Source of the DNA: Oceaniferula marina
Lineage (GTDB): Bacteria; Verrucomicrobiota; Verrucomicrobiia; Verrucomicrobiales; Akkermansiaceae
NCBI RefSeq assembly: GCF_013391475.1
Contig: NZ_JACBAZ010000004.1
Location: 124,001-188,000 of the forward strand
DNA: 64,000 nt
Direction of reading: 5' to 3'
The notes beneath the pieces are model-generated. The model did not search any database and was not told the origin of the DNA. It saw only the letters and a program-made list of their open reading frames with translations. Below, in pieces: positions 1-64,000 of this stretch (position 1 is the first letter of the stretch; every line of letters begins with the position of its first letter). Both the position numbers and the translations under genes were made by a program.

Positions 1-83
1 GAGCCTCTGCCATCGGGCTTCGACAAGTGTTTCCAGTACAGACAAATAAAACTGACTTTTTCGCGGACATGAGACTCCCTTGT

Positions 84-133
84 AAAAAATTGTGGCATAG
101 GGTGCAAGCGTAAGCTGCCCCTATGCCACAATT
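84..133 (-). terminator. Intrinsic terminator after the large lipoprotein gene
   Basis: A perfect 14-base inverted repeat (arms AATTGTGGCATAGG and CCTATGCCACAATT) lies 20 bases past the stop codon of the lipoprotein gene. Read on the minus strand the hairpin is followed by six T residues, as expected for a Rho-independent terminator. The first 80 bases of the window show no gene. Confidence 0.8.
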
Positions 134-152
134 ATTGATTCAACCAATTTGA

Positions 153-2390
153 CTACTTCGCTTTCAGCTGGAATGAGATCCGCTGACGGCCGTCTTCCTT
201 GCGGGTATGGAGCGTCATTTCGTCAAGCGACTCCAGAGACTTAAGCGCTTTCACAATCATTGGCTTATTGGTCGTAAAGTCCTCACGGGCACTCTCCGAG
301 GGAATCAATTCCTCGGCGTGTTTATCAACCAGTGTGAGCCACTCATTGGCATACTGGTTCAGCACCTTGAAATCGAACTTCATCCAGCAGCCTCGGCGTT
401 TGCTGTTATCGGACTGATATTTGGCAGCCAAACTCTCCGAGAACATCTTGGATGTGGAGGCAAAGAACAAGTCGTCACTGACGGACACCGAAGGAACAAA
501 ATCATCATTCTGGAATGGAATGGCCATAAACCAGGTTTTAAGATCATTTTTCTCACTGCTCATCGGCGCCTGCATCGGGATTTCTTCTCCGACCATTTCA
601 CTGACGGTCTTCAAGATCTTCTCAGCCGAAGTATTGATTTGCTTCCACGACGCCTGTAACTGGGAGCGGTCATCCACTTTGCTGACAAAACCAATCCGGG
701 GCATTTTCCCTTCATCCAACAGAACTTTGGGAACGTTTGGCACCTTGGGCAGCGATCCGTTAACATCAACCACCAAGGCAGACTCTCCACCAAGACCGGC
801 CGAAAGATCAGCACTCAAGGCCCGCCAAATACCCAGGGCATCATTTCGGAACGTGCCGTCAAACATCTCAACCCCTTGCTTGAATTCATTGAAGTCGGGA
901 TCATCGATATCCAAAGCCGCAACCCGCTTGGTTACCATATACGTGGTCTCGCCAAGCGTGTCCATGTATTCGAGCATCTTCTGCCCGTAGTCTTTGTCAT
1001 CTACCCAGTTTGCGAATAAGAGGGTCCCGCTACCATCCTCCAACGAGGAGAAGGTGTGGGGGGCATCAAGATCCAATGCCGGTGAATTCGAGCCACCAAC
1101 CACTTCAATCTTAATTCCATCTTCGAGATAAACCACTCCAGCCGAATCCGAAACGGTGAACAACGATGCCAATTTCTCACCCTGCTGACTCAAACTTTCC
1201 AGCAATACTTCAACGTCCTGTGTATCCCCGAGAGAAGAGGCGTCACCCAGGCCATCCTTCAAGCCGTTGGCAAAGGAGCCCACCATTCGATAAACAATGG
1301 AACTGAGGCTACCCACTCCATCCATGACATCAGCCTCACAGTATCCGACGGTCAGCAAATCCTTGCTTAAATAGGAATCAACAAATGCCATACTCTTATG
1401 GGCACAGAGGGAGTCCTCTGCCTTATCGACAAACACCAGATCCTCTTCGGACTGACCAAAGAAAGTAATCACGTAGTCGTCCATGATGCCATTCACAGCA
1501 ACAAAGCTCTTACTGGCCAGGGTCTTTTTGAATGCCTCGATGTCGGCGATATCGATCACCTCCTGCATTTCTTCGATCGTGTCATCGTCAATCTTTTCAG
1601 AGAGGATTTTGCCGTCCACCTTGTATCCGGAGAATTCAACATCACCTCGTTTGATCGTAATCGGTTCTGCCGCATCATCGAACATCATTTCCAAAATGGA
1701 AAAGCTTTGCTCCAGCTGAGCAAACACTTCCTCGCGGGTCTCTTCATCCGAAACTTTCGCTCCCTGATAATAAGAAGGCATGTCAAAAGACCCAAGCATT
1801 GCAGTCAGTTCCTTAGGAATGTCCTTCAGGTAGCCATCTTTGAACAAGGCTTCAAAATCCGGCTCAAAATCTTCACCGTCAGCGACAAATCCGTCCCCCA
1901 TCGCCACCCCCGTCCGGGCACCGTAATAAGCAAATCGCTCATACAGCTTCAATACCAGATCGAAAGCCTCTCCCGTACCTTTGCCATAAGCCGCAAAATA
2001 CTCTTCACTATAAGATGCCACTTGAGCGGCAAGCTCATCGGACTCCAGCAGGTCCGCCATGTCCATTCCCTCTTCTGCCATGCGTTGCATCAGAAATTCA
2101 CCCATGCCCGTCTGCATAAACTGCTCAAAGGCCTTGCGACCATTGTAAACCGCTCCATAGTACTGGATATCCTTGGGCAATCGTTTTGCAAAACCAAGCT
2201 TGGCAGCGCGTTCTTCAACACTCGCGCTCGGCTGAATGGGCGCAGCTTTGGGGGCATCCGGAACATTCACTTCAGATGCAGGAGCTTCAGGGGAAGGTGC
2301 GGACGTATCCTCAGCCTTGGGCTTGTCTTTACATGCCGACAAGGCAACAACACCTGATAGCAACGGAATAAGAATATATTTACGTTTCAT
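153..2390 (-). CDS. Large putative lipoprotein, function unknown
   Basis: Predicted 745-residue exported lipoprotein. I chose the ATG that gives an N-terminus starting MKRKYILIPLL, which has a basic n-region, a hydrophobic core and the lipobox LSAC; Cys20 would be lipidated. The longer reading frame upstream would bury this signal. After the lipobox comes a low-complexity Pro/Ala/Glu linker (to about residue 60), then an acidic globular region with no motif I recognise. The mature protein is probably membrane-anchored in the periplasm or outer membrane. It stands alone: mutM is divergent on one side and a strong terminator lies at its 3' end. No family assignment is offered; it may belong to a Verrucomicrobiota-specific group. 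Confidence 0.85.
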   Translation of the reverse strand: MKRKYILIPLLSGVVALSACKDKPKAEDTSAPSPEAPASEVNVPDAPKAAPIQPSASVEERAAKLGFAKRLPKDIQYYGAVYNGRKAFEQFMQTGMGEFLMQRMAEEGMDMADLLESDELAAQVASYSEEYFAAYGKGTGEAFDLVLKLYERFAYYGARTGVAMGDGFVADGEDFEPDFEALFKDGYLKDIPKELTAMLGSFDMPSYYQGAKVSDEETREEVFAQLEQSFSILEMMFDDAAEPITIKRGDVEFSGYKVDGKILSEKIDDDTIEEMQEVIDIADIEAFKKTLASKSFVAVNGIMDDYVITFFGQSEEDLVFVDKAEDSLCAHKSMAFVDSYLSKDLLTVGYCEADVMDGVGSLSSIVYRMVGSFANGLKDGLGDASSLGDTQDVEVLLESLSQQGEKLASLFTVSDSAGVVYLEDGIKIEVVGGSNSPALDLDAPHTFSSLEDGSGTLLFANWVDDKDYGQKMLEYMDTLGETTYMVTKRVAALDIDDPDFNEFKQGVEMFDGTFRNDALGIWRALSADLSAGLGGESALVVDVNGSLPKVPNVPKVLLDEGKMPRIGFVSKVDDRSQLQASWKQINTSAEKILKTVSEMVGEEIPMQAPMSSEKNDLKTWFMAIPFQNDDFVPSVSVSDDLFFASTSKMFSESLAAKYQSDNSKRRGCWMKFDFKVLNQYANEWLTLVDKHAEELIPSESAREDFTTNKPMIVKALKSLESLDEMTLHTRKEDGRQRISFQLKAK

Positions 2391-2531
2391 ACTGGCGCGA
2401 TTAACTGTCATTCGCCTCCGATTTACAATTATAAAACAAACGATTTTTTGGAGTGGTGTCACCCCCATTGCTGCCCCAGACAGTCACAATCTTCACTGGG
2501 ATCTCGAAAAGAAGAAGCTATATTCCACATC

Positions 2532-3353
2532 ATGCCCGAACTCCCAGAAGTTGAAACCACCCGGAGAGGAATCGCCCCCTATCTGATCAAGCACCGCATC
2601 ACGGATCTGGAAGTTCGCAACCCCAATATGAGGTGGCCTATCGAAGCTGATGTTTTCGAAATGAAAAATCAAACCATCACCGAAGTGGGGCGCCGGGCCA
2701 AGTATCTCTTGTTACACGCCCAATCCGGAACATTGATCCTCCACCTTGGAATGTCCGGCAGCACCCGGATCTCCGGCCGTGATGAACCCTACAAAAAACA
2801 CGACCACTTTATCCTCCAACTAGACAGCGGCCTCGACCTCAGACTCCATGACCCACGCCGCTTTGGAGCCGTGTTATGGCACCAGCATTGCGACGGACCC
2901 CTCTTTGAGCACCCGCGACTCAAAGACCTCGGCCCGGAACCCTTGGGGGATACCTTCACACCTTCCTATCTGATCAACTCGTGCCACGGAAAATCCTGCA
3001 CCATCAAACAACACATCATGAACAACCGAACGGTCGTCGGGGTTGGCAACATCTATGCTTGCGAGGCTCTCTTTCGCAGTGGAATTCGACCGAGTCGAGC
3101 GGCAGGAAACATCTCAGCCATTCGGCTCTCCAACTTATGTCAGGACATTCGCAGTGTTCTATCCGAAGCGATTGAACAAGGGGGCACTACCCTCCGAGAC
3201 TTCCTCAATCAAGATGGAAAACCCGGCTACTTCAAACAGAAGCTCAAAGTCTACGGCCGTGAAAGCCAAGCCTGCGATCAATGTTCTTCAGCCATTCGCA
3301 AAACCACCATCGGACAGAGATCGACCTTTTTCTGTCCTCAGTGCCAGCGATAA
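2532..3353 (+). CDS. mutM: Formamidopyrimidine-DNA glycosylase (Fpg)
   Basis: Bifunctional base-excision repair enzyme that removes oxidised purines such as 8-oxoguanine and cuts the abasic site. The start is fixed by the invariant N-terminus MPELPEVETTRRGI: after Met removal Pro1 is the Schiff-base nucleophile and Glu2 the general acid. The 273-residue length is normal. The C-terminal zinc finger is intact (CDQC near residue 248 and CPQC at the end, about 17 residues apart). Other family features are visible: HLGMSGS, the DPRRFG loop and GVGNIYACEALF before the helix-two-turn-helix. Upstream longer in-frame starts are not conserved and were rejected. There is no Shine-Dalgarno sequence before the ATG. 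Confidence 0.97.
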   Translation: MPELPEVETTRRGIAPYLIKHRITDLEVRNPNMRWPIEADVFEMKNQTITEVGRRAKYLLLHAQSGTLILHLGMSGSTRISGRDEPYKKHDHFILQLDSGLDLRLHDPRRFGAVLWHQHCDGPLFEHPRLKDLGPEPLGDTFTPSYLINSCHGKSCTIKQHIMNNRTVVGVGNIYACEALFRSGIRPSRAAGNISAIRLSNLCQDIRSVLSEAIEQGGTTLRDFLNQDGKPGYFKQKLKVYGRESQACDQCSSAIRKTTIGQRSTFFCPQCQR

Positions 3354-3408
3354 AATCACGACCCGTCAGAAAAAATGTATTTTTTCGAAAGAAGGTGCAC
3401 GCATCGGC

Positions 3409-3436
3409 TTGACAAATACTCCGAATCACGCACATT
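3409..3436 (+). promoter_or_regulatory. Candidate sigma-70-type promoter for tRNA-Leu
   Basis: A consensus -35 box TTGACA (3409-3414) is followed after 16 bases by the weak -10 box CACATT (3431-3436), about 21 bases before the tRNA 5' end. The -35 is perfect but the -10 is poor, so this is only a candidate. Confidence 0.45.
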
Positions 3437-3457
3437 CACCGCCGTCGCAGCGACAAT

Positions 3458-3539
3458 GCCGGCGTGGCGGAATTGGTAGACGCGCGTGATTCAAAATCAT
3501 GTTTCTTCGGAAGTAAGGGTTCGAGTCCCTTCGCCGGTA
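3458..3539 (+). tRNA. tRNA-Leu (anticodon CAA)
   Basis: The class II fold can be drawn by eye. The acceptor stem is GCCGGCG with CGCCGGT (G1-U72 wobble) and discriminator A73. The D-arm contains GAATTGGTAGAC. The anticodon stem CGTGA/TCATG encloses the loop TTCAAAA, with CAA at positions 34-36, reading UUG codons. A variable arm with a TTCG loop (CTTCGGAAG) and the T-arm GGGTTCGAGTCCC follow. CCA is not encoded: the base after A73 is T. It sits between mutM and the convergent hemF homologue. Confidence 0.96.
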
Positions 3540-3663
3540 TTTTTATTTTATCTGCATGCGACCTCAGGGCATAACCTCCCCCCTTCGGGCCCTAGGGGCT
3601 GTTTAAACTGTTTAAGCCGTCTCTGCTGTTTCAGACGTTTTGCTTGGCTTTCCGCCGACAGCT

Positions 3664-4707
3664 TCACTTCTCCTCGCGGATCACGCCGTGGTTTGCCACG
3701 GTTGGAGGCTCAACACCCCCCGAAGCCAATAGCTTTAGAGACTCAGGGAATTGTTGATAATGCTCTCTGACCACTTTTGCCAAGCCCAGGCGAACATCAT
3801 CATCCACCACACAGATGTCTTCAGCGGGAAAAACGTCCAAAATACGGTCCAGTAGTTTTTGATGCAACACAGGCAAGCGCTCACGCCACGACTGCAGCAA
3901 GCCCTTACTCACCCGGGCAGGCAAGGATCCCATAATCCCCAAATCATTCTGGTCATGCACCAACAACCCGGATGTGGTTCCCCGATCCAAAGTCAACACC
4001 TGCAATAAATAAAGGGTATGATAAGCCAACTGCTGCTTGCGGGCAGACGCATCAACCGGTCTAGCTTCAGCTTGCACAGAACCAACCATGCCAAGGTAAC
4101 AATCCACAACTGCCCGACCCAGTCGTTTTGCCAATTGCCGGTCAGCCAACGCGTCATCCGTTCGGTATTGCTCCAGGTAAAAATGCACCACCCCCCGGTG
4201 CCTCTGCATCGCAGGGATAAAAAAATACCGGTCCCCTTGGATCAAGGCTTGCTGATACGGCTCTGGAGCCTCTTTTTTCAAGCACGCTTGAAACCTCCGC
4301 ACATGATCCGTATTGACATGGGAGGGGTTTAAATCAGCCATGATACGCCAGTAGCCATCCCTTCCAACAGAATCTGTTTTCATCTCTGTCCAGCTAATAT
4401 GCATGTGCATCGATGGCGCATACGGGTGCTCCGGATGAATAATGGCGGACAGCGCAGTGGCTGATGATAGCTTTTTCAATGGGTCATCAAGATAATGAAC
4501 CTGTGAAACATTGACTGAAGCCCGGTTATAAACCTCACCAGCCCCACACATGTAGCGAGAACCTCCTCCATGCCGCCCCTCGTCTCTCATCCACTGTACA
4601 CAGGTAAAAGAAGAGCCTCTATTCAGAGCCTCCAAACCCGACACGAGACGGAGCTGCAAGTCCGATACCAAATGCTTGGCTTTTTCTGCATCTCCAGAAA
4701 CCTTCAT
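3664..4707 (-). CDS. Divergent HemF-type coproporphyrinogen III oxidase homologue
   Basis: 347-residue protein recognisable as a homologue of oxygen-dependent coproporphyrinogen III oxidase (HemF), which makes protoporphyrinogen IX in haem synthesis. Matches to the family run in order: MRDEGRHGGGSRY (family REAGGGGRSR), then HPEHPYAPSMHMHI (HPHNPYVPTSHANV), YFFIPAMQRHRGVVHFYLEQY ([23 protein letters not shown] region) and a C-terminal LTLDRGTTSGLL (WDRGTLFGL). Hallmark stretches are changed: the WWFGGGxDLTP loop has become YWRIMADLNPSHV and the FFDDL acidic pair is FYLEQ. It may therefore be a paralogue with altered substrate or lost activity, and I withhold the gene symbol. It stands alone, convergent with tRNA-Leu. 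No Shine-Dalgarno sequence is seen. Confidence 0.75.
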   Translation of the reverse strand: MKVSGDAEKAKHLVSDLQLRLVSGLEALNRGSSFTCVQWMRDEGRHGGGSRYMCGAGEVYNRASVNVSQVHYLDDPLKKLSSATALSAIIHPEHPYAPSMHMHISWTEMKTDSVGRDGYWRIMADLNPSHVNTDHVRRFQACLKKEAPEPYQQALIQGDRYFFIPAMQRHRGVVHFYLEQYRTDDALADRQLAKRLGRAVVDCYLGMVGSVQAEARPVDASARKQQLAYHTLYLLQVLTLDRGTTSGLLVHDQNDLGIMGSLPARVSKGLLQSWRERLPVLHQKLLDRILDVFPAEDICVVDDDVRLGLAKVVREHYQQFPESLKLLASGGVEPPTVANHGVIREEK

Positions 4708-4756
4708 AACGCAACAGCACTATCTGAATGAACCAAACTCAGGCCAGCAAAGATTT

Positions 4757-6082
4757 TCAAACTTCCTCAGCCTCATCTGCATCCTGCTCCGATTCAGCCC
4801 TTTCAGACTCCTCGGAAGCGCCGGATTCCTCTGGGGCTGCGGATGCCTCCAGCGGACGAATGCCATACCAATGGTGGTCGAGAATTTCTAGCAATTCCAA
4901 GCGATACCCCTTCCCCCCTTTATTTTCCCGGTGATAACGCATCTTCACTCTGACCCGATGATAGCGGGCAGGATCAATGCGGCCGATCGGCATGCCAAAG
5001 GCGTCACGAAGAACCTCACCCGAGGTCAGATCTTCAGCATCAAGCAAACCCTGAATAGCCCGCCCCATATCACTATCAATCAATACACTGACAGGAACAG
5101 AGGCCATACCCCGAAATTCGTCCTTCACATACATCGTCGGTTTATAGAACACCAAACTCATTTCTTTTTGCTCGAAATCTTCATCCACATCCCTCACTCG
5201 CATGTACAGCCGGAACTCGCCCTCCGCGCCATCATCAGAAGCGGCAAACAAAGACCATGAAAGCTCATCATAACGGACCAGAAACTTCCAATCCAGCTTC
5301 CACCCTTGGCTCGTTTCAATCAACACCGCCTCCCAGACCTCTTCGCGGTCGTTCTTAAACAGCACCCCGATGACCGTTTCTGCAAATCCATCCAACAACT
5401 TAGCATCAATAATCCGAACCCGACTTTGTGAAGAAGAAAACCCAAGAACATCCTGGTAGTAACGGTTCATCTCGCCGGTAAGCTTCACACCTTGATACAC
5501 ATATTGGGAACGTGCCGCCGTCGTCGCAGCCTGCAGAAATCCCTGCATCACATTCCGGCACTCAGGCAAGGCCGCCTCCACCAACCTCTGCCGCTTTTGC
5601 AGTTCCAGTTCCTGAGCTCTACGGGCGTCTTCTATCCGCTGTGCCCCCTGCTGATCATCCTCCTCACTTCCCTCTCCGGACATCCTGACAGCCACAACAA
5701 TCACCAGCATCAACACCAACCACGCAGCGACAAACAGCCAGCGCTTGCTGCCTCCGTGCCCCTTCCGTTTCGTCCGCTTGACTCTCCCTTGGCGACTTTC
5801 TTTCTGGGCGTCCATGGTCGCCATGGTGGCCTCATAAATCTGTTGCGTGTCGTGGTTCACGCCATGCAATTTGCTCGACACTCTGGGCTTCAGACTTACG
5901 CCAGATGAAACCTCAGGCACCTCCATTTCAGGAAAACCTTCCAAGCCCGCCCCTGCCAGGATCTTCCCCGTAGGAGGGTTCCCACAAATAGGACAACGTT
6001 GATCCTTGGGGTCTTTAAGAACAGCCTCAAAAAGCGCTCCACACTCCAAACAATGATAATAACCTTTGATCAATCCAGCCAT
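4757..6082 (-). CDS. Zinc-ribbon single-pass membrane protein, function unknown
   Basis: 441 residues. The N-terminus holds a zinc ribbon (CLEC at about 11-14 and CPIC at about 30-33) in the style of rubredoxin-like or FmdB-type ribbons. A basic stretch then leads into one transmembrane helix (RWLFVAAWLVLMLVIVVAV, about residues 113-132), followed by a short helical, Gln/Arg-rich segment and a C-terminal globular domain of about 250 residues. The C-terminus is Glu/Ala/Ser-rich. The ribbon side should be cytoplasmic. The stop of the upstream gene lies only 6 bases before this start, and the two products share topology and a weakly similar C-terminal domain (both have a KLDW motif), so they look like tandem paralogues in one operon. 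Function unknown. Confidence 0.85.
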   Translation of the reverse strand: MAGLIKGYYHCLECGALFEAVLKDPKDQRCPICGNPPTGKILAGAGLEGFPEMEVPEVSSGVSLKPRVSSKLHGVNHDTQQIYEATMATMDAQKESRQGRVKRTKRKGHGGSKRWLFVAAWLVLMLVIVVAVRMSGEGSEEDDQQGAQRIEDARRAQELELQKRQRLVEAALPECRNVMQGFLQAATTAARSQYVYQGVKLTGEMNRYYQDVLGFSSSQSRVRIIDAKLLDGFAETVIGVLFKNDREEVWEAVLIETSQGWKLDWKFLVRYDELSWSLFAASDDGAEGEFRLYMRVRDVDEDFEQKEMSLVFYKPTMYVKDEFRGMASVPVSVLIDSDMGRAIQGLLDAEDLTSGEVLRDAFGMPIGRIDPARYHRVRVKMRYHRENKGGKGYRLELLEILDHHWYGIRPLEASAAPEESGASEESERAESEQDADEAEEV

Positions 6083-6088
6083 ATTCTA

Positions 6089-7363
6089 TCAGGGGGTTAC
6101 CCATTCAGGGTTCACCAATTCCACCAGATCCAGCTGGTTAGGCAAGGCTACTTTCTCATTTATCCGGACTTTCACCGTCACTCGTTTGTCCTTCTTTAAA
6201 CTTACGACAAAACTACCGTGATCTAAAATGGCCTTCAAGCGACGATCCAACTCGGAACCTTTCGGCGCATACCCCCACATGTGATGCATTTTATCGGCAG
6301 AAAACAACATATACGCGGAATGCTCACGGTCGTTGTAAACACCTGCATAATAATCATGTTGTTTGCGAATCAAACAACGCAACAAGACCGAGTCATCGTA
6401 AATGGCTGTTGGCAATTCAGACTTGGGGCGAGGACTCAACTCCGATGCAGAAACCACACCCAACTCCCGTTCTTCGTTCGAATTCGCTCCCGCCCGTTTT
6501 TCCATGACCTCACGAATCGACAATAATGACACCTCAGACCAGCCCGTCGTTGCCTGCCAATCCAATTTCAACTCCCCCTCCTCACGCGTGAAGTAAGCTC
6601 TAAAAGGAAAAAACTCCTGATTTCGACCTTTAAAAATCAAATACGCAGTCTGGTCGGTATGACCAATGTCCCATGCTTGTTTGCTTCCAGCACCGAGATG
6701 GGGGTCAACGCGGCTATCCCAATGAGGAGCCAATGCCAGATATTGGTCCGGGTTTCTTACCCACTGGCTTCTCGCCTCCAGGTCGGACGCCTCGGTGAAG
6801 GAGGTCAACACCTTCAGTGCCTGCTTCCCAATAACACCCGAACGGTCACGAAACCATTTTTCCGGACTTCCCGCATAGGGGTCCTTCTTTTCTTCCACTG
6901 GAGGAGGAACTTCCTCTGCCTTCACAGTAGCTCCACCAAAAGCACCTCTAAGGGTCACGCCACCAACCACAACCAACACCACAGTCAGCCCTCCGAGCAC
7001 CAGAGATTTCCACCCGATCGAAAACGATTGCCCCCATTCCTCTTCCTGCTGCTCCGCTTGATCCGGACGAGCGGCAAGTTTTTCAAACTTCGCTTTGTCC
7101 ACCTTGATTCGCTCCTTGCCGGGGTCAACCGAGCGCTCCAATCGCAAAACCTCTTCCTGTTCGGTCTCCTGCAATTGTGCAGTCGAAGGCACGGCTACAG
7201 CCACACGGGGTTCCGGACGAATTTCGCGAGGCTGGGCTACCTGCGCATCAGCTTGGGACTCCTCACCCGAAACGATCAACCGGGCCCCTCCTTTCTGAAT
7301 CACCTTGGATTCGTCATCGGTTTCGCCTGGAGCAAGGCCTTGGTCTTCATCACAGTTACTCAT
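6089..7363 (-). CDS. Single-pass membrane protein, function unknown, paired with the zinc-ribbon protein
   Basis: 424 residues from the ATG at 7363; an upstream TTG would add only six residues. The N-terminal about 145 residues are polar, acidic and probably cytoplasmic, with no zinc ribbon. One transmembrane helix follows (SLVLGGLTVVLVVVGGVTL), then a proline/glutamate linker and a C-terminal domain containing GELKLDWQATTGWSEVSLLSI. This resembles WKLDWKFLVRYDELSW in the neighbour 6 bases downstream. Shared topology, shared motif and tight spacing suggest a duplicated pair that may form one membrane complex. I recognise no catalytic motif. Confidence 0.83.
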   Translation of the reverse strand: MSNCDEDQGLAPGETDDESKVIQKGGARLIVSGEESQADAQVAQPREIRPEPRVAVAVPSTAQLQETEQEEVLRLERSVDPGKERIKVDKAKFEKLAARPDQAEQQEEEWGQSFSIGWKSLVLGGLTVVLVVVGGVTLRGAFGGATVKAEEVPPPVEEKKDPYAGSPEKWFRDRSGVIGKQALKVLTSFTEASDLEARSQWVRNPDQYLALAPHWDSRVDPHLGAGSKQAWDIGHTDQTAYLIFKGRNQEFFPFRAYFTREEGELKLDWQATTGWSEVSLLSIREVMEKRAGANSNEERELGVVSASELSPRPKSELPTAIYDDSVLLRCLIRKQHDYYAGVYNDREHSAYMLFSADKMHHMWGYAPKGSELDRRLKAILDHGSFVVSLKKDKRVTVKVRINEKVALPNQLDLVELVNPEWVTP

Positions 7364-7474
7364 GTTGTGAGAGTAAAACAACCCATTTCACGGCATCTGG
7401 CAAGCCTCCCTTTCAGGGATTTGACTCCTCGCTGCGATCTCTCCAAAAAAAATGTCCTTTGCATCCACCTCAGC

Positions 7475-8401
7475 TTACATCAACCGTGGAGCCCCACCTT
7501 TGACTCCCCCCTTGGGACCTCCTTGAGCTCCCGGTCGGCCTCCTCCCCGCTTATCCCCGGGAGTCGAAGGACCCTTACCGTGAGGGCCTTTCCCTCTCCT
7601 TGGCTTTGCCTCATTCGGATGTGGGCCATGGCGACGCATTCGGTCGTGGGCTCTACGAATGTCCTCCGGCTTAATTTCGCCATCGCCATCAACATCCAAT
7701 CGCTCGAACAATAATTTGCGGCGCTCTTCCGGGATACGGTCCACCCATGGCATGCTCGAATATTCCGAGTAATCGAGGCCTCCGCTCTGGTTGGTGTCGT
7801 ATTTATGAATGTCAAGATGAGGCATCCCCCGCCCAGGCCCATGCATGGCACGTTTGACCTCACCCTTCTGGATTTTTTGATCTTGATTGCGGTCCAGACG
7901 ACGGAACATCCTGCGCCGCTCGGCATCCTCCATTTTGGCAAAGAAAGAAATCTTGGAAAACTCTTCGTAATCGATAGCCCCCGACTTGTCCGTGTCGTGC
8001 TGGTCGAATTCATCCTCAATCGACTTGGTCCAGCGAGGCGGCTTCGGCTTCAGCTCACTCATGTCCAGCTTTCCATCTTTATTGCGATCCAAATAGGAAA
8101 ACAAGCGGCGCCTCTTTTGATCATCGATCCGAGCCAAACGTGGCGATTGGGAAAATTCTTCAAAGGTCAAAAAACCATCACCGTCGAGATCCAAGGCCTT
8201 GAAATCAATCGAGGCGTCCGGGCGACCAGGCCGGTCCTGCCCAGGGCGTGGTTTGCCGCCCTTGCGCTCCGCCCCTCGCCCGTCCCCCTCGCGTGCCTTT
8301 TCCTGGGGAAAAGCTGAGAGGTCGCCCATGGTAACAACAAGTAATGACAGCGTCGTTATGACACTGTTCAACAAAGTCGCGCTGGAAGCTAAATTGAGCA
8401 T
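7475..8401 (-). CDS. Exported protein with six EF-hand calcium-binding motifs
   Basis: 308 residues. A hydrophobic N-terminus (about 5-26) looks like a signal peptide. Six EF-hand loops can be read: DLDGDGFLTFEE (71-82), DRNKDGKLDMSE (105-116), DTDKSGAIDYEE (136-147), DRNQDQKIQKGE (170-181), DTNQSGGLDYSE (202-213) and DVDGDGEIKPED (236-247). They fall into three pairs repeating every 65-66 residues, each joined by a segment ending in an RRxLF-type motif, so the protein grew by duplication of an EF-hand pair. Loop 4 has Gln instead of Gly at position 6 and may bind weakly. The C-terminal 50 residues are Gly/Pro/Lys-rich and probably disordered. A role as a periplasmic or surface calcium-binding protein is an inference. 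Confidence 0.9.
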   Translation of the reverse strand: MLNLASSATLLNSVITTLSLLVVTMGDLSAFPQEKAREGDGRGAERKGGKPRPGQDRPGRPDASIDFKALDLDGDGFLTFEEFSQSPRLARIDDQKRRRLFSYLDRNKDGKLDMSELKPKPPRWTKSIEDEFDQHDTDKSGAIDYEEFSKISFFAKMEDAERRRMFRRLDRNQDQKIQKGEVKRAMHGPGRGMPHLDIHKYDTNQSGGLDYSEYSSMPWVDRIPEERRKLLFERLDVDGDGEIKPEDIRRAHDRMRRHGPHPNEAKPRRGKGPHGKGPSTPGDKRGGGRPGAQGGPKGGVKGGAPRLM

Positions 8402-8712
8402 TCTGTCTATTGGATTACGTTGAACGCAGGGTGATATTGTCAGGTGATTTTCGTGTTTAACCAGGCTGAGGTTTCAGCAAAGCCCTCGACAGCACAGTCA
8501 TTAGCTCGCCTGAAATCCGCCCCTCTCGGCAACCATCACCGACAAAGAACATAAAAACTTCCAAGACAAACATCTGACCTGCACCAGCATCTTGCCGACA
8601 CCGCACGGGTGCTGTCAATGCCGCTTTAACCCCATCCAGACAAAAGAGTTGTGTCTCAGCCCCTTTTTTTTGAGTTGTTTGCCAGCCTGTTAACACCTAT
8701 CTCAACTCCGCG
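8402..8712. other. Divergent intergenic region between the EF-hand gene and metF
   Basis: 311 bases that must hold both promoters. A run of eight T residues follows CCCC at about 8662-8673. I found no convincing promoter pair, gene or structured RNA. A short open frame on the minus strand (8457-8696) has no recognisable features and was not called. A GGCAACC heptamer near 8528 is reminiscent of SAM riboswitches, but the other conserved elements are missing. Confidence 0.5.
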
Positions 8713-9609
8713 ATGCACATCCAAGACATTCTCAAAGGCCCCGAACCTACGTTTTCATTCGAATTTTTCCCTCCGAAAAACAACGAGGCATCCAATGCTC
8801 TGTATGAAGTCATCCGCGACCTCTCCTCCTGTAAGCCCTCATTCGTCAGTGTCACCTACGGAGCCGGCGGTTCAACCCGTGAACTTACCCATGACCTGGT
8901 TGTCCGCATCAAAGAAACCACAAGCATCCCACCCATCCCCCACCTCACCTGCGTCAACCACAACGAAGAGGAAATCACTCAAACACTCAGCCGCTACGCG
9001 TCCGTCGGGATCGGCAACATCCTGGCCCTCCGCGGAGACCCCCCCGCCAACCTCACCGACTACAACCCAGCCAACGACAGCTTTCAACACGCTGCCGACC
9101 TGGTCCGGCACATTCGCCAGTTCAATGAAAGCGGACAACACCCGGACCCTCGTGGCTTTGGCATCGGCGTTGCGGCTTTCCCCGAGGGCCACCCCGACAC
9201 GCCAAACCGGCTAAAGGAAATGGACTACCTCAAAGCCAAGGTAGACGAAGGAGCCGACTACATCTGCACCCAACTCTTCTTCGATAACCATGATTTTCTG
9301 GACTTTAGAGACCGCTGCCGATTGGCAGGCATCGAAATCCCGATCATTGCAGGCATCATGCCTGTCACTTCAGCCAAGGGAATCCATCGGATGGCAGAGT
9401 TGGCCGCCGGAGCCCGCTTTCCGGCCCGACTGCTTCGAGCGCTGAACCGGGCTGGCAATAAACAGGAATCCGTCCAACGCGTCGGCATTCAACATGCTGC
9501 GGAACAGTGCGCCGGACTCCTCGACGCCGAAGTCGATGGCATTCATTTCTACACTCTGAATCAAAGCAGGGCGACCCGGGAGGTCTACGCATCACTCGGA
9601 ATGGCGTAG
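8713..9609 (+). CDS. metF: 5,10-methylenetetrahydrofolate reductase
   Basis: Flavoenzyme that reduces 5,10-methylene-THF to 5-methyl-THF, the methyl donor for methionine synthesis. The 298-residue single-domain length is typical of bacterial MetF. Family motifs read in order: FSFEFFPPK (the catalytic-region Glu), VSVTYGAGGS, HLTCVN, ILALRGDPP, the FPEGHP segment and ADYICTQLFFDN, followed by PIIAGIMP. The ATG at 8713 gives the expected N-terminus directly before FSFEFFPPK. There is no Shine-Dalgarno sequence. It has its own transcription unit, divergent from the EF-hand gene and convergent with the AsmA-like gene, and no other methionine gene is adjacent. Confidence 0.97.
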   Translation: MHIQDILKGPEPTFSFEFFPPKNNEASNALYEVIRDLSSCKPSFVSVTYGAGGSTRELTHDLVVRIKETTSIPPIPHLTCVNHNEEEITQTLSRYASVGIGNILALRGDPPANLTDYNPANDSFQHAADLVRHIRQFNESGQHPDPRGFGIGVAAFPEGHPDTPNRLKEMDYLKAKVDEGADYICTQLFFDNHDFLDFRDRCRLAGIEIPIIAGIMPVTSAKGIHRMAELAAGARFPARLLRALNRAGNKQESVQRVGIQHAAEQCAGLLDAEVDGIHFYTLNQSRATREVYASLGMA

Positions 9610-9674
9610 AGCCCATCCCATGAAAAATGGGAAACCCTGGTAAATAAACTACACGCTCACCAGCACTGTGACGG

Positions 9675-11282
9675 CTAGCGGCGGTTGCGGCCCAGCACAT
9701 ACATTTGCTGTGCCTGATCCAAGGTCAGGGTTTGCAGTCGCCCGGTCAAGGGAACATCAATCCATATCCGCTGGGACTCTTGGTCAAAAGGATATGCGGC
9801 CTTGAGGCCCGGAGATTTATCAAAGGCATCTTCATTCAACCCGAGCTTCACCAAACCGTCAAAGCGGCGCACCCGGTTCTCGGCTAAAATAGCCGTATCC
9901 TGCACACTTAAAGTTTCAGATTTCTCACCATTTTTGGAGGTACTTTTAACGTCACCCACACCCTTGGCGGCCTCATTGAGTGAGACCCCCGAATCCCGCG
10001 ATTCCAGGACTTCGTCCTCTGCTCTCCAGTTTTTTTCAATCACGTCCTGAACCACGGCAACATCTTCGATACTCAAAACCTTGGCTACCTCTTCATAGCT
10101 AGGCATGCGCAATAAAAACCCACCTGCCAAATGGAGCAATTCTCCCGCTTGAAAATCCAATTCACTGACTTTCAACTGATTTCCTCCGGTTCGAATCCGG
10201 CACCCACCTTCAGTAAAAGAAATTTTGCGATAACTATTATACACATCCACCACACTCAAAGCCGAAAGGATGGGCAGACTGTTATCTCGCAAGACCAAAA
10301 CATCACCATCATCCAACGACAATGCCAGGTTCAACACAATGCCCTCCTGACTGTTGGTAGACCCCCCGATGGTACCTTTACCTGAAACATTGCCCTCCAT
10401 CCACTCAGCGTAAGATGCGGGAAGCAGTGATTTGACCGGCATCGACTCCAAAACCAAAGACCCTTCAGCCTCTGGTTGGCCACCTTCTCCCATATCCAAC
10501 TTGAACCTCAGCTTCCCTTTCCCTGAAGTCAAAACACCCTCTTTTAAGTGGACTCCTGACGCATCACACCGCACGACAAGCTTCTCAATCGTCAACTGAC
10601 TCAGCCAGTTCTGAGAAAAAGTCCCCCCCCGAAATTCAAGCGTCCAACTATCTTCATCTCTGGCGGCAGTCATCCGGCTCTCCCGAATGTGCCCTTTGTT
10701 GTTGGCCGAATACCCCCAGCTTAGATTCGTTTTATTGACTTCAAGCCAGTCAAACTGAAATTGCCCATAGCCATCAAAAAGCGCCGCGTATGCCTTGGCT
10801 GCCTCCTCATCATTCGCGCCTCCACCCTTGAGGTCGATATCCAAACGCTCCACAAAGAGCCCACCTCCATTCCACTTACCAATCAATCCGTCGGTCAACT
10901 TCATGTTCATTCGGACCAGGCGAGCCCGCAAACTATGGTAAAACGAATCATCTGTTCCTTCAATCGACACCATCGAGATCGAAGCAATATCACGATCTTT
11001 ACGAATGCTGCCAATTTTACAATCCTTGCCGTGCAAGCGCGTTTCAATCCCGGCCCGGACCCCTTCTTGGAAATCGGCATTACCGATGCGACGAATCAGG
11101 TAGATCCAAAAAACCAGCGAGGCGACCAACAATACAATGATCAAACGCAACCCAAGACGCGCCAATCGCGACATGGCAGTCTGACCGTCAGCAGCGTGCC
11201 GAAGCTGGAACCAGAGCCCCTGACGGGAAACCCACTCGTTCATCTGCTCGTTAAATGCCGCGCGCTTGTCGTCGATAGCCAT
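9675..11282 (-). CDS. AsmA-like single-pass membrane protein
   Basis: 535 residues. A cytoplasmic N-terminus of about 43 residues leads into one transmembrane helix (about 44-63, LRLIIVLLVASLVFWIYLI). The remainder is rich in alternating hydrophobic beta strands, as in AsmA/YhdP-type periplasmic proteins. The segment about residues 320-400, including LPILSALSVVDVYNSYRKISFTEG and a following LKVSELDF strand, resembles the C-terminal domain of AsmA-like proteins. Such proteins are linked to lipid transport or outer-membrane assembly; applying that role here is inference. A low-complexity, charged stretch lies at about 420-470. The gene is convergent with metF and downstream of the YlbF-family gene by 86 bases. 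Confidence 0.7.
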   Translation of the reverse strand: MAIDDKRAAFNEQMNEWVSRQGLWFQLRHAADGQTAMSRLARLGLRLIIVLLVASLVFWIYLIRRIGNADFQEGVRAGIETRLHGKDCKIGSIRKDRDIASISMVSIEGTDDSFYHSLRARLVRMNMKLTDGLIGKWNGGGLFVERLDIDLKGGGANDEEAAKAYAALFDGYGQFQFDWLEVNKTNLSWGYSANNKGHIRESRMTAARDEDSWTLEFRGGTFSQNWLSQLTIEKLVVRCDASGVHLKEGVLTSGKGKLRFKLDMGEGGQPEAEGSLVLESMPVKSLLPASYAEWMEGNVSGKGTIGGSTNSQEGIVLNLALSLDDGDVLVLRDNSLPILSALSVVDVYNSYRKISFTEGGCRIRTGGNQLKVSELDFQAGELLHLAGGFLLRMPSYEEVAKVLSIEDVAVVQDVIEKNWRAEDEVLESRDSGVSLNEAAKGVGDVKSTSKNGEKSETLSVQDTAILAENRVRRFDGLVKLGLNEDAFDKSPGLKAAYPFDQESQRIWIDVPLTGRLQTLTLDQAQQMYVLGRNRR

Positions 11283-11368
11283 GGTTCCATTAAATCAAGA
11301 AAAGACGGATCCACTAAAAAGCGAACCCGTCCAAGTATCGGAAAATGATACCATTTTCCAAGGATAAA

Positions 11369-11803
11369 TTAGTGGCATCCACAACCACCGCCACAGCATC
11401 CCCCGCCATCACCGGATTGTTCCATATCCTCAGCCTCAGGCACTCGGCCCAATTCCAAAGTCATTCCGACATATTTTCCGATGGTCTGTTGCAGTGTCTG
11501 CAAGTTCTGCTGAGCTTCCATGAAGTCGCGGGCAACATCATTGTTCATCAATGCGTCACGAGCCTCTTCAAAGCCTTTGATCTCGATCTCGGAAAGTTCA
11601 ACCCCCGCGTGCTGCTTCTGGTGAAGCTCTTCTCCTCGCTCGTGCACCGACTGATACTGCAGCTTGGCTGCATCATCCGACAAAAAGCGTTCGACCTGCC
11701 CCTGCAGGGCAAGAAATTCAATATCCTGTGAAATAGCTTCACACAACTCTTGGGTCTTCGCCATGACAGCGGAATCTTTAGCAAGCATGCTCATGCCCTT
11801 CAC
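11369..11803 (-). CDS. YlbF/YmcA-family protein with Cys-rich C-terminus
   Basis: 144 residues, mostly helical, matching the YlbF/YmcA (RicF/RicA) family, whose Bacillus members form a complex that carries iron-sulfur clusters and affects RNA processing. The tail reads GGGCCGGGCGCH: a dense cysteine cluster fit for metal or cluster binding. The GTG at 11803 is preferred because a purine-rich GGAGAGGGG lies just upstream with good spacing, one of the few Shine-Dalgarno-like sites in this window; ATG codons at 11794 and 11788 are alternatives. The family call rests on the overall helical pattern and the C-terminal motif. No YmcA or YaaT partner is in the window. Confidence 0.75.
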   Translation of the reverse strand: MKGMSMLAKDSAVMAKTQELCEAISQDIEFLALQGQVERFLSDDAAKLQYQSVHERGEELHQKQHAGVELSEIEIKGFEEARDALMNNDVARDFMEAQQNLQTLQQTIGKYVGMTLELGRVPEAEDMEQSGDGGGCCGGGCGCH

Positions 11804-11950
11804 TTATCCCCTCTCCTATGCCTTGGCAACCCCTGAACATGTCTTTTTTTGAAGAAATCCACGTGAATCATGCCATATTCCAAGACAAAACCATGCCCTC
11901 AAAACCGCTACACCGTAAACAGCTAAACGAAAAACATGCTTCTCAGTGAG

Positions 11951-11984
11951 CGTATACTCTTTATCCGACGTATACTTCTTACCC
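11951..11984. repeat. Tandem direct repeat CGTATACT upstream of the helical-repeat gene
   Basis: Two copies of a 16-base unit (CGTATACTCTTTATCC at 11951-11966 and CGTATACTTCTTACCC at 11969-11984) lie 18 bases apart, about 80 bases before the next start codon on the plus strand. The shared core CGTATAC contains the palindrome GTATAC. The layout suits a binding site for a transcription factor on one helix face spacing of nearly two turns, but no regulator is known. Confidence 0.4.
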
Positions 11985-12064
11985 AATGGCTCCCCGCTCA
12001 CGACACACTGCGGTGATCCCATCCACTTGCGTCCCTGAAACCAGCTCTCTCTTATTCTACACCC

Positions 12065-13309
12065 ATGAATTACACACGTATCATCATTCCCAGCGCATGG
12101 GGCGTCAGCCTCGTGGCAGCATTCCTTATTGGAGGACAATCGAAGCAAAGCTCGAATGACTCTGACGATTCAGGCAGTCAGAGCCAAGGACAAAGCTACT
12201 CGTCCACATCCAGCGGAGGCAGCGGCAACAGTCTGGCAGAGATTCGCAAACGCAGCCACTCACGCAACTCCGCAAAATCAAGCTCGGCCAAATCGTTCGA
12301 AATTGGGGACATCGCAAGCAACATAGACCCCGTCTCCCGAACCTCCGACCTCCTCAAGCTGATCAACACCCTCGGCCCGAACGATTTCCAGCAAGTTGTC
12401 GCCGATTTCAGAGCTCTGGACATGACCCGTGAACGCATGAGTGAGTATGCCATGCTCTTGCATGCCTGGGCCAAAGTCGACCCCGTCGGAGCGCTCGACT
12501 ATGCTGAACAAAATACCGGCACCCCATTCGCTCGCCAAACGATCCTCGCTAGTTGGGCCAGCGACGATCCGGAATCCGCCATCGTCTGGGCCAAAGAGCA
12601 CCACGAAGGGGATCGCGCCAACCCGTGGCTGGTCGGAGTCATCCGCGGTATTGCCAGCACAGACCCCAAACGGGCGACTGAAGTCATGCACGAACTTCCA
12701 TTTAGCAGAGAACGAGGAGAAGCACTGGGAAGCATCGTTCCATACATTGCCAAGCAAGGTCATGACCAGGCACTACTCTGGCTTGATACCATCAAGGATG
12801 AAAAACTCCTCAACGGCGCAACCGCCTATATGGCATCCAATCTCGCCAAATCCGACCCGAAAACAACGGCCGACTGGGTGAGCACCTTGGATGATAACGA
12901 AGCGAAACATCGTGCCGTCCGCGAAGTCGCAGAACAATGGGAAGATCAGGACCTTTCGTCCGCCATTGCCTGGGCGAACACTCTGGACGGAAACAGTAAA
13001 ACCCAGGCCGCTAATGAACTGATCGGTGACTACGCACGTGAAAACCCGGCAGAAGCCGCCAATTGGCTGCAATCCATGAACAATGAGCCAGGCTACCAAA
13101 GCACCCTCAGATCCTATATCTGGAGTACCTCCCGCAGCCACCCCGAATTCTCACTGGCCCAAGTCTCCGAAATCCCGGACGCCCGTTCCCAGGAACGCTA
13201 TTACGAACGCATCCTCAGTCGCTGGAAACAACAGGACGCTGAAGCCGCAAGCAGCTGGATCAACAACAATCCAGTTCCCGACACCGTGCTAAAACGGCTG
13301 AACCGCTAG
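12065..13309 (+). CDS. Membrane-anchored helical-repeat protein
   Basis: 414 residues. Residues 5-24 form a transmembrane or signal-anchor segment, followed by a Ser/Gly/Gln-rich low-complexity linker to about residue 75. From about residue 90 a degenerate repeat of roughly 30-37 residues recurs about eight times, with signature [Y/W]A..DP..A..W; examples are AWAKVDPVGALDYA, SWASDDPESAIVWA, NLAKSDPKTTADWV, DYARENPAEAANWL and SRWKQQDAEAASSWI. Such alpha-alpha repeats resemble TPR/Sel1-like scaffolds and occur in secreted proteins of Verrucomicrobia and Planctomycetes. A protein-binding role in the periplasm is an inference. The next gene starts 70 bases downstream. Confidence 0.8.
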   Translation: MNYTRIIIPSAWGVSLVAAFLIGGQSKQSSNDSDDSGSQSQGQSYSSTSSGGSGNSLAEIRKRSHSRNSAKSSSAKSFEIGDIASNIDPVSRTSDLLKLINTLGPNDFQQVVADFRALDMTRERMSEYAMLLHAWAKVDPVGALDYAEQNTGTPFARQTILASWASDDPESAIVWAKEHHEGDRANPWLVGVIRGIASTDPKRATEVMHELPFSRERGEALGSIVPYIAKQGHDQALLWLDTIKDEKLLNGATAYMASNLAKSDPKTTADWVSTLDDNEAKHRAVREVAEQWEDQDLSSAIAWANTLDGNSKTQAANELIGDYARENPAEAANWLQSMNNEPGYQSTLRSYIWSTSRSHPEFSLAQVSEIPDARSQERYYERILSRWKQQDAEAASSWINNNPVPDTVLKRLNR

Positions 13310-13379
13310 GACGTTTTCATCTGCCCTTTACCTGCGGCCTTGACTCCTTCGGTGTCAGGCCCAATGGTGACGGCCAGCC

Positions 13380-13775
13380 ATGAGAATCATTCCAACCAAC
13401 GATGCGGTCTTCGAAAAAGTCGAAACCTCCCTTGACGCTCATCAAAACGATGTCGAACTGGAACCTCTAGCCGGGATCGACTGCGACGAGCAGGACCTTG
13501 AAAACCAGCGCAAACTCGGTGACGAAGACCCGATCGTCACTGTTGAGATTATTGCCCGCTGGCTACCCGAAACCAGCGAAGGCATCCTCGACTGGTTTTA
13601 CCTGCGCCAATCCGGAGAAAAACAAGACCCGCCACCAATCGAACACGGAGGCCCCCTTCTCGCCTTCAATAGTAAAGGCGAAGAACCCGACCTCGACATT
13701 CTGGTCGACAATGCCGTCACGCGCCTCAACGAATCCATCACCTGGGCCGAGTTCGAGCTGGAAGAAGAGGTCTAA
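13380..13775 (+). CDS. Small acidic protein, function unknown
   Basis: 131 residues, strongly acidic, with no signal peptide or membrane segment and so probably cytoplasmic. Its codon use resembles the flanking genes, and it fits between two same-strand genes with 70 and 41 base gaps, so it is probably a real gene in one unit with them. A tryptophan-containing central segment (ARWLPETSEGILDWFYLRQ) looks structured. I recognise no family. Confidence 0.75.
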   Translation: MRIIPTNDAVFEKVETSLDAHQNDVELEPLAGIDCDEQDLENQRKLGDEDPIVTVEIIARWLPETSEGILDWFYLRQSGEKQDPPPIEHGGPLLAFNSKGEEPDLDILVDNAVTRLNESITWAEFELEEEV

Positions 13776-13816
13776 ACGGCCTCTCTTCGTCGCCCCATCC
13801 CAATCTCTCACTCAAC

Positions 13817-15070
13817 GTGGACAATCCTTGGAACCTTGTAGTCGTTGGCGGTGGAGCCGCCGGTTTTTTTGGCGCCATCCACTATGCCGAGCAGTATGCG
13901 AAAAAACAAGGACACTCACCCAGAGTCCTCATTCTTGAAAAATCCGGACGTGTCCTCAGCAAGGTCAAAGTCTCGGGAGGTGGCCGCTGCAATGTCACCC
14001 ACGACTGCCACGACCCTCGGGCCCTCAGCTCCCACTACCCGCGGGGGCATCGCTCACTCATCGGGCCGTTCCACCGCTGGAGCCCGACCGACACCGTGGA
14101 CTGGTTTGCCTCCAGAGGAGTCGAGCTCAAAACCGAGCCCGACGGCCGCATGTTCCCAACCACAGACAACTCTCAAACCATCATCGATTGTTTGGTCGGC
14201 GCTGCTAGACGGGCAGGCGTGACGATCCGCTGTTCTGAATCCGTCACCAGCATTCAACTCATAAAAAAGGATACGTCGCCCCGATTTGCACTCACAACCA
14301 ACCAGGAGAGCAAACTCGAAAGTGACGCCATATTGATCGCCACCGGCGGCACACGCCTCGCTTCCGGAGCCAAGCTCGCCCAATCCTTGGGGCACGCACT
14401 GCACCCCAATGTGCCTTCGCTCTTTGCCTTCAACATCGCGGATCCCCGCATCGAGGAACTCCCCGGAATCTCCGTCACCGATATCCATATCCGTATTCCC
14501 TCTGCCAAGCTCGAAGCCTCCGGCCCGGTTCTGATCACCCATCACGGGCTCAGCGGACCAGCAGTCCTCAAACTGTCAGCCTGGGGAGCGCGCAAACTTC
14601 ACAGCTCGGATTACCGGTTCTCTATCCAGATCAATTGGCTGCCTGGCATCGATGCCATGACCCAACTGCAGCAACTTCGATCAACATGGGGGAAACGCAG
14701 GGTCGCCAGCCACTCGCCATTCGATGCCATACCCAAACGACTCTGGAGGAACCTCTGCACGGCTGCAGGTATCCCGCCCGACTGCCTCTGGTCTCAAGTT
14801 CCGAAACCATCCCTGCAGCAGCTCGCTCATGAGCTCAATCATGGGGAGTACCAAGTCACAGGAAAAAGCACCAATAAAGATGAGTTTGTCACCTGCGGCG
14901 GTGTCAAACTGCCTGACATCAACCTCAAATCCATGGAAAGCAAACTCACCCCCGGGCTTTATTTTGCAGGAGAAATCCTGGACATCGACGGCATCACCGG
15001 CGGGTTCAATTTCCAAAACGCATGGACAACAGGCTATCTGGCAGGCACGGCCGCCGCTGCGCAGTCGTGA
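13817..15070 (+). CDS. BaiN/HI0933 (YhiN)-family FAD-dependent oxidoreductase
   Basis: 417-residue flavoprotein. The N-terminal dinucleotide-binding motif VVVGGGAAGFFGA, the acidic end of strand 2 (ILEKS) and the family motif VSGGGRCNVTH are clear. The second FAD segment GLYFAGEILDIDGITGGFNFQNAW near the C-terminus is the hallmark of the HI0933/BaiN group. The physiological substrate of most members is unknown. The start is GTG at 13817, which puts the glycine-rich motif at residues 8-16. It follows the small acidic gene by 41 bases on the same strand and is convergent with the YacP-like gene. Confidence 0.93.
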   Translation: MDNPWNLVVVGGGAAGFFGAIHYAEQYAKKQGHSPRVLILEKSGRVLSKVKVSGGGRCNVTHDCHDPRALSSHYPRGHRSLIGPFHRWSPTDTVDWFASRGVELKTEPDGRMFPTTDNSQTIIDCLVGAARRAGVTIRCSESVTSIQLIKKDTSPRFALTTNQESKLESDAILIATGGTRLASGAKLAQSLGHALHPNVPSLFAFNIADPRIEELPGISVTDIHIRIPSAKLEASGPVLITHHGLSGPAVLKLSAWGARKLHSSDYRFSIQINWLPGIDAMTQLQQLRSTWGKRRVASHSPFDAIPKRLWRNLCTAAGIPPDCLWSQVPKPSLQQLAHELNHGEYQVTGKSTNKDEFVTCGGVKLPDINLKSMESKLTPGLYFAGEILDIDGITGGFNFQNAWTTGYLAGTAAAAQS

Positions 15071-15138
15071 GCCCGTTCCGAGATCAAGAACCCAGGCCTA
15101 TGATTTTGCGCTGCACGCAAGCCTTCAGCTTGGCAGGT

Positions 15139-15564
15139 TCAATACTTCCACTTTCTACGCTGCTCGGAGTCCTGGTCGTCCAGCATTTCCCGCAAGGTCT
15201 TCATCCCGATGCAATCAGCACCAAAGGCAGCCACTGTTTCGAGCTCCAAACGATCGTTACTGGCAACAGTGATCCTCATCTCACCGGCTTTACGTGCAAC
15301 CATCCGCTCAATCACCGTGTCGGCCGTTTCCCCGGCACGACTATAAACCACTAGAATATCATCATCGCCTCCTCCCTGGCGGTCGGTTTGCTTGCCCTTG
15401 CCATCAAAAACCACCACCACGTGCCAAGCCGTAGCATCGCGGTATCGGGTCAGCATCGACACCAACTCACTCCTAGCCCTGGATGTGCTCTGCCGATGCA
15501 ACGCCAACAAGTCCGGCCATGCAAAAATCGCACTGTGACCGTCAACAATCAGAACCTGCTCCAT
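15139..15564 (-). CDS. YacP-like NYN-domain putative ribonuclease
   Basis: 141 residues from the ATG at 15564. It matches the YacP/Rae1-type NYN domain, a PIN-like fold that uses acidic residues to cut RNA. Visible acidic positions are IVDGHS at the N-terminus, VVFDGKG in the middle, AGETADTVIERMV, and the VASNDRLELE segment. In Bacillus, Rae1/YacP cleaves mRNA on the ribosome; applying that here is inference. A TTG nine bases upstream is a weaker alternative start. It lies downstream of the histone-like gene, separated by a possible terminator hairpin. Confidence 0.85.
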   Translation of the reverse strand: MEQVLIVDGHSAIFAWPDLLALHRQSTSRARSELVSMLTRYRDATAWHVVVVFDGKGKQTDRQGGGDDDILVVYSRAGETADTVIERMVARKAGEMRITVASNDRLELETVAAFGADCIGMKTLREMLDDQDSEQRRKWKY

Positions 15565-15575
15565 CACAAACAAAC

Positions 15576-15607
15576 CGGGGTCGGCTGCATCTCAACAACC
15601 GACCCCG
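15576..15607 (-). terminator. Hairpin between the histone-like gene and the NYN gene
   Basis: A GC-rich inverted repeat (CCGGGGTCGG and CCGACCCCG arms, about 13-base loop) lies just past the stop of the histone-like gene. On the minus strand it is followed by TTTGTTTG, a broken U-tract, so it may end or attenuate transcription before the NYN gene. Confidence 0.55.
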
Positions 15608-15634
15608 AATAAAAAGAGATTCTACCCTTCGTGA

Positions 15635-15922
15635 TTACTCCTCACCTTTTTCTTCAGTGGCTTTTTTGGCAGCCTTTTTAGCCGTCTTCTTGGCTGCTGT
15701 TTTCTTGGCTGCTTTTTTGGCAGTCTTCTTGGCTGCTACTTTTTTGGTCGCTTTTTTCGCGGCCGTTTTCTTAGTCGCAGTTTTGGTCGCGGCCTTCTTG
15801 GTCACCTTCTTGGCAGGTGCCGAGTCCTTGCGAACGATGGATGCTTTGACCTGCTCTTTCTTACGCTTCAGGTACTGCTTCCGGCGGCGACGTTTGGTGT
15901 TGGTTTTGTGTTGCTTACCCAT
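15635..15922 (-). CDS. Lys/Ala-rich histone H1-like protein
   Basis: 95 residues, starting at the ATG for MGKQHKTNTKRRRRKQY. The first 30 residues are extremely basic (KRRRRKQYLKRKKEQ). The rest is a low-complexity array of KKA/AKK/TKK units ending in an acidic EEKGEE tail, as in histone H1-like DNA-binding proteins of Chlamydia and other bacteria. It probably binds DNA or RNA by charge. The longer upstream frame was rejected because it breaks this pattern. It lies 63 bases downstream of ilvA on the same strand. Confidence 0.85.
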   Translation of the reverse strand: MGKQHKTNTKRRRRKQYLKRKKEQVKASIVRKDSAPAKKVTKKAATKTATKKTAAKKATKKVAAKKTAKKAAKKTAAKKTAKKAAKKATEEKGEE

Positions 15923-15985
15923 GGGAAATAATTGATGTGCAGAGGGGTTAACGTCTCCGACGCTTCGGATCAAGCTCTAATTGCA

Positions 15986-17539
15986 TCAATCCTCACGCTT
16001 GTGGCCGGTCAATCGGTAGAATGTCTCGTTACTGACCTCCCTGGCAGCCCGGATCGCCCCCCCCTGCATCGCCATGATTCTCTCTCGGCAAGCAAGCTGG
16101 GCATCCTCTGAGGAAAACTCCATGCCCACCAAGGCACGACCAACCCGTTCTCCCGAATAGGCGTAGTTAAAATAACACAAGCTGGCAAGATCCCGAACCT
16201 CGGACATAAATTCCAAAAATGCCCCTGCCCGCTCAGGAAACTCAATGTTGATGAACAGTGGAAACCGAAACAGTTCAGGGCTGTAGTTGATAATCCGGTA
16301 ATCAACATCCTCATCGGTAGATACATCACTGGCCGCCACCCCCCGGGACTGAATCACCTGATCCAGCACCTGGTAATCTTCCTCGGAGCCAATCAGGCCG
16401 AGCACAGGATACTGGACATCCGAATCGGTCCTTCCATATTGAAGGTCGACGATACTGATTTCCTCTGGCAGTTCCCTAAGAAAGCCGACCAAGGATCCTT
16501 TTCCTTCGGGAATCGGCACCCGCAGGAAACGCCGATGTTTTGAGCCGATCCCCGCTCGCGTTGCAATCCCTGCCAATTGGGCAAAATCCATGTTGGCTCC
16601 GCTGACAATCGTCAGCACCTTGTCGCCTGGAGAACATTTCCCAGCCTCATAATCCTGATAAAAGCCAGCAAGTGCCATGGCTCCACTCGGTTCAGGGATC
16701 ACGCGCAGGGTCTCCCAAAGATTCCGGATCGCGTGACACACTTCGTCATTGCTGACCGTGACAATACCATCGAGCAGCTCCTGACAGTAGCCAAACGTCA
16801 CTGCTCCCGCCTTCCTTACCGCCGTTCCATCACAGAAAACATCGACATAATCGAGTTCGGTTGGCCCGCCCGCCTCAATTGCCGCTTTCATCGACGCCTG
16901 CTCGACCCCCTCCACGCCATAGACTTTGACCTCAGGCCAGTAACGCTTCAGCCAGCAAGCCACGGCCGCGGCCAAACCGCCGCCACCAATCGCCACATAC
17001 ACCCGGTCGAATGGCCCCTTCCCACTCATCACCACTTCATCCGCCAAGGTGCCTTGCCCGCCCATCACCACCTCATCGTCATAGGGGTGGATGTAGACCC
17101 CTCCCGAAGATGCACAAAACTCGCGAGCGGCAACACCGGCGTCATCGTAAGTGTCTCCCACCAAGCGAATTTGAACCGCCTCCCCGCCAAAACGCAAAAC
17201 CTCCCGCTGTTTCACCTCGGGAGTCGATCGCGGCATAAAAATAACCGCCTTGCACCCCAGGGCCTTCGCCCCAAGCGCCACCCCTTGAGCGTGATTCCCT
17301 GCTGATGCAGCAACCAAACCTTTCGCCCGCTGCTCAGGACTCAAACAAGCCATGGCATTGTATGACCCCCGCCACTTGTAGGCTTTGATCGGCCCCAGGT
17401 CTTCACGTTTGACCCAAACATCTACATCAAGTGAGGGCAATGGCAACTGCTGCAATGGTGTCGCCTCACCCACATTGTAAACGCGTTCGCGCGCATTCAG
17501 GATTTCTTCAAATAGTCGGTTGGTGTCCGTCGGTTTCAT
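15986..17539 (-). CDS. ilvA: Threonine ammonia-lyase, biosynthetic
   Basis: PLP enzyme that deaminates threonine to 2-oxobutanoate, the first step of isoleucine synthesis. The 517-residue length matches the regulated biosynthetic form, with an N-terminal catalytic domain and a C-terminal regulatory region of two ACT-like domains (about 330-510). Motifs include KREDLGPIKAYKWRGSYNAM (the PLP lysine region), AASAGNHAQGVA, GQGTLADEV and the phosphate-binding AIGGGGLAAA. Feedback control by isoleucine is expected from the family. It is divergent in function from the ribosomal block upstream, which ends in a terminator between secY and this gene. ilvE is 40 kb away. Confidence 0.95.
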   Translation of the reverse strand: MKPTDTNRLFEEILNARERVYNVGEATPLQQLPLPSLDVDVWVKREDLGPIKAYKWRGSYNAMACLSPEQRAKGLVAASAGNHAQGVALGAKALGCKAVIFMPRSTPEVKQREVLRFGGEAVQIRLVGDTYDDAGVAAREFCASSGGVYIHPYDDEVVMGGQGTLADEVVMSGKGPFDRVYVAIGGGGLAAAVACWLKRYWPEVKVYGVEGVEQASMKAAIEAGGPTELDYVDVFCDGTAVRKAGAVTFGYCQELLDGIVTVSNDEVCHAIRNLWETLRVIPEPSGAMALAGFYQDYEAGKCSPGDKVLTIVSGANMDFAQLAGIATRAGIGSKHRRFLRVPIPEGKGSLVGFLRELPEEISIVDLQYGRTDSDVQYPVLGLIGSEEDYQVLDQVIQSRGVAASDVSTDEDVDYRIINYSPELFRFPLFINIEFPERAGAFLEFMSEVRDLASLCYFNYAYSGERVGRALVGMEFSSEDAQLACRERIMAMQGGAIRAAREVSNETFYRLTGHKRED

Positions 17540-17605
17540 GGAAAGAGCAAGGTTGGAAATGAAGATTGCTTATGAATGATTGAATTGTCCACCCTGCAGG
17601 CTGAC

Positions 17606-17645
17606 AAAAAAAAGGCCCGAATCGCTGCGGTGCGATTCGGGCCTT
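17606..17645 (-). terminator. Strong intrinsic terminator of the ribosomal block
   Basis: A GC-rich inverted repeat (AAGGCCCGAATCGC and GCGATTCGGGCCTT) lies 32 bases past the secY stop. On the minus strand it is followed by an uninterrupted run of T residues (complement of 17606-17613). This is a canonical Rho-independent terminator and marks the end of the str-S10-spc block. Confidence 0.92.
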
Positions 17646-17677
17646 GAAATGATTGAATCAAGCGGGATCGACTTAGC

Positions 17678-19183
17678 TTACCACCCGGTGTAAATCGCGT
17701 AGGAAACGGCAACCACAATCAGAATGGCAACGAATACCCAGAGGTAAACGATGGTTCCTTTGGAAGCGCGATCTCCTGAGTTCTGCAGACGGTCATAGCG
17801 ACCCTTGATTTTCCCTTTGCGCAGGAACCCGTCGTAGTGACGCTGCAACAAGTGGGTTTCGATCTGACGCATCATGTCGAGCAGAACACCTACCAAGATC
17901 AACAGACTGGTTCCTCCAAAGAACGAAGTCACTAGGAATGGCAGCTCACTACCGATGATTCCTCGAGGCATCTGGGAGACAACCCAGGGAAGGATGAAAA
18001 TGATGGTCAGGAAAATGGCACCGGCAAAGGTCAGTCGGGTCATGGTGAAATCCAGGAAGTCCGCCGTTGGTTTTCCGGGACGCACGCCAGGGATATAGCC
18101 ACCACTGCGCTTCAGATTCTCCGAAATCTCGCTGGGCTGGAACATGGTCGCCACCCAGAAGTAAGAGAAGAAGAAGATCATGACACCTGCAACCAGGTAG
18201 TAAGTCAGACCACCACCGGCAAGTGCGTTCTGAATCTTCACCGACCACTCAGCGGTCGGGAAAGCAGACTGAAGCACGAAGGTGGGCAGGGAAAGAATGG
18301 CCGTGGCAAAAATGATCGGCATCACACCAGCATAGTTCACCTTCAGTGGTAGATACTGAGTTTGACCTCCCAGCTGCTTCCGACCCATCACCCGCTTGGC
18401 ATACTGAATGACAATCCGGCGCTGAGCCTGGGTAATGGCGATCACTGCTGCGATCACGAAAATCAGGAAAGCCACCAGGAAAACAAGGAAAGCAGAAGCA
18501 CCAGGACCAGCATTAGGGCCGGTCACCAAGGTCTGCCAAGTGATCACCAAAGCACCCGGAAGGGCTGAAATGATGTTCACGGTAATGATCAGTGAGATTC
18601 CGTTACCAAGGCCACGCTCAGTGATCTGGTCACCAAGCCACATCAGCAACAAGGTGCCGGTGACAATGGTCAGAACCGTCATAAAGATAAACAACCAATC
18701 ATGGTTGGGAACCACCGTTCCAATCCCCTGCAATCCGGGGATGTTCCCTGGGTTTTCCAGGCTGATGGCAAGCAAGTATCCCTGCACCAAGGCAATCACG
18801 ATTGTGATAAAGCGGGTGTATTGATTGATTTTTTCACGCCCACCGTCTTCACGGGCCAATTTGGAAAGCTTGGGGACCACAGCTGTCATCAACTGCATCA
18901 TAATCGATGCCGAAATGTATGGCATGATACCCAAGGCAAAAACTCCCATTTTCTGGAGGCCTCCACCGGAGAAGAAACCAAGCATGGCTCCCACAGCAGC
19001 GCCGGCTCCACTGTCACCACCTTGTTTCTGCTTCTCAGCCAGATACTCGGCAATCACACTGGCATCGACACCAGGCAAGGTGACGTGAACGCCTAGACGG
19101 ATAATGACGATCATCGCCAAGGTAAAAAGAATGCGTTCCCGTAGTTCCGGGACTTTCCATGTGCTCGCAAATGCGGAGATCAT
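17678..19183 (-). CDS. secY: Preprotein translocase subunit SecY
   Basis: 501-residue polytopic core of the Sec translocon. The start giving MISAFASTWKVPELRERILFT is conserved in SecY; the longer upstream frame is not. About ten transmembrane helices can be read. Family signatures include GIMPYISASIMMQLM, FITIVIALVQGY, LLMWLGDQITERGLGNGISLII, YFWVATMFQPSEISENLKRSGGYIPG and the C-terminal MRQIETHLLQRHYDGFLRKGKI region. It is the last gene of the ribosomal block, following rplO after a long 170-base gap with a hairpin, and is followed by a strong terminator instead of adk/map/infA. Confidence 0.97.
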   Translation of the reverse strand: MISAFASTWKVPELRERILFTLAMIVIIRLGVHVTLPGVDASVIAEYLAEKQKQGGDSGAGAAVGAMLGFFSGGGLQKMGVFALGIMPYISASIMMQLMTAVVPKLSKLAREDGGREKINQYTRFITIVIALVQGYLLAISLENPGNIPGLQGIGTVVPNHDWLFIFMTVLTIVTGTLLLMWLGDQITERGLGNGISLIITVNIISALPGALVITWQTLVTGPNAGPGASAFLVFLVAFLIFVIAAVIAITQAQRRIVIQYAKRVMGRKQLGGQTQYLPLKVNYAGVMPIIFATAILSLPTFVLQSAFPTAEWSVKIQNALAGGGLTYYLVAGVMIFFFSYFWVATMFQPSEISENLKRSGGYIPGVRPGKPTADFLDFTMTRLTFAGAIFLTIIFILPWVVSQMPRGIIGSELPFLVTSFFGGTSLLILVGVLLDMMRQIETHLLQRHYDGFLRKGKIKGRYDRLQNSGDRASKGTIVYLWVFVAILIVVAVSYAIYTGW

Positions 19184-19283
19184 TGATTTGAAATGAATGG
19201 TTAAAAGTTTTTCAATTACCAGTATTCCTCCCACCTCACAGGTGATTGGTGCGACTGGCGCGCAAGGTTTATACGCATGAAGA

Positions 19284-19303
19284 GGAAGTGCGCAAGCACT
19301 TCC
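19284..19303. other. Stable hairpin with GNRA-like loop in the rplO-secY spacer
   Basis: GGAAGTGC and GCACTTCC flank the four bases GCAA on the plus strand (TTGC on the transcribed strand). The 8-bp stem sits mid-way in the 170-base spacer between rplO and secY, with no U-tract, so it is not an obvious terminator. It may be an RNA-processing or stability element that lets secY be expressed differently from the ribosomal proteins. Confidence 0.5.
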
Positions 19304-19353
19304 CCTCCAGAAATAATGTATTTCTTGCGTGTGACAAAGCACGAGGGGGTTGC

Positions 19354-19794
19354 TTAAGCAACAGATCCACCGGCTTTCTCAATTTTTTCACGAGCCGTTG
19401 CACTGACTTTGCAGCCTTCGACTGTGAGTTTTTTGGCAAGGTCGCCATTGCCGAGCACCTTGATTGCGTCATAGCTGCCTTTGATCAGGCGGGCTGCACG
19501 CAAGGTGGCTTCGTTGACGGTTGCGCCGTCTTCGAAGCGATCGTTCAACGATGCTACGTTGACGACAGCAATCTTGTCCTGGAAGCGGGTGTTGTTGAAG
19601 CCACGCTTGGGCAGTCGACGATGCAGGGGCATCTGACCACCTTCGAAGCCTGGACGAACACCACCACCGGAGCGGGACTTCTGACCCTTGTGGCCACGAC
19701 CAGAGGTCTTGCCAAGCCCGGAGCTTTCACCGCAACCAAGACGCTTAACACGGTGCTTGGCACCAGGGCGTGGTTTAATGTTGTGAAGATTCAT
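19354..19794 (-). CDS. rplO: 50S ribosomal protein L15
   Basis: 146 residues, normal for L15. It begins [20 protein letters not shown] and shows the family's glycine/arginine-rich [35 protein letters not shown], split here only by its own length, then a C-terminal domain ending KIEKAGGSV. It directly follows rpsE; the usual rpmD (L30) between them is missing. Confidence 0.97.
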
Positions 19795-19833
19795 AATAAA
19801 ATAATCGGTTTGAAGTTTTGAGTTATCAGAGGG

Positions 19834-20511
19834 TTACATTTTCTCCTTCACCTGCTTGCCGCGGCTGGCGAGGATGTCCTCACGTGTGCGGAGCTGGGAA
19901 AGGGCTTTCATGGTTGCCTTCACCACATTGGCGTGGTTGTTGGACCCGAGGCTCTTGCCGAGCACGTCGGTGATGCCTACGGCTTCACATACGGCGCGAA
20001 CTCCACCACCGGCAATAATTCCGGTTCCGGGAACAGCGGGCTTGAGAAGCACCACACCGCCACCAAACTCAGCCTGCACTTCGTGCGGGATAGTTCCGTT
20101 GACGATCTTCATGCGCTGCAAGCGAGCTTTTGCGTCACCACTTCCTTTGCGGATACATTCAGCAACTTCCTGGGCTTTTCCAAACCCAACACCTACACGG
20201 CCTTCTTTGTCACCGGAGACCATCAGGGCGGAGAAGCTGAAACGACGTCCACCTTTCACGACCTTGGCACAGCGGTTGATGAAAACGACCTTCTCGTGAA
20301 GTTCCTTACCATCATCGGTCATTGGCTTTGGTGGAGCCTGACGCTGGGGACGGCCACGGCCACGCCCACCTTGACCACCACGACCACCACGGCCGCCACG
20401 GTTATCGGTGTTTTCTGGAGTAGGGGCTGCGGCGTCCTTGGCTGGAGTTTGAGCAGGTGCCGGAGTTTCGGTAGCGGCTGGTGCCGGAGTATCTGTTTGA
20501 TTTTCAGACAT
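19834..20511 (-). CDS. rpsE: 30S ribosomal protein S5 with RG-rich N-terminal extension
   Basis: 225 residues against about 165 for E. coli S5. The conserved core starts near residue 70 ([20 protein letters not shown]) and carries [20 protein letters not shown] and [19 protein letters not shown]. The extra N-terminal 65 residues are a Pro/Ala/Thr-rich stretch followed by a GGRGGRGG-type basic segment, probably disordered and RNA-binding. S5 acts in decoding accuracy and mRNA unwinding at the entry channel, so the extension would point to that site. The ATG at 20511 is the only start compatible with the spacing to rplR (14 bases). Confidence 0.96.
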
Positions 20512-20525
20512 GATAAATAAGTGGG

Positions 20526-20882
20526 TTAGAATTGAAGGCCGGCTTCACGTGCGGCATCGGCAAGTGCTTTGATTTTTCCGTGATAAAGGTGACCACCGCG
20601 ATCGAAAACAACTTTTTCGATCTTGGCTTCCTTCGCACGGGTGGCGATGAGGGCTCCGACCTTCTGGGCAGTCTCCTGATTGGAGGCGGAGTTTTCGATT
20701 CCCTTGTCGAGACTGGAGGCGGCACACAATGTGTTCCCCGCTTCATCGTCGATGAGCTGGGCATAAATATGCTGGTTCGAGTAGCTCACAGCAAGACGTG
20801 GGCATTCGGTTGTGCCGGACAACTTTTTACGGATGCGGCGGTGAATGCGCTGACGGACTTGTTTACGGTTGAGAGTGCTCAT
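20526..20882 (-). CDS. rplR: 50S ribosomal protein L18
   Basis: 118 residues, normal for bacterial L18, which binds 5S rRNA together with L5. It starts [21 protein letters not shown] and has family segments [18 protein letters not shown] and [26 protein letters not shown] at the C-terminus. It lies between rplF and rpsE in the usual spc order. Confidence 0.97.
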
Positions 20883-20924
20883 GTTGTAAAATAATTGATT
20901 CGTTAATAATGGTTAGTCAGGTTT

Positions 20925-21464
20925 TTACTGAACGCTCTTACCTGCTTTACGACGGACGCGCTCACCAACGTAGCGAACTCCCTTACCTTTGAACGGCTCT
21001 GGCGGATAGTAGCGACGCACTTCTGCGGCAAACTGACCAACCAACTGCTTGTCGACTCCCTCCACCTTGATGGCGGTGTTCTTGTCAACTGTCACCGTGA
21101 GACCTTCAGGAATCGGGTGAAGAATAGGGTGGGACTTACCCAGGTTCAGGTCCAGCTCCTTGCCTTTGACAGCAGCACGGAAACCAACCCCCTGAATTTC
21201 AAGTTCTTTGATGAAGCCTGCGCTCACCCCCTGGATCATGTTGCTGATCAGGCTGCGGGATGTTCCGTGCAGAGCTTTCATTTTGCGGTGCTCATTGGCA
21301 CGCTTGACGGTTACAATACCGTCAACTTCCTCGAGGCTGATACCGGAAGGCATCGTCCACTCAAGTTTTCCTTTCGGCCCCTCGACAACAACGTTGCCCT
21401 CATTGTCAGACTTAACGCTGACTTTTTCTGGAAGCGTAATTGTTTTTAATCCAATACGAGACAT
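20925..21464 (-). CDS. rplF: 50S ribosomal protein L6
   Basis: 179 residues, normal length. It starts MSRIGLKTITLPEKVSV and shows two similar beta-domains, with GPKGKLEW in the first and the C-terminal signature PEPFKGKGVRYVGERVRRKAGKS. L6 supports the sarcin-ricin loop region near the GTPase centre. A GAAAGGA stretch about 10 bases before the ATG is a weak Shine-Dalgarno site. Confidence 0.98.
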   Translation of the reverse strand: MSRIGLKTITLPEKVSVKSDNEGNVVVEGPKGKLEWTMPSGISLEEVDGIVTVKRANEHRKMKALHGTSRSLISNMIQGVSAGFIKELEIQGVGFRAAVKGKELDLNLGKSHPILHPIPEGLTVTVDKNTAIKVEGVDKQLVGQFAAEVRRYYPPEPFKGKGVRYVGERVRRKAGKSVQ

Positions 21465-21504
21465 AGTAGTATCCTTTCTGGTTAAATATGGTTATTCTGG
21501 TTGA

Positions 21505-21906
21505 TTACCAAACGAAGGCGAGAACCTCACCACCGAGTTTTTCCTTGCGAGCATGCGCTCCTGTCTTGAGACCTTTGGAGGTCGAGACGATGGAGATGCC
21601 AAGGCCATTAAGGACACGCGGGATTTCCCCCGCACCAACGTAGCGACGCAGTCCAGGCTTGGACACGCGCTTGAGATCGGTGAGAACAGCCTTGCCGCTG
21701 TCCGAATACTTCACCTTGACTTCGATTTCAGGGAACTTGCCGTCGGTCTTCAGCTCGTAGTTCCAGATGTATCCTTCATCCTTGAGAATGCGGGCGATTT
21801 CACCCTTCATCTTGGAGTAAGGAGCGGTAAAACTTTCATTGCCTGCACGCGATGCGTTCTTGAGGCGGATGAGGAAGTCGGAAATGGGATCACTTATAAC
21901 TGCCAT
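21505..21906 (-). CDS. rpsH: 30S ribosomal protein S8
   Basis: 133 residues, normal for S8, a primary binder of 16S rRNA helix 21. It starts MAVISDPISDFLIRLKNAS and ends with the typical ISIVSTSKGLKTGAHARKEKLGGEVLAFVW. In E. coli S8 represses the spc operon at the L5 mRNA; whether that operates here is unknown, though rplE has an unusually long leader. rpsN (S14), normally just upstream, is missing. Confidence 0.98.
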   Translation of the reverse strand: MAVISDPISDFLIRLKNASRAGNESFTAPYSKMKGEIARILKDEGYIWNYELKTDGKFPEIEVKVKYSDSGKAVLTDLKRVSKPGLRRYVGAGEIPRVLNGLGISIVSTSKGLKTGAHARKEKLGGEVLAFVW

Positions 21907-21947
21907 AGTGCTTGTAAATGTAAATTAGGTTTCAGTTTGTCGGCGGA

Positions 21948-22520
21948 CTAAGCGGCAGCTTCGTCGTCGGATTTCTTATTTTCACGGAATGGCATGCCGA
22001 GTGCCTTGAGGAGCGCGCGGCCCTCATCGTCCGTAGGTGCGGATGTTACAAAAATCAGGTCAAAACCGAGCTGACGTTTGATCTTGTCGAGTTCAATCTC
22101 AGGGAAGATCGACTGGTCATTGATGCCGAGCGCGTAGTTGCCACGGCCATCAAAGCTCTTCGGTGAAATTCCGCGGAAGTCACGGATGTTCGGAGAGGTG
22201 ATGTTGATGAAACGGTCGAGAAACTCCCACATGTGGGCGCCACGCAGGGTGACACGGGCACCGACGGCTTCACCTTCACGCACTTTAAAGTTCGCCACAC
22301 TCTTACGAGAGTAGGAAATGCTTGGCTTCTGGCCGGTGATCTTGCTGATATCTTCGATGGCATCTTCGACGGCTTGTTTGCGGTCGGATGCGGAACCAAC
22401 GTGAGTGGTGACGACAATTTTCTCCAGGCGTGGAACCTGGTGAGGGTTGGCGTATCCCTGCTCTTTGGTCAGAGCGGGCACCACCTTGTCCTTATAATAT
22501 GTTTGTAATGTGGGTGTCAT
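21948..22520 (-). CDS. rplE: 50S ribosomal protein L5
   Basis: 190 residues. L5 holds 5S rRNA in the central protuberance. Family segments include VPRLEKIVVTTHVG, AVEDAIEDISKITGQKPSISYSRKS (split over the motif), FLDRFINITSPNIRDFRGIS and NYALGINDQSIFPEIELDKI. The C-terminus carries about 10 extra charged residues. It is separated from rplX by 219 bases containing a terminator-like hairpin, so it may have its own promoter; TTTACA followed by GATTAC after 15 bases upstream is only a weak candidate. Confidence 0.97.
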   Translation of the reverse strand: MTPTLQTYYKDKVVPALTKEQGYANPHQVPRLEKIVVTTHVGSASDRKQAVEDAIEDISKITGQKPSISYSRKSVANFKVREGEAVGARVTLRGAHMWEFLDRFINITSPNIRDFRGISPKSFDGRGNYALGINDQSIFPEIELDKIKRQLGFDLIFVTSAPTDDEGRALLKALGMPFRENKKSDDEAAA

Positions 22521-22650
22521 AATAGCGGGTCAGCTTTAATGGTTAATAGGTCGCTTAAGCGCGGGTTGGGGTTTATGTGGGGGCGAGGCGGCTTGTAATC
22601 ACCTCTGATTGAAATTGTAAAGGGGTTTTTACCTCTTTAGTCATTCGGCG

Positions 22651-22680
22651 TAAAAAGCGGTTATCATTAAGAAACCGCTT
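22651..22680 (-). terminator. Intrinsic-terminator-like hairpin inside the spc region, between rplX and rplE
   Basis: An 8-bp perfect inverted repeat (AAGCGGTT and AACCGCTT, 10-base loop) lies 60 bases past the rplX stop; on the minus strand it runs into a stretch of five T residues. This fits a terminator or attenuator that would lower expression from rplE onward or separate two transcripts. Confidence 0.6.
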
Positions 22681-22739
22681 CTACTGAATTTGGGGCTGGG
22701 GTGAATAGGCTGAAATGTATCCAGCCCGTCGGTCCCAGT

Positions 22740-22967
22740 TTAGATTTTCTTAACGTTGGAAATGGCAATTGGGCCATCCTGTTCGATGATTCCTCCGTCC
22801 GGGTTTTGCTCGGACTTGCGAATTGCTTTCTTAATGACCTTGGCACCTTCAACGATGACCTGGCCTTTTTCTGCATTCACTTCGAGAACGGTGCCTTGTT
22901 TGCCTTTTTGGTTACCGGCAACAACTTGAACTTGGTCACCTTTTTTAACGTGGGTCTTGATACGCAT
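22740..22967 (-). CDS. rplX: 50S ribosomal protein L24
   Basis: 75 residues, at the short end for L24, an early assembly protein. It starts [28 protein letters not shown], with the KOW motif ([16 protein letters not shown]) intact, and ends [10 protein letters not shown]. The residues normally following this point in longer L24 proteins are missing. It is preceded by a copy of the TAACCATTAA-like element and no Shine-Dalgarno sequence. Confidence 0.96.
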
Positions 22968-22992
22968 GATAAAATTAACGGTTAATGGTTGA

Positions 22993-23358
22993 TTAGAGCA
23001 CCTCGGGAGCGAGGGAAACGATCTTCATGTAACGCTTGTCACGCAATTCACGGGCAACAGGTCCGAAGATACGGGTACCTTTCGGGTTACCGTCCTTGTC
23101 GATAATAACGATAGCGTTACTGTCGAAACGAAGCACGGATCCGTCTGCACGGCGAACGGGGTAAGCGGAACGAACAACCACGGCCTTGACGACCTCACCT
23201 TTTTTGATGCTTGCGGTTGGGATCGCCTCACGGATGTGGGCGGTGATGACATCACCGACACGGGCCACCTTGGTGCGCTTGCCGATGACGCCAATCATCT
23301 TGGCGACTCGAGCACCTGTGTTGTCGGCGATCTGAACTTTGGATTCCATCTGGATCAT
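22993..23358 (-). CDS. rplN: 50S ribosomal protein L14
   Basis: 121 residues, normal. It starts [20 protein letters not shown], with the L14 signature around [28 protein letters not shown] and a conserved C-terminal [29 protein letters not shown]14 sits at the subunit interface. It lies between rpsQ and rplX as usual. Confidence 0.98.
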
Positions 23359-23432
23359 GGCGGAAATATATTAGCTGTTAATAGTTATTAGTAATCGGGG
23401 TAAGCCGAGCCGTCAGCTGACGGCAGAAGAGC

Positions 23433-23699
23433 TTAGTGGCTGAGGACTTCCTGGAGCTTCCAGCACTTCTTCTTGGAAATAGGCTTGGTTTCGATGATGC
23501 TGACCTTGTCGCCGACGGCGGCTTCGCCATTTTCATCGTGCGCGTAGAACTTCTTGGATCGTTTAATGATCTTCTTGAAGCGTGGGTGCGGCACTCGGTT
23601 GGTGTATTCCACAACGATGGTCTTATCCATGGATGTGGAAATGACGATGCCAACGCGGGTCTTGCGAAGACCGGATGTCTTGGTTTGTGATTCGCTCAT
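23433..23699 (-). CDS. rpsQ: 30S ribosomal protein S17
   Basis: 88 residues, normal. The OB-fold segment GIVISTSMDKTIVVEYTNRVPHPRFKKIIKRSKKFYAHDE is characteristic, ending with the GDKVSIIETKPISKKKCWKL strand. S17 binds 16S rRNA early in assembly. It follows rpmC with a 29-base spacer carrying the TAACCATTAA element. Confidence 0.98.
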   Translation of the reverse strand: MSESQTKTSGLRKTRVGIVISTSMDKTIVVEYTNRVPHPRFKKIIKRSKKFYAHDENGEAAVGDKVSIIETKPISKKKCWKLQEVLSH

Positions 23700-23728
23700 G
23701 ATTTAAAGATGCTTAATGGTTAGGTGTC

Positions 23729-23935
23729 TTAGCCTTGCTGGTTGCGGCGCTCGGAAAGCACGGTTTGCACACGTGCGGTTTCGCGGCGGACGAGGCGGCG
23801 GCGGGCGGTATTTTCAAGCTGGCCGGTGGCCTGCTGGAGGCGCAGGTTGAGTGCCTCTTGCTTGAGGTCACGCAGACTGCGGGTGAGCTCTTCAGTGGTG
23901 AGCTCGCGAATGTCTTTGATTTTTGTCTGGGCCAT
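23729..23935 (-). CDS. rpmC: 50S ribosomal protein L29
   Basis: 68 residues, two-helix protein of the peptide exit tunnel rim. It shows the typical [34 protein letters not shown] pattern and a C-terminal [18 protein letters not shown]. Position between rplP and rpsQ is canonical. Confidence 0.97.
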
Positions 23936-24010
23936 GGTGGATAGGGTATCAGTTAATGGTTATCAGGGATGAGGAAACGTCCGGCGACCTGAGCCGCCGT
24001 GCGTGACGAC

Positions 24011-24430
24011 TTAACCGTGTTTTCCACGGACAACGAAACGAGTTGGAACGCCGAGTTTGTAGGATGCGAGACGAAGCGCCTCCTTGGCTGCCGTTTCCGA
24101 AACACCAGCGACTTCGAAAAGCATGGTGCCAGGGCGGATCACAGCGACCCACGCCTCGACAGCACCCTTACCTTTACCCATCCGGGTTTCAGGTGGACGG
24201 CCAGTGATGGATTTGTGAGGAAAGACTCGGATCCAGACTTTTCCTTTACGTTTGAGCTGACGGTTAATGGCAACACGGCAGGCTTCGATCTGACGGTTGG
24301 TCATCCATCCGCGACCGAGACACTGAAGTCCGAAATCACCGAAACTCACGGTGTTTCCGCGCTGGGCGTTTCCGCCACGGTTTCCGCGCTGGGTTTTGCG
24401 GAACTTCACTCTTTTGGGCATTAATGGCAT
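24011..24430 (-). CDS. rplP: 50S ribosomal protein L16
   Basis: 139 residues, normal. It starts [16 protein letters not shown] and carries the signature region around [31 protein letters not shown] (read in two parts) and the C-terminal [20 protein letters not shown]16 helps organise the A-site tRNA region. It is one of few genes here with a real Shine-Dalgarno sequence: AGGAGG lies about 9 bases before the ATG. Confidence 0.98.
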
Positions 24431-24505
24431 GGTATTCTCCTCCTATTTAAATGGTTGTGGTAATGATGGCGTGGTCCCGCATCATGGCGGGACCTCTTTG
24501 AAAGT

Positions 24506-25216
24506 TTAGCGATTGTTGTTGCGGTCGTTGCGATCTCCACGATCACGACGCTGTCCACCACGTGGGCGGCCGCCTTGTTGCTGTTGTGGCTTTTCTTCCT
24601 TCTTGTTGATCCAGCACTTGATTCCGATGATTCCGTAGACAGTAGAAGCCTCGGCAAATCCGTAATCGATTGGCACACGCAGTGTCTGAAGTGGCACTTT
24701 ACCTTCGCGATACCATTCGGCACGGGCGATGTCAGCACCACCGAGACGGCCGGCGCAACGGATACGGATACCTTCAGCTCCGAACTCCATGGCGGTTTGC
24801 ACGGCACGCTTCATGGCGCGGCGGAAAGCAATCCGGCGCTCCAGCTGAATGGCAACGTTTTCACAAACGAGTTGGGCATCAAGTTCAGGCTTACGGATCT
24901 CGATGATATCAATCTTGACCTGGCTTCCACCACAGAGAGCGGAAATGTCGTTGGTCAGTTTTTCGATTTCAGAACCCTTGCGGCCGATGACCAGACCTGG
25001 ACGAGCGGTGTGAAGAGTCACACGCACGCTGTTCCAAGCACGTTCGATGACCACCTTGGCCACGCCGGACATGTGCAGACGCTTCTTGAGATACTTGCGG
25101 ATCTTGAGATCCTCATGCAGTTTATCCGTGTAGTCAGTGCCGGTGGCATACCACTTGGAACGCCAGTCCTTGGAGACGGCAAGACGGAACGAGATCGGAT
25201 TGATTTTCTGGCCCAT
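24506..25216 (-). CDS. rpsC: 30S ribosomal protein S3 with Arg/Gln/Asn-rich tail
   Basis: 236 residues. It starts [22 protein letters not shown] and has the KH-type motif [15 protein letters not shown] and the C-terminal domain with [22 protein letters not shown] and [21 protein letters not shown]. The conserved part ends at [12 protein letters not shown] (about residue 205). The last 30 residues are a Gln/Gly/Arg/Asp/Asn low-complexity tail ending in three Asn and Arg. S3 lines the mRNA entry channel with S5, which also has a basic disordered extension here. Confidence 0.97.
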
Positions 25217-25249
25217 GATGTAGTTTGTTTAAAGTTGGTAAATGGAGGA

Positions 25250-25741
25250 TTATTCGGTTTCTTCAGCTGCCGTTTCTTCACTGGCGGCTTCCGGGGCGTC
25301 CTGTTGAGGAGCCTCTTCTTTTTTCACAGCCTTAGGAGCAGCTGCCTTTTTAGGCTTCAATGTGCGCTTCTTTGGCTTGGAGGAACGCTCACGCGGCTCG
25401 GGAATTTCCTCCTCGTCGGTAAGAACGATGTAAAGGTGGCTGGTGCGCTTGCGGATGGCACCTGCGGATCCACGTGCACGTGGCTTGAATCGTTTGAACG
25501 TAGGTCCGTCACCCACTGTGGCTTCCTTGACGGTGAGTTCATCAGCAATCAACTCGAAGTTGTTTTCAGCATTGGCAACGGCGCTTTTCAGCGTTTTGTT
25601 GATCAACTGGGCTGCTTTACGTGGAGTGTAAGCAAGGGCGTCCAGTGCTTCGGAAACAGGCATGCCTTGGATGGCACGGGCAACATCACGGGCCTTCTTT
25701 GGCGAGATGCGAGCGTATTTGTAAGTGGATTTAACTTCCAT
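25250..25741 (-). CDS. rplV: 50S ribosomal protein L22 with long charged C-terminal tail
   Basis: 163 residues against about 110 for E. coli. The L22 core (STYKYARISPKKARDVARAI, the AENNFELIADELTVKEATV segment, and the tunnel hairpin FKRFKPRARGSAGAIRKRTSHLYIVL) ends near residue 112. The remaining 50 residues are first Lys/Pro/Ala-rich and then Glu/Ala-rich, probably disordered and reaching out from the ribosome surface near the tunnel exit. Its usual upstream neighbour rpsS is separated from it here by an unrelated gene. Confidence 0.96.
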   Translation of the reverse strand: MEVKSTYKYARISPKKARDVARAIQGMPVSEALDALAYTPRKAAQLINKTLKSAVANAENNFELIADELTVKEATVGDGPTFKRFKPRARGSAGAIRKRTSHLYIVLTDEEEIPEPRERSSKPKKRTLKPKKAAAPKAVKKEEAPQQDAPEAASEETAAEETE

Positions 25742-25779
25742 CGGTCTAGTGGTTTAAAGGTGGTTGAAAAGGGTAGAGT

Positions 25780-26517
25780 TTATCGTTGGACGGTATTGAC
25801 GGATGCGATGTCGCCGGTGCGAATCTGATCCTCAGGTGTTTCGAGTTCGGTTGGGAGCACGCCACTGAAATCCTTACGGGTCTCAGCAACAATCGCTTCG
25901 GCGAGCTTGCGGTTGCCTCGCATGATGGAAAAGGTCATTCCGCGTCTCACGGACTGTTCTTCCCCTGCATTGATCACCAACATGCCGCTTTCAGCGTCGA
26001 TACTAATGACTTTTGCGTGTTGCAGACTGCCCTGAGGCATCTGCGGGCGCGGCTTTTGCCTTAAACCGAGCGCCGCGTCAAGCTCTCGTATGGAACTTTC
26101 CAGTCGAACCCGGGCATCCGGGTCGGCAACAACCGCTGTGCGTAAGTATTCACGCATATTGGCCATCAGTTCCAAGGCAGCTTTTTCGGTCGCACGGTTG
26201 CGCTTATCGAGGACTTCTGCATTTTTTACCGCTTCGAGGGTAGCTTCCTCTCCGCCGTTTAACAGGTTATCTCCGAGTGCCGCAAAGCGCAGGCGCAGGT
26301 CGTTGACACTCTTGCGTAGTTCCGCTTCGCGTTTCTTTGAAGCGGCAAGGTCCCGGGCCAACACGGTGTATTGGGCCTTCGTCTTGCTGAGCTCACGCTT
26401 GAGCATCCGAATCTCACGCTCTTTCTCCCCTGTTCCGCTCTGCGCAGCGCATGGCATCACGAGCGCCAGGAGCCAGGCTCCGACGATACGAGTGATGATC
26501 TGTGCTGAGTGTTGCAT
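25780..26517 (-). CDS. Exported coiled-coil protein encoded inside the S10 operon, function unknown
   Basis: 245 residues, starting at the ATG for MQHSAQIITRIVGAWLL, which gives a signal peptide ending near PCAAQSG. A longer upstream frame would overlap rpsS by 89 bases and was rejected. Residues about 30-150 are charged and heptad-like (EKEREIRMLKRELSKTKAQY onward), predicted coiled coil. The C-terminal about 80 residues form beta strands (HAKVISIDAESGMLVINAG, RRGMTFSIMRG, IRTGDIASV) like SH3/OB-type barrels at the ends of other exported coiled-coil proteins. It lies between rpsS and rplV, same strand, 82 and 38 bases from them, so it must be cotranscribed with ribosomal genes unless the hairpin upstream alters this. 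No ribosomal role is evident. Confidence 0.85.
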   Translation of the reverse strand: MQHSAQIITRIVGAWLLALVMPCAAQSGTGEKEREIRMLKRELSKTKAQYTVLARDLAASKKREAELRKSVNDLRLRFAALGDNLLNGGEEATLEAVKNAEVLDKRNRATEKAALELMANMREYLRTAVVADPDARVRLESSIRELDAALGLRQKPRPQMPQGSLQHAKVISIDAESGMLVINAGEEQSVRRGMTFSIMRGNRKLAEAIVAETRKDFSGVLPTELETPEDQIRTGDIASVNTVQR

Positions 26518-26552
26518 TGGGATAATAGAAGAAATGAGCGCTGAGATGGGGA

Positions 26553-26592
26553 GATAGAGGTGATCTTTATTTAGCAGTCGACCACCTCTATC
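26553..26592 (-). other. 13-bp hairpin between rpsS and the inserted exported-protein gene
   Basis: Arms GATAGAGGTGATC (26553-26565) and GACCACCTCTATC (26580-26592) pair at 12 of 13 positions around a 14-base loop. There is no U-tract on either strand. The long stem in a polycistronic spacer is a plausible RNase III processing or attenuation site that could uncouple the inserted gene from rpsS. Confidence 0.6.
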
Positions 26593-26599
26593 GATAAGT

Positions 26600-26869
26600 T
26601 TATCGCTTACCAAGACCTCCGTGAGCCTTGAAAATACGGGTTGGAGAAAACTCACCAAGCTTGTGGCCCACCATGTTTTCATTGACATAAACAGTCACGA
26701 AGGACTTGCCATTGTGAACATGGAAGGTGTGTCCGACGAAATCCGGAGTAATCACGGACTTACGGCTCCAGGTCTTGATCGGCTTCTTATTACCGCTGGC
26801 TTCTGCAGCATCGATCTTGGCGAGAAGCTTCTGATCGACGAATGGGCCTTTTTTAAGTGAACGTGGCAT
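26600..26869 (-). CDS. rpsS: 30S ribosomal protein S19
   Basis: 89 residues, normal. It starts [19 protein letters not shown], with [21 protein letters not shown] and the C-terminal [18 protein letters not shown] typical of S19, which binds the 30S head near the A site. It follows rplB as usual. Confidence 0.98.
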
Positions 26870-26934
26870 TTTAGTTATTTGTTAATAGTTGTTTGGCTCG
26901 GGGGTTACGGCGGAGACCGTGAGCCCTTTTTAAA

Positions 26935-27774
26935 TTACTTCTTCTTGCGGCGGGAAACGATAAACTTGTTACTTGGTTTATATTTCTTACGGGTCTTTTG
27001 ACCTTTGGTGTGTCCCCAAGGTGATTTGAGGTGCTGACGGCCACCACCGGACTTGGACTTACCCTCACCACCACCGTTCGGGTGATCGACTGGGTTCATG
27101 CACATACCGCGGACAGTCGGGCGAACACCCTTCCAACGGGAGCGTCCAGCTTTGCCGGAAACTTCGTTCATGTGATCGCGGTTTCCAACCTGACCAATGG
27201 TGCAGTAGCAATTCTGGTTGAACTTGCGAATTTCACCGGATGGCATCTTCACAAGGGCGTGTCCTCCTTCCTCACGGTTGGAAAGAATCGCTTGCTGACC
27301 TGCGGAACGGGCAATCTTGCCGCCGTTTCCAGGGGTCATTTCGATGTTGTGGATGGCGGTTCCCAGCGGGACGTTCTTCAGCTTCATGGCATTGCCCGGC
27401 TTGGGCGCTGCATCTTCGCTGGAGATGACTTTGTCGCCGACTCCCAGACCAACCGGGGCGAGGATATAACTCTTCACTCCATCGGTGTATTCAATCAGGG
27501 CGATACGGCACGTCCGGTTCGGATCATACTCGATGCTGAGCACAGTGGCTTCCACATCGATCTTGCTCCGTTTGAAGTCGACAAGACGATACTTACGCTT
27601 GTGACCACCTCCCTTGTGACGGCAGGTGATGCGTCCCTGGTTGTTACGACCACCACTTTTCTTGAGGGGCGCGGTCAGGCTTTTTTCAGGCGTTGTTTTG
27701 GTGATCTCCTCGTACGTTGGCCACTCTTTGTAGCGGTTCGAGGGAGTCACAGGTTTAAATTTTTTCAGAGGCAT
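26935..27774 (-). CDS. rplB: 50S ribosomal protein L2
   Basis: 279 residues, normal. It has [24 protein letters not shown] near residue 40, the SH3-like core, and the C-terminal signature [20 protein letters not shown] (including the conserved HPHGGGEG-type histidine loop, here HPNGGGEG) needed around the peptidyl transferase centre. The second of the two usual histidines is Asn. It lies between rplW and rpsS. Confidence 0.97.
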
Positions 27775-27839
27775 GGTTCGCTATTGGGTTCGATGTTCTC
27801 GTTTTTCAGCGGGTAATAAATACGTATGGGTCTAATGAA

Positions 27840-28124
27840 TTAGACGAGGTCGAGGTTTTCACCTTCTTTGAGTTTGACGATGGCTTTTTTCCAGTGCGCG
27901 GTGCGACCGGCGTCAGCGCGACGATTGCGCTTTTGCTTGCCGCTCACGTTGAGGGTGCGCACACTTTCAACCTTCTTACCGAAGAGTTGCTCAATCGCAC
28001 GTTTGATTTCGAGTTTGTTCGCATCGCGAGCCACTTTGAACACATATTCATTGTTCTCCTCCTGAAGCAGGGTGGCTTTCTCACTGATGAGAACGGTGTC
28101 GATGACCTGATAGATATCTTTCAT
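27840..28124 (-). CDS. rplW: 50S ribosomal protein L23
   Basis: 94 residues, normal. It carries LISEKATLLQEENNEYVF and DANKLEIKRAIEQLFGKKVESVRTLNV (read in parts), the family core. L23 is the docking site for trigger factor and SRP at the tunnel exit. Twenty-three bases separate it from rplD. Confidence 0.96.
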   Translation of the reverse strand: MKDIYQVIDTVLISEKATLLQEENNEYVFKVARDANKLEIKRAIEQLFGKKVESVRTLNVSGKQKRNRRADAGRTAHWKKAIVKLKEGENLDLV

Positions 28125-28147
28125 GGTGATAAAGTAGGTTATGTGGT

Positions 28148-28753
28148 TTAGGCGGTGCGGCGGGCAAGGGTCTCATAAGAGTCCTCGACCAAAATAACGG
28201 CGTCTGCATGAAGCAACTGCTCGATGTTGACCTCAGATGCGGTCATCAACAATACAGACTGAACATTGCGGCCAGCGAGATAGGTTTTTTCGTCAAAGCT
28301 TTCAGCCACAACGAGCACCTTGCGGGCTTCACTGAAGGCCTTCACAGCAGCGACAAACGATTTGGTTTTTCCATCAGCGATCGCAAAGCTGTCTGTTGCA
28401 ATCACACGTTCGGCAGAGATAAGATCTCCGAGCACCTTGCGAAGTGCGAGGCGACGAACGTTTTTGTTTACGGTTTTGGAATAGTCACGGGGTTTGGGAC
28501 CGAAAACGATTCCACCACCACGCCAGACTGGGTTCTTTGTAGTGCCGGCACGTGCGCGGCCAGTCCCCTTTTGTTTCCAAAGCTTCTTGTTGGAACCTTT
28601 GACTTCGCCACGGGTCTTGGTGTTGGCAGTGCCACTGCGGCGGTTAGCGCGGTAAGCAGTGATCAGATCGTGCACAGCCTGGTCACCCTTGTGACCTTCG
28701 ATCACTTGGATGTTCGCAGCTTGCGCATCTTGAATTGAGAGTGTTTTAGACAT
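28148..28753 (-). CDS. rplD: 50S ribosomal protein L4
   Basis: 201 residues, normal. The tunnel loop region [24 protein letters not shown] is characteristic, followed by [27 protein letters not shown]. In E. coli L4 represses its own operon through the S10 leader; there is no long leader before rpsJ here. It lies between rplC and rplW. Confidence 0.98.
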
Positions 28754-28817
28754 GATATCAGTAATTCGTTAGTGGTTAGCGGGGATCAGCCGGGTAGCTT
28801 AAAACTCCCCGATCATG

Positions 28818-29474
28818 TTACTTGGCTGCTGGAGCCGATTTTTTAACAGCAGGGCGGATCACAACGTATGCTCCCTTGTGTCCGGGAACAGCACCCGAAA
28901 CGAGCACCACGTTGTCTTCTGGACGGACTTGAACCACTTTGAGGTTCTGAACCGTGCGGTTGTATACACCGTGACGACCTGGCATTTTCTTATTTTTCCA
29001 GATACGTCCCGGCCAGGTTCCTGCACCAACACCACCAGGGCGGCGGTGCATCATGTGACCGTGAGAGTCAGGCTGACCTGCAAAGTTGTAACGCTTAACA
29101 ACACCTTGGAAACCCTTACCTTTTGTGGTTCCGATCACGTCGATCCACTGTCCGTCTTGGAACAGGGATGCGCCTGGGTGAGCTTCTTCAGTGTTGGGGA
29201 TGTCCGCATCGCTGTCAAAACGGAACTCCTTGACCAGCTTTTTGGGAGCCGATCCAAACTTGTTAAAATGTCCGCGCTCGGGAAGGTTCAGGCGAAAGTC
29301 CTTCTGATCGTCAAAGCCGACTTGAACAGCAGAATAGCCGTCTGTCTCGGAAGTTTTGACTTGAAGAAACTCGTTGCCTGCAACGTCGATGACGGTGACA
29401 GGGATGGAGGTGCCGGCTTCAGCATCAAAGATGCGGGTCATGCCGACTTTTTTTCCTAGTAGTCCTAGTGCCAT
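28818..29474 (-). CDS. rplC: 50S ribosomal protein L3
   Basis: 218 residues, normal. It starts MALGLLGKKVGMTRIFD and has the signature GKGFQGVVKRYNFAGQPDSHGHMMHRRPGGVGAGTWPGRIWKNKKMPGR (shown here by its key GGVGAGTWPGR and KMPGRHG parts), the segment reaching toward the peptidyl transferase centre. It ends with a short Lys/Ala tail. Confidence 0.97.
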   Translation of the reverse strand: MALGLLGKKVGMTRIFDAEAGTSIPVTVIDVAGNEFLQVKTSETDGYSAVQVGFDDQKDFRLNLPERGHFNKFGSAPKKLVKEFRFDSDADIPNTEEAHPGASLFQDGQWIDVIGTTKGKGFQGVVKRYNFAGQPDSHGHMMHRRPGGVGAGTWPGRIWKNKKMPGRHGVYNRTVQNLKVVQVRPEDNVVLVSGAVPGHKGAYVVIRPAVKKSAPAAK

Positions 29475-29557
29475 GGTTCTTAAGTAGTTAAATGGTTAGA
29501 ATATGATTGATTTGATCGATGGACCAGATTGGCCCGGAGTGAGGGTCAGACCTGAGG

Positions 29558-29866
29558 TCAGATGCGGATGGCGATATCTACACCGGCTGGGAGGTTGAGC
29601 TTCTTGAGCTCGTCCACTGTGCGGGCTGTTGGATCAACGATATCCAGCATGCGCTTGTGTGTACGGATTTCAAACTGCTCGGCGGACTTCTTGTCCTGGT
29701 TAACCGAACGGTTCACACTGAACTTTTCAATGCGGGTGGGCAATGGGATAGGCCCGGCGACTTTAGCTCCAGTGCGTTTGGCAGTCTCGACGATCTCCTT
29801 AGCGGACTTGTCGATGGCGCGGTGGTCATAGGCACGGAGGCGGATTCTGATTTTCTGCTGTTGCAT
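29558..29866 (-). CDS. rpsJ: 30S ribosomal protein S10
   Basis: 102 residues, normal. [20 protein letters not shown] and the central [17 protein letters not shown] with [14 protein letters not shown] are the family hallmarks. S10 also acts as the NusE antitermination factor. It follows fusA with a 61-base spacer; tuf, which often lies here, is missing. Confidence 0.98.
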
Positions 29867-29927
29867 GGCGGATGTTGTTTAGATTGGTTGTGAGATGGGT
29901 TGTTTATCTGAGAGATAATCGAGATGA

Positions 29928-32081
29928 TTAACTGGCGTAGGCGTATTCATTGACGAGCTCGTCCACGATTTGTTGTGGAACTTGCTCAAAAGAGGCAGGC
30001 TTCATGGTGTAATCGGCCCGGCCACTGGAAAGGGTGCGAACGGCGGTGGAATAACCGAACATCTGGGCCAGTGGCACTTGAGCCTTGAGAATGGCGTGCG
30101 TCGGCTTGTGTTCGATCTCCTGGATTTGACCACGGCGGCGGTTCAGGTCCCCCATGATGTCTCCCTGGTATTCTTCGGGAGTGCTGACTTCCACATCCAT
30201 GACGGGCTCGAGTAAAACGGGCCCGGCGTTGCGGAAGGCATCCTTCATGGCAAAGATGGCTGCCATTTTGAATGCATTTTCGTTGGAGTCGACTTCGTGG
30301 AATGAACCATCGGTGACGCGAACATGAACATCCACCATCGGATATCCAGCGATGACGCCGTTGGTCATACCTTCGCGAACTCCGGCAAATACGGAGTTGA
30401 CGAATTCCTTGGGAATAGCTCCCCCAACAATCAAATTTTCGGTCGTGAGACCTTTTCCTTTTTCGCCCGGAGCGACGTCAAGCACCACGTGCCCATATTG
30501 ACCTCGTCCTCCGGACTGCTTTTTGAGCACACCTTCACCGCCTGCGGCTGAGGTAATGGTCTCGCGGTAGGCGATCTGGGGTTTACCAACGCCACAGGCC
30601 ACCTTGAACTCACGCATCATACGGTCAACGATGACTTCGAGATGTAGCTCACCCATTCCGGAAATGATGGTCTGGCCGGTTTCTTCGTCAGTCTTTACGA
30701 GGAAGGTAGGATCTTCCTCGGAAAGACGGGCGAGAGCGACGGACATTTTTTCCTGGTCGACTACGGTCTTCGGCTCGACAGCCATGGCAATCACCGGCTC
30801 GGGGAAAAGCGGCGGCTCCAGCATGATATCGAATTTTTCCTGACAGAGTGTATCTCCCGTCTGGACGTTTTTAAGTCCGACGATTGCAGCAATGTCACCA
30901 GCGTAGCAGGTTTCAATATCTTCATGCTTGTCAGCATGCATCTTGATCAGACGACCGATACGCTCTTTCTTACGAGTCCGCGGGTTATAAACCATATCCC
31001 CTTTGGAAATGGTTCCTGAGTAGACGCGGAAGAATACGAGTTTGCCAACAAATTTGTCAGCCCAAAGCTTGAATGCCAATGAACAGAACTTGGCGTTGTC
31101 ACTCGTTTCAGTGAGAACAACCGTATCTTCATCATCTGCCGACTGGCCCTTGGCTGCAGGAATATCGAGAGGACTTGGCAGGTAGTCCACCACAGCGTCC
31201 ACAAGGAATTGAACTCCCTTGTTTTTGAAAGCAGAACCTCCGGCGACCGGCACAATCTGATTGGCGATCGTCTGACGGCGCAAAGCAGCTTTGATATCCG
31301 AGGTTGTGATCTCTTCCTCCATGAGGAATTTTTCGCCAAGCTCTTCGTCACAGTCACAGAGCGCTTCGAGCAACTCCTCACGAGCAGATTCAGCTTCAGC
31401 AAGCAGATCCCCTTCGAGATCGCTCACCTCAAAGGTGGATCCCATCGTGTCGTCATCTTTGTAGATAACCGACTTCAGGTTCACCACATCGATTTGGCCG
31501 ATCAGATTTTCTTCTGCACCAATAGGGATGAGAATGCGGACAGCCTTCACGCCAAACTTCTCTTTAACGTCTTGGAAAACGTTTTCGAAGTCGGCTCCGG
31601 TGCGATCCATCTTATTGACAAAGACAATGCGTGGCACCTCGTATTTCTCAGCCTGGCGCCAGACAGTCTCGGTCTGAGGCTGCACACCGGCAACGCCGCA
31701 GAAAACAACGATCGCACCATCGAGCACACGCAAGGAACGCTCCACCTCGGCAGTGAAGTCAACGTGTCCCGGAGTATCGATGATGTTGATTCGTTGTTTT
31801 TCGTTCTGGAAGAGCTTGAACACTCCATCAACAGGATGCTGAACCCATTCACAGGTCACAGCGGCGGAGGTGATGGTGATACCACGTTCACGCTCCTGCT
31901 CCATGTGATCGGTTACGGTAGCACCGTCATGAACCTCCCCGATCCGATGAATCATACCGGTGTAGAACAACACGCGCTCAGTGAGCGTGGTCTTACCGGC
32001 ATCAATATGCGCAGCAATCCCAATATTCCGCGTACGCTCCAGGGGATATGGGCGCTTGGGATGATTGGGATTGGCAGACAT
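29928..32081 (-). CDS. fusA: Translation elongation factor G
   Basis: 717-residue GTPase that drives translocation of tRNA and mRNA. G motifs: [19 protein letters not shown] (P-loop), a switch I ending [18 protein letters not shown] (G3) and NKMDRTG (G4). Domain II-V follow, with domain IV segment [13 protein letters not shown] and domain V signature [11 protein letters not shown]. It starts [22 protein letters not shown], a family-like N-terminus. It is canonical EF-G, not an EF-G2 or TetM-like paralogue, and sits between rpsG and rpsJ in the str cluster. Confidence 0.98.
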
Positions 32082-32129
32082 AACGGATGAAAGGTTGAGT
32101 GTTTCAGTCTCTTGAATAAGGCTGGTCGA

Positions 32130-32603
32130 TTACCAGCGGAAGTGAGCAAAGGCACGGTTGGCTTGAGCCATCTTGTGCATGTCGTCGCGCTTACGAACGG
32201 CGTTACCTTGATTATTGGCAGCGTCCTTGATTTCGTTAGCGAGAGCTACAAACATGGGAGTTCCCTTTTTATTACGGGCAAAGGTGACGAGCCAGCGCAT
32301 TGCGAGAGACTCGGAACGCTTGGGGTCCACCTCGAGAGGCACCTGGTAAGTAGCACCACCGACACGGCGGCTTTTCACCTCTACGCGAGGCTTGGCATTT
32401 TCAAGCGCACGGGTAACGACCTCGAGCGGGTCGATGGTATCAGTGCCTTCATTCGCTTTGTCGATTGCGGCGTAAACGATGCGCTCGGAAAGCGAACGCT
32501 TACCGTCACGCATCACCTTGCTGATCAGTTTCCCGACGACAGGGCTATCATAGCGGGGATCCCGGGTTTCGGGCCTGTTGTAAACTCTTTTGCGGCGAGC
32601 CAT
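32130..32603 (-). CDS. rpsG: 30S ribosomal protein S7
   Basis: 157 residues, normal. It starts MARRKRVYNRPETRDPRYDS, with VVGKLISKVMRDGKRSLSERIVY and the KSRRVGGATYQVPLEV beta-hairpin region that contacts mRNA in the E site. The C-terminal helix is complete. It lies 29 bases downstream of rpsL. Confidence 0.98.
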   Translation of the reverse strand: MARRKRVYNRPETRDPRYDSPVVGKLISKVMRDGKRSLSERIVYAAIDKANEGTDTIDPLEVVTRALENAKPRVEVKSRRVGGATYQVPLEVDPKRSESLAMRWLVTFARNKKGTPMFVALANEIKDAANNQGNAVRKRDDMHKMAQANRAFAHFRW

Positions 32604-32632
32604 GGTATTATATTAATTAAAGGTTGGTAGAA

Positions 32633-33007
32633 TTACTTCTTCGGACGCTTGGTTCCGTACTTGGAGCGGGATTGACGACGCTTATCAACACCGAGGGTAT
32701 CGAGGGCACCGCGAACGATGTGATAACGCACACCCGGCAAATCCTTTACTCGACCACCGCGAACAAGCACGATGGAGTGCTCCTGAAGGTTGTGACCTTC
32801 ACCGCCGATGTAGGCGATCACTTCCTGTCCATTGGTCAAACGCACCTTGGCCACTTTCCGCAGAGCGGAGTTAGGCTTCTTAGGGGTGCGGGTCATCACT
32901 TGGAGACAGACGCCACGGCGTTGCGGGCAGTTATTGAGGGCGCGGGACTTGGAGACAGTCACGGGCGATTTACGTCCTTTGCGGACGAGCTGGTTAATGG
33001 TCGGCAT
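32633..33007 (-). CDS. rpsL: 30S ribosomal protein S12
   Basis: 124 residues, normal. It starts [15 protein letters not shown]. The streptomycin-relevant loops have the wild-type lysines in KKPNSALRK and [13 protein letters not shown], so the sequence predicts no S12-based streptomycin resistance. It is the first gene of the ribosomal block, about 270 bases after a candidate promoter. Confidence 0.98.
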
Positions 33008-33496
33008 ATTCCTGCGTGGTTTTGGTTAAATAAGTTCTGTATAGCGTGTTTGGCTACGGTTGTCGTTTGGCTTGAAATTCTTTGTGTCGCTCATGGCAAG
33101 AATCAAACATATCGTCGCCCGAAAAAACGGCGTGCCCAAATGGCCAAAGGTCGGTAAACCTTCTTAAAAACCGCTTCTTATCCGGAGCTACCCGATAGGT
33201 CTCACTGCTTGCCAGCAGCTGATTTTGCTTGTCAGGCGACCCACTTTCACCCCTGAAGGTCACCTCGGGGGGCGGCGAATATACAAATGAAACCCCATCT
33301 GGCAAGCCGTATTTCGCTTTTTTTCCAAAAATCGCCCAACATCCGCTCGAATCCCTTCATTTTGAGCACTTTGAGCGCGCCACAGCCAATATCCACCACA
33401 TTGGGTTCGGCACCGCGCAAATCCCCGGCTACCCGATTCCCCATCTTTTACTCAGACGAATCAAGCTCACACACGTCGATTCAGCCGCATCGACCG
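33008..33496 (-). other. 489-base untranslated region upstream of rpsL
   Basis: This spacer separates the upstream-lying DUF1080 gene (same strand) from rpsL. It contains a candidate promoter (33278-33305) and so a predicted leader RNA of about 260 bases. Open frames on both strands (33229-33507 plus, 33247-33444 minus) show no recognisable protein features or start signals and are not called. I see no tRNA or known riboswitch pattern. Confidence 0.55.
33278..33305 (-). promoter_or_regulatory. Candidate sigma-70 promoter for the ribosomal block
   Basis: On the minus strand TTGCCA (complement of 33300-33305) is followed after 16 bases by TATATT (complement of 33278-33283). Both boxes are close to consensus. 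Transcription would start near 33271, giving a long leader before rpsL. Confidence 0.6.
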
Positions 33497-34192
33497 CTAT
33501 TTCTTGATTTCCCGAATTTTCAGATTTCGGAAGTTCACCACATCTCCATGGTCCTGGAGCCCAATATGACCTTTCAAGCTCGAGGCAAATTCTGGCCATT
33601 TTTTGAACTTACTCTTTTTGACCAAGGTTTTGAAAGCCTCGCTCTCGGTCTTAAAATCCGCGGTTTTAACACCGTTGAGAAAAAACTGGTAGTGATCCCC
33701 CTGCTTGAGAACCCGAACCTTGTTCCAAGAACCCACAGCAGCCACAGCTCCTGCGGGAGGCTGATAAAGCCCATAGCACCCACCCGAACGATGTTTGACA
33801 AATTTACCGTCAGGATGACTCTCATCATCGAGTATTTGCATCTCAATCCCCGAAAAATAGATCTTCGCAGGCTCTTCAATCACGGACAGAAAAATGCCGC
33901 TGTTCCCACGCTCTGAAATTTTCCATTCAAGTTTCAGTTCAAAGTCCTGATATTTCTTATTGGTGATCAGATCCCCTCCCTTTTTGGTGTGCTGCATGGT
34001 TCCATCAACCACCTGCCACCCTTCACGCACGCCCTCCCCCTTGTAATTCCTCCAGCCCTCAAGCGTCTTACCATCAAACAAAGACACCCAGCCCTCGGCC
34101 TTTTCCTTATCGGTTAATTCGTTGGCACAGGCCGCGCTAGCGAATCCCAGCACACCACAGACTACACATGCAAGGTGGAGCTGCTTTTTCAT
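33497..34192 (-). CDS. Secreted DUF1080 (3-keto-disaccharide hydrolase-like) protein
   Basis: 231 residues from the ATG giving MKKQLHLACVVCGVLGFASAACA, a signal peptide; an ATG at 34207 is an alternative. The rest is one DUF1080 domain, a concanavalin-like beta sandwich: WVSLFDGKTLEGWRN near the start, GNSGIFLSV, GIEMQILDDESHPDG and the C-terminal GHIGLQDHGDVVNFRNLKI. Some members hydrolyse 3-keto-glycosides; many are untested. It probably acts in the periplasm on carbohydrates. It is transcribed divergently from rnhA; start regions are 150 bases apart. Confidence 0.92.
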   Translation of the reverse strand: MKKQLHLACVVCGVLGFASAACANELTDKEKAEGWVSLFDGKTLEGWRNYKGEGVREGWQVVDGTMQHTKKGGDLITNKKYQDFELKLEWKISERGNSGIFLSVIEEPAKIYFSGIEMQILDDESHPDGKFVKHRSGGCYGLYQPPAGAVAAVGSWNKVRVLKQGDHYQFFLNGVKTADFKTESEAFKTLVKKSKFKKWPEFASSLKGHIGLQDHGDVVNFRNLKIREIKK

Positions 34193-34342
34193 CAATGGTT
34201 TAAACATAAATCCCAATACGCAAAATTCAGCCCGGACTTGCAAGGCAAATTCCAAATCCCAGCCTATTCCTTGCGCTCCAGCAGCATGATGATCAGAATC
34301 AGACTTGCCCGGATCGAGTTCACCATCTACCTCTCGCTTCTC

Positions 34343-34807
34343 ATGAAACAGATCAGCATCTATACGGACGGATCCTCACGGGGGAACCCGGGGCCGGGAG
34401 GCTTCGGCACCTTGCTGGTGTACAACGGTCACTGCAAGGAGCTCAGTGGAGGTTTCGCCAAAACCACGAACAACCGAATGGAAATCCTCGCGGCACTCAA
34501 AGGGATCGAAGCGCTGAGTGAGCCTTGTAAAATCACTCTTTACTCAGACTCCAAGTATCTGATTGACGCCATGGATAAAGGCTGGATTCACGGATGGAGA
34601 AAAAAGGGCTGGTCCCGCGGACCAAATAAACCACTTAAAAACGCAGACCTCTGGCAACGCATGTCCAAAGCCGTTCAAAAACATCAAATCTCATGGCAAT
34701 GGGTCAAGGGCCATGCCGGTCACCGTGAAAACGAACGGTGCGATGCGCTGGCAACCGCAGCCGCTGACCGAAAGGGCAACCCACCGGACCCTGGTTTCGA
34801 AGCCTAG
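34343..34807 (+). CDS. rnhA: Ribonuclease HI
   Basis: 154 residues, normal. It degrades RNA in RNA-DNA hybrids. The start at MKQISIYTDGSSRGNPGPGG is set by family alignment. The catalytic carboxylates are present at Asp9 (YTDGS), Glu47 (NRMEI), Asp69 (YSDSKY) and Asp134 (RCDALA), with the loop histidine at His124 (KGHAGH). The basic handle (HGWRKKGWSRGPNKP) is present. Its TAG stop overlaps the TAG stop of the convergent AraC gene in the self-complementary CTAG. Confidence 0.97.
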   Translation: MKQISIYTDGSSRGNPGPGGFGTLLVYNGHCKELSGGFAKTTNNRMEILAALKGIEALSEPCKITLYSDSKYLIDAMDKGWIHGWRKKGWSRGPNKPLKNADLWQRMSKAVQKHQISWQWVKGHAGHRENERCDALATAAADRKGNPPDPGFEA

Positions 34808-35844
34808 CCTAGAGCCGTTGCAACCATGAATGATGGGTCCTTCTGCCCCAGCCGAAATTCCGATGGCGTCAGGCCGGACATGTTTTTGAACGCTCTGACA
34901 AAGCTATTCAACCGCGGATAACCCAACAGATGCGCAATCGTGCGAACCTTCATATCAGGCTCCCGAATCAACAGCTCGCGTGCTTTGTCAAAGCGTATGT
35001 AATTCACCAACTCCCGGTAATTCACACCTCCTTGCGCCAGACGGCGGTGTAAGGTGCGCTCACTGACACCACAAATATCGGCAGCTTGCCGGAAACCTAA
35101 AAGCTTCCCCCCCAACAAGTGGCACTCAATTAATCCACGCAGGGAGCTCGTAAAGTCATACGCCGTCCACTCATAAGACAATGCAGATTGAGCCATCCCC
35201 TTAAGATCGGGTTTCCTGATTGGCAGACTCAAAAACTCAACCGGGAACTTCACCCCCATCCACCCGAAATGGTAATGGATTTTTTGAAGTCCGTCATACC
35301 CGGGGATTTCCTGCACCCCACCAATACTCTCCGGCCCGTCAATCACCGCAATTTCGGTAGGTTGCCACTCTTCTCCCGCGACCAAACGCAGCGTCTTAAC
35401 CAAGACATTGATCGTCATTTGATTCACAACCCAGCGATCAATCTTCAACTGGTCAGCCACAGATGAGTAAACCAACCACAAGCCGCCGTCGTTACTGACA
35501 ATCCTCATATCCGCGCCATCCACCGTCATCCGGCAAAAACGGTCAAGGTTATGCACAGCACAAACCAAACTGGGCATCTGAAATACCCCAGCATTGAAGT
35601 AATGATCATCCCTTCCAAAATCACCACCGTAAAAACCGATTTCCGGACATGACTCATGAACGGCAACCATCTGAGACATCCGGTAAAACTGAATTTTACT
35701 CAATCTGGCACCCCTCGATGAAATAATGCGCCGAGAAACATGCACGCGGTCCAGATATTTTTCTACAGACACGTGATGATTTTCCAAAAAATCAACAAAT
35801 GGCTGCACTAACCGGGTGTCTATGGTTGGCACTTGATTCATCAC
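34804..35844 (-). CDS. AraC-family transcriptional regulator
   Basis: 346 residues. The N-terminal about 230 residues match the arabinose-binding-like sensor domain seen in OruR/ArgR-type AraC regulators. The C-terminal about 100 residues are the double helix-turn-helix: AADICGVSERTLHRRLAQGG for the first, IAHLLGYPRLNSFVRAFKNMSGLTPSEFR for the second, which carries the family signature. The ligand is unknown. Its convergent partner is rnhA; the divergent gene is the kinase at 36164, 319 bases away, which is a possible target. Confidence 0.93.
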   Translation of the reverse strand: MMNQVPTIDTRLVQPFVDFLENHHVSVEKYLDRVHVSRRIISSRGARLSKIQFYRMSQMVAVHESCPEIGFYGGDFGRDDHYFNAGVFQMPSLVCAVHNLDRFCRMTVDGADMRIVSNDGGLWLVYSSVADQLKIDRWVVNQMTINVLVKTLRLVAGEEWQPTEIAVIDGPESIGGVQEIPGYDGLQKIHYHFGWMGVKFPVEFLSLPIRKPDLKGMAQSALSYEWTAYDFTSSLRGLIECHLLGGKLLGFRQAADICGVSERTLHRRLAQGGVNYRELVNYIRFDKARELLIREPDMKVRTIAHLLGYPRLNSFVRAFKNMSGLTPSEFRLGQKDPSFMVATALG

Positions 35845-36163
35845 ATTTTAAGGGATCTCGTTTCTTCAGTATCTGCAGCCCCCAGCGTTGCAATACCCAC
35901 AAAAGAACGCCAGCAATCTAGCTGCAATCCCCCCTCCCGCAACCTCCGATAACCCACTGGCGAAAAATGATACCCGCCAACTCAACAAAAAAACGAACCA
36001 ACCCCAGATCGAGGTCCGGGGGATTGTTACAAACAGTTTACAACTTTATAACACATTTTTGTTGAACATCTGATAGATTACGCTCAAGCACCAAGTAAAC
36101 CGCTACGGGTGCCGTTCTGGCACTAAAAGCCCCCCCAAAAAACACACAAGCAAATCGTTCACA
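35845..36163. other. Divergent intergenic region between the AraC gene and the kinase gene
   Basis: 319 bases with no gene. The plus strand carries a good candidate promoter (36024-36052) for the kinase. The AraC side is pyrimidine-rich on the plus strand and shows no clear boxes. No repeat or structured RNA stands out. Confidence 0.6.
36024..36052 (+). promoter_or_regulatory. Candidate sigma-70 promoter for the kinase-lectin gene
   Basis: TTGTTA (36024-36029), 17-base spacer, TATAAC (36047-36052). The spacing is ideal and four to five positions of each box match consensus. It lies about 105 bases upstream of the ATG at 36164 in an AT-rich patch. Confidence 0.55.
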
Positions 36164-38809
36164 ATGACAACAGCCATTCCGGATACCGACTTTACTCCTC
36201 CATCCATCGAAGAGATTGCAGCTTTGCTTCCCGCGTATGAGATTCTCAGCTTCATTGCCAAAGGCGGCATGGGAGCTGTCTATATGGCGAATCACATTTC
36301 GCTCGACCGCAAAGTTGCGATCAAAGTTCTTCCCCGCCACTTTGGAGAAGATGAGGAATTCAGAACCTCTTTTGAATCTGAGGCCAAAAGCATGGCCCGT
36401 TTAAACCATCCCAACCTCGTGGGCATCTACGATTTTGGACAAGTCGACGGACTCCTCTACATCATCATGGAAATGGTCGAGGGGCCGTCGCTCTTCGATG
36501 CCACTCACGGAAACGTGCTGGCACCGGAAGAAGCCGCGGAACTTACCTTGAAAATTTGTCAGGGTCTGGCCAATGCGCATGAGCAAGGCCTGCTCCACAG
36601 AGATGTCAAACCGGCAAACATTCTGATCGATCAATACGCCGAACCCAAAATCGGCGACTTCGGACTGGCCCGACCTGTGACCGATCACGACAAAGACAGC
36701 GCTTTTGGAACTCCCGGCTACACCGCTCCAGAGGTTGTCCAAAATCCTTACGCCGTTGATCAAAGCACCGATCTCTATGCCGTTGGCGTCATCTTATACG
36801 AACTCATCACCTCCGAGCTCCCAAGCATTCCCTACCAGCCCGTTACCCACACCGTCCCCTGCTCACCGGAATTTGACCGCATTATCAGCAAAGCCATGCA
36901 CCCGATCCCGGGTAAACGCTATCGCAGTGCGGAAGAGATGATTGACGATCTCAAACCTCTCCTTAACGCGACACCCGCCCCCACCCAAACAACGGCTCTG
37001 ATTACGCCAAGCCCCGCCCCAACCGGCCCCCGCCCGGCTAGCCAGCCAACCTACACCACGCGTCCACAGAGTGAAGCTGGCCATTTAGTCCGCAACATTG
37101 CGGTGATCGCCATACTTCTGGTCGCCATTGTCGCCTCATGGAAAGGCTACCAGGCGGTCAAAGAAAACAGACGAATCGAACAAGCACGAATCGATGAAAA
37201 AAAGGCGGAAGATGAACGACTACGCAAACTTGAGATAGAAAAAAAACGCAAGGCTAAAGCACTGGCTGAGCTGAACAAAGCACCTCAAGAGGTGGAAATC
37301 GTCGAAACCCCGGAAGAAAGCCTGCAACGCCTGAAGCCATTCCTCGTCAATGGTCAACGAGCAGAAATGCCAAAAGGATCCGTCACCAGAATGGGAAAAA
37401 CCAGATTGTTCATCGATGAAAAAATGACCTGGCATGAAGCCCAACAATTCTGCGCAGAATACGGCGGACATTTGGCCGTTACGGCAGACGATCAGGACCT
37501 GAGCTTGCTGAGCAACAAAATCCCGTCCAACACCAGCGTTTGGCTTGGCGCCGGAACGGCAGGAAAAAACAACTGGAGCTGGATCGATGGCAGCCCGTGG
37601 AACTTGAACATCCGTTCCACTTCGAAATCCTACTACGTCAGTGTCGACGACATCGGCTCACTCACCCCCAAACCTGCAAGTGCCAAAAACAGCTTCTTTA
37701 TCGAATGGAAAACCAACGGTGAACAACAAGCCAGCTTTGAACAACAACTGAAACGCTGCGCCGAACAAATCCGTTCCGGAAACGCATACTATCCTCCCGG
37801 AACCATCTCATACAGTAACCAACACTATCTGCTGGTTAAACTGGATGCCGACTGGAACCAAGCCCAGGCCATGGCTGAACTGGCCGGAGCCAGCCTCGTC
37901 GTTCCGTCCGACCCGGACGAGAATGAATGGTTGATCTCTTCGATCAACGCCCAACTCCCCAATGGGAGCGCTTGCTGGATAGGGGGCATGAGAAAGGAAA
38001 ATGCAGCATGGCACTGGGCCTCCGGAGAAACTTGGAGCTTCGCAAAATGGGCCCCGTCCTCCCCCGCCGTTCACAAAGACACCAAAGCAGCATGCTGTAT
38101 CAACGGAAACGAAGGATGGTCCGATCTCCCGAATGATAATGAATGTTCCTATTTTATGATCGAATGGAATCCGGCCACACGAGCGGCCCCTGAACAAAGC
38201 AAAACGACTATCGTCAGCAATGATGTGGAAGCCCTGCAGAACATATGCAAAAAATCCATCCGTAAGATTTTCACCACCCATGATAAAAAGTTTGAGGACA
38301 ATATCGCGGCCTACAAACGGGAGCTCGGTCTCGAACTTCGCAGACTTCCCAATAACCAGCGTCTGGCACTCACCCCCACCTACACCTTGCTGGTTGATCA
38401 CTGTAGCGCCAATCGCATTCCATACTACACCGACCTCTACACTCTAAACAAAAACCTGGCGAAAACCGTCACCTACCGTGCGGATAAACAAAAATCCTAC
38501 GAGACGTCGATGATCCTCGAGGTGGAACAGTTAAGAAACCGCTACCACCAGGAACTCAAAAAACTCATCACATCCTACAATGAAAAAGGTCTCAAATCCA
38601 AAGCGGTTGATGTCAGCGAGGAAATAACATCAACCAAGACCTATTCGGTCTTCGTGACCCACATTTCCGACGGCGACCTCGCTATCGTCCAAGGTAAAAA
38701 GACCACAGTCATCCCAGAAGAGGAGGATGAAGATGGGGACGAGGATGATGAGGAAAAAGAAGAGGTTGAAGAACCTAGCCCTCGGAAGAGAGGAACAGAA
38801 ACATACTAA
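36164..38809 (+). CDS. Transmembrane Ser/Thr protein kinase with two C-type-lectin-like domains
   Basis: 881 residues. Cytoplasmic Hanks-type kinase (about 25-268): GGMGAVY glycine loop, VAIK with catalytic Lys54, HRDVKPAN with Asp147, DFGLAR with Asp165 and GTPGYTAPE. A Pro/Thr-rich linker leads to a transmembrane helix (about 311-330), then a basic coiled coil (about 331-372). Outside the membrane follow two C-type-lectin-like domains: about 405-516 (WHEAQQFCAEYGGHLA, WLGAG, WSWIDGSPW) and about 548-668 (WNQAQAMAELAGASL, CWIGGMR, WHWASGETWSFAKWAP). A helical region ends in a highly acidic tail (about 849-881). It probably senses an external sugar, protein or wall ligand. An SHD1-like protein follows by 28 bases. 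Confidence 0.93.
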   Translation: MTTAIPDTDFTPPSIEEIAALLPAYEILSFIAKGGMGAVYMANHISLDRKVAIKVLPRHFGEDEEFRTSFESEAKSMARLNHPNLVGIYDFGQVDGLLYIIMEMVEGPSLFDATHGNVLAPEEAAELTLKICQGLANAHEQGLLHRDVKPANILIDQYAEPKIGDFGLARPVTDHDKDSAFGTPGYTAPEVVQNPYAVDQSTDLYAVGVILYELITSELPSIPYQPVTHTVPCSPEFDRIISKAMHPIPGKRYRSAEEMIDDLKPLLNATPAPTQTTALITPSPAPTGPRPASQPTYTTRPQSEAGHLVRNIAVIAILLVAIVASWKGYQAVKENRRIEQARIDEKKAEDERLRKLEIEKKRKAKALAELNKAPQEVEIVETPEESLQRLKPFLVNGQRAEMPKGSVTRMGKTRLFIDEKMTWHEAQQFCAEYGGHLAVTADDQDLSLLSNKIPSNTSVWLGAGTAGKNNWSWIDGSPWNLNIRSTSKSYYVSVDDIGSLTPKPASAKNSFFIEWKTNGEQQASFEQQLKRCAEQIRSGNAYYPPGTISYSNQHYLLVKLDADWNQAQAMAELAGASLVVPSDPDENEWLISSINAQLPNGSACWIGGMRKENAAWHWASGETWSFAKWAPSSPAVHKDTKAACCINGNEGWSDLPNDNECSYFMIEWNPATRAAPEQSKTTIVSNDVEALQNICKKSIRKIFTTHDKKFEDNIAAYKRELGLELRRLPNNQRLALTPTYTLLVDHCSANRIPYYTDLYTLNKNLAKTVTYRADKQKSYETSMILEVEQLRNRYHQELKKLITSYNEKGLKSKAVDVSEEITSTKTYSVFVTHISDGDLAIVQGKKTTVIPEEEDEDGDEDDEEKEEVEEPSPRKRGTETY

Positions 38810-38837
38810 AAAAAACAATACCCAAAATCAATAGCCC

Positions 38838-39593
38838 ATGAAAAACACACTGCTCACCCTAATCGCCGGAATCTTTCTGACCCAACTCGGATTCGCTGAA
38901 ATCCTAACCATCAGTGATAAAAAAGGCCGAACCATGATTGTCGAACTTGTCAGTAGACAGGGAGAAAAAGTCGTAATCAAAAGACTCAAGGACAACAAAA
39001 CCTTCACCATCGACCCCTCGACCTTGAGCGAAGAGTCGCAGCAAGAAATCAAAGAAAAATTGCAGGAAGTCAAAGAGGCTTACCCTCCGATTGATGCGAC
39101 CGTTGTCGTAAGCAAACGCCGCAAGTCGGAAAACAGCAGTTACTACATGAAGGAGATGACGATCTCGAGCAAGGTCACCTTGACCAACGAAGACAGCAAC
39201 GTTCTCAGCCCAACTTGCCAATGCAATATTCTCTTCATTGGTCAAAACCAGAGGTACAGTGATCGCTTTGTGGTTCTGGCCAATGAGTCTTTCAAACTCA
39301 CCCCCGCTCACCAAGGCTCCGATTTTAATTCTCCGCCGACGGTCACATCTTACGATAGTGATAACAAAGGGTCCGGCAATATTGGAGGCTACAAGTATGT
39401 CGGCTACCTACTGGTGGTTTCAGATCAGGAACGAAAATCGATCATCCTAACGAAAACGGTTTACTCTGCCATCAAAAAAGCCATGGCCGCCAATACACGC
39501 TTGGCCGGCACCATGAGAGACTACAAGGTGGGCACGTATCTCAACAAAGCGATGGTCGAGGCTTCTGCGAGCAAGACCCGGACCCGCTACTAA
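38838..39593 (+). CDS. Secreted SHD1-like domain protein
   Basis: 251 residues. The N-terminal signal peptide (MKNTLLTLIAGIFLTQLGFA) is followed by an SLA1-homology-domain-1-like module (TISDKKGRTMIVELVSRQGEKV, KRLKDNKTFTIDPSTLSEES), frequent in exported PVC-phylum proteins. Residues about 90-250 form a beta-rich domain without a motif I know. It lies 28 bases downstream of the kinase on the same strand, so the two are probably cotranscribed and may act on the same surface process. The stop codon TAA is the start of the flanking MITE-like repeat. Confidence 0.8.
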   Translation: MKNTLLTLIAGIFLTQLGFAEILTISDKKGRTMIVELVSRQGEKVVIKRLKDNKTFTIDPSTLSEESQQEIKEKLQEVKEAYPPIDATVVVSKRRKSENSSYYMKEMTISSKVTLTNEDSNVLSPTCQCNILFIGQNQRYSDRFVVLANESFKLTPAHQGSDFNSPPTVTSYDSDNKGSGNIGGYKYVGYLLVVSDQERKSIILTKTVYSAIKKAMAANTRLAGTMRDYKVGTYLNKAMVEASASKTRTRY

Positions 39594-39798
39594 TACCATT
39601 TGATCAGTTAAATTGGCTGAATGGCACTGAAGGTTTTCGATTTTAACTAGGCGCAAGGAAGGCGCATAGCGGGCTATGCAACCGACGCGCAACAACGGTA
39701 AAATCTAAAAGATTCAGTGCCCCCTTGCCATTCAGCTTGCTGACTGACTCATCATCTTAAACTCAAACCATTCTGCCAATTTAACTGGGAGAATGGTA
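39594..39798. mobile_element. MITE-like long palindromic element
   Basis: A 205-base non-coding element bounded by TA on both sides. Its ends are imperfect inverted repeats: the left TACCATT...CAGTTAAATTGGCTGAATGG and the reverse complement of the right share TACCATT, CAGTTAAATTGGC and GAATGG blocks in register over about 35 bases. A second nested repeat (GCTGAATGGCA...CTGAA and its complement) and a perfect central hairpin GCATAGC-GG-GCTATGC (39664-39679) make it foldable throughout. TA ends suit an IS630/Tc1-type MITE. No transposase is present. It starts right at the stop of the SHD1 gene. Confidence 0.65.
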
Positions 39799-39915
39799 TA
39801 ATACCAACTCAACATTGGTATAAGGCGGAAACGTCCAGCAGCACCGAGTGCTCCTCCTGCAGGCCGGGAGCACACCTCTTGGCTTTTTCCTTCCAGAGCC
39901 CCACGCAGATACTGC
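39799..39915. repeat. Short hairpin beside the MITE-like element
   Basis: ATACCAA (39801-39807) and TTGGTAT (39815-39821) flank a 7-base loop and share the ATACCA core of the element's ends, as if a second, deleted copy lay alongside. The remaining bases up to holB contain no gene. Confidence 0.4.
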
Positions 39916-40938
39916 CTAACCAAAAGCAGTCAAAAAAGCGACTTCAAGCGCCAACTGTTCTTGAACATTGGTTTCCATATTGGCTCTCAAATCCTCCAGG
40001 GCATCCATCCTCAGCAACAAGTCCCCGAGTTCATGAGCTCCAGCAACCTTGGAAGTGATGGCCTTTTCTGATGGGTAATCTAAACGCTCAACTGCGCACT
40101 TGCATCGAACGACATCACCCATCCAGGAAATCAAGCACTCCAGCAACTTCTCACGTTCACTGAGGTATTCGGATTCAGTGTGTGCCAGGTAAAATTTCTC
40201 CCTGTCCTTTAACCACTGGTCGCTATCGGTGGTATTTTTATAGCGTAAGGCTTCTTCCTTCAGTGCCTGGTCATTAAGCTTCGATATCTCGGCCCGGCGT
40301 TTGGCTAAAATATCGCTGAATGTCGCCCGTAAGGACAGGGCTGCCCCGATATGACCAAGCCCCTGCCTAGCCAAGCCGGCCAAGGAGGTTAAAAGTTCCG
40401 ACTGACCATCGTTGGTCACGCGCCCACCGGAACTGGGCATCAAAGGCAAACGCACGCAGCGTGACAAAATCGTCGGCAATAACAACTCCGGAGCGTCACT
40501 CAGCAAGAGCAACAAACAATCCGATGGAGGTTCCTCCAGCGTCTTTAAAAAAGCATTTTCAGCCCCTTCCCCCATCCGGTCGGCATGAAGAATCACCCCA
40601 ACCTTCCATTTGCCTGGGGCTGAGGCCACATAAAAAGATTTTTCAAGACCACGCATGTCATCCACCAGAATCCGGCGGGACTTGGATCTCGGACGTACGA
40701 CCCGAACCAACTCACCTTCCAGCTCATCCAAGGACTTCGTCTCCACCACCTCAGGTTCACCGAACAAATTCATGCCATCGCTTGCATCCTCTTCTGGATT
40801 GATCAATGAAATCACACGTGCGGCCAGATCTTCCTTCCCGCTGCCGGCTTCCCCCGTAATCAAAAACGCATGCGCCAGACGCCCGCGCCCATGCGCGGAT
40901 TCAATCAGTTGATATGCTTTTTCAGCCGTATATGCCAT
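39916..40938 (-). CDS. holB: DNA polymerase III subunit delta'
   Basis: 340-residue AAA+ protein of the clamp loader. HAFLITGEAGSGKEDLA is the P-loop region (Lys35), GVILHADRMGEGAENAFLKTLEEPP with the following LLLLLSDAPELLLPTILSRC (sensor 1/SRC motif) identifies the gamma/delta' family. There is no four-cysteine zinc module between the P-loop and sensor, as in many delta' proteins outside Proteobacteria. The C-terminal about 130 residues are helical. No tmk is adjacent. It is divergent from the thioredoxin-like gene. Confidence 0.88.
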   Translation of the reverse strand: MAYTAEKAYQLIESAHGRGRLAHAFLITGEAGSGKEDLAARVISLINPEEDASDGMNLFGEPEVVETKSLDELEGELVRVVRPRSKSRRILVDDMRGLEKSFYVASAPGKWKVGVILHADRMGEGAENAFLKTLEEPPSDCLLLLLSDAPELLLPTILSRCVRLPLMPSSGGRVTNDGQSELLTSLAGLARQGLGHIGAALSLRATFSDILAKRRAEISKLNDQALKEEALRYKNTTDSDQWLKDREKFYLAHTESEYLSEREKLLECLISWMGDVVRCKCAVERLDYPSEKAITSKVAGAHELGDLLLRMDALEDLRANMETNVQEQLALEVAFLTAFG

Positions 40939-41113
40939 GGCGGAGACATCCTGAACACCCTACGGCCCCAAGGGCAACCTGAAAAGTAGACATCCCCTGC
41001 AATTAATCAAACAATTCACCGCATCACCGCCGTTCCTTATGGACAAATCATCAGCGCGGGCACAGGGTGCCTTCCCGCCCGAGCGCGACCAACCTGAACA
41101 ACAATCGATCATT

Positions 41114-42220
41114 ATGAGAAAAACCACACGACTTGCCAGTTTTGTGCTGGCACTGACAGCATCTTTCGCTTTCGCCGGAGGCGAAGGCTGGGTAACCGAC
41201 TTCGAAGCAGCCAAAAAGAAAGCCGCGGAGGAGAAAAAAGACCTACTCGTCGACTTCACCGGCTCCGACTGGTGTGGATGGTGCATCAAGCTCAACGACG
41301 AAGTCTTTAAACACGACGCCTTCAAAAAAGGAGTCGCCGAAAAGTTCGTGCTCGTCGAACTCGATTACCCAAGGGACAAATCTAAACTCAGTGAAGAAAC
41401 ACAAAAGCAAAATGCAAAGCTCAAGGAGACTTACACCATCAAAGGTTACCCAACCATCCTCCTGATGGACGCCAAAGGCCGCCCTTACGCTCAGACCGGC
41501 TATCAGGCAGGAGGCCCCGAGGCCTATGTCACCCACCTCGATGAACTCCAGGCCGAGCGTGTCAAGCGAGACGAAAACCTGGCCAAAGCCGCTAAACTCG
41601 AAGGCGTTGAAAAAGCCAAGGCTCTGGTCGCCGTGCTCAAGGAATTACCCGAAGACCACCTCAGCCACTACAGTGAACTGACCGGTGAAATCTCCAAACT
41701 CGACCCCGAAGATCAGTCCGGATTTGTCAAAGCTCAACAACTCAAAGAAGCGAAGCAAAAACTTGAGGCTTCCATCTCGGAAGCAATGCGTGGAAATAAA
41801 GCCGACACCGTGCCTCCCATGATCGACGCCTTCATCGCTGAACACAAACTGGAAGGTGAGGAAAAACAAGAACTCGAATTCACCAAACTGCAGATCCTTG
41901 TTTCCTCGGCGGCGCGCAGCGGAGAGATGGATAAAGCCCTCAAAACCGTGGACAGCTACATCACCCAAAACAAACTTGAAGGTGAAATGAAGCAAAACGT
42001 CCTCGGCGTCAAAATGGGGCCATTGCTCCAGGCCAAGAAATTCGATGAAGCCGCTAAGGTCATCGATGCCATCATCGCGGTCGATCCCAACACAAGGGCT
42101 GGCAAATTTGCCGAACAGTTCAAACCGCGCTTGGAGAAAATGAAAGCCCAGGCTGGGGGAAACAAGTCAGACAATCCTCCCCACGGAGAGCCTGGTCACG
42201 TTCACGAGGAAGGCGAATAA
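41114..42220 (+). CDS. Exported thioredoxin-like protein with helical C-terminal domain
   Basis: 368 residues from the ATG giving MRKTTRLASFVLALTASFAFA, a clear signal peptide; the longer frame was rejected. Residues about 25-160 are a thioredoxin-7-type domain with the redox motif DWCGWC and the cis-proline segment KGYPTILLMD. Residues about 170-360 are amphipathic helices in TPR-like repeats (twice EGEMKQ/EGEEKQ). The C-terminus is His/Glu-rich (HGEPGHVHEEGE). It probably works in periplasmic thiol exchange. A terminator hairpin lies 34 bases past the stop. Confidence 0.9.
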   Translation: MRKTTRLASFVLALTASFAFAGGEGWVTDFEAAKKKAAEEKKDLLVDFTGSDWCGWCIKLNDEVFKHDAFKKGVAEKFVLVELDYPRDKSKLSEETQKQNAKLKETYTIKGYPTILLMDAKGRPYAQTGYQAGGPEAYVTHLDELQAERVKRDENLAKAAKLEGVEKAKALVAVLKELPEDHLSHYSELTGEISKLDPEDQSGFVKAQQLKEAKQKLEASISEAMRGNKADTVPPMIDAFIAEHKLEGEEKQELEFTKLQILVSSAARSGEMDKALKTVDSYITQNKLEGEMKQNVLGVKMGPLLQAKKFDEAAKVIDAIIAVDPNTRAGKFAEQFKPRLEKMKAQAGGNKSDNPPHGEPGHVHEEGE

Positions 42221-42253
42221 CCAGCGCCAACACCACCCTTTACTCTTCTTTTC

Positions 42254-42285
42254 AAAGCGTGCCAGTCATCTGGCGCGCTTTTTTT
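42254..42285 (+). terminator. Intrinsic terminator after the thioredoxin-like gene
   Basis: AAAGCGTGCCAG and CTGGCGCGCTTT form a stem with a TCAT loop and end in a run of seven T residues. One mismatch (T-G) lies in the stem. Confidence 0.85.
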
Positions 42286-42403
42286 ATGACCCGGAGCCTC
42301 ACCCCATCTCCACGGATGCACAAATCCGGCGTTGATCTGTCGGCCATAATCCGCTTAATTCCTCCCGCAACCCAAGGGCCTTGCCCTATTTCACGCTCAT
42401 ACC

Positions 42404-43864
42404 ATGCCCGTATCAGATTACATCGTCACCATCGGCCTCGAAGTCCACTGCCAGATTAAGTCTAAGAGCAAAATGTTCTGCGGCTGTGCCACCAGCTTTG
42501 GCGAAGAGCCCAACAGCAACGTATGCCCGGTGTGCCTCGGGCTTCCCGGAGCGCTGCCCGTACTCAACCAGCACGCCATCGAGCAAACGATTCTCGCAGG
42601 TATGATGATCAACTGCAAAACCCCGGAAGTCTCGAAGTGGGATCGTAAGAACTACTTCTACCCGGACATGCCAAAGAATTACCAGCTCACCCAGTTTGAC
42701 CTGCCGCTCTGCATCGGGGGAGGAGTCCCGCTCTACGACCTCGCCTACCCGAAAGAAACCCAGAAAAACATCCCGAATCCAGGAAAAGTCGTCAAACTCA
42801 CCCGGATCCACCTGGAAGAGGATGTCGCCAAATCCACCCACCACAGCAACAACTCAACCATCGACTTCAACCGCGCCGGAACCCCCTTGATGGAAATCGT
42901 CTCGGACCCCGACATCGAAACCCCTGAAGAAGCCTACGCCTACCTCAAATCGCTGCAACAAATCCTCATTTACGGAGGGATTTCCGATGCAGATATGGAA
43001 AAAGGCCAAATGCGCTGTGACGTCAACGTTTCACTCCGTCCGCACGGACAAGAGGAACTCGGAGAAAAAGTGGAACTCAAAAATCTCAACTCCATTTCCG
43101 CAGTGCGCAACTCACTGCATTACGAAATCCTGCGCCAGGCTGAGGAACTGGATGCCGGTATCGCCCAAATCCAATCAACCCGCCGCTGGGACGCCGACCT
43201 CGGGGAAAGCCAGATGATGCGCACCAAGGAAGATGCACACGATTACCGGTATTTCCCGGAACCCGACTTACTCCCGATCCGCACCGCCGAGCTCGTCGAA
43301 AAAATGCGTAGCCACGTTCCCGAACTCCCACATGATAAACGGGCACGCTTTGAGGCCGATTTCGGTATCAGCCCCTACGACGCAGGGGTGATCACCAGCG
43401 ACCAAAACCTCGCCGATTATTTCGAAACCGCAGTCAGCAAACCGAATCTCGGAAAAAAAATTGCCAACTGGATCACCAACTCCTTGCTCGCAAAACTGAA
43501 CGAAGAAGGAATCGACATCCTCGACTGTCCACTTCCCGCCGAACGTATTCTGGAACTCGTCGAATTGGTCGAAGCCGGAACCATCTCCAACAATCAGGCC
43601 CGCGAGGTCTTCGCCACGCTCTGGAACAAGCCGGAAGACAAGGCCGCGGATACAGCCAAAGCCATGGGCTTTGAGCCCGCTGACACCGGAGCCATTGAAA
43701 CCATGATTGAAGAAGTGATTGCCGCGAACCCAGACAAAGTAGCTGAGATTCAAGCCGGCAACGAAAAATTGCTGAACTTCCTCACCGGACAGGTGATGAA
43801 AGCTTCCAAGGGTAAGGCCAACCCGAAAATGGTAACCGACGGCTTACGGGCGAAAATCCTCTAA
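42404..43864 (+). CDS. gatB: Asp-tRNA(Asn)/Glu-tRNA(Gln) amidotransferase subunit B
   Basis: 486 residues, normal. GatB activates the misacylated tRNA for amidation within the GatCAB complex. It starts MPVSDYIVTIGLEVHCQIKS, with zinc-binding cysteines in MFCGCAT and NVCPVCLGLPG. The family motifs RKNYFYPDMPKNYQ, FNRAGTPLMEIVSDPD, MRCDVNVSLRP and RSKEDAHDYRYFPEPDL-like (here TKEDAHDYRYFPEPDL) follow. The C-terminal YqeY-like domain is present to the end. gatA and gatC are not in this window. A long spacer and the terminator upstream make it a separate unit. Confidence 0.98.
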   Translation: MPVSDYIVTIGLEVHCQIKSKSKMFCGCATSFGEEPNSNVCPVCLGLPGALPVLNQHAIEQTILAGMMINCKTPEVSKWDRKNYFYPDMPKNYQLTQFDLPLCIGGGVPLYDLAYPKETQKNIPNPGKVVKLTRIHLEEDVAKSTHHSNNSTIDFNRAGTPLMEIVSDPDIETPEEAYAYLKSLQQILIYGGISDADMEKGQMRCDVNVSLRPHGQEELGEKVELKNLNSISAVRNSLHYEILRQAEELDAGIAQIQSTRRWDADLGESQMMRTKEDAHDYRYFPEPDLLPIRTAELVEKMRSHVPELPHDKRARFEADFGISPYDAGVITSDQNLADYFETAVSKPNLGKKIANWITNSLLAKLNEEGIDILDCPLPAERILELVELVEAGTISNNQAREVFATLWNKPEDKAADTAKAMGFEPADTGAIETMIEEVIAANPDKVAEIQAGNEKLLNFLTGQVMKASKGKANPKMVTDGLRAKIL

Positions 43865-43924
43865 ATTCACCTAAGAAAAAGCACCTGCGCTCAGTTTGCT
43901 CCTGAGCAACACCACAATCCGCCA

Positions 43925-44473
43925 ATGAAATCTCTGATATTCACACTTCTGATACTTACCATGGCTCCCTGCATGGCTGGAGTTTACGGTGACCTTGAAT
44001 TCGGCGACGACCGCAACACCGTCACTAAAAAGCTACAGCAAAGCAAACTGGTTGAACAAACGATCAACACCAGCCTGATCTCCCGAACCGGTCTCAACGG
44101 CATCTTCAAGTGCAAAACTCCGCTGGCCGGCCTCAGCTACCACCTTTTTTTCGATTGGAATGAAAATGGCGGCCTACGTGAAATCACTTTGCGCTCCGAG
44201 GACATCAATAAATCGACCTATAGCTCCACTCTCTACAAAGCCTGGAACGAGGCGGGTCAGTTATTTTCCCGTGTTTATGGTGCCCCCGCTCAGAACGCCG
44301 GCTTCCCCGACCGCCACGATGTCAGCCAACATGGTATGATGATGTCTCACATCTGGCACCGCGATGACGACCAATCGGTTCTTCTCGGAGCAGGCATCGA
44401 GAAAGACCAATGCTTCCTGGCCATCCGCTTTATCAACCAGCGTATCGAACCAGTGCGCATCCCCGCCAAGTAA
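43925..44473 (+). CDS. Secreted protein, function unknown
   Basis: 182 residues with a signal peptide (MKSLIFTLLILTMAPCMAGVYG). The mature part is about 165 residues with alternating strands and the segments GDLEFGDDRNTVTKKLQQSK and WNEAGQLFSRVYGAP. This layout recalls short exported proteins in which a GxxFGDD motif opens a substrate-like fold, but I cannot name a family. The GH130 gene starts 12 bases downstream, so the two are probably cotranscribed. Confidence 0.8.
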   Translation: MKSLIFTLLILTMAPCMAGVYGDLEFGDDRNTVTKKLQQSKLVEQTINTSLISRTGLNGIFKCKTPLAGLSYHLFFDWNENGGLREITLRSEDINKSTYSSTLYKAWNEAGQLFSRVYGAPAQNAGFPDRHDVSQHGMMMSHIWHRDDDQSVLLGAGIEKDQCFLAIRFINQRIEPVRIPAK

Positions 44474-44485
44474 GGGCTTCCGACA

Positions 44486-45469
44486 ATGATCCGCCATCCG
44501 CACAACCCCATCCTCAGCCGTGCGGACATCCAGTCTGAGCATCCCTTATTGCGCGACCCAAGCTCCGTATTCAACCCGGGGGCTGTCTTTTTCAATGGGC
44601 GCTACCGCTTGATGCTGCGCACCCAAAGCCGCTCGCGGGAAACCTTCTTTGTCCCTGCGACCAGCAGTGACGGGATTCGCTTTGATGTCCAAACAGAGCC
44701 CCTTCAAATCGGAAACCTTCCTGCCATCCCCAAGGTTCATCATGCCTACGATGCGCGACTAAGCGTCATCGACGGACGCTGCTACATGATGTATGCCGTG
44801 GATCTCGACGATCGTTGCACCCTGGCACTGGCCGTCAGCGACGACTTCCAAACCTTCGAATTTCTTGGCTACACATCCGGCACCTATGCCGATACGCGTA
44901 ACGGCGTGATTTTCCCTGAAAAAATCAACGGCAAGTACCTCAGACTCGAACGCCCCAACCTCCCGCAGGAACCAGGCAACCCAACATCCGGCGATATGAT
45001 CACCATTTCGGAGTCGGACAACCTCCTGCGTTGGAACCACCGGGGTGATGTTATGGCCGGACGCTGGAGGTTCTGGGACGAACGCATTGGAGCTGGCCCG
45101 CCTCCCCTGAAAACCAAACACGGCTGGTTGCTCATCTACCACGGAGTTGCCACCCATTTTGCATCGAGCCAAATCTATCAGGCCGGAGCCGCCCTCCTCG
45201 ACCTCCACGACCCCAAACATGTTCTGGCACGCACACGCCTGAATATCTTGGAGCCACGGGAAAACTACGAACTTACGGGGCAGGTCCCCAACGTCGTCTT
45301 CCCATCCGGCTGCATCCCCGAGTCCACCGAGCCCGATGGCAGTATCGCCGACGACACCCAGCTTAACATCTACTACGGAGCTGCGGACACCAGCATCGGA
45401 CTTGCCACCACAACCGTGCAAGAGCTCATCCATGCCTGCTATTTCCCCGATGGCGAGCCTGGGGCATAA
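44486..45469 (+). CDS. Glycoside hydrolase family 130 (mannoside phosphorylase-like)
   Basis: 327 residues, typical of GH130, a five-bladed beta-propeller family that phosphorolyses or hydrolyses beta-mannosides. It starts MIRHPHNPILSRADIQ; HPxNPIL is common to the family. DPSSVFNPGAVFFNGRYRLMLR, AYDARLSVIDGRCYMMYAV (Asp in the catalytic region) and the basic segment WWFGTGP-like area (here RWRFWDERIGAGPPPLKT) follow, then GWLLIYHGV. The absence of a signal peptide suggests a cytoplasmic enzyme. Substrate is unknown; with manA elsewhere in the window it fits mannan use. Confidence 0.92.
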   Translation: MIRHPHNPILSRADIQSEHPLLRDPSSVFNPGAVFFNGRYRLMLRTQSRSRETFFVPATSSDGIRFDVQTEPLQIGNLPAIPKVHHAYDARLSVIDGRCYMMYAVDLDDRCTLALAVSDDFQTFEFLGYTSGTYADTRNGVIFPEKINGKYLRLERPNLPQEPGNPTSGDMITISESDNLLRWNHRGDVMAGRWRFWDERIGAGPPPLKTKHGWLLIYHGVATHFASSQIYQAGAALLDLHDPKHVLARTRLNILEPRENYELTGQVPNVVFPSGCIPESTEPDGSIADDTQLNIYYGAADTSIGLATTTVQELIHACYFPDGEPGA

Positions 45470-45472
45470 AGC

Positions 45473-46390
45473 TTAGCTTGTTCCCCCAGCCTTTAACCGC
45501 AACTGCGGCCCGGACAGTCTCCTCACTGAGACACGGAATAATCCGGGAGCCCCGTCCTGCTGGGAGCTTCGAGCCCGATCATAAAGGATCAGGACCGTCA
45601 ACCGGTCCCGATGCGGGCGTAAAACCGAGCGAACGTAAACCTTGTCGGAAACTGCGTCAGCGAAAACAAACGGGTGGTAGGCATCGAAATCAAACATTTC
45701 AAAACTCCTCCTCGACCCAGCCTTGAGTATTTCGGATTCCGCGTCACCCAGTCGATAAGCAATTGGGCGACTGGCAAAATTACGAATAAGCAGAGATTTT
45801 ATCATCATCCTTGGGTGATTCAATTTTTGCATCCTCAGCTGAGGCGTCCGTAGCCATGAGCCCCCCTCTTTTTCACGTATCTGAGGATCACAGAGAAGAA
45901 AACACAAATACTGGCAGCCGGGGTCGAGCCGCGGCAGCTGGAGGTAAGCACGCTTTGTTGATATTTGCTCGGGAACGTTTCGCCAAAGAGGGATCGTCAC
46001 CTGTGAAGGAACAGCCATGGGGGCGGCAGCCACTCCAAGTCCGACAGGCAAGCGCCGCCAGCCAAAATCACCAGATTGGTCTTCGACACCCTGCGGAGAA
46101 CGGAAATACAAATGAGAGGGCGGAAGTGAACCCTGATCAGGAGCCACAGGCAATGGAAGCCCCGCCATGTCCGCATGCTTGCTTTCCGATTTGTCCATCC
46201 TCCGATTCTCCCTGATCATCTTAAACTTTTGCTGGGGACGATCCCCCACCGCAATCACCGTCACCCACGCAGGGGCTGGTTCCATGGACGGTTCTGCATC
46301 CAGGGACACCCACAAAAGCATCCATAGGAAACCTAAGCCAGCTCCCGGCACCCTCCGCTTTCCCTTGTTCAGTACAGCCGCCATCATCAT
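45473..46390 (-). CDS. Secreted protein coupled to the pseudopilin-like gene, function unknown
   Basis: 305 residues with a hydrophobic N-terminus (GLGFLWMLLWVSLDAEP) that looks like a signal peptide. Two further ATGs sit in frame at 46387 and 46384. Its ATG overlaps the TGA of the upstream 1318-residue gene (ATGA at 46387-46390), so the two are translationally coupled and probably act together. The mature part contains SHLYFRSPQGVEDQ and many short strands. The C-terminus carries repeated SVRRLSGP/RSVLRP basic turns. No family recognised. Confidence 0.75.
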   Translation of the reverse strand: MMMAAVLNKGKRRVPGAGLGFLWMLLWVSLDAEPSMEPAPAWVTVIAVGDRPQQKFKMIRENRRMDKSESKHADMAGLPLPVAPDQGSLPPSHLYFRSPQGVEDQSGDFGWRRLPVGLGVAAAPMAVPSQVTIPLWRNVPEQISTKRAYLQLPRLDPGCQYLCFLLCDPQIREKEGGSWLRTPQLRMQKLNHPRMMIKSLLIRNFASRPIAYRLGDAESEILKAGSRRSFEMFDFDAYHPFVFADAVSDKVYVRSVLRPHRDRLTVLILYDRARSSQQDGAPGLFRVSVRRLSGPQLRLKAGGTS

Positions 46391-49300
46391 ATCTCACAAT
46401 CAGAGAGCCAGCGCATCGATGTGACCTCAAACCTTCGTCCAAATTTTCGGTTCACCTCATGCAGGCCGCCATCAACCAATGCCGCCGTCACCCGGTTCTG
46501 TTTCAATGCGCCACGAATCGCAGGATCCCCCCTACCAGATGAGGGATCGAGTATTGGGTCGGGCATTAGATAATCAGGCCCTCTCACAACTTCTGCCTGC
46601 AAACAGGCCCTTGCCATAACCTTGCCATCACGATCATGAGACTCACCGTAACAACGTACGGTAAAACAATCACCGCGCACTGTCATCACCGGAGCCAAGG
46701 ACGCAAAAAAGTCCCCCTGAGTTAAATATGCCGGGATCCCCCAGGCTTTGGATTGGACTTGTTTTTGCAGACTCGGTTTCCACGAGGGATGATTGTTATC
46801 ATAGGCCGCCATGAACGAGGTTTGATAGACCGATTCATGAAAGGCCTGATTAATGCCAGACCGCATGATCGCCTCGTCAAGCACACCACATTGGCTCGAT
46901 GGGTCAGCAGCCCCGGCCAAACGCCGATTAACAAAATCAGCCATCGATAGAAAGGGGCCTCGTTGTTTCACTAGCTCAACCAGGCACTTCGCCAATGTCT
47001 CAATTTCATCGTGACTCAGGCTTCTGGAGCCTCCCCAACACTCAGGCTGCTCGACTCCCTCTGGCTGACCATCAACCCGTGTCATGGGGCGAGCCACTCG
47101 AGAAAACTCTCTACCGGTCCCATCCTCCATCTTACTCAAAGCTCCAGACAACACACTCATCCAAGCATCCACTGAAGTGGAATTCACATTAAAGGCTCCG
47201 GCACATTTGATCCCGTAAGCATTGTTCCAGAACGCAAAGTCAAATCCTTCGGGGCCGGCAAGGCGTCTCGACCAGGCCTCCGACGCAGACTCGCCCCCCC
47301 GTCCTTTTCGGTAACGGGCATGATGAGAAAACGTTTCAGCCTCCTCCCTTGTTTCAGCCCCATCCCCTAACAACCATCGGGAACCATCTTCACTCATCGG
47401 CATACCGGAAATAAAATAGGCATCCCAAAGATTCTGATTCACTTCAAAGGCAATATCATAGGCTAAACATTCATCACGTGACGTTACTTTTTCTCCACCC
47501 AATCGTTTTTCAACCGCATGCTTACCCAACTGCAAGAGCCCCGATGAGTTCGCCAATCGAGGGTCACTCGCATAAGAAAGCCTCGGACCAAATTTATCTT
47601 CTCCATATGGCATGATGTATCCAGCAATCGCCGCATCCCAAGTAGAACATGCATCGCCACTCTTCAACATCGGATCCGCGACATGTGCACTCCTATCAGA
47701 GGGAGCATGGAGGTCGGCTCTCGAATGCCCGACAATATAACTAGGGTGCCAAGAATACGGGCTCAGACAAGCATGACGTAAATCCCCCAGGGACGGCATA
47801 CCGGAATCCGCAAGGGGCAAGGAAAAGAGCACAGTGCTTGTTTCGGGCATCCTCCCGGGAGGTAACAATGCAGGCTGGGTAAACTGCCCATCCCGGTTCG
47901 GTAGTGGAGCGTGCGCAACATCTCCGAGGGAAAAGGGGTGAACTTGCAGCATCCACGCTCCCGAGCTCTGATGCCCCCAAGACGCGGTACAGGGGGAAGC
48001 TGGAGAACGCGTTACCAAGCCAGGGCGCACATTCCAGTGCGCGATGGGTGCCTGATGATAGGCCCAGTGCCGCGAGTCCCACAAGCCACTGCGAATCGGA
48101 ACCAAGCCGCCTTCGTTCGAAGACTCATCCAAGGTCAACAACTTTGCCCCCCACTGGTGCACCCGAGAACCTTGACGGTGCGGGAACTCTTCATACCGGC
48201 TGAGATAACGACCAAAGGGAGATGCAAACGACTGGCTGTCACCAAAAAATTGCGACCAATAGTCATACGTCCACACACCTCCATTTCCATGGTTCATCAA
48301 CTGCAGGGTGGGAAACGATTGGCATGTCTTGGCAGCGACATCCTCGACCGAGCACTGCCCCCCTCGATCAACGGCCTTAAGAATAAAAGGAAAATTATCT
48401 CTAACCACAGCCCATGGTTGATAGGAAACAATACGGGAAAGATCGAGGGCATCGAAAAATTCATCATGAGGCATCCGCCAGAATCGCATCACCCTCTCCG
48501 AGCCAGAGTCACGTTTACCCGTCCGCAATCGCACCCCACCATGGTAATCGATGAAATAATGATCCATGCCTTCAGCAGCCCGCGCACTCAATCGCTGGTC
48601 AGCGATGCAATCAGGATTGTATTTTTTCAAGCTCACCCCTCCCGCTGAAAAATCGGCTTGAGAAACCAAAGGCGAAAACACCAGACACTGACCAGGGGGA
48701 AAATGAGTTGGCTCCAAGATAAAACCAAGATAGCGCTGACGAGGAAAGACCCCGGGTCCATCAGGAGCAATCACCGCACTTGATTCGGGAGCCGGCCATT
48801 GTTCATCCAGGTATCCCGGCAGCAATCCTTTCTCGAAAAAGTAGGTATTGAGTCGCTCAGACTCTTCAGCATCCACGGCAAAATGAAAGGCAGACTCATC
48901 ACGGAAGGGATTCGGCATCAGCACCATTAACTCCCCAGTCTGCATACCCACATCGTAGGGATTCCATAAGCAAACTCTGGGCTGAATGTGCGTTCGCAAT
49001 GAGTTCAGCGAACCTTCCGTGTGACTGAAATAATAATGCCATCGGACATCTGTCATCACAGGGTGAATCTTCGGCGCACGGGATGCCCAGTGAGCCCCAT
49101 CCCATGTCAAACCATCGGCTATTCCTCCCGGCCAATCTTCAACCGGACGCGTGCGGGTTGATTCCGATGTCCGATGCTCAACCTGAGCTTGTATCTCGCC
49201 ACGGTGCAAGCCTTCAAGATATTTCAACCGCCCCCATGACCGTAACGCGCCAAAACCAGGTCCTAACACTGCATGATTCCTCCCTGGAATAATCGGAGAG

Positions 49301-50343
49301 TCACTGGAAAAACTCTCACGCTCTGACAATGAAAAAACCATGACCTCCTTATCAGGATGGGCAAACAACAAAGGCGTAAGATCCTTTTTCAAACCACCCA
49401 GAACCACATCCGTCATCAACCCATCCGCCCTCGGTGTCAGGTCATGAAAATGATAACCAAGAGCTTCGGCCAAGGCGCTCCTTTTTTGTAAATCATCTTC
49501 CACCAAACAAACACTCGACCGGGTGATCAATTTACCACCGTGCCTCTTCAGGATCTTGTCCCAATCCCGATACACCAAGGTCCCTTTTGCATCCCTCACC
49601 TGACTGGGGTCGTCACCAGAGGCATCTTCAACAAGCGATAGTGACGCCTTCTGGCTATTGTCTGATACATACCAGGCATAAGCCCCCCCTCCCAAGGCAT
49701 CGGAAATACTTACTTTTTCAACCAGCACTCTCTTTTTCAGGTAATCGGATTGTGAGCACGCCGCTCCAATCGTTCCCCGGCCTACCATCTCAACCCAATC
49801 CCTCGATCCTTCCCGATAAGCATTTTCAATCTCACTCCTATCCCCGGATCCGCTCACCAACCACCCGCAAAACAAGCGCTCCTTCCATCTCCCCCCTTTC
49901 AAAGACTGCTCATTTTCCCTGAGATCCGTGTATACTCCAGAATAGGGGTAAGGGCTAGCGCTTCCATCCTCCCCGCCTTTTCCAATCACTGGCCACTCCC
50001 CCCGAGGGTCATCCCAATAAGTCTGCCACACTCCATGCCAATTACGGTGAGACAATGGCTGACTCCCCTCCCCGGAACCAAGCACCTCAGCCCGTGCCGT
50101 CACCCGCCGGTCACCCCCTGCCATTTTTTGCAATTGCCCCACAGCTTGCATCAGCGCCAAGCGAGCATTCTCCCTGGCTACCCTCTGATGCCGCTGACTC
50201 CCATCCGACCTGACCACTTGTGAACTTAAGCTCAATAACGACAGGCTAAACAATGACAGCAAAACAAGAAACATCACCACGGAAACCACGGCAAAACCGC
50301 CGTGATCCTTACCCACCCAGAAACCACCCCTTACGCACTGCAT
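46387..50343 (-). CDS. Giant pseudopilin-like protein, Verru_Chthon cassette A type
   Basis: 1318 residues. The short basic N-terminus is followed by a pilin-like hydrophobic helix (GGFAVVSVVMFLVLLSLFSLSLLSLSS, about 15-42) and ARENARLALMQAVGQLQKMAGGDRRVTA. That last stretch is the pattern I associate with cassette protein A of the Verru_Chthon group, in which large proteins with type II/IV-like prepilin ends occur in sets. The rest is a long exported region with many Trp, His and Pro residues. Unlike true prepilins there is no Glu at +5. Only the A-type protein and a coupled partner are seen; B, C and D types are absent here. Surface or fibre assembly is an inference. Confidence 0.82.
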   Translation of the reverse strand: MQCVRGGFWVGKDHGGFAVVSVVMFLVLLSLFSLSLLSLSSQVVRSDGSQRHQRVARENARLALMQAVGQLQKMAGGDRRVTARAEVLGSGEGSQPLSHRNWHGVWQTYWDDPRGEWPVIGKGGEDGSASPYPYSGVYTDLRENEQSLKGGRWKERLFCGWLVSGSGDRSEIENAYREGSRDWVEMVGRGTIGAACSQSDYLKKRVLVEKVSISDALGGGAYAWYVSDNSQKASLSLVEDASGDDPSQVRDAKGTLVYRDWDKILKRHGGKLITRSSVCLVEDDLQKRSALAEALGYHFHDLTPRADGLMTDVVLGGLKKDLTPLLFAHPDKEVMVFSLSERESFSSDSPIIPGRNHAVLGPGFGALRSWGRLKYLEGLHRGEIQAQVEHRTSESTRTRPVEDWPGGIADGLTWDGAHWASRAPKIHPVMTDVRWHYYFSHTEGSLNSLRTHIQPRVCLWNPYDVGMQTGELMVLMPNPFRDESAFHFAVDAEESERLNTYFFEKGLLPGYLDEQWPAPESSAVIAPDGPGVFPRQRYLGFILEPTHFPPGQCLVFSPLVSQADFSAGGVSLKKYNPDCIADQRLSARAAEGMDHYFIDYHGGVRLRTGKRDSGSERVMRFWRMPHDEFFDALDLSRIVSYQPWAVVRDNFPFILKAVDRGGQCSVEDVAAKTCQSFPTLQLMNHGNGGVWTYDYWSQFFGDSQSFASPFGRYLSRYEEFPHRQGSRVHQWGAKLLTLDESSNEGGLVPIRSGLWDSRHWAYHQAPIAHWNVRPGLVTRSPASPCTASWGHQSSGAWMLQVHPFSLGDVAHAPLPNRDGQFTQPALLPPGRMPETSTVLFSLPLADSGMPSLGDLRHACLSPYSWHPSYIVGHSRADLHAPSDRSAHVADPMLKSGDACSTWDAAIAGYIMPYGEDKFGPRLSYASDPRLANSSGLLQLGKHAVEKRLGGEKVTSRDECLAYDIAFEVNQNLWDAYFISGMPMSEDGSRWLLGDGAETREEAETFSHHARYRKGRGGESASEAWSRRLAGPEGFDFAFWNNAYGIKCAGAFNVNSTSVDAWMSVLSGALSKMEDGTGREFSRVARPMTRVDGQPEGVEQPECWGGSRSLSHDEIETLAKCLVELVKQRGPFLSMADFVNRRLAGAADPSSQCGVLDEAIMRSGINQAFHESVYQTSFMAAYDNNHPSWKPSLQKQVQSKAWGIPAYLTQGDFFASLAPVMTVRGDCFTVRCYGESHDRDGKVMARACLQAEVVRGPDYLMPDPILDPSSGRGDPAIRGALKQNRVTAALVDGGLHEVNRKFGRRFEVTSMRWLSDCEI

Positions 50344-50427
50344 TCAATCTAACCAATACTCAATTTAGTTAGATCTAGCAAATATATTTTTACAAGGGCC
50401 CAACAACCTATCAGACAGCACAAAACA

Positions 50428-50458
50428 AAGCGGCCGGAGGATTACCCTCCGACCGCTT
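50428..50458 (-). terminator. Terminator-like hairpin after the double DUF1080 gene
   Basis: AAGCGGCCGGAGG and CCTCCGACCGCTT pair with one G-U around a 5-base loop. On the minus strand the hairpin is followed by TTTGTTTTG, a broken U-tract, so it probably ends the double DUF1080 transcript. Confidence 0.65.
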
Positions 50459-50470
50459 ACACCACATGAA

Positions 50471-50498
50471 CCTGGAATCCGAAGATTCGGACTCCAGG
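50471..50498 (-). other. Second hairpin before the terminator of the double DUF1080 gene
   Basis: CCTGGA-A-TCCGAA and TTCGGA-C-TCCAGG form a 12-bp stem with one internal mismatch and a tiny GA loop, 13 bases before the terminator hairpin. Its place at the mRNA 3' end suggests a stability element. Confidence 0.55.
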
Positions 50499-50575
50499 GG
50501 TCTGAAATTATGAGTATTCAGAATGCATCGATTCCAACCTTTGCTGTTCGAGCAAAGGCCTACGACATGCGACCT

Positions 50576-52024
50576 TTACTTACCCTTCGGTACGGGAGGC
50601 ACATTGAGTTTCACATTTCTAAAATGCACGGTATTTCCATGATCCTGCAGCAGGATATGACCATCAGGCCATTCTCCGAAACCAGGAACCTTACGATACT
50701 TGCTCTTGGCGACAATCTCCTTGAACTCAGGGGTTCCGCGGTCATAGGACACCACTTTTTTCCCATTGAGCCAATGTTCAACATGTTTTCCGTCGGTCAC
50801 CACTCGCATCTGGTTCCACTCTCCGACAGGTTTCGGTTGTTTACCGGCATCCGCCGTGATCAGGTCATACAATGAAGACATTGTCCGGTTGCCGTCCCGT
50901 CCTTTTTTTGCATCAGGATGTTTGGCATCGTCAAGGATTTGACTTTCCAACCCGATGGCTGATCCCGTTTTTGCAACAGCGCCACCACCGGTGATCGGGT
51001 TCAGATTGGGCTGACAAAAGTACTTCACGCCACTATTGGCTCCAGGGGTGATTTTAAAATCAAGCGTAAGATCAAATCGGGCATAACGCTGCATCGTAAC
51101 GATATCGCCTCCCTTCGCAGATTCGGCACCTCCACTTTCCAAGACCGTCAGCACACCATCTTTGATCGTCCAGCCCGACTTGGGGAAGGTATCGAGCTTC
51201 GCTCCACGCCAGCCATCCGTGGACGTTCCATCCCAGAGCAATATCCAACCTTTTTGAATTTCATCCGCACTCAGGCTGTTGTCTCCGCTTCCGGGCTCCA
51301 ATTCCTTAATCCGGAGATTGCGCCACGCAACGGTCGTACCTTCGATGGCCTTATTATTACCAATGCCATGAACCTGGAGACCGATAAATCCTTTCGGAGT
51401 CAAATCATCCTGAATGGATGCGCGTGGGACACCGTTGAGCCAGGTTCGGATCGACGAACCAACCGCTTCAACACGGACCTTATTCCACGCTTCCGGCTTG
51501 AAACTCTCTGCTCCCTGCTTCGTGAACGCCTTGCCATCCCCTCCAAGTTTCCCTGGGCAAAGCCATCCCCGACGCGCCTCATCATAGATACCGGCACTCC
51601 AAAAACGCGCCCGTTTGGGATCGGGGTCGATTTCCACCTGATATCCGTGCACGCGGCCGGGAGGAACTTTGATATTCTTGCCCTGCCATGTATAGGTCTT
51701 CGTTTTCTCGTAACAATTACTACGAATTTGCACTCCTGAATTCAGGCGAGGATCCACCTTGAATTCATATTCCAGGATGAAGTTCCCGTAGAGCTTTTCC
51801 GTACACATAAATGTATTGGGAGTCTTGGTGACTGAATGCCCGACAATGGTTCCATTCTCCACGGTATAAGTTGCTTTGCCTCCTTTTTGGGTCCAGCCGG
51901 TGAAATCCTTACCATTGAAAAGATTGACCCAAGCTCCGTCAGCGGCCGACAATGCGGTAGCTCCAGCAAGGGACATAAGCGCAATGGCCATCGGTTTGAT
52001 TGATCGTGTGTGTTGTCTGCTCAT
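50576..52024 (-). CDS. Secreted protein with two DUF1080 domains
   Basis: 482 residues from the ATG giving MSRQHTRSIKPMAIALMSLAGATALSAAD, a signal peptide. Two concanavalin-like DUF1080 units are in tandem: about 30-240 (WVNLFNGKDFTGWTQKGG, SGVQIRSNCYE, GRVHGYQVEID, GFIGLQVHG) and about 255-480 (WILLWDGTSTDGWRGAK, GANSGVKYFC, GLESQILDDAKHPDAK, GHILLQDHGNTVHFRNVKL). Fused double domains suggest a duplicated sugar-binding or hydrolase module. It probably acts on polysaccharides in the periplasm. It lies 85 bases downstream of lnt on the same strand. Confidence 0.93.
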   Translation of the reverse strand: MSRQHTRSIKPMAIALMSLAGATALSAADGAWVNLFNGKDFTGWTQKGGKATYTVENGTIVGHSVTKTPNTFMCTEKLYGNFILEYEFKVDPRLNSGVQIRSNCYEKTKTYTWQGKNIKVPPGRVHGYQVEIDPDPKRARFWSAGIYDEARRGWLCPGKLGGDGKAFTKQGAESFKPEAWNKVRVEAVGSSIRTWLNGVPRASIQDDLTPKGFIGLQVHGIGNNKAIEGTTVAWRNLRIKELEPGSGDNSLSADEIQKGWILLWDGTSTDGWRGAKLDTFPKSGWTIKDGVLTVLESGGAESAKGGDIVTMQRYARFDLTLDFKITPGANSGVKYFCQPNLNPITGGGAVAKTGSAIGLESQILDDAKHPDAKKGRDGNRTMSSLYDLITADAGKQPKPVGEWNQMRVVTDGKHVEHWLNGKKVVSYDRGTPEFKEIVAKSKYRKVPGFGEWPDGHILLQDHGNTVHFRNVKLNVPPVPKGK

Positions 52025-52109
52025 AAGATGTAAAAACTTACGAACAGCACTACCATCACCTTGCGCATGGATACACGCCAATTTTTAAACCTGTCCAAAT
52101 GCGAACAAA

Positions 52110-53498
52110 TTAATTTCTATTCATCCGGGCGCTCTTTCTTGCCTCGAGCAGAACCCGAACAAAAAGAGCCACCACCCAAATAGAGCCGGTGCCCATGAGA
52201 AACCAAGGAAACACCCAACCAAAACGAGTATAAAAAGTTCTTTCGTTCCGGCGTCCGATCTCGCCATATAATATGCCATCTTTCATCAAGGGAATGTCCA
52301 CCACACGGTTTCCATAGGGGTCGAGAATCTGGGTTGTTCCGGATGTCGCACAGACCACCATCCAACGTGCATTTTCCGCGGCCCGATGGCGGAACAACTC
52401 GGCATGTTGGTGATGCTCGCGGGCTGTCCAATGCTCGGCATCCATGCTGGGGATTGCCAGAAATTCGGCCCCGTCCGCCACCATTCTTCTCACCACGTCC
52501 TCATAGTCGCAATCAAAGCAAATAGGGGTCCCAACCTTACCCAAGGGTGTGTTAATGGCTTTGGCTTCCGTCCCTGCCGTCCCGTCATCGAAAAAATGCA
52601 CCGTGTGGTTTTTGTAATGATCCCCTAACTCGCCGTCAGCGTCCAAGGTAAGCGCAGTGTTGAACCAACCGTCGGCAACCACAGTCTCCGTGCCAACCAC
52701 CATCACGGCCTCCTTTTCTTTTGCCAATAAGATCAAATCCAACCATTGTTTCTGATTTTTTCGGATATCCGTAGGGATCCCGTATTCCGGCCAAACAATC
52801 AAATCCACATTCTGCTCAGCCCGCTGGGTCATTTCAACATACTGGTATCCATCCGTGAGTTCGCTCTGAACCGCCATCACCTTGATCGGATCATCGATCG
52901 CAGGTGTTTTTTTGGGGAAAAGAGCCGAAAGCAACATCACGCCCAGCACCACCGCCCCCACAAGGCGCGGGCTCCGGCCACGACAACACACCAAGGCCGA
53001 GCCAAGAATCAACACAAAGCCAATTCCATACACTCCCAACCACGGCGACAGCCACATCGGCCTCAAGCCCACGCCCGGAGACATCCAGGGAAATTTCAAC
53101 ACGAAGATCTCACAACGAAAGAACTCCACCGCGCCCCACCACACAGCGGCAAAAAAGGCCACCACCCACTCCGATTTTCCGCCACCATAGTGCGCATGAG
53201 CCAAAGCATACCCCCTCGCAAAAAATCCAGTGAACAGAGCCAGGATCAAAACCAAGGGAACCACAAAATAGGGCATCTCCTTGAAGATGTTTACCAACCA
53301 AGACAAGGTCACTCCATAAAACAAGGCACCATGAAGCAGCCCTAGGTAAAAGCCATGGGAGGTCTTCACCCCCTGCAGAGCCAGAATCAAAGGGACCCAG
53401 GCAACGACCGCCAATCCGAACCAGCCGACCGAAGGAAAAACCACAATCCCCAAACCTGCACTCAGTAACACCAACAACACACGAAGGAACATCCCCAT
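52110..53498 (-). CDS. lnt: Apolipoprotein N-acyltransferase
   Basis: 462 residues. Lnt adds the third acyl chain to lipoproteins in the inner membrane. Six transmembrane helices (first 190 residues) precede a nitrilase domain. The catalytic triad is visible: Glu238 (VWPEYGIP), Lys296 (GDHYKNHTVHF) and Cys327 (GTPICFDCDYED). A last transmembrane helix (about 430-455) ends the protein. The usual Cys context ICYE is ICFD here. It fits the presence of lipoproteins in the genome, such as the 745-residue one in this window. Its start lies 130 bases from that of the divergent propeller/cytochrome gene. Confidence 0.9.
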   Translation of the reverse strand: MGMFLRVLLVLLSAGLGIVVFPSVGWFGLAVVAWVPLILALQGVKTSHGFYLGLLHGALFYGVTLSWLVNIFKEMPYFVVPLVLILALFTGFFARGYALAHAHYGGGKSEWVVAFFAAVWWGAVEFFRCEIFVLKFPWMSPGVGLRPMWLSPWLGVYGIGFVLILGSALVCCRGRSPRLVGAVVLGVMLLSALFPKKTPAIDDPIKVMAVQSELTDGYQYVEMTQRAEQNVDLIVWPEYGIPTDIRKNQKQWLDLILLAKEKEAVMVVGTETVVADGWFNTALTLDADGELGDHYKNHTVHFFDDGTAGTEAKAINTPLGKVGTPICFDCDYEDVVRRMVADGAEFLAIPSMDAEHWTAREHHQHAELFRHRAAENARWMVVCATSGTTQILDPYGNRVVDIPLMKDGILYGEIGRRNERTFYTRFGWVFPWFLMGTGSIWVVALFVRVLLEARKSARMNRN

Positions 53499-53627
53499 GC
53501 CACGACGCTAACACGCAGCAAGATCGATCGACAAGAGCCGAATGCCAAACGGCATCACCAAAAAGACCAAGTATCCGGCACATGAAGGTGATAAAAACCG
53601 GGGTCTCCTTATCGTATAGAATGGTTT

Positions 53628-56102
53628 GTGAACACTATCCCATCCATCTTTGTCACACTGGCTTGTCTCACTGCGGTCTCCTCCAGCTTCGGCAAACCAC
53701 CCCCAATTCAAGCACCCAACGGATTTCAAGTTGATCGTGTCCATCTGGTGGATAAAAAACAAGAAGGCTCATGGGTATCCATGTGCTTCGATCCCGAAGG
53801 TAAACTCTACGTCTGTGATCAATACGGAAAGCTATATCGCATCACACTCAAAGGAGGAAAAATCAGCCACAAACAAGCATTAGCCAGCCCAGGCATGGCC
53901 CAGGGCTTATGTTGGGCATACGGTAGTCTCTATATGTCAGTGAATGGAGGCAAACAAGGCGGAGTCTATCGACTCACAAGCACAGCCAACAACGGCGAGT
54001 TTGACCAAATCAAACACATCCTGCCTATCGCCGGTTCCGGAGAACATGGTCCCCATGGCATTATCCCCAGCCCCGACGGCAAGGGACTCTACCTTGTCAT
54101 TGGCAACCACTGCCGTCCAAAAACACCAACGCGCTCAATCGTCTCACACAACTGGCAAGAAGACACCTTGTTACCTCACTTACCGGATGCCAGCGGTCAT
54201 GCGGTCAATGTCAAAGCTCCCGGCGGAACCTTACTCTATCTCACCCCCGACGGCAAAGACTGCGAAGTGATCTCCACCGGCATGCGCAACACCTATGACA
54301 TCGCAGCCAGCCCTGACGGAGAAATTTTCGGTTATGACTCCGACATGGAATGGGACATCGGCACACCCTGGTACCGCCCCACCAGAGTGCTGCATCTTAC
54401 GCGCGGAAGTGAATTCGGATGGCGGACCGGCACCGCAAAATGGCCTGATTATTATGCCGACAGCTTAGGGGCCGTCAAAAACATCGGACCAGGATCTCCA
54501 ACAGGCGTTTTGTTCGGCACCCAGGCACAATTCCCTCTGAAGTACCGTAAAGCGTTGTTCTTGCTCGATTGGACGTTTGGACGGATCTATGCGGCCCACC
54601 TCAAACCTGAAGGCTTCAGCTACTCCGCCGAAATCGAAACATTCCTCACGGGTAAACCGCTACCTCTCTGCGATGCTGCCATCGGACCCGACGGAGCGAT
54701 GTATTTCATCACCGGCGGCCGCCGACTCCAATCCGCCCTCTACCGGGTCAGTTACACCGGACCACTGGGCCATGAGGATACCTCACCAATGGTAACCCAA
54801 CCAAACAAAATGCGATCCTTGCGCAATGAACTACTTCAGAGCAAGGACATGGATACGATTTGGCAACACCTCGACCACCCGGATCGCCTCATGCGCTACA
54901 ATGCCAGGGTGGCATTGGAAAACCTTCCACATGAACCTTCCATCACCCGACTCCAAAAAGAAACCAAGTTCCAGCACATCATCACTGCCAGCCTAGCACT
55001 TGCGAGGGTCCAAGCCAATCCAACAACCATTCACCAAAAGCTCCTCAGCCTCCCCTACCCTCAACTCTCGCCACCACAAAAACTGGAATTCCTCCGTGCC
55101 GTGTCACTTACCTTTATTCGGGCAAAACAAACTGACCCTGACATTGGAATCCGCTACCTCAAACTTCTCAACCCAGTCTACCCCTCGGACAATGATCAGG
55201 AAAATAGAGAGCTCTGTAAGCTTCTCACCTATCTAGGTTCATCCAGTGCCACCGGCAAAACGGTTCAACTCATGGAACGTTCAGTGAATACCCAACAAGC
55301 GGTTGACCTCGAATTGTTGGAAGGCAATGACCGTTATGCCAAAGACATTAAATCCATGATGCGCAACCAACCTGATGCCAATGCACTCCAGTATGCACTC
55401 ACCCTCATGCATGCTCAATCAGGGTGGAATCAGGCATCCGTCACCACATACTTTACTTGGCTCAATCAGGCCGAAGCCAAAAGCGGAGGCCGCAGTTATA
55501 AAGGCTTCATTCGCAATATTCGAAAAACCGCACTTACCTCGCTACCCAAGGAACTCAAAGCCACCGCTCTGGCTGCACCAAAAATCCAAGCGCCCGAGAA
55601 AGACACCCCCATGGCACAGGGACCCGGCCGGTCGTGGACACTGAACGAGGCATCCCAAACCATCCGCGACCTATCCCAGGCCAATAAGAAAAACGGCAAA
55701 AGGATGTTCCAAGCCACACTTTGCATCCATTGCCACAGCCATGGCCAATCCGGAGGAAACTCCGGACCGGACTTAACCAACCTCGCAAATCGGTTCAGCA
55801 GTCAGGACATCCTCAAAGCCATCATTACCCCCTCGGAAGAAATCTCTGAACAATATCAATTTACCATCCTTCACCTCAAGGACGGATCCCAACTGCAAGG
55901 GAAAATCATGAAAGAAAACAAGAAGAAGCTTTGGATCGCTCCCAGCGCATTCAATTTCGAACAACAGGTCGAGGTCCCAATCGACACGATCCTACGCCGA
56001 AGCGTATCGACAGTATCCCCGATGCCTCCCGCCATGATCAACTCGCTCAATGCCGACGAGCTTCGCGACCTGATGAAGTTTCTTGGCACCCCGGCACCCT
56101 GA
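53628..56102 (+). CDS. Secreted propeller protein with C-terminal cytochrome c domain (PVC-type)
   Basis: 824 residues, starting with GTG at 53628. The signal peptide (IPSIFVTLACLTAVSSSFG) is followed by a beta-propeller of the sorbosone-dehydrogenase/NHL type (about 30-390: APNGFQVDRVHLV, DPEGKLYVCDQYGKLYRI, AASPDGEIFGYDSDMEWDIG, GPDGAMYFITGGRRL). Next comes a helical HEAT-like region (about 400-640) and a haem domain (about 680-824) with one CxxCH site (CIHCH) and GNSGPDLTNLANRF. This layout is common in Planctomycetes and Verrucomicrobia and is thought to oxidise sugars or alcohols with electron transfer to the periplasm. The DUF1080 genes on both sides fit a sugar pathway. Confidence 0.93.
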   Translation: MNTIPSIFVTLACLTAVSSSFGKPPPIQAPNGFQVDRVHLVDKKQEGSWVSMCFDPEGKLYVCDQYGKLYRITLKGGKISHKQALASPGMAQGLCWAYGSLYMSVNGGKQGGVYRLTSTANNGEFDQIKHILPIAGSGEHGPHGIIPSPDGKGLYLVIGNHCRPKTPTRSIVSHNWQEDTLLPHLPDASGHAVNVKAPGGTLLYLTPDGKDCEVISTGMRNTYDIAASPDGEIFGYDSDMEWDIGTPWYRPTRVLHLTRGSEFGWRTGTAKWPDYYADSLGAVKNIGPGSPTGVLFGTQAQFPLKYRKALFLLDWTFGRIYAAHLKPEGFSYSAEIETFLTGKPLPLCDAAIGPDGAMYFITGGRRLQSALYRVSYTGPLGHEDTSPMVTQPNKMRSLRNELLQSKDMDTIWQHLDHPDRLMRYNARVALENLPHEPSITRLQKETKFQHIITASLALARVQANPTTIHQKLLSLPYPQLSPPQKLEFLRAVSLTFIRAKQTDPDIGIRYLKLLNPVYPSDNDQENRELCKLLTYLGSSSATGKTVQLMERSVNTQQAVDLELLEGNDRYAKDIKSMMRNQPDANALQYALTLMHAQSGWNQASVTTYFTWLNQAEAKSGGRSYKGFIRNIRKTALTSLPKELKATALAAPKIQAPEKDTPMAQGPGRSWTLNEASQTIRDLSQANKKNGKRMFQATLCIHCHSHGQSGGNSGPDLTNLANRFSSQDILKAIITPSEEISEQYQFTILHLKDGSQLQGKIMKENKKKLWIAPSAFNFEQQVEVPIDTILRRSVSTVSPMPPAMINSLNADELRDLMKFLGTPAP

Positions 56103-56172
56103 GCCACCGCGGGTTTCCACACCCCACTCCCGGGCGATCCCCGACCTAGCGTGAAGCCGCTCTCCGGGGCTT

Positions 56173-56862
56173 TTATTTATCGGCCAAGGGCTCCAGTTCC
56201 AATTTGCGGAACTCAACCTCGCTTCCTTCGGCCTGAAGAGCTATCTGCCCTTTGCTTGCCGTAGCCTTGCTACCATGGTTTACGAGGGTATCATTGACCC
56301 AAACTTTAACTTCATCCCCCTTGCACTCGATCACCATGGTGTTCCATTCACCCGGTTTTTTTTCCGAGTCATCCGTCAGGTTGAGAATTCTCCGGGCATC
56401 CCCCTTGCTTCCGCCGTATTTCTGTCCTTCTTTTTTCGGACGGCGCTTTTCCATTTCAGGAACTTCGATGTTTTCCTCGATGCACCAAAAATCACCGGCG
56501 TGCCCCGATTGCATTTGAACCTCAATCGACTTGGGAAACATTCCATACAATGCCCTGGGCGTAGAAGAATGAACCAGAACTCCGCAGTTACCCGGCTTAC
56601 CGGCAAAACGATATTCCACCGTCAAACGGTAATTGCTAAACGACTTCTCTGTGATCAAATGGCCTCTCGGATTCCCCAGACTGACCAACTTGCCATCACG
56701 CACGATAAAACTGGGTTGAATATCCGGATTGTTATCGGCCTTGGGCACATCCACCTTCCATCCTTTCAAATCCTTGCCATTGAACAAGGGCTCTGCAGTC
56801 AGGGCAGATACAGCCCCCATCACAACAGCTAAGACGGCTAAACTCTTCATCCTCATCTTCAT
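56173..56862 (-). CDS. Secreted DUF1080 protein
   Basis: 229 residues with a signal peptide (MKMRMKSLAVLAVVMGAVSALTAE). One DUF1080 domain: PLFNGKDLKGWKV, GNCGVLVHSSTPRALYGMFPKSIEVQMQSGHAGDFWC (read in parts) and a C-terminal GQIALQAEGSEVEFRKLEL. It resembles the domain 3' in other family members, with the Trp-Cys pair in the DFWCIEE segment conserved in one subgroup. It is convergent with the propeller/cytochrome gene. Substrate unknown. Confidence 0.92.
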   Translation of the reverse strand: MKMRMKSLAVLAVVMGAVSALTAEPLFNGKDLKGWKVDVPKADNNPDIQPSFIVRDGKLVSLGNPRGHLITEKSFSNYRLTVEYRFAGKPGNCGVLVHSSTPRALYGMFPKSIEVQMQSGHAGDFWCIEENIEVPEMEKRRPKKEGQKYGGSKGDARRILNLTDDSEKKPGEWNTMVIECKGDEVKVWVNDTLVNHGSKATASKGQIALQAEGSEVEFRKLELEPLADK

Positions 56863-56932
56863 AATGCATTAATAACGTGGAATGTTTCTTCTTTTTTTCA
56901 GCACACGCACAACAATGATGACATTTTTATAA

Positions 56933-57817
56933 TTATTCACTCACTTTTGTGCCTGTAGTCAGCGTTTCCTCACGAAATGCCGACAACAAGGAGCGGAAAA
57001 GCTCACCGGGGACACCCTCACCAATCGGGCGGTCATCAATCTTCACAACCGGGATCACCTCGGCGGCCGTCCCCGTCAGGAAACATTCATCCGCCGTATA
57101 GACATCATAGCGGGTCAATGTGTCCTCAATGATCTCAATTTCCAAGCGTTCACAGAGGTCGAATATCACAGCCCGTGTGATCCCGTCCAAAGCTCCGTCA
57201 GAAATCTTCGGCGTGATCACGACACCATTTTTAACGATAAACACCGTATCTCCAGTGCATTCAGCCACTGTTCCGGCTTCGTTGAGCATCAAACCTTCCA
57301 TCACTCCGGCCTTCACACATTCGATCTTCGCCATCACATTATTCAGGTAGTTCAAGGATTTCACCTGTGGACTCAAGGTTGCATGAGTCGGCCGCCGGGT
57401 TGAACAGGTGATCAGCTCCAGCCCATTCTCATAATACTCGGTGGGATACAACTGAATCGATGAAGCGATGCAAAACATCGATGGAGTTTCGCAAAGATAG
57501 GGGTTGAGCCCCAAGCCGCCGCTTCCCCGGGTTACCACCAGGCGCACATAGCCGTCCTTCAGGCCATTGGCTCGGATGGTCTCACAGACGATATCACAAA
57601 CTTCCTGCTCGGACCATGGCATCTTGAGAAGGATCGCACGGGCCGAAAGGAACAACCGCTCAATGTGCTCTTCCAGCCGGAAAACCCGCCCTTCGTAGAA
57701 TCGGATTCCCTCAAAAATGCCGTCACCGTACAGCAGGCCGTGATCAAAAACAGAGACTTTGGCTTCATTGGCATCGAGCAATTGTCCGTCGAGCCAGATT
57801 TTTTGTGTGTCGCTCAT
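56933..57817 (-). CDS. ilvE: Branched-chain-amino-acid aminotransferase
   Basis: 294 residues, class IV PLP transaminase for the last step of valine, leucine and isoleucine synthesis. The ATG at 57817 (MSDTQKIWLDGQLLDANEAKV) is chosen; the longer frame is not family-like. Motifs: VSVFDHGLLYGDGIFEGIRFYEG, the PLP lysine in SPQVKSLNYLNNVMAK, and AGTVAECTGDTVFIVKNGVV with the following ALDGITRAV phosphate-binding part. It is 228 bases downstream of the ABC gene on the same strand. Members can also be D-amino-acid or 4-amino-4-deoxychorismate enzymes, but the segments favour IlvE. Confidence 0.92.
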   Translation of the reverse strand: MSDTQKIWLDGQLLDANEAKVSVFDHGLLYGDGIFEGIRFYEGRVFRLEEHIERLFLSARAILLKMPWSEQEVCDIVCETIRANGLKDGYVRLVVTRGSGGLGLNPYLCETPSMFCIASSIQLYPTEYYENGLELITCSTRRPTHATLSPQVKSLNYLNNVMAKIECVKAGVMEGLMLNEAGTVAECTGDTVFIVKNGVVITPKISDGALDGITRAVIFDLCERLEIEIIEDTLTRYDVYTADECFLTGTAAEVIPVVKIDDRPIGEGVPGELFRSLLSAFREETLTTGTKVSE

Positions 57818-58045
57818 AATGATGAAAAATGATGGGTGCTCGCGATCGGATAAGACATTCATCCTCATCGCGGGGCGCGTGTTAAATCATGATTTTGCCT
57901 GATTGAACATGCCTTTTTTGGCGATCTCGAGAAATTTAGGTCATCATTCCCCAAAATACAGCATCTGGGATGACGAGAACGCAGAATGCCTCCTCTGTCA
58001 CCTGAATGGGGCTCGACCAAGAGACAAGCGCACATCTACGGTACT

Positions 58046-58717
58046 TCAATCGGCAACCAAACCATCTTTCACAATCAGTGTGCGGTCACTGTGACGGGCC
58101 AGCTCCTCGTCATGGGTCACCACCACCAAGGTGGTTTGCTCTTCCCGGGCCAATTCAAGTAACATCTCCATGACTTGTGAGCCATTGCGAGAATCCAGAT
58201 TTCCCGTGGGCTCATCCGCGAAAATGATTCGGGGCGAATTGACCAGAGCCCGTGCAATCGCCACACGCTGCTGTTCACCACCACTCAACTCGGCCGGCAA
58301 GTGATCCAGCCGATGGTCCAATCCCACCCGACTCAAAGAAGCCTTTGCCCGCTCAGCCATGTCCCGGCCAGAAATCATCGCAGGCATCATCACATTCTCC
58401 ATAGCCGTCAACTCCGGCATCAGATAATAGTTCTGAAAAACATAGGCCATGCGCTGGTTCCTGATTTTCGCCTGCTGCCGCCGGTTCTGCGCATACAGAT
58501 CAATGCCATCCACCCACACCTTCCCCTGCTCGGGACGCTCCAAACCAGCGAGGATATACATCAGCGTGGTTTTTCCGGCACCACTCGGTCCACAAAGAAA
58601 AATCGTCTCCCCTTCCTGAATCTCCAGATTGATTCCATGCAGAACCTCGACACGCTTTTTACCCACCGAATACCCCCGATGCAAATTTTCAGCTATGACC
58701 CCCGTGCTTTCACTCAT
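58046..58717 (-). CDS. ABC transporter ATP-binding protein, LolD/MacB type
   Basis: 223 residues from the ATG at 58717; an upstream TTG is weaker. It has Walker A GPSGAGKTT, Q-loop FQNYYLMPELTAMENVMMP, signature LSGGEQQRVAIARAL, Walker B IIFADEPTGNLD and the switch His in VVTHDEELA. The DEPTGNLDSRNG and LMPELTAMENV motifs place it in the LolD/MacB/FtsE cluster of lipoprotein release or efflux ATPases. No permease gene is adjacent: manA is divergent upstream and ilvE lies downstream. Its partner must be elsewhere, so the substrate cannot be named. Confidence 0.93.
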   Translation of the reverse strand: MSESTGVIAENLHRGYSVGKKRVEVLHGINLEIQEGETIFLCGPSGAGKTTLMYILAGLERPEQGKVWVDGIDLYAQNRRQQAKIRNQRMAYVFQNYYLMPELTAMENVMMPAMISGRDMAERAKASLSRVGLDHRLDHLPAELSGGEQQRVAIARALVNSPRIIFADEPTGNLDSRNGSQVMEMLLELAREEQTTLVVVTHDEELARHSDRTLIVKDGLVAD

Positions 58718-58818
58718 GACCAATGACTAGCCGATCCCTCACAACATGCGAATGCTTTTCTTAAAAAATGTGCCGAAAAACATTGGAAAAAAATCCGTCC
58801 TGCTGCCACCGTCGGCGC

Positions 58819-59760
58819 ATGGACACGATCACCTTCACACCGCTTTACATGGAACGCGTCTGGGGAGGGCGCGAACTCGAATCCGTCTACGGCCGAAAAC
58901 TTCCGAAAAGCGAACCACCCTATGGAGAATCATGGGAAATGACGGACCGCCCGGAAGAGCAATCGGTCGTCACCGACGGCCCATACAAGGGGATGACCCT
59001 CGGCCAGCTCTGGCAGGAAAAACGCAACGAGTTGTTTGGCCCCGGATTCGAAAATTCCGAACGCTTCCCTCTCTTAATCAAGATCCTCGATGCCCGTGAC
59101 GATCTCTCCATCCAAGTTCATCCACCGACAGATATCGCCCCAACTCTCAATGGCGAACCTAAAACCGAAATGTGGTACATCGCCGACGCCAACGATGACG
59201 CTCAGCTCTACGTCGGTCTCAAACAAGGAGTCAGCCGGGAGGATTTCCAACAAGCCATCAATGACGGCACCGTCGACCAGGTCGTCCACGCCATCGATGC
59301 CAAGGCTGGAGACTCTATCTTTATTCCTTCCGGGCGCCTGCACGCCATTGGTGCCGGGTTCCTGATCTACGAAATCCAACAAAACTCAGACACCACCTAC
59401 CGGGTGTTCGATTGGAACCGAGTCGGCTTGGACGGAGTCCCCCGCGAGCTTCATGTCGAGGAATCCATGCGCTGCATTGATTTCGATGACATCGAACCCG
59501 GCATGGATACCCCGGATGGCAACACCCTGGCCAACTGTGAATTTTTCCATGTCGAACAACTCGAAGTCCAACAAGGCTGCAGCATTGGCAACCCGGATCC
59601 GGAAAGGTTTTCAATCGTCACCGTAGTGAAAGGTCAAATCACATCAACCGATGGACGCACCTATCAAGCTGGAGACTTCCTCCTACAACCACAAGGTGCA
59701 GCCCCCCTCACCGCCAGCACGGATGCCAGCATTCTTCAAACCACCATTCCGCAGAGCTAA
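58819..59760 (+). CDS. manA: Mannose-6-phosphate isomerase, class I type
   Basis: 313 residues, close to the short (firmicute-like) form. It interconverts mannose-6-P and fructose-6-P. The start MDTITFTPLYMERVWGGREL is chosen over the longer frame on family grounds. Zinc ligands fit QVHPP (Gln and His), the Glu in KTEMWY and the His in PSGRLHAIGAG. The C-terminal cupin part ends FLLQPQGAAPL. The next gene starts within its last 38 bases. Confidence 0.94.
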   Translation: MDTITFTPLYMERVWGGRELESVYGRKLPKSEPPYGESWEMTDRPEEQSVVTDGPYKGMTLGQLWQEKRNELFGPGFENSERFPLLIKILDARDDLSIQVHPPTDIAPTLNGEPKTEMWYIADANDDAQLYVGLKQGVSREDFQQAINDGTVDQVVHAIDAKAGDSIFIPSGRLHAIGAGFLIYEIQQNSDTTYRVFDWNRVGLDGVPRELHVEESMRCIDFDDIEPGMDTPDGNTLANCEFFHVEQLEVQQGCSIGNPDPERFSIVTVVKGQITSTDGRTYQAGDFLLQPQGAAPLTASTDASILQTTIPQS

Positions 59761-60763
59761 TCACCCTGCCACTCAGCTGGTTGCCTGGCTTGGGCTTACC
59801 CTGGCCACGGCATCGCAGGTTGGTGCCCAGCTGACTGAGCCGGTCAGCTCTGAACAAGTAGCTTCATTGCAGTGGCCGACATCTTACCGGCCAACCACAA
59901 CGCCCGTCATCCAGCATCAAAAAAGTGACGCTCCGGCACCACCTTACCTTTATCACACCCGGCATTTCAGGCTCACCACATCGAAGCCACTCAATCCGCA
60001 TAACGCCAAACTTTTTGCAGCCACCGCCGAATCTGTTCCAGCCGTTCTGGCCAAACTGCCCCTCCCCTTGTTAAAAATGCCTCAAGGGAAACGGGCCAAC
60101 ATTTACATCTATCCCGACGAGGCGTCCTTCATCCGGGAGGGAGGGTCACCCAATGCAGCGGGAACCTACGTAGGTAAAAAATCCGCGGTCCTGTTGCGGG
60201 CCGACACCTTCCTCACCCCGCCACCCAGACAAGGCAGTAAACTGCCACCCAAAGCAGACTACGACCTGCTCGTTCATGAGTTTACCCACTTGTGCATGCA
60301 CGGCCATTTGGGCTACCTCCCCATCTGGTTCTCTGAAGGCACCGCCGAATACCTCGCAGCAGCCCACCAAAGCCACGGCCGCTACGACTTTTCCAACATG
60401 ACCCGCCATATCCGGGACCGGATCAAACAGCACCTCCCCCAAGAAAAAGGTATCATCAAACTGCCAAGCCTATCTGACACCCTCAAACAAAACCACCAGT
60501 CCTGGCAACGCAATATCGAACAAAACGATCCGAACGTCTCCTACCAATACTACGCATCCTCATTGCTCATCGTCCATGGCCTCTTCCACGGAGGACCAAA
60601 ACGCCTCAAGGCCACCACCGAGTTCGTCAACCAATGTCACAATCGCAAATTTCGCCATAAAGCATCCAACCTACTGCTCCCATCTGAAACCCACGCAGAA
60701 CTCGAGCAACGTATCATCACCTACTGGCGCCCCAAAGGACTACACATCCAATTCACTCCATAA
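59723..60763 (+). CDS. Exported zinc metallopeptidase-like protein (HExxH)
   Basis: 346 residues from the ATG at 59723, which overlaps manA by 38 bases in another frame; an earlier ATG at 59651 would add 24 residues and bury the signal peptide. The signal region is MPAFFKPPFRRANHPATQLVAWLGLTLATASQVGA. The motif HEFTH (His185-Glu186-His189) and WFSEGTAEYLA 13 residues later (candidate third ligand Glu205) give a gluzincin-like layout similar to DUF1570 proteins. The second half is helical, with a KRLKATTEFVNQ region. A role as a periplasmic peptidase is likely but untested. The overlap suggests coupling with manA. Confidence 0.82.
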   Translation: MPAFFKPPFRRANHPATQLVAWLGLTLATASQVGAQLTEPVSSEQVASLQWPTSYRPTTTPVIQHQKSDAPAPPYLYHTRHFRLTTSKPLNPHNAKLFAATAESVPAVLAKLPLPLLKMPQGKRANIYIYPDEASFIREGGSPNAAGTYVGKKSAVLLRADTFLTPPPRQGSKLPPKADYDLLVHEFTHLCMHGHLGYLPIWFSEGTAEYLAAAHQSHGRYDFSNMTRHIRDRIKQHLPQEKGIIKLPSLSDTLKQNHQSWQRNIEQNDPNVSYQYYASSLLIVHGLFHGGPKRLKATTEFVNQCHNRKFRHKASNLLLPSETHAELEQRIITYWRPKGLHIQFTP

Positions 60764-60827
60764 TCCGCTGCAGGCTTGACAATCTAACACAACACAAAGA
60801 TGTTAGAACCCATCATACCTCCATGCC

Positions 60828-61550
60828 ATGCAGAGAATTGTCAGCAGATTATTCGATTTCATCTACCCAGCCACTTGCCACCTCTGTGAGACAGGCCTGA
60901 GCCACGGCCGACACCTCTGTTCCGGCTGCGCTCACGCCCTACCTGTGATCGAACCTCCCTTTTGCCAACAGTGCGGCGAAATGTATGATGGTCAAATCGA
61001 CGGCCCATTCACCTGCCCGAACTGCCACAAGCAAGATTACCATTTTTCTTTTGCCCGGGCCTCGCTACAAAGTGAGGGATCAGCTCGCGAACTGATCCAC
61101 GCTTTCAAATATCAGCGCCAGGTTCATCTGGCACCAGACTTGGCAAAACTGGCTCAACGGGCACTTGAAGACGCACGTTTCTCAAACTATCCGGATTCTG
61201 GCATCATCGTCCCCGTTCCCTTGTTCTGGCGCCGACAACAAAAACGTGGATTCAACCAATCCGAACAAATTGCCATCCATCTAGCCAAACAAACCGGCAT
61301 CCCCACCTTGAACGCTCTGAAACGCACAAGAAACACCGCGACCCAAACCCGCTTCAGTAGGACCAAACGACTTCAGAACCTAAAGGGTGCTTTTTCACCC
61401 AGAAGCCGCTACCTGAAAGAATTATCCAACCGTCGAATCATTTTACTCGACGATGTTTTCACCACGGGTTCAACAGCCAACGAATGCGCACGCACGCTAT
61501 CAAAACACGGAGCATCCGATATAGCGATCCTCACAGTGCTACGAGGATAA
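60828..61550 (+). CDS. comF: ComF-family phosphoribosyltransferase-like protein
   Basis: 240 residues, normal for ComFC. The N-terminal zinc-finger-like part has pairs CHLC (about 19), CSGC (about 34), CQQC (about 51) and CPNC (about 67). The C-terminal domain has the PRTase motif RIILLDDVFTTGSTANECA. ComFC family proteins take part in DNA uptake in competent species. The segment FWRRQQKRGFNQSEQIAIHLAK is also conserved. A TTGACA at 60776 and an inverted repeat TCTAACA/TGTTAGA precede it, but the -10 is poor. Its end overlaps the convergent ROK kinase gene by 12 bases. Confidence 0.9.
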   Translation: MQRIVSRLFDFIYPATCHLCETGLSHGRHLCSGCAHALPVIEPPFCQQCGEMYDGQIDGPFTCPNCHKQDYHFSFARASLQSEGSARELIHAFKYQRQVHLAPDLAKLAQRALEDARFSNYPDSGIIVPVPLFWRRQQKRGFNQSEQIAIHLAKQTGIPTLNALKRTRNTATQTRFSRTKRLQNLKGAFSPRSRYLKELSNRRIILLDDVFTTGSTANECARTLSKHGASDIAILTVLRG

Positions 61551-62417
61551 TACCTCTCTAGCCATCACCAGGGCACCGGTAATTCCAGCTTGATTCCCCA
61601 TCGCCGGAGTGACCAACAAACTGTCATCGTTAGGCCAGTAGCCTCCGGTTTTTGCATAATACTTCTCGCGAACCATCTCGAGCAAAAACGGCTGTTCCAT
61701 CACCCCCCCACCGAGAATAATCCGGTCAGGAGCAAAACAAGCCACCAAGTTCTGAACCATCATCGCCAAATACTCGGCTTCCAAATCCCAGGCTTCGTGC
61801 CCCGGACCTAGTTCAGGGGCAGGCACTCCCCAACGAGCTCCCATGGCAGAACCGCTGGCCAGTCCCTCAAGACAAGCTCCGTGAAATGAGCAACACCCCT
61901 CAAAATCATCCAAGCGAGGTACCAGCATATGCCCGATCTCGGCATGAGGTTTTGCATTCAACGCCTTGCCATCAATCACCACGCCACCACCAATGCCGGT
62001 GCCTACCGTGATGTAAACATAGTTTTTCAAGCCCTGGGCCGCACCGGCAAAACCTTCACCAATCGCAGCCGCATTCACATCCGTATCAAAAGAAATCAGA
62101 GCATTCGGAAACGAGTCCTTCAAAAAACCTACAACGTCAGCGCCTTGCCACCCCGGCTTTGGTGTCGGCAAAATTGTCCCGTATTCCGGAGCTTCCGGAG
62201 TCACCCCAGCCGGACCAAACGTCCCATAACCAATCGCTCCCAGTTCGCCGAATTGATCCTGCGCTTGTGCAAAGTATTCACGCACCCGCTCCAGAGTGTT
62301 TTCCGAATCGGTTGTGGGAAAACGGACTTCGTCCAAAATATCGCCCGGTTCACGCGCCACGGCACAAACCATCTTCGTTCCACCGGCTTCAACGCCGCCT
62401 AACAATGCATTGTTCAT
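61539..62417 (-). CDS. ROK-family sugar kinase (fructokinase-like)
   Basis: 292 residues. The ATG at 62417 gives MNNALLGGVEAGGTKMVCAV with the phosphate-binding loop GGVEAGGTK. GTFGPAGV, the catalytic Asp in SFDTDVNAAAIGE and GTGIGGGVVIDGKAL follow. The zinc motif is HMLVPRLDDFEGCCSFHGACLEGLASG, matching H-x(n)-CxxHGxCxEGLASG of fructokinases; this makes fructokinase the best guess. The shared FGPAGVTPEAPEYGTILPTPKPGW stretch is also typical of that group. It lies 8 bases downstream of rnc and probably shares its transcript. Confidence 0.9.
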   Translation of the reverse strand: MNNALLGGVEAGGTKMVCAVAREPGDILDEVRFPTTDSENTLERVREYFAQAQDQFGELGAIGYGTFGPAGVTPEAPEYGTILPTPKPGWQGADVVGFLKDSFPNALISFDTDVNAAAIGEGFAGAAQGLKNYVYITVGTGIGGGVVIDGKALNAKPHAEIGHMLVPRLDDFEGCCSFHGACLEGLASGSAMGARWGVPAPELGPGHEAWDLEAEYLAMMVQNLVACFAPDRIILGGGVMEQPFLLEMVREKYYAKTGGYWPNDDSLLVTPAMGNQAGITGALVMAREVLSS

Positions 62418-62425
62418 AAATTCAA

Positions 62426-63118
62426 TCAAATGGCGTAGTCTTCCCACCTTCGCTCCTGCAGAGCGAGCCATGCGGCTTTGGTTTCCGCATCTTTTTTACT
62501 ATTCCCTTCGCCTTCGGCAAGGAGCATCCCTTTCCAGGAAACCGTGACTTGAAAGTTTTTTTGATGGTCCGGTCCCGATTCCTTGACCACCTCGTACACC
62601 GGACTTTCTTTGGCGATCGCCTGAAGAATTTCCTGGAGTTGCCCTTTGGGGTTTTTCTCCTCGGGTGACTCAGCCACACGGGCGACAGCTTCCGAACAAA
62701 TCTCGGTGATCACTTTCCGTGCCGATTCAAGTCCACTATCGAGATAAATGGCCCCCGTCAATGCCTCAAAGCCATCGGCTAATGTCGATGTCCGTTCACG
62801 CCCACCGGTTGCTTCCTCACCCTTGCCCATCATAACATAAGCACCCAAATTGATACTGCGGGCGAATCGGCAAAGGGCATCGCCAGATACCAGACGGGCC
62901 CGAAGTTTGGTCAATTTCCCCTCATTGAAGCCTGGGAACATCGCATAAAGCAACTCCGTAAGCACCAACTGAATCACCGCATCACCCAAAAATTCGAGAC
63001 GCTGGTTATCAAAACGAGGACGCTGGGTCTCATAAGCCAGGCTAGGGTGGGTCAAAGCCTCAGCCATCAGTAGGGAGTTGGTAAATTTATACCCGATTAC
63101 ATCTTCCAGCGATTTCAT
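62426..63118 (-). CDS. rnc: Ribonuclease III
   Basis: 230 residues, normal. It cuts double-stranded RNA in rRNA and mRNA processing. The catalytic signature NQRLEFLGDAVIQLVLTELL near residue 40 has the key Glu and Asp; further acidic residues (ADGFEALTGAIYLDSG) follow. The C-terminal dsRNA-binding domain (about 155-222) has KNPKGQLQEILQ and a final GNSKKDAETKAAWLALQ. The start MKSLEDVIGYKF is family-like. The following ROK kinase gene starts 8 bases downstream. Confidence 0.97.
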   Translation of the reverse strand: MKSLEDVIGYKFTNSLLMAEALTHPSLAYETQRPRFDNQRLEFLGDAVIQLVLTELLYAMFPGFNEGKLTKLRARLVSGDALCRFARSINLGAYVMMGKGEEATGGRERTSTLADGFEALTGAIYLDSGLESARKVITEICSEAVARVAESPEEKNPKGQLQEILQAIAKESPVYEVVKESGPDHQKNFQVTVSWKGMLLAEGEGNSKKDAETKAAWLALQERRWEDYAI

Positions 63119-63236
63119 AGCGATCCAGACAAACGGGCGTTTCAGCCTCGCGTTGAAGAAATTATCTCATTTTTCACCAATGGGAAGAACGAAAGATGCC
63201 AAACCGGCCAAAAACCATTACAGCATGAAGGCAAAA

Positions 63237-63312
63237 TGGGGTGACTGACGGGATTCGAACCCGCGACAACCGGAATCACAATCCGGGGCTCTACCCCTGA
63301 GCTACAGTCACC
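63237..63312 (-). tRNA. tRNA-His (anticodon GTG)
   Basis: On the minus strand the acceptor arms GTGACTG and CAGTCAC pair with C73 as discriminator. An extra G at -1 (63312) opposite C73 is the hallmark of tRNA-His. The anticodon stem CCGGA/TCCGG encloses TTGTGAT with GTG at 34-36, and the T-arm is GCGGGTTCGAATCCCGT. CCA (63239-63237) is encoded in the DNA, unlike in the tRNA-Leu here. Confidence 0.97.
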
Positions 63313-63441
63313 ATCGTTTTGTTGCCTCTGCGGCCTTGTCGCAGGAGTGCGGCGCGGAAATAAGCCATTAGCAGCCACTTGCAAAGAGAAAAATGCAGCA
63401 AGTTCAAAAAAATTATCCATTTTGCGGAATCTTCACCAGAA

Positions 63442-63999
63442 TCAAGGCCGCTTCATGGCGTCTCTCACCACTTTTTTACTCAGAAAAATTAAGCACAGCA
63501 CCGGATAAACACAGACAAACACAATATTCATCACATTGCCAACCCCCTGGCTGAGCTGATGAATCCCAGCCTGGCTCTCATTCTGAAGCTCCACCATACT
63601 CTCCTGAAAGTGCGCCGTCACAAACATACCCCAAACCATCATCCCGATAGCCAACACAATACGCACAACCGCCCACACTTGGCTAAGTTTCGGAGCCCAG
63701 GCTTTACGCTTCAACAACCCGATCCCCGCAACCAACAACATCACTGCCAAGATCCACTTCACTCCGGCATCCACATAGATGTAGACTTTCATCCCATCAA
63801 AAGCATCCAGCATCGGCTGCAGTTGCTGGAACTCCTCGCCCCCTTTCTCGACCATTGCCCGAATAAAAAAGAGCGAGGCAATCCCCACAAGGGACATGAT
63901 CCCACCCAAAATGGCATAGCAGATATGAATAATCCCAAACACCTTGGGCAGGGAAGTCCCCTGCGCCGGAGGAAGCTCGGGGACAACAACGGGGGACAT
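63442..63999 (-). CDS. Multi-pass membrane protein, function unknown, at window edge
   Basis: 185 residues, starting at ATG 63999 with only one base before the window end, so the true start could lie outside. A Pro-rich N-terminus is followed by four predicted transmembrane helices (about 18-44, 78-97, 107-131 and 150-176). The middle has GLLKRKAWAPKLSQVWAVVRIV, typical of small conserved bacterial membrane proteins with no known function. Convergent or co-directional partners beyond the edge cannot be seen. Confidence 0.7.
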   Translation of the reverse strand: MSPVVVPELPPAQGTSLPKVFGIIHICYAILGGIMSLVGIASLFFIRAMVEKGGEEFQQLQPMLDAFDGMKVYIYVDAGVKWILAVMLLVAGIGLLKRKAWAPKLSQVWAVVRIVLAIGMMVWGMFVTAHFQESMVELQNESQAGIHQLSQGVGNVMNIVFVCVYPVLCLIFLSKKVVRDAMKRP

Positions 64000-64000
64000 C

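Follow-up and report, generated by a model that had tools for sequence, protein, structure and literature searches.

Introduction

The S10 operon holds one of the most conserved gene orders in bacteria, and in Planctomycetes and Chlamydiae its rpsS and rplV genes lie side by side. Non-ribosomal genes, partly membrane-related, are fixed in another ribosomal protein operon: secY, adk and map form part of the spc operon and are widespread there in bacteria. FlgT, a protein that will serve below as a structural comparison, belongs to a periplasmic setting. The accessible part of Brandis 2021 (PMC8046335) describes, for the operons of other bacteria, a path in which an insertion is followed by disconnection.

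Here we analyse an open reading frame between rpsS and rplV in a 64,000-nt stretch of DNA, referred to as the window (G000:C4:124001-188000 of a 5.07-Mb draft genome). No description of this gene, hereafter the junction gene, or of its placement between rpsS and rplV was found in the literature searched, and the accessible parts of PMC6688271, PMC7203096, PMC3444138, PMC2474590 and PMC8277102 do not mention it. Our preferred reading, to which we assign a probability of roughly 0.6, is that the S10 operon took up a gene for a periplasmic scaffold or adaptor close to the phylum's root, that this gene is co-transcribed with the ribosomal protein genes, and that it was lost from this place several times.

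Results

An open reading frame separates rpsS from rplV in the window

The S10 operon lies on the minus strand, in the order rpsJ, rplC, rplD, rplW, rplB, rpsS, a 245-aa open reading frame, rplV, rpsC and rplP, with gene names mostly assigned by sight of the sequences. The reading frame does split the rpsS-rplV pair, as an earlier note on this DNA had claimed. The relevant features, in window coordinates, are as follows.

25250..25741, minus strand: rplV (L22), open reading frame, PF00237 match with E 4.8e-37
25780..26517, minus strand: junction gene (INS; window gene L002), 245 aa, ATG start, between rpsS and rplV, with homologues at the same place
25795..26022, minus strand: C-terminal six-strand barrel, about residues 166-241, FlgT-C / F1-alpha-N-like (model and VIA-align)
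26071..26430, minus strand: coiled-coil region, residues 30-149 (AlphaFold2 model), short or missing in short forms
26440..26517, minus strand: signal-peptide-like N-terminus, about residues 1-26, a hydrophobic stretch and an A-X-A-like site by a simple rule
26553..26592, minus strand: hairpin between rpsS and the junction gene, arms 26553-26565 and 26580-26592, local to the species as far as seen
26600..26869, minus strand: rpsS (S19), open reading frame, PF00203 match at G000:C4:150621-150863

The reading frame is separated from rpsS by 82 nt, and its stop from the start of rplV by 38 nt. The two ribosomal genes are normally close, as the note had assumed: their spacing is 14 nt in E. coli K-12, and the estimated gap in 28 loci of the phylum without the junction gene has a median of 50 nt and a maximum of 231. 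Searched with the protein, the window's own genome gives one match at E ≤ 1, to which an alignment profile adds a second, weaker one. A simple consensus scan of the coding strand from rpsS to rplV in the window found no promoter-like or terminator-like site, its terminator rule having a loop limit of 8 nt that would miss the 14-nt-loop hairpin upstream of the junction gene. Rfam, run over the window, returned two tRNAs and nothing else at gathering scores.

Several ribosomal proteins of the operon carry extensions. RplV of the window (25250-25741) has 163 aa and a long C-terminal tail, Lys/Ala-rich and then Glu-rich, where many other families have an open frame of 110-115 aa; at two other loci (L027, L049) the RplV frame counted from the match start reaches 265 and 226 aa. 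RpsC of the window (24506-25216) ends in an Arg/Gly/Asp/Asn-rich tail, and RpsE (19834-20511; named by sight) has an N-terminal extension that is Ala/Pro-rich and RGG-rich.

The hairpin upstream of the junction gene had been reported earlier as pairing 12 of 13 bp and had been read as a device to control or process the message. The structure itself is present: its arms are 13 nt each, 92% complementary and 14 nt apart, and the folded RNA is better than 200 of 200 shuffles (z -3.58). The functional reading is unsupported, since unusually good folding (z ≤ -2.5, gaps folded with flanks against 60 shuffles each) occurs in 3 of the 54 order-level gaps between rpsS and the gene, namely the window's own, L004 and L058, and the L004 hairpin differs from it in sequence. 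A conserved control element was rejected on this count, an intrinsic terminator because no T-run follows the hairpin, and an exact dispersed repeat because the exact palindrome pattern occurs at one place in the genome. We take the hairpin as a local feature.

The junction gene is widespread at the same place

When genomes of the window's own genus, family and order were searched with the protein, 56 of 58 (own included) gave a match, as did 45 of 45 order-level genomes in the high-quality subset (at least 90% complete, at most 5% contaminated). The arrangement rpsS-junction gene-rplV was found in 54 of the 55 order loci read, the 55th (L034) starting at a contig end before rpsS; where the junction was readable whole, the gene was in place in 54 of 54 genomes, own included. 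Neither alignment A1 nor the hairpin count includes L034, and G001, with a match at a contig end, stands outside the order count. A scan of a named collection yielded 54 records, 53 with the same three-gene order and one cut; the query was an alignment of the junction gene's own products, so absence cannot show in this count. Among the records are Akkermansiaceae, Akkermansia, Luteolibacter, Roseibacillus, Rubritalea profundi, Haloferula luteola, H. rosea and others.

The wider search covered one phylum, Verrucomicrobiota. A profile built from 54 junction proteins matched 132 of 194 genomes drawn evenly from it (E ≤ 0.01, paralogues included); PF00237 was found in 190 and PF00203 in 186 of the same genomes. 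Among the matches listed, 80 loci around rplV or rpsS were chosen by hand, one to seven per family, and 79 were counted after L101, which has no rplV in its stretch, had been dropped. Because these loci were picked after the profile matches were known, the following proportions are not estimates for the phylum: a long form (open reading frame of at least 200 aa) lies between rpsS and rplV in 9 loci and a short form (108-189 aa, its coiled coil small or absent) in 19; in 20 the junction gene is directly upstream of rplV with rpsS outside the stretch; and it is absent from a joined pair in 28 and from a broken pair in 3. Counted by family, with f36 and f54 kept outside the count, 35 of 53 (own order, f1-f6, included) contain at least one genome with a homologue next to rplV and 18 do not. 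Some members from broken operons score weakly against the profile (in f28, E 0.02 for L109 and 0.001 for L110; in f46, 3e-4 for L132), and in the barrel tree described below these f28 and f46 members fall with the broken-operon clade. At L076, a locus in a 0.9-Mb genome, the gene is absent and the rpsS-rplV gap still measures 148 nt, perhaps as a remnant.

The suggestion that the gene might be a young insertion in one lineage is refuted by these homologues, which occupy the same place across the window's order and in every large clade sampled from the phylum. Compared across Verrucomicrobiota, the gene proves widely conserved at the junction, which removes the word young and makes the locus more interesting. 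That unrelated genes split the pair in different lineages was also considered, and is rejected for the profile-matched loci: the junction barrels are homologous and stand apart from the paralogues.

Among the junctions measured, interruption is specific to this seam. Over loci of the species tree described below, all 44 with a long form and all 19 with a short form have a gap of at least 250 nt at rpsS-rplV, as against 0 of 28 gene-free loci, and none was seen at rplD-rplW, rplW-rplB, rplB-rpsS or rpsC-rplP in the loci measured (for rpsC-rplP, those other than the short-form loci). At rplV-rpsC such a gap appears in 2 of 45 long-form loci (L027, L049), where it is filled by a long L22 tail and the true gaps are 28 and 25 nt. 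Thus, among the six junctions measured, rpsS-rplV alone is interrupted and the other five are without an insert.

Trees point to an old gene

A quick species tree with 116 rows and E. coli as the outgroup was built from rplV and rpsC, to which rplB and rpsS were added where a locus had them. On this tree the presence of the gene beside rplV needs at least 12 changes, and the joined versus broken state of the operon needs 3. The change count alone is compatible with repeated gain as well as with loss and cannot tell them apart; since the gene occurs in all large clades, it is most simply old and repeatedly lost. It looks like an old, mainly vertically inherited gene and not a young insertion.

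Barrel sequences divide into junction and paralogue groups. In the smaller tree 67 junction barrels separate from 15 paralogue barrels with an SH-aLRT of 99.5. All 15 paralogues fall into a single clade (support 99) that contains no junction protein, and the window protein lies outside it; the window gene, with its barrel outside that clade and its position directly upstream of rplV, belongs to the junction group as we define it. In a 101-row tree, a branch with support 99 has on one side 27 of the 28 copies from broken operons and every one of the 11 copies from genus g72, and the 28th broken-operon copy, L130 of f44, falls among joined-pair relatives, matching the species tree. Two f10 junction proteins are nearest to the paralogue clade (support 87), so that the root between the junction and paralogue groups is not fixed. 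With about 90-95 columns (92 and 95) and quick trees made without bootstrap, fine branching is not to be trusted.

The paralogue family, found in the same genomes, shares with the junction protein both its architecture, an anchored coiled coil, and the same barrel. It differs in forming its own clade and, by eye, in being without the VR motif that is mostly present in long junction forms. Its 15 copies (at L195, L196, L197, L200, L201, L202, L203, L205, L055, L057, L059, L060) lie away from rplV, some as tandem pairs, and a scan of 10 neighbours found no common partner. One paralogue pair stands beside a PNPase gene in a genome of the window's own family, and a gene for an S1-domain protein was noted beside paralogues in another genome. 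Against the extra copies in family f9 (L225, L226, L227, L229) the junction and paralogue barrel profiles score about alike, and these copies were assigned to neither group.

The operon breaks at the junction gene, and one genus keeps the gene elsewhere

One deep clade has its S10 operon split between rpsS and rplV, and the junction gene usually heads the rplV half. A hairpin and T-run, judged by eye and fold, follows rpsS in 6 of 8 broken-operon loci (L206, L207, L208, L210, L211 and L212; not L209 or L213) and in 5 of 6 loci examined from the large broken clade. The course of the break agrees with the insertion-then-disconnection pattern in the part of PMC8046335 available.

In family f18, outside genus g72, the gene was directly upstream of rplV in 8 of 8 further loci; within g72 it was absent from that position in 12 of 12 further loci and also at L091, so linkage to rplV is not needed there. 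Eleven homologue copies were found elsewhere in g72 genomes, for 8 of which the rplV locus is among the 12 read, and weak matches occur in the g72 genomes G078, G128 and G147. A homologue is thus kept where the place is lost. Six of the 11 copies (L217, L220, L221, L222, L223, L235) lie directly behind a gene for an AcrB-type (RND) transporter, called from PF00873 at L220 and from 68-89% identity to the L220 gene at the other five. Two copies are near, not adjoining, a large open reading frame, FtsH-like in L218 and similar in size in L230, and the remaining three are at other places. We count the AcrB-type neighbour, as envelope context, for our preferred reading and the different neighbours of 5 of the 11 copies against it.

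These arrangements bear on the idea that the reading frame acts in cis, its translation tuning rplV and the genes downstream as a leader or spacer would, with the protein secondary. The distance from the junction gene's stop to rplV is often 0-40 nt, and in the broken operon the gene immediately precedes rplV and rpsS is not close by, as a cis-acting segment would predict. Conservation of the barrel at the protein level, the signal-like start and the retention of the g72 homologue away from rplV speak for the protein instead, and there is no credible known leader: in 15 broken-operon loci a single Rfam match reached E ≤ 1, and it fell far short of the gathering score. We consider a cis-acting role decidedly improbable.

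The predicted product is a signal-like start, a coiled coil and a barrel

The earlier reading of the product as a signal peptide, a long coiled coil and a C-terminal barrel is supported by an AlphaFold2 model of the window protein (mean pLDDT 81, pTM 0.42), by VIA-align and by a signal rule. In the model, helices cover residues 30-82, 90-126 and 133-149, and the barrel strands lie within 168-240. The N-terminus is hydrophobic and is followed by an Ala-X-Ala-like site. By our own rule, which combines hydrophobicity with an A-X-A site, 97 of 102 junction proteins have such a start; Lys/Arg before the hydrophobic stretch is absent in 11 of 102 and a second hydrophobic stretch is present in 17 of 102, perhaps partly from wrongly chosen starts, so that a signal peptide is not assured in every one of the proteins. 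Read from sequence, the junction protein is predicted to be exported to the periplasm. A model of a short form (L062) has the same six strands, with barrel pLDDT of 93-98 by blocks.

Searched against Pfam, the window protein reaches the cut-off of no model, and its sole NCBIfam match at E ≤ 0.01 is far under that model's cut-off. PF16538, the FlgT C-terminal domain, scores 12.6 bits (E 0.19) on the window protein, below its curated cut-off of 27 bits, and at E ≤ 0.01 it matches 1 of 54 junction members (E 0.0089). Among solved structures the single window sequence found one chance-level chain (E 0.6); the junction profile gave 44 sequences at E ≤ 1, most of which are coiled coils, and TsaP is a marginal match among them.

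By fold, the window barrel matches FlgT-type chains best, with VIA-align Z of 11.0 (the rank-1 chain of 8z5n, an LPHT ring structure; we take this chain to be FlgT) and 10.4 (3w1e). The likeness is a six-strand barrel over 74-76 residues at rmsd 1.9; the difference is an identity of 9-10%, and the rest of the junction protein is coiled coil. The alpha-type N-terminal barrel of F1/V1-ATPases shares the arrangement, with Z of 9.2-9.7 for the long form, and F1-type barrels fill the match list of the short-form barrel with Z up to 10.7; the junction protein differs in having no ATPase core and in its signal-like N-terminus. With F1-type barrels so close behind, and filling the short-form list, fold alone does not settle FlgT-C membership. 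TsaP, the LysM domain protein of the type IV pilus (3jc8), resembles the barrel by a weak profile match (E 0.021 for the whole chain); this match is marginal, and no LysM family is among the Pfam matches of junction members.

The combination of anchor, coiled coil and barrel is also that of the rod-shape protein MreC, and the junction protein might be a member of that family or another part of the elongasome. MreC structure 2j5u stands at Foldseek rank 4 (E 3.8e-3, TM 0.19-0.22), and two NCBIfam MreC models match 2 and 1 of 54 members, with best E of 0.0012 and 0.00021. A clear MreC is encoded separately in the window's own genome (E 1.9e-39, G000:C4:191735-192178), however, PF04085 is absent from the Pfam families matched by the 54 members at E ≤ 0.01, and the barrel fits FlgT-type chains better than MreC. 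We regard this assignment as very improbable.

Selection acts on the product, and codon use is ordinary

Across 13 of 13 pairs of relatives (59-97% identical, one pair including the window's gene) the junction gene has dN/dS of 0.07-0.26, values that are rough in the five pairs where dS exceeds 1. These values stay far below 1; in 38 of 39 within-pair comparisons they exceed the value for rpsS, rplV or rpsC. Judged from these sequences, the gene is under purifying selection and the reading frame is more than chance. Its codon adaptation to the ribosomal set is 0.57, compared with 0.67-0.83 for 14 ribosomal protein genes and fusA, each left out in turn, and with a median of 0.57 for 34 other mechanically called window reading frames of at least 200 aa. 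Such background adaptation suggests that the gene is probably translated at an ordinary level, with no sign of high output.

Codon use at background level speaks for the main rival of our reading. On that account an unrelated envelope gene fell into S10 once, early, and has been kept there because large rearrangements of this operon are rarely tolerated, co-transcription having no adaptive meaning. The losses, the tree showing at least 12 presence changes, the other place of the homologue in g72 and the background codon use all favour it, as does the insertion-then-disconnection path described for other operons in the accessible part of Brandis 2021 (PMC8046335). Long retention favours a use of the place instead: the gene is beside rplV in 35 of 53 families and mostly stayed there through the operon break, though loss was evidently possible. 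The dN/dS values show that the product matters, though not that its place does. Both readings are compatible with the data; we think it rather unlikely that the gene is a frozen passenger of the operon, and treat this as the leading alternative.

Discussion

Under our preferred reading, capture by the Verrucomicrobiota S10 operon near the phylum root would have been followed by mainly vertical inheritance. The product would be an exported periplasmic protein in which a coiled-coil spacer of variable length carries a six-strand, FlgT-C-like barrel, most likely a non-catalytic scaffold or adaptor of an envelope complex. If the gene shares one message with rplV and the genes after it, its transcription would follow ribosome production, with its translation set lower than that of its transcription partners; coupling to growth rate may then be of benefit. 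Among the observations that count against this reading are the presence changes on the species tree, 12 at the least, and the pair being mostly closed where the gene is missing.

The earlier note had proposed that the gene may link ribosome production with an envelope function. Co-transcription is in keeping with the order and spacing of the genes, and to that extent the tie is possible; background codon adaptation and the absence of the gene from this place in many lineages weigh against it, the latter making any envelope-ribosome link dispensable. A bolder version would make the exported protein, or its nascent signal sequence, the phylum's device for coupling ribosome production to the envelope. 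The amount of protein might report S10 transcription to an envelope machine; alternatively, co-translational export might anchor the S10 message to the membrane together with its polysomes. A break exactly at the junction gene, with the gene mostly kept before rplV, is compatible with such a device, which we nonetheless hold to be a speculative and unlikely extension.

Whichever account proves right, much of the phylum, including records titled Akkermansia, has a predicted envelope protein encoded in the middle of S10, and the gene is a candidate for naming. The locus offers a natural case in which to ask whether one message links envelope growth with ribosome synthesis, and a worked example of a ribosomal operon that gains a seam and later splits there.

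Among known systems, secY, adk and map of the spc operon are alike in being non-ribosomal, in part membrane-related genes inside a ribosomal protein operon. They are widespread in bacteria, whereas the junction gene lies inside S10 and was seen in one phylum, the one that was searched. The cases in the accessible part of Brandis 2021 (PMC8046335) are alike in their course: a small gene is inserted, and some descendants later split where it lies. They come from Gammaproteobacteria and Bacilli, and three of the four insertions lie between operons; here, in contrast, one gene sits inside S10, is spread through a phylum, and has mostly stayed on the rplV side.
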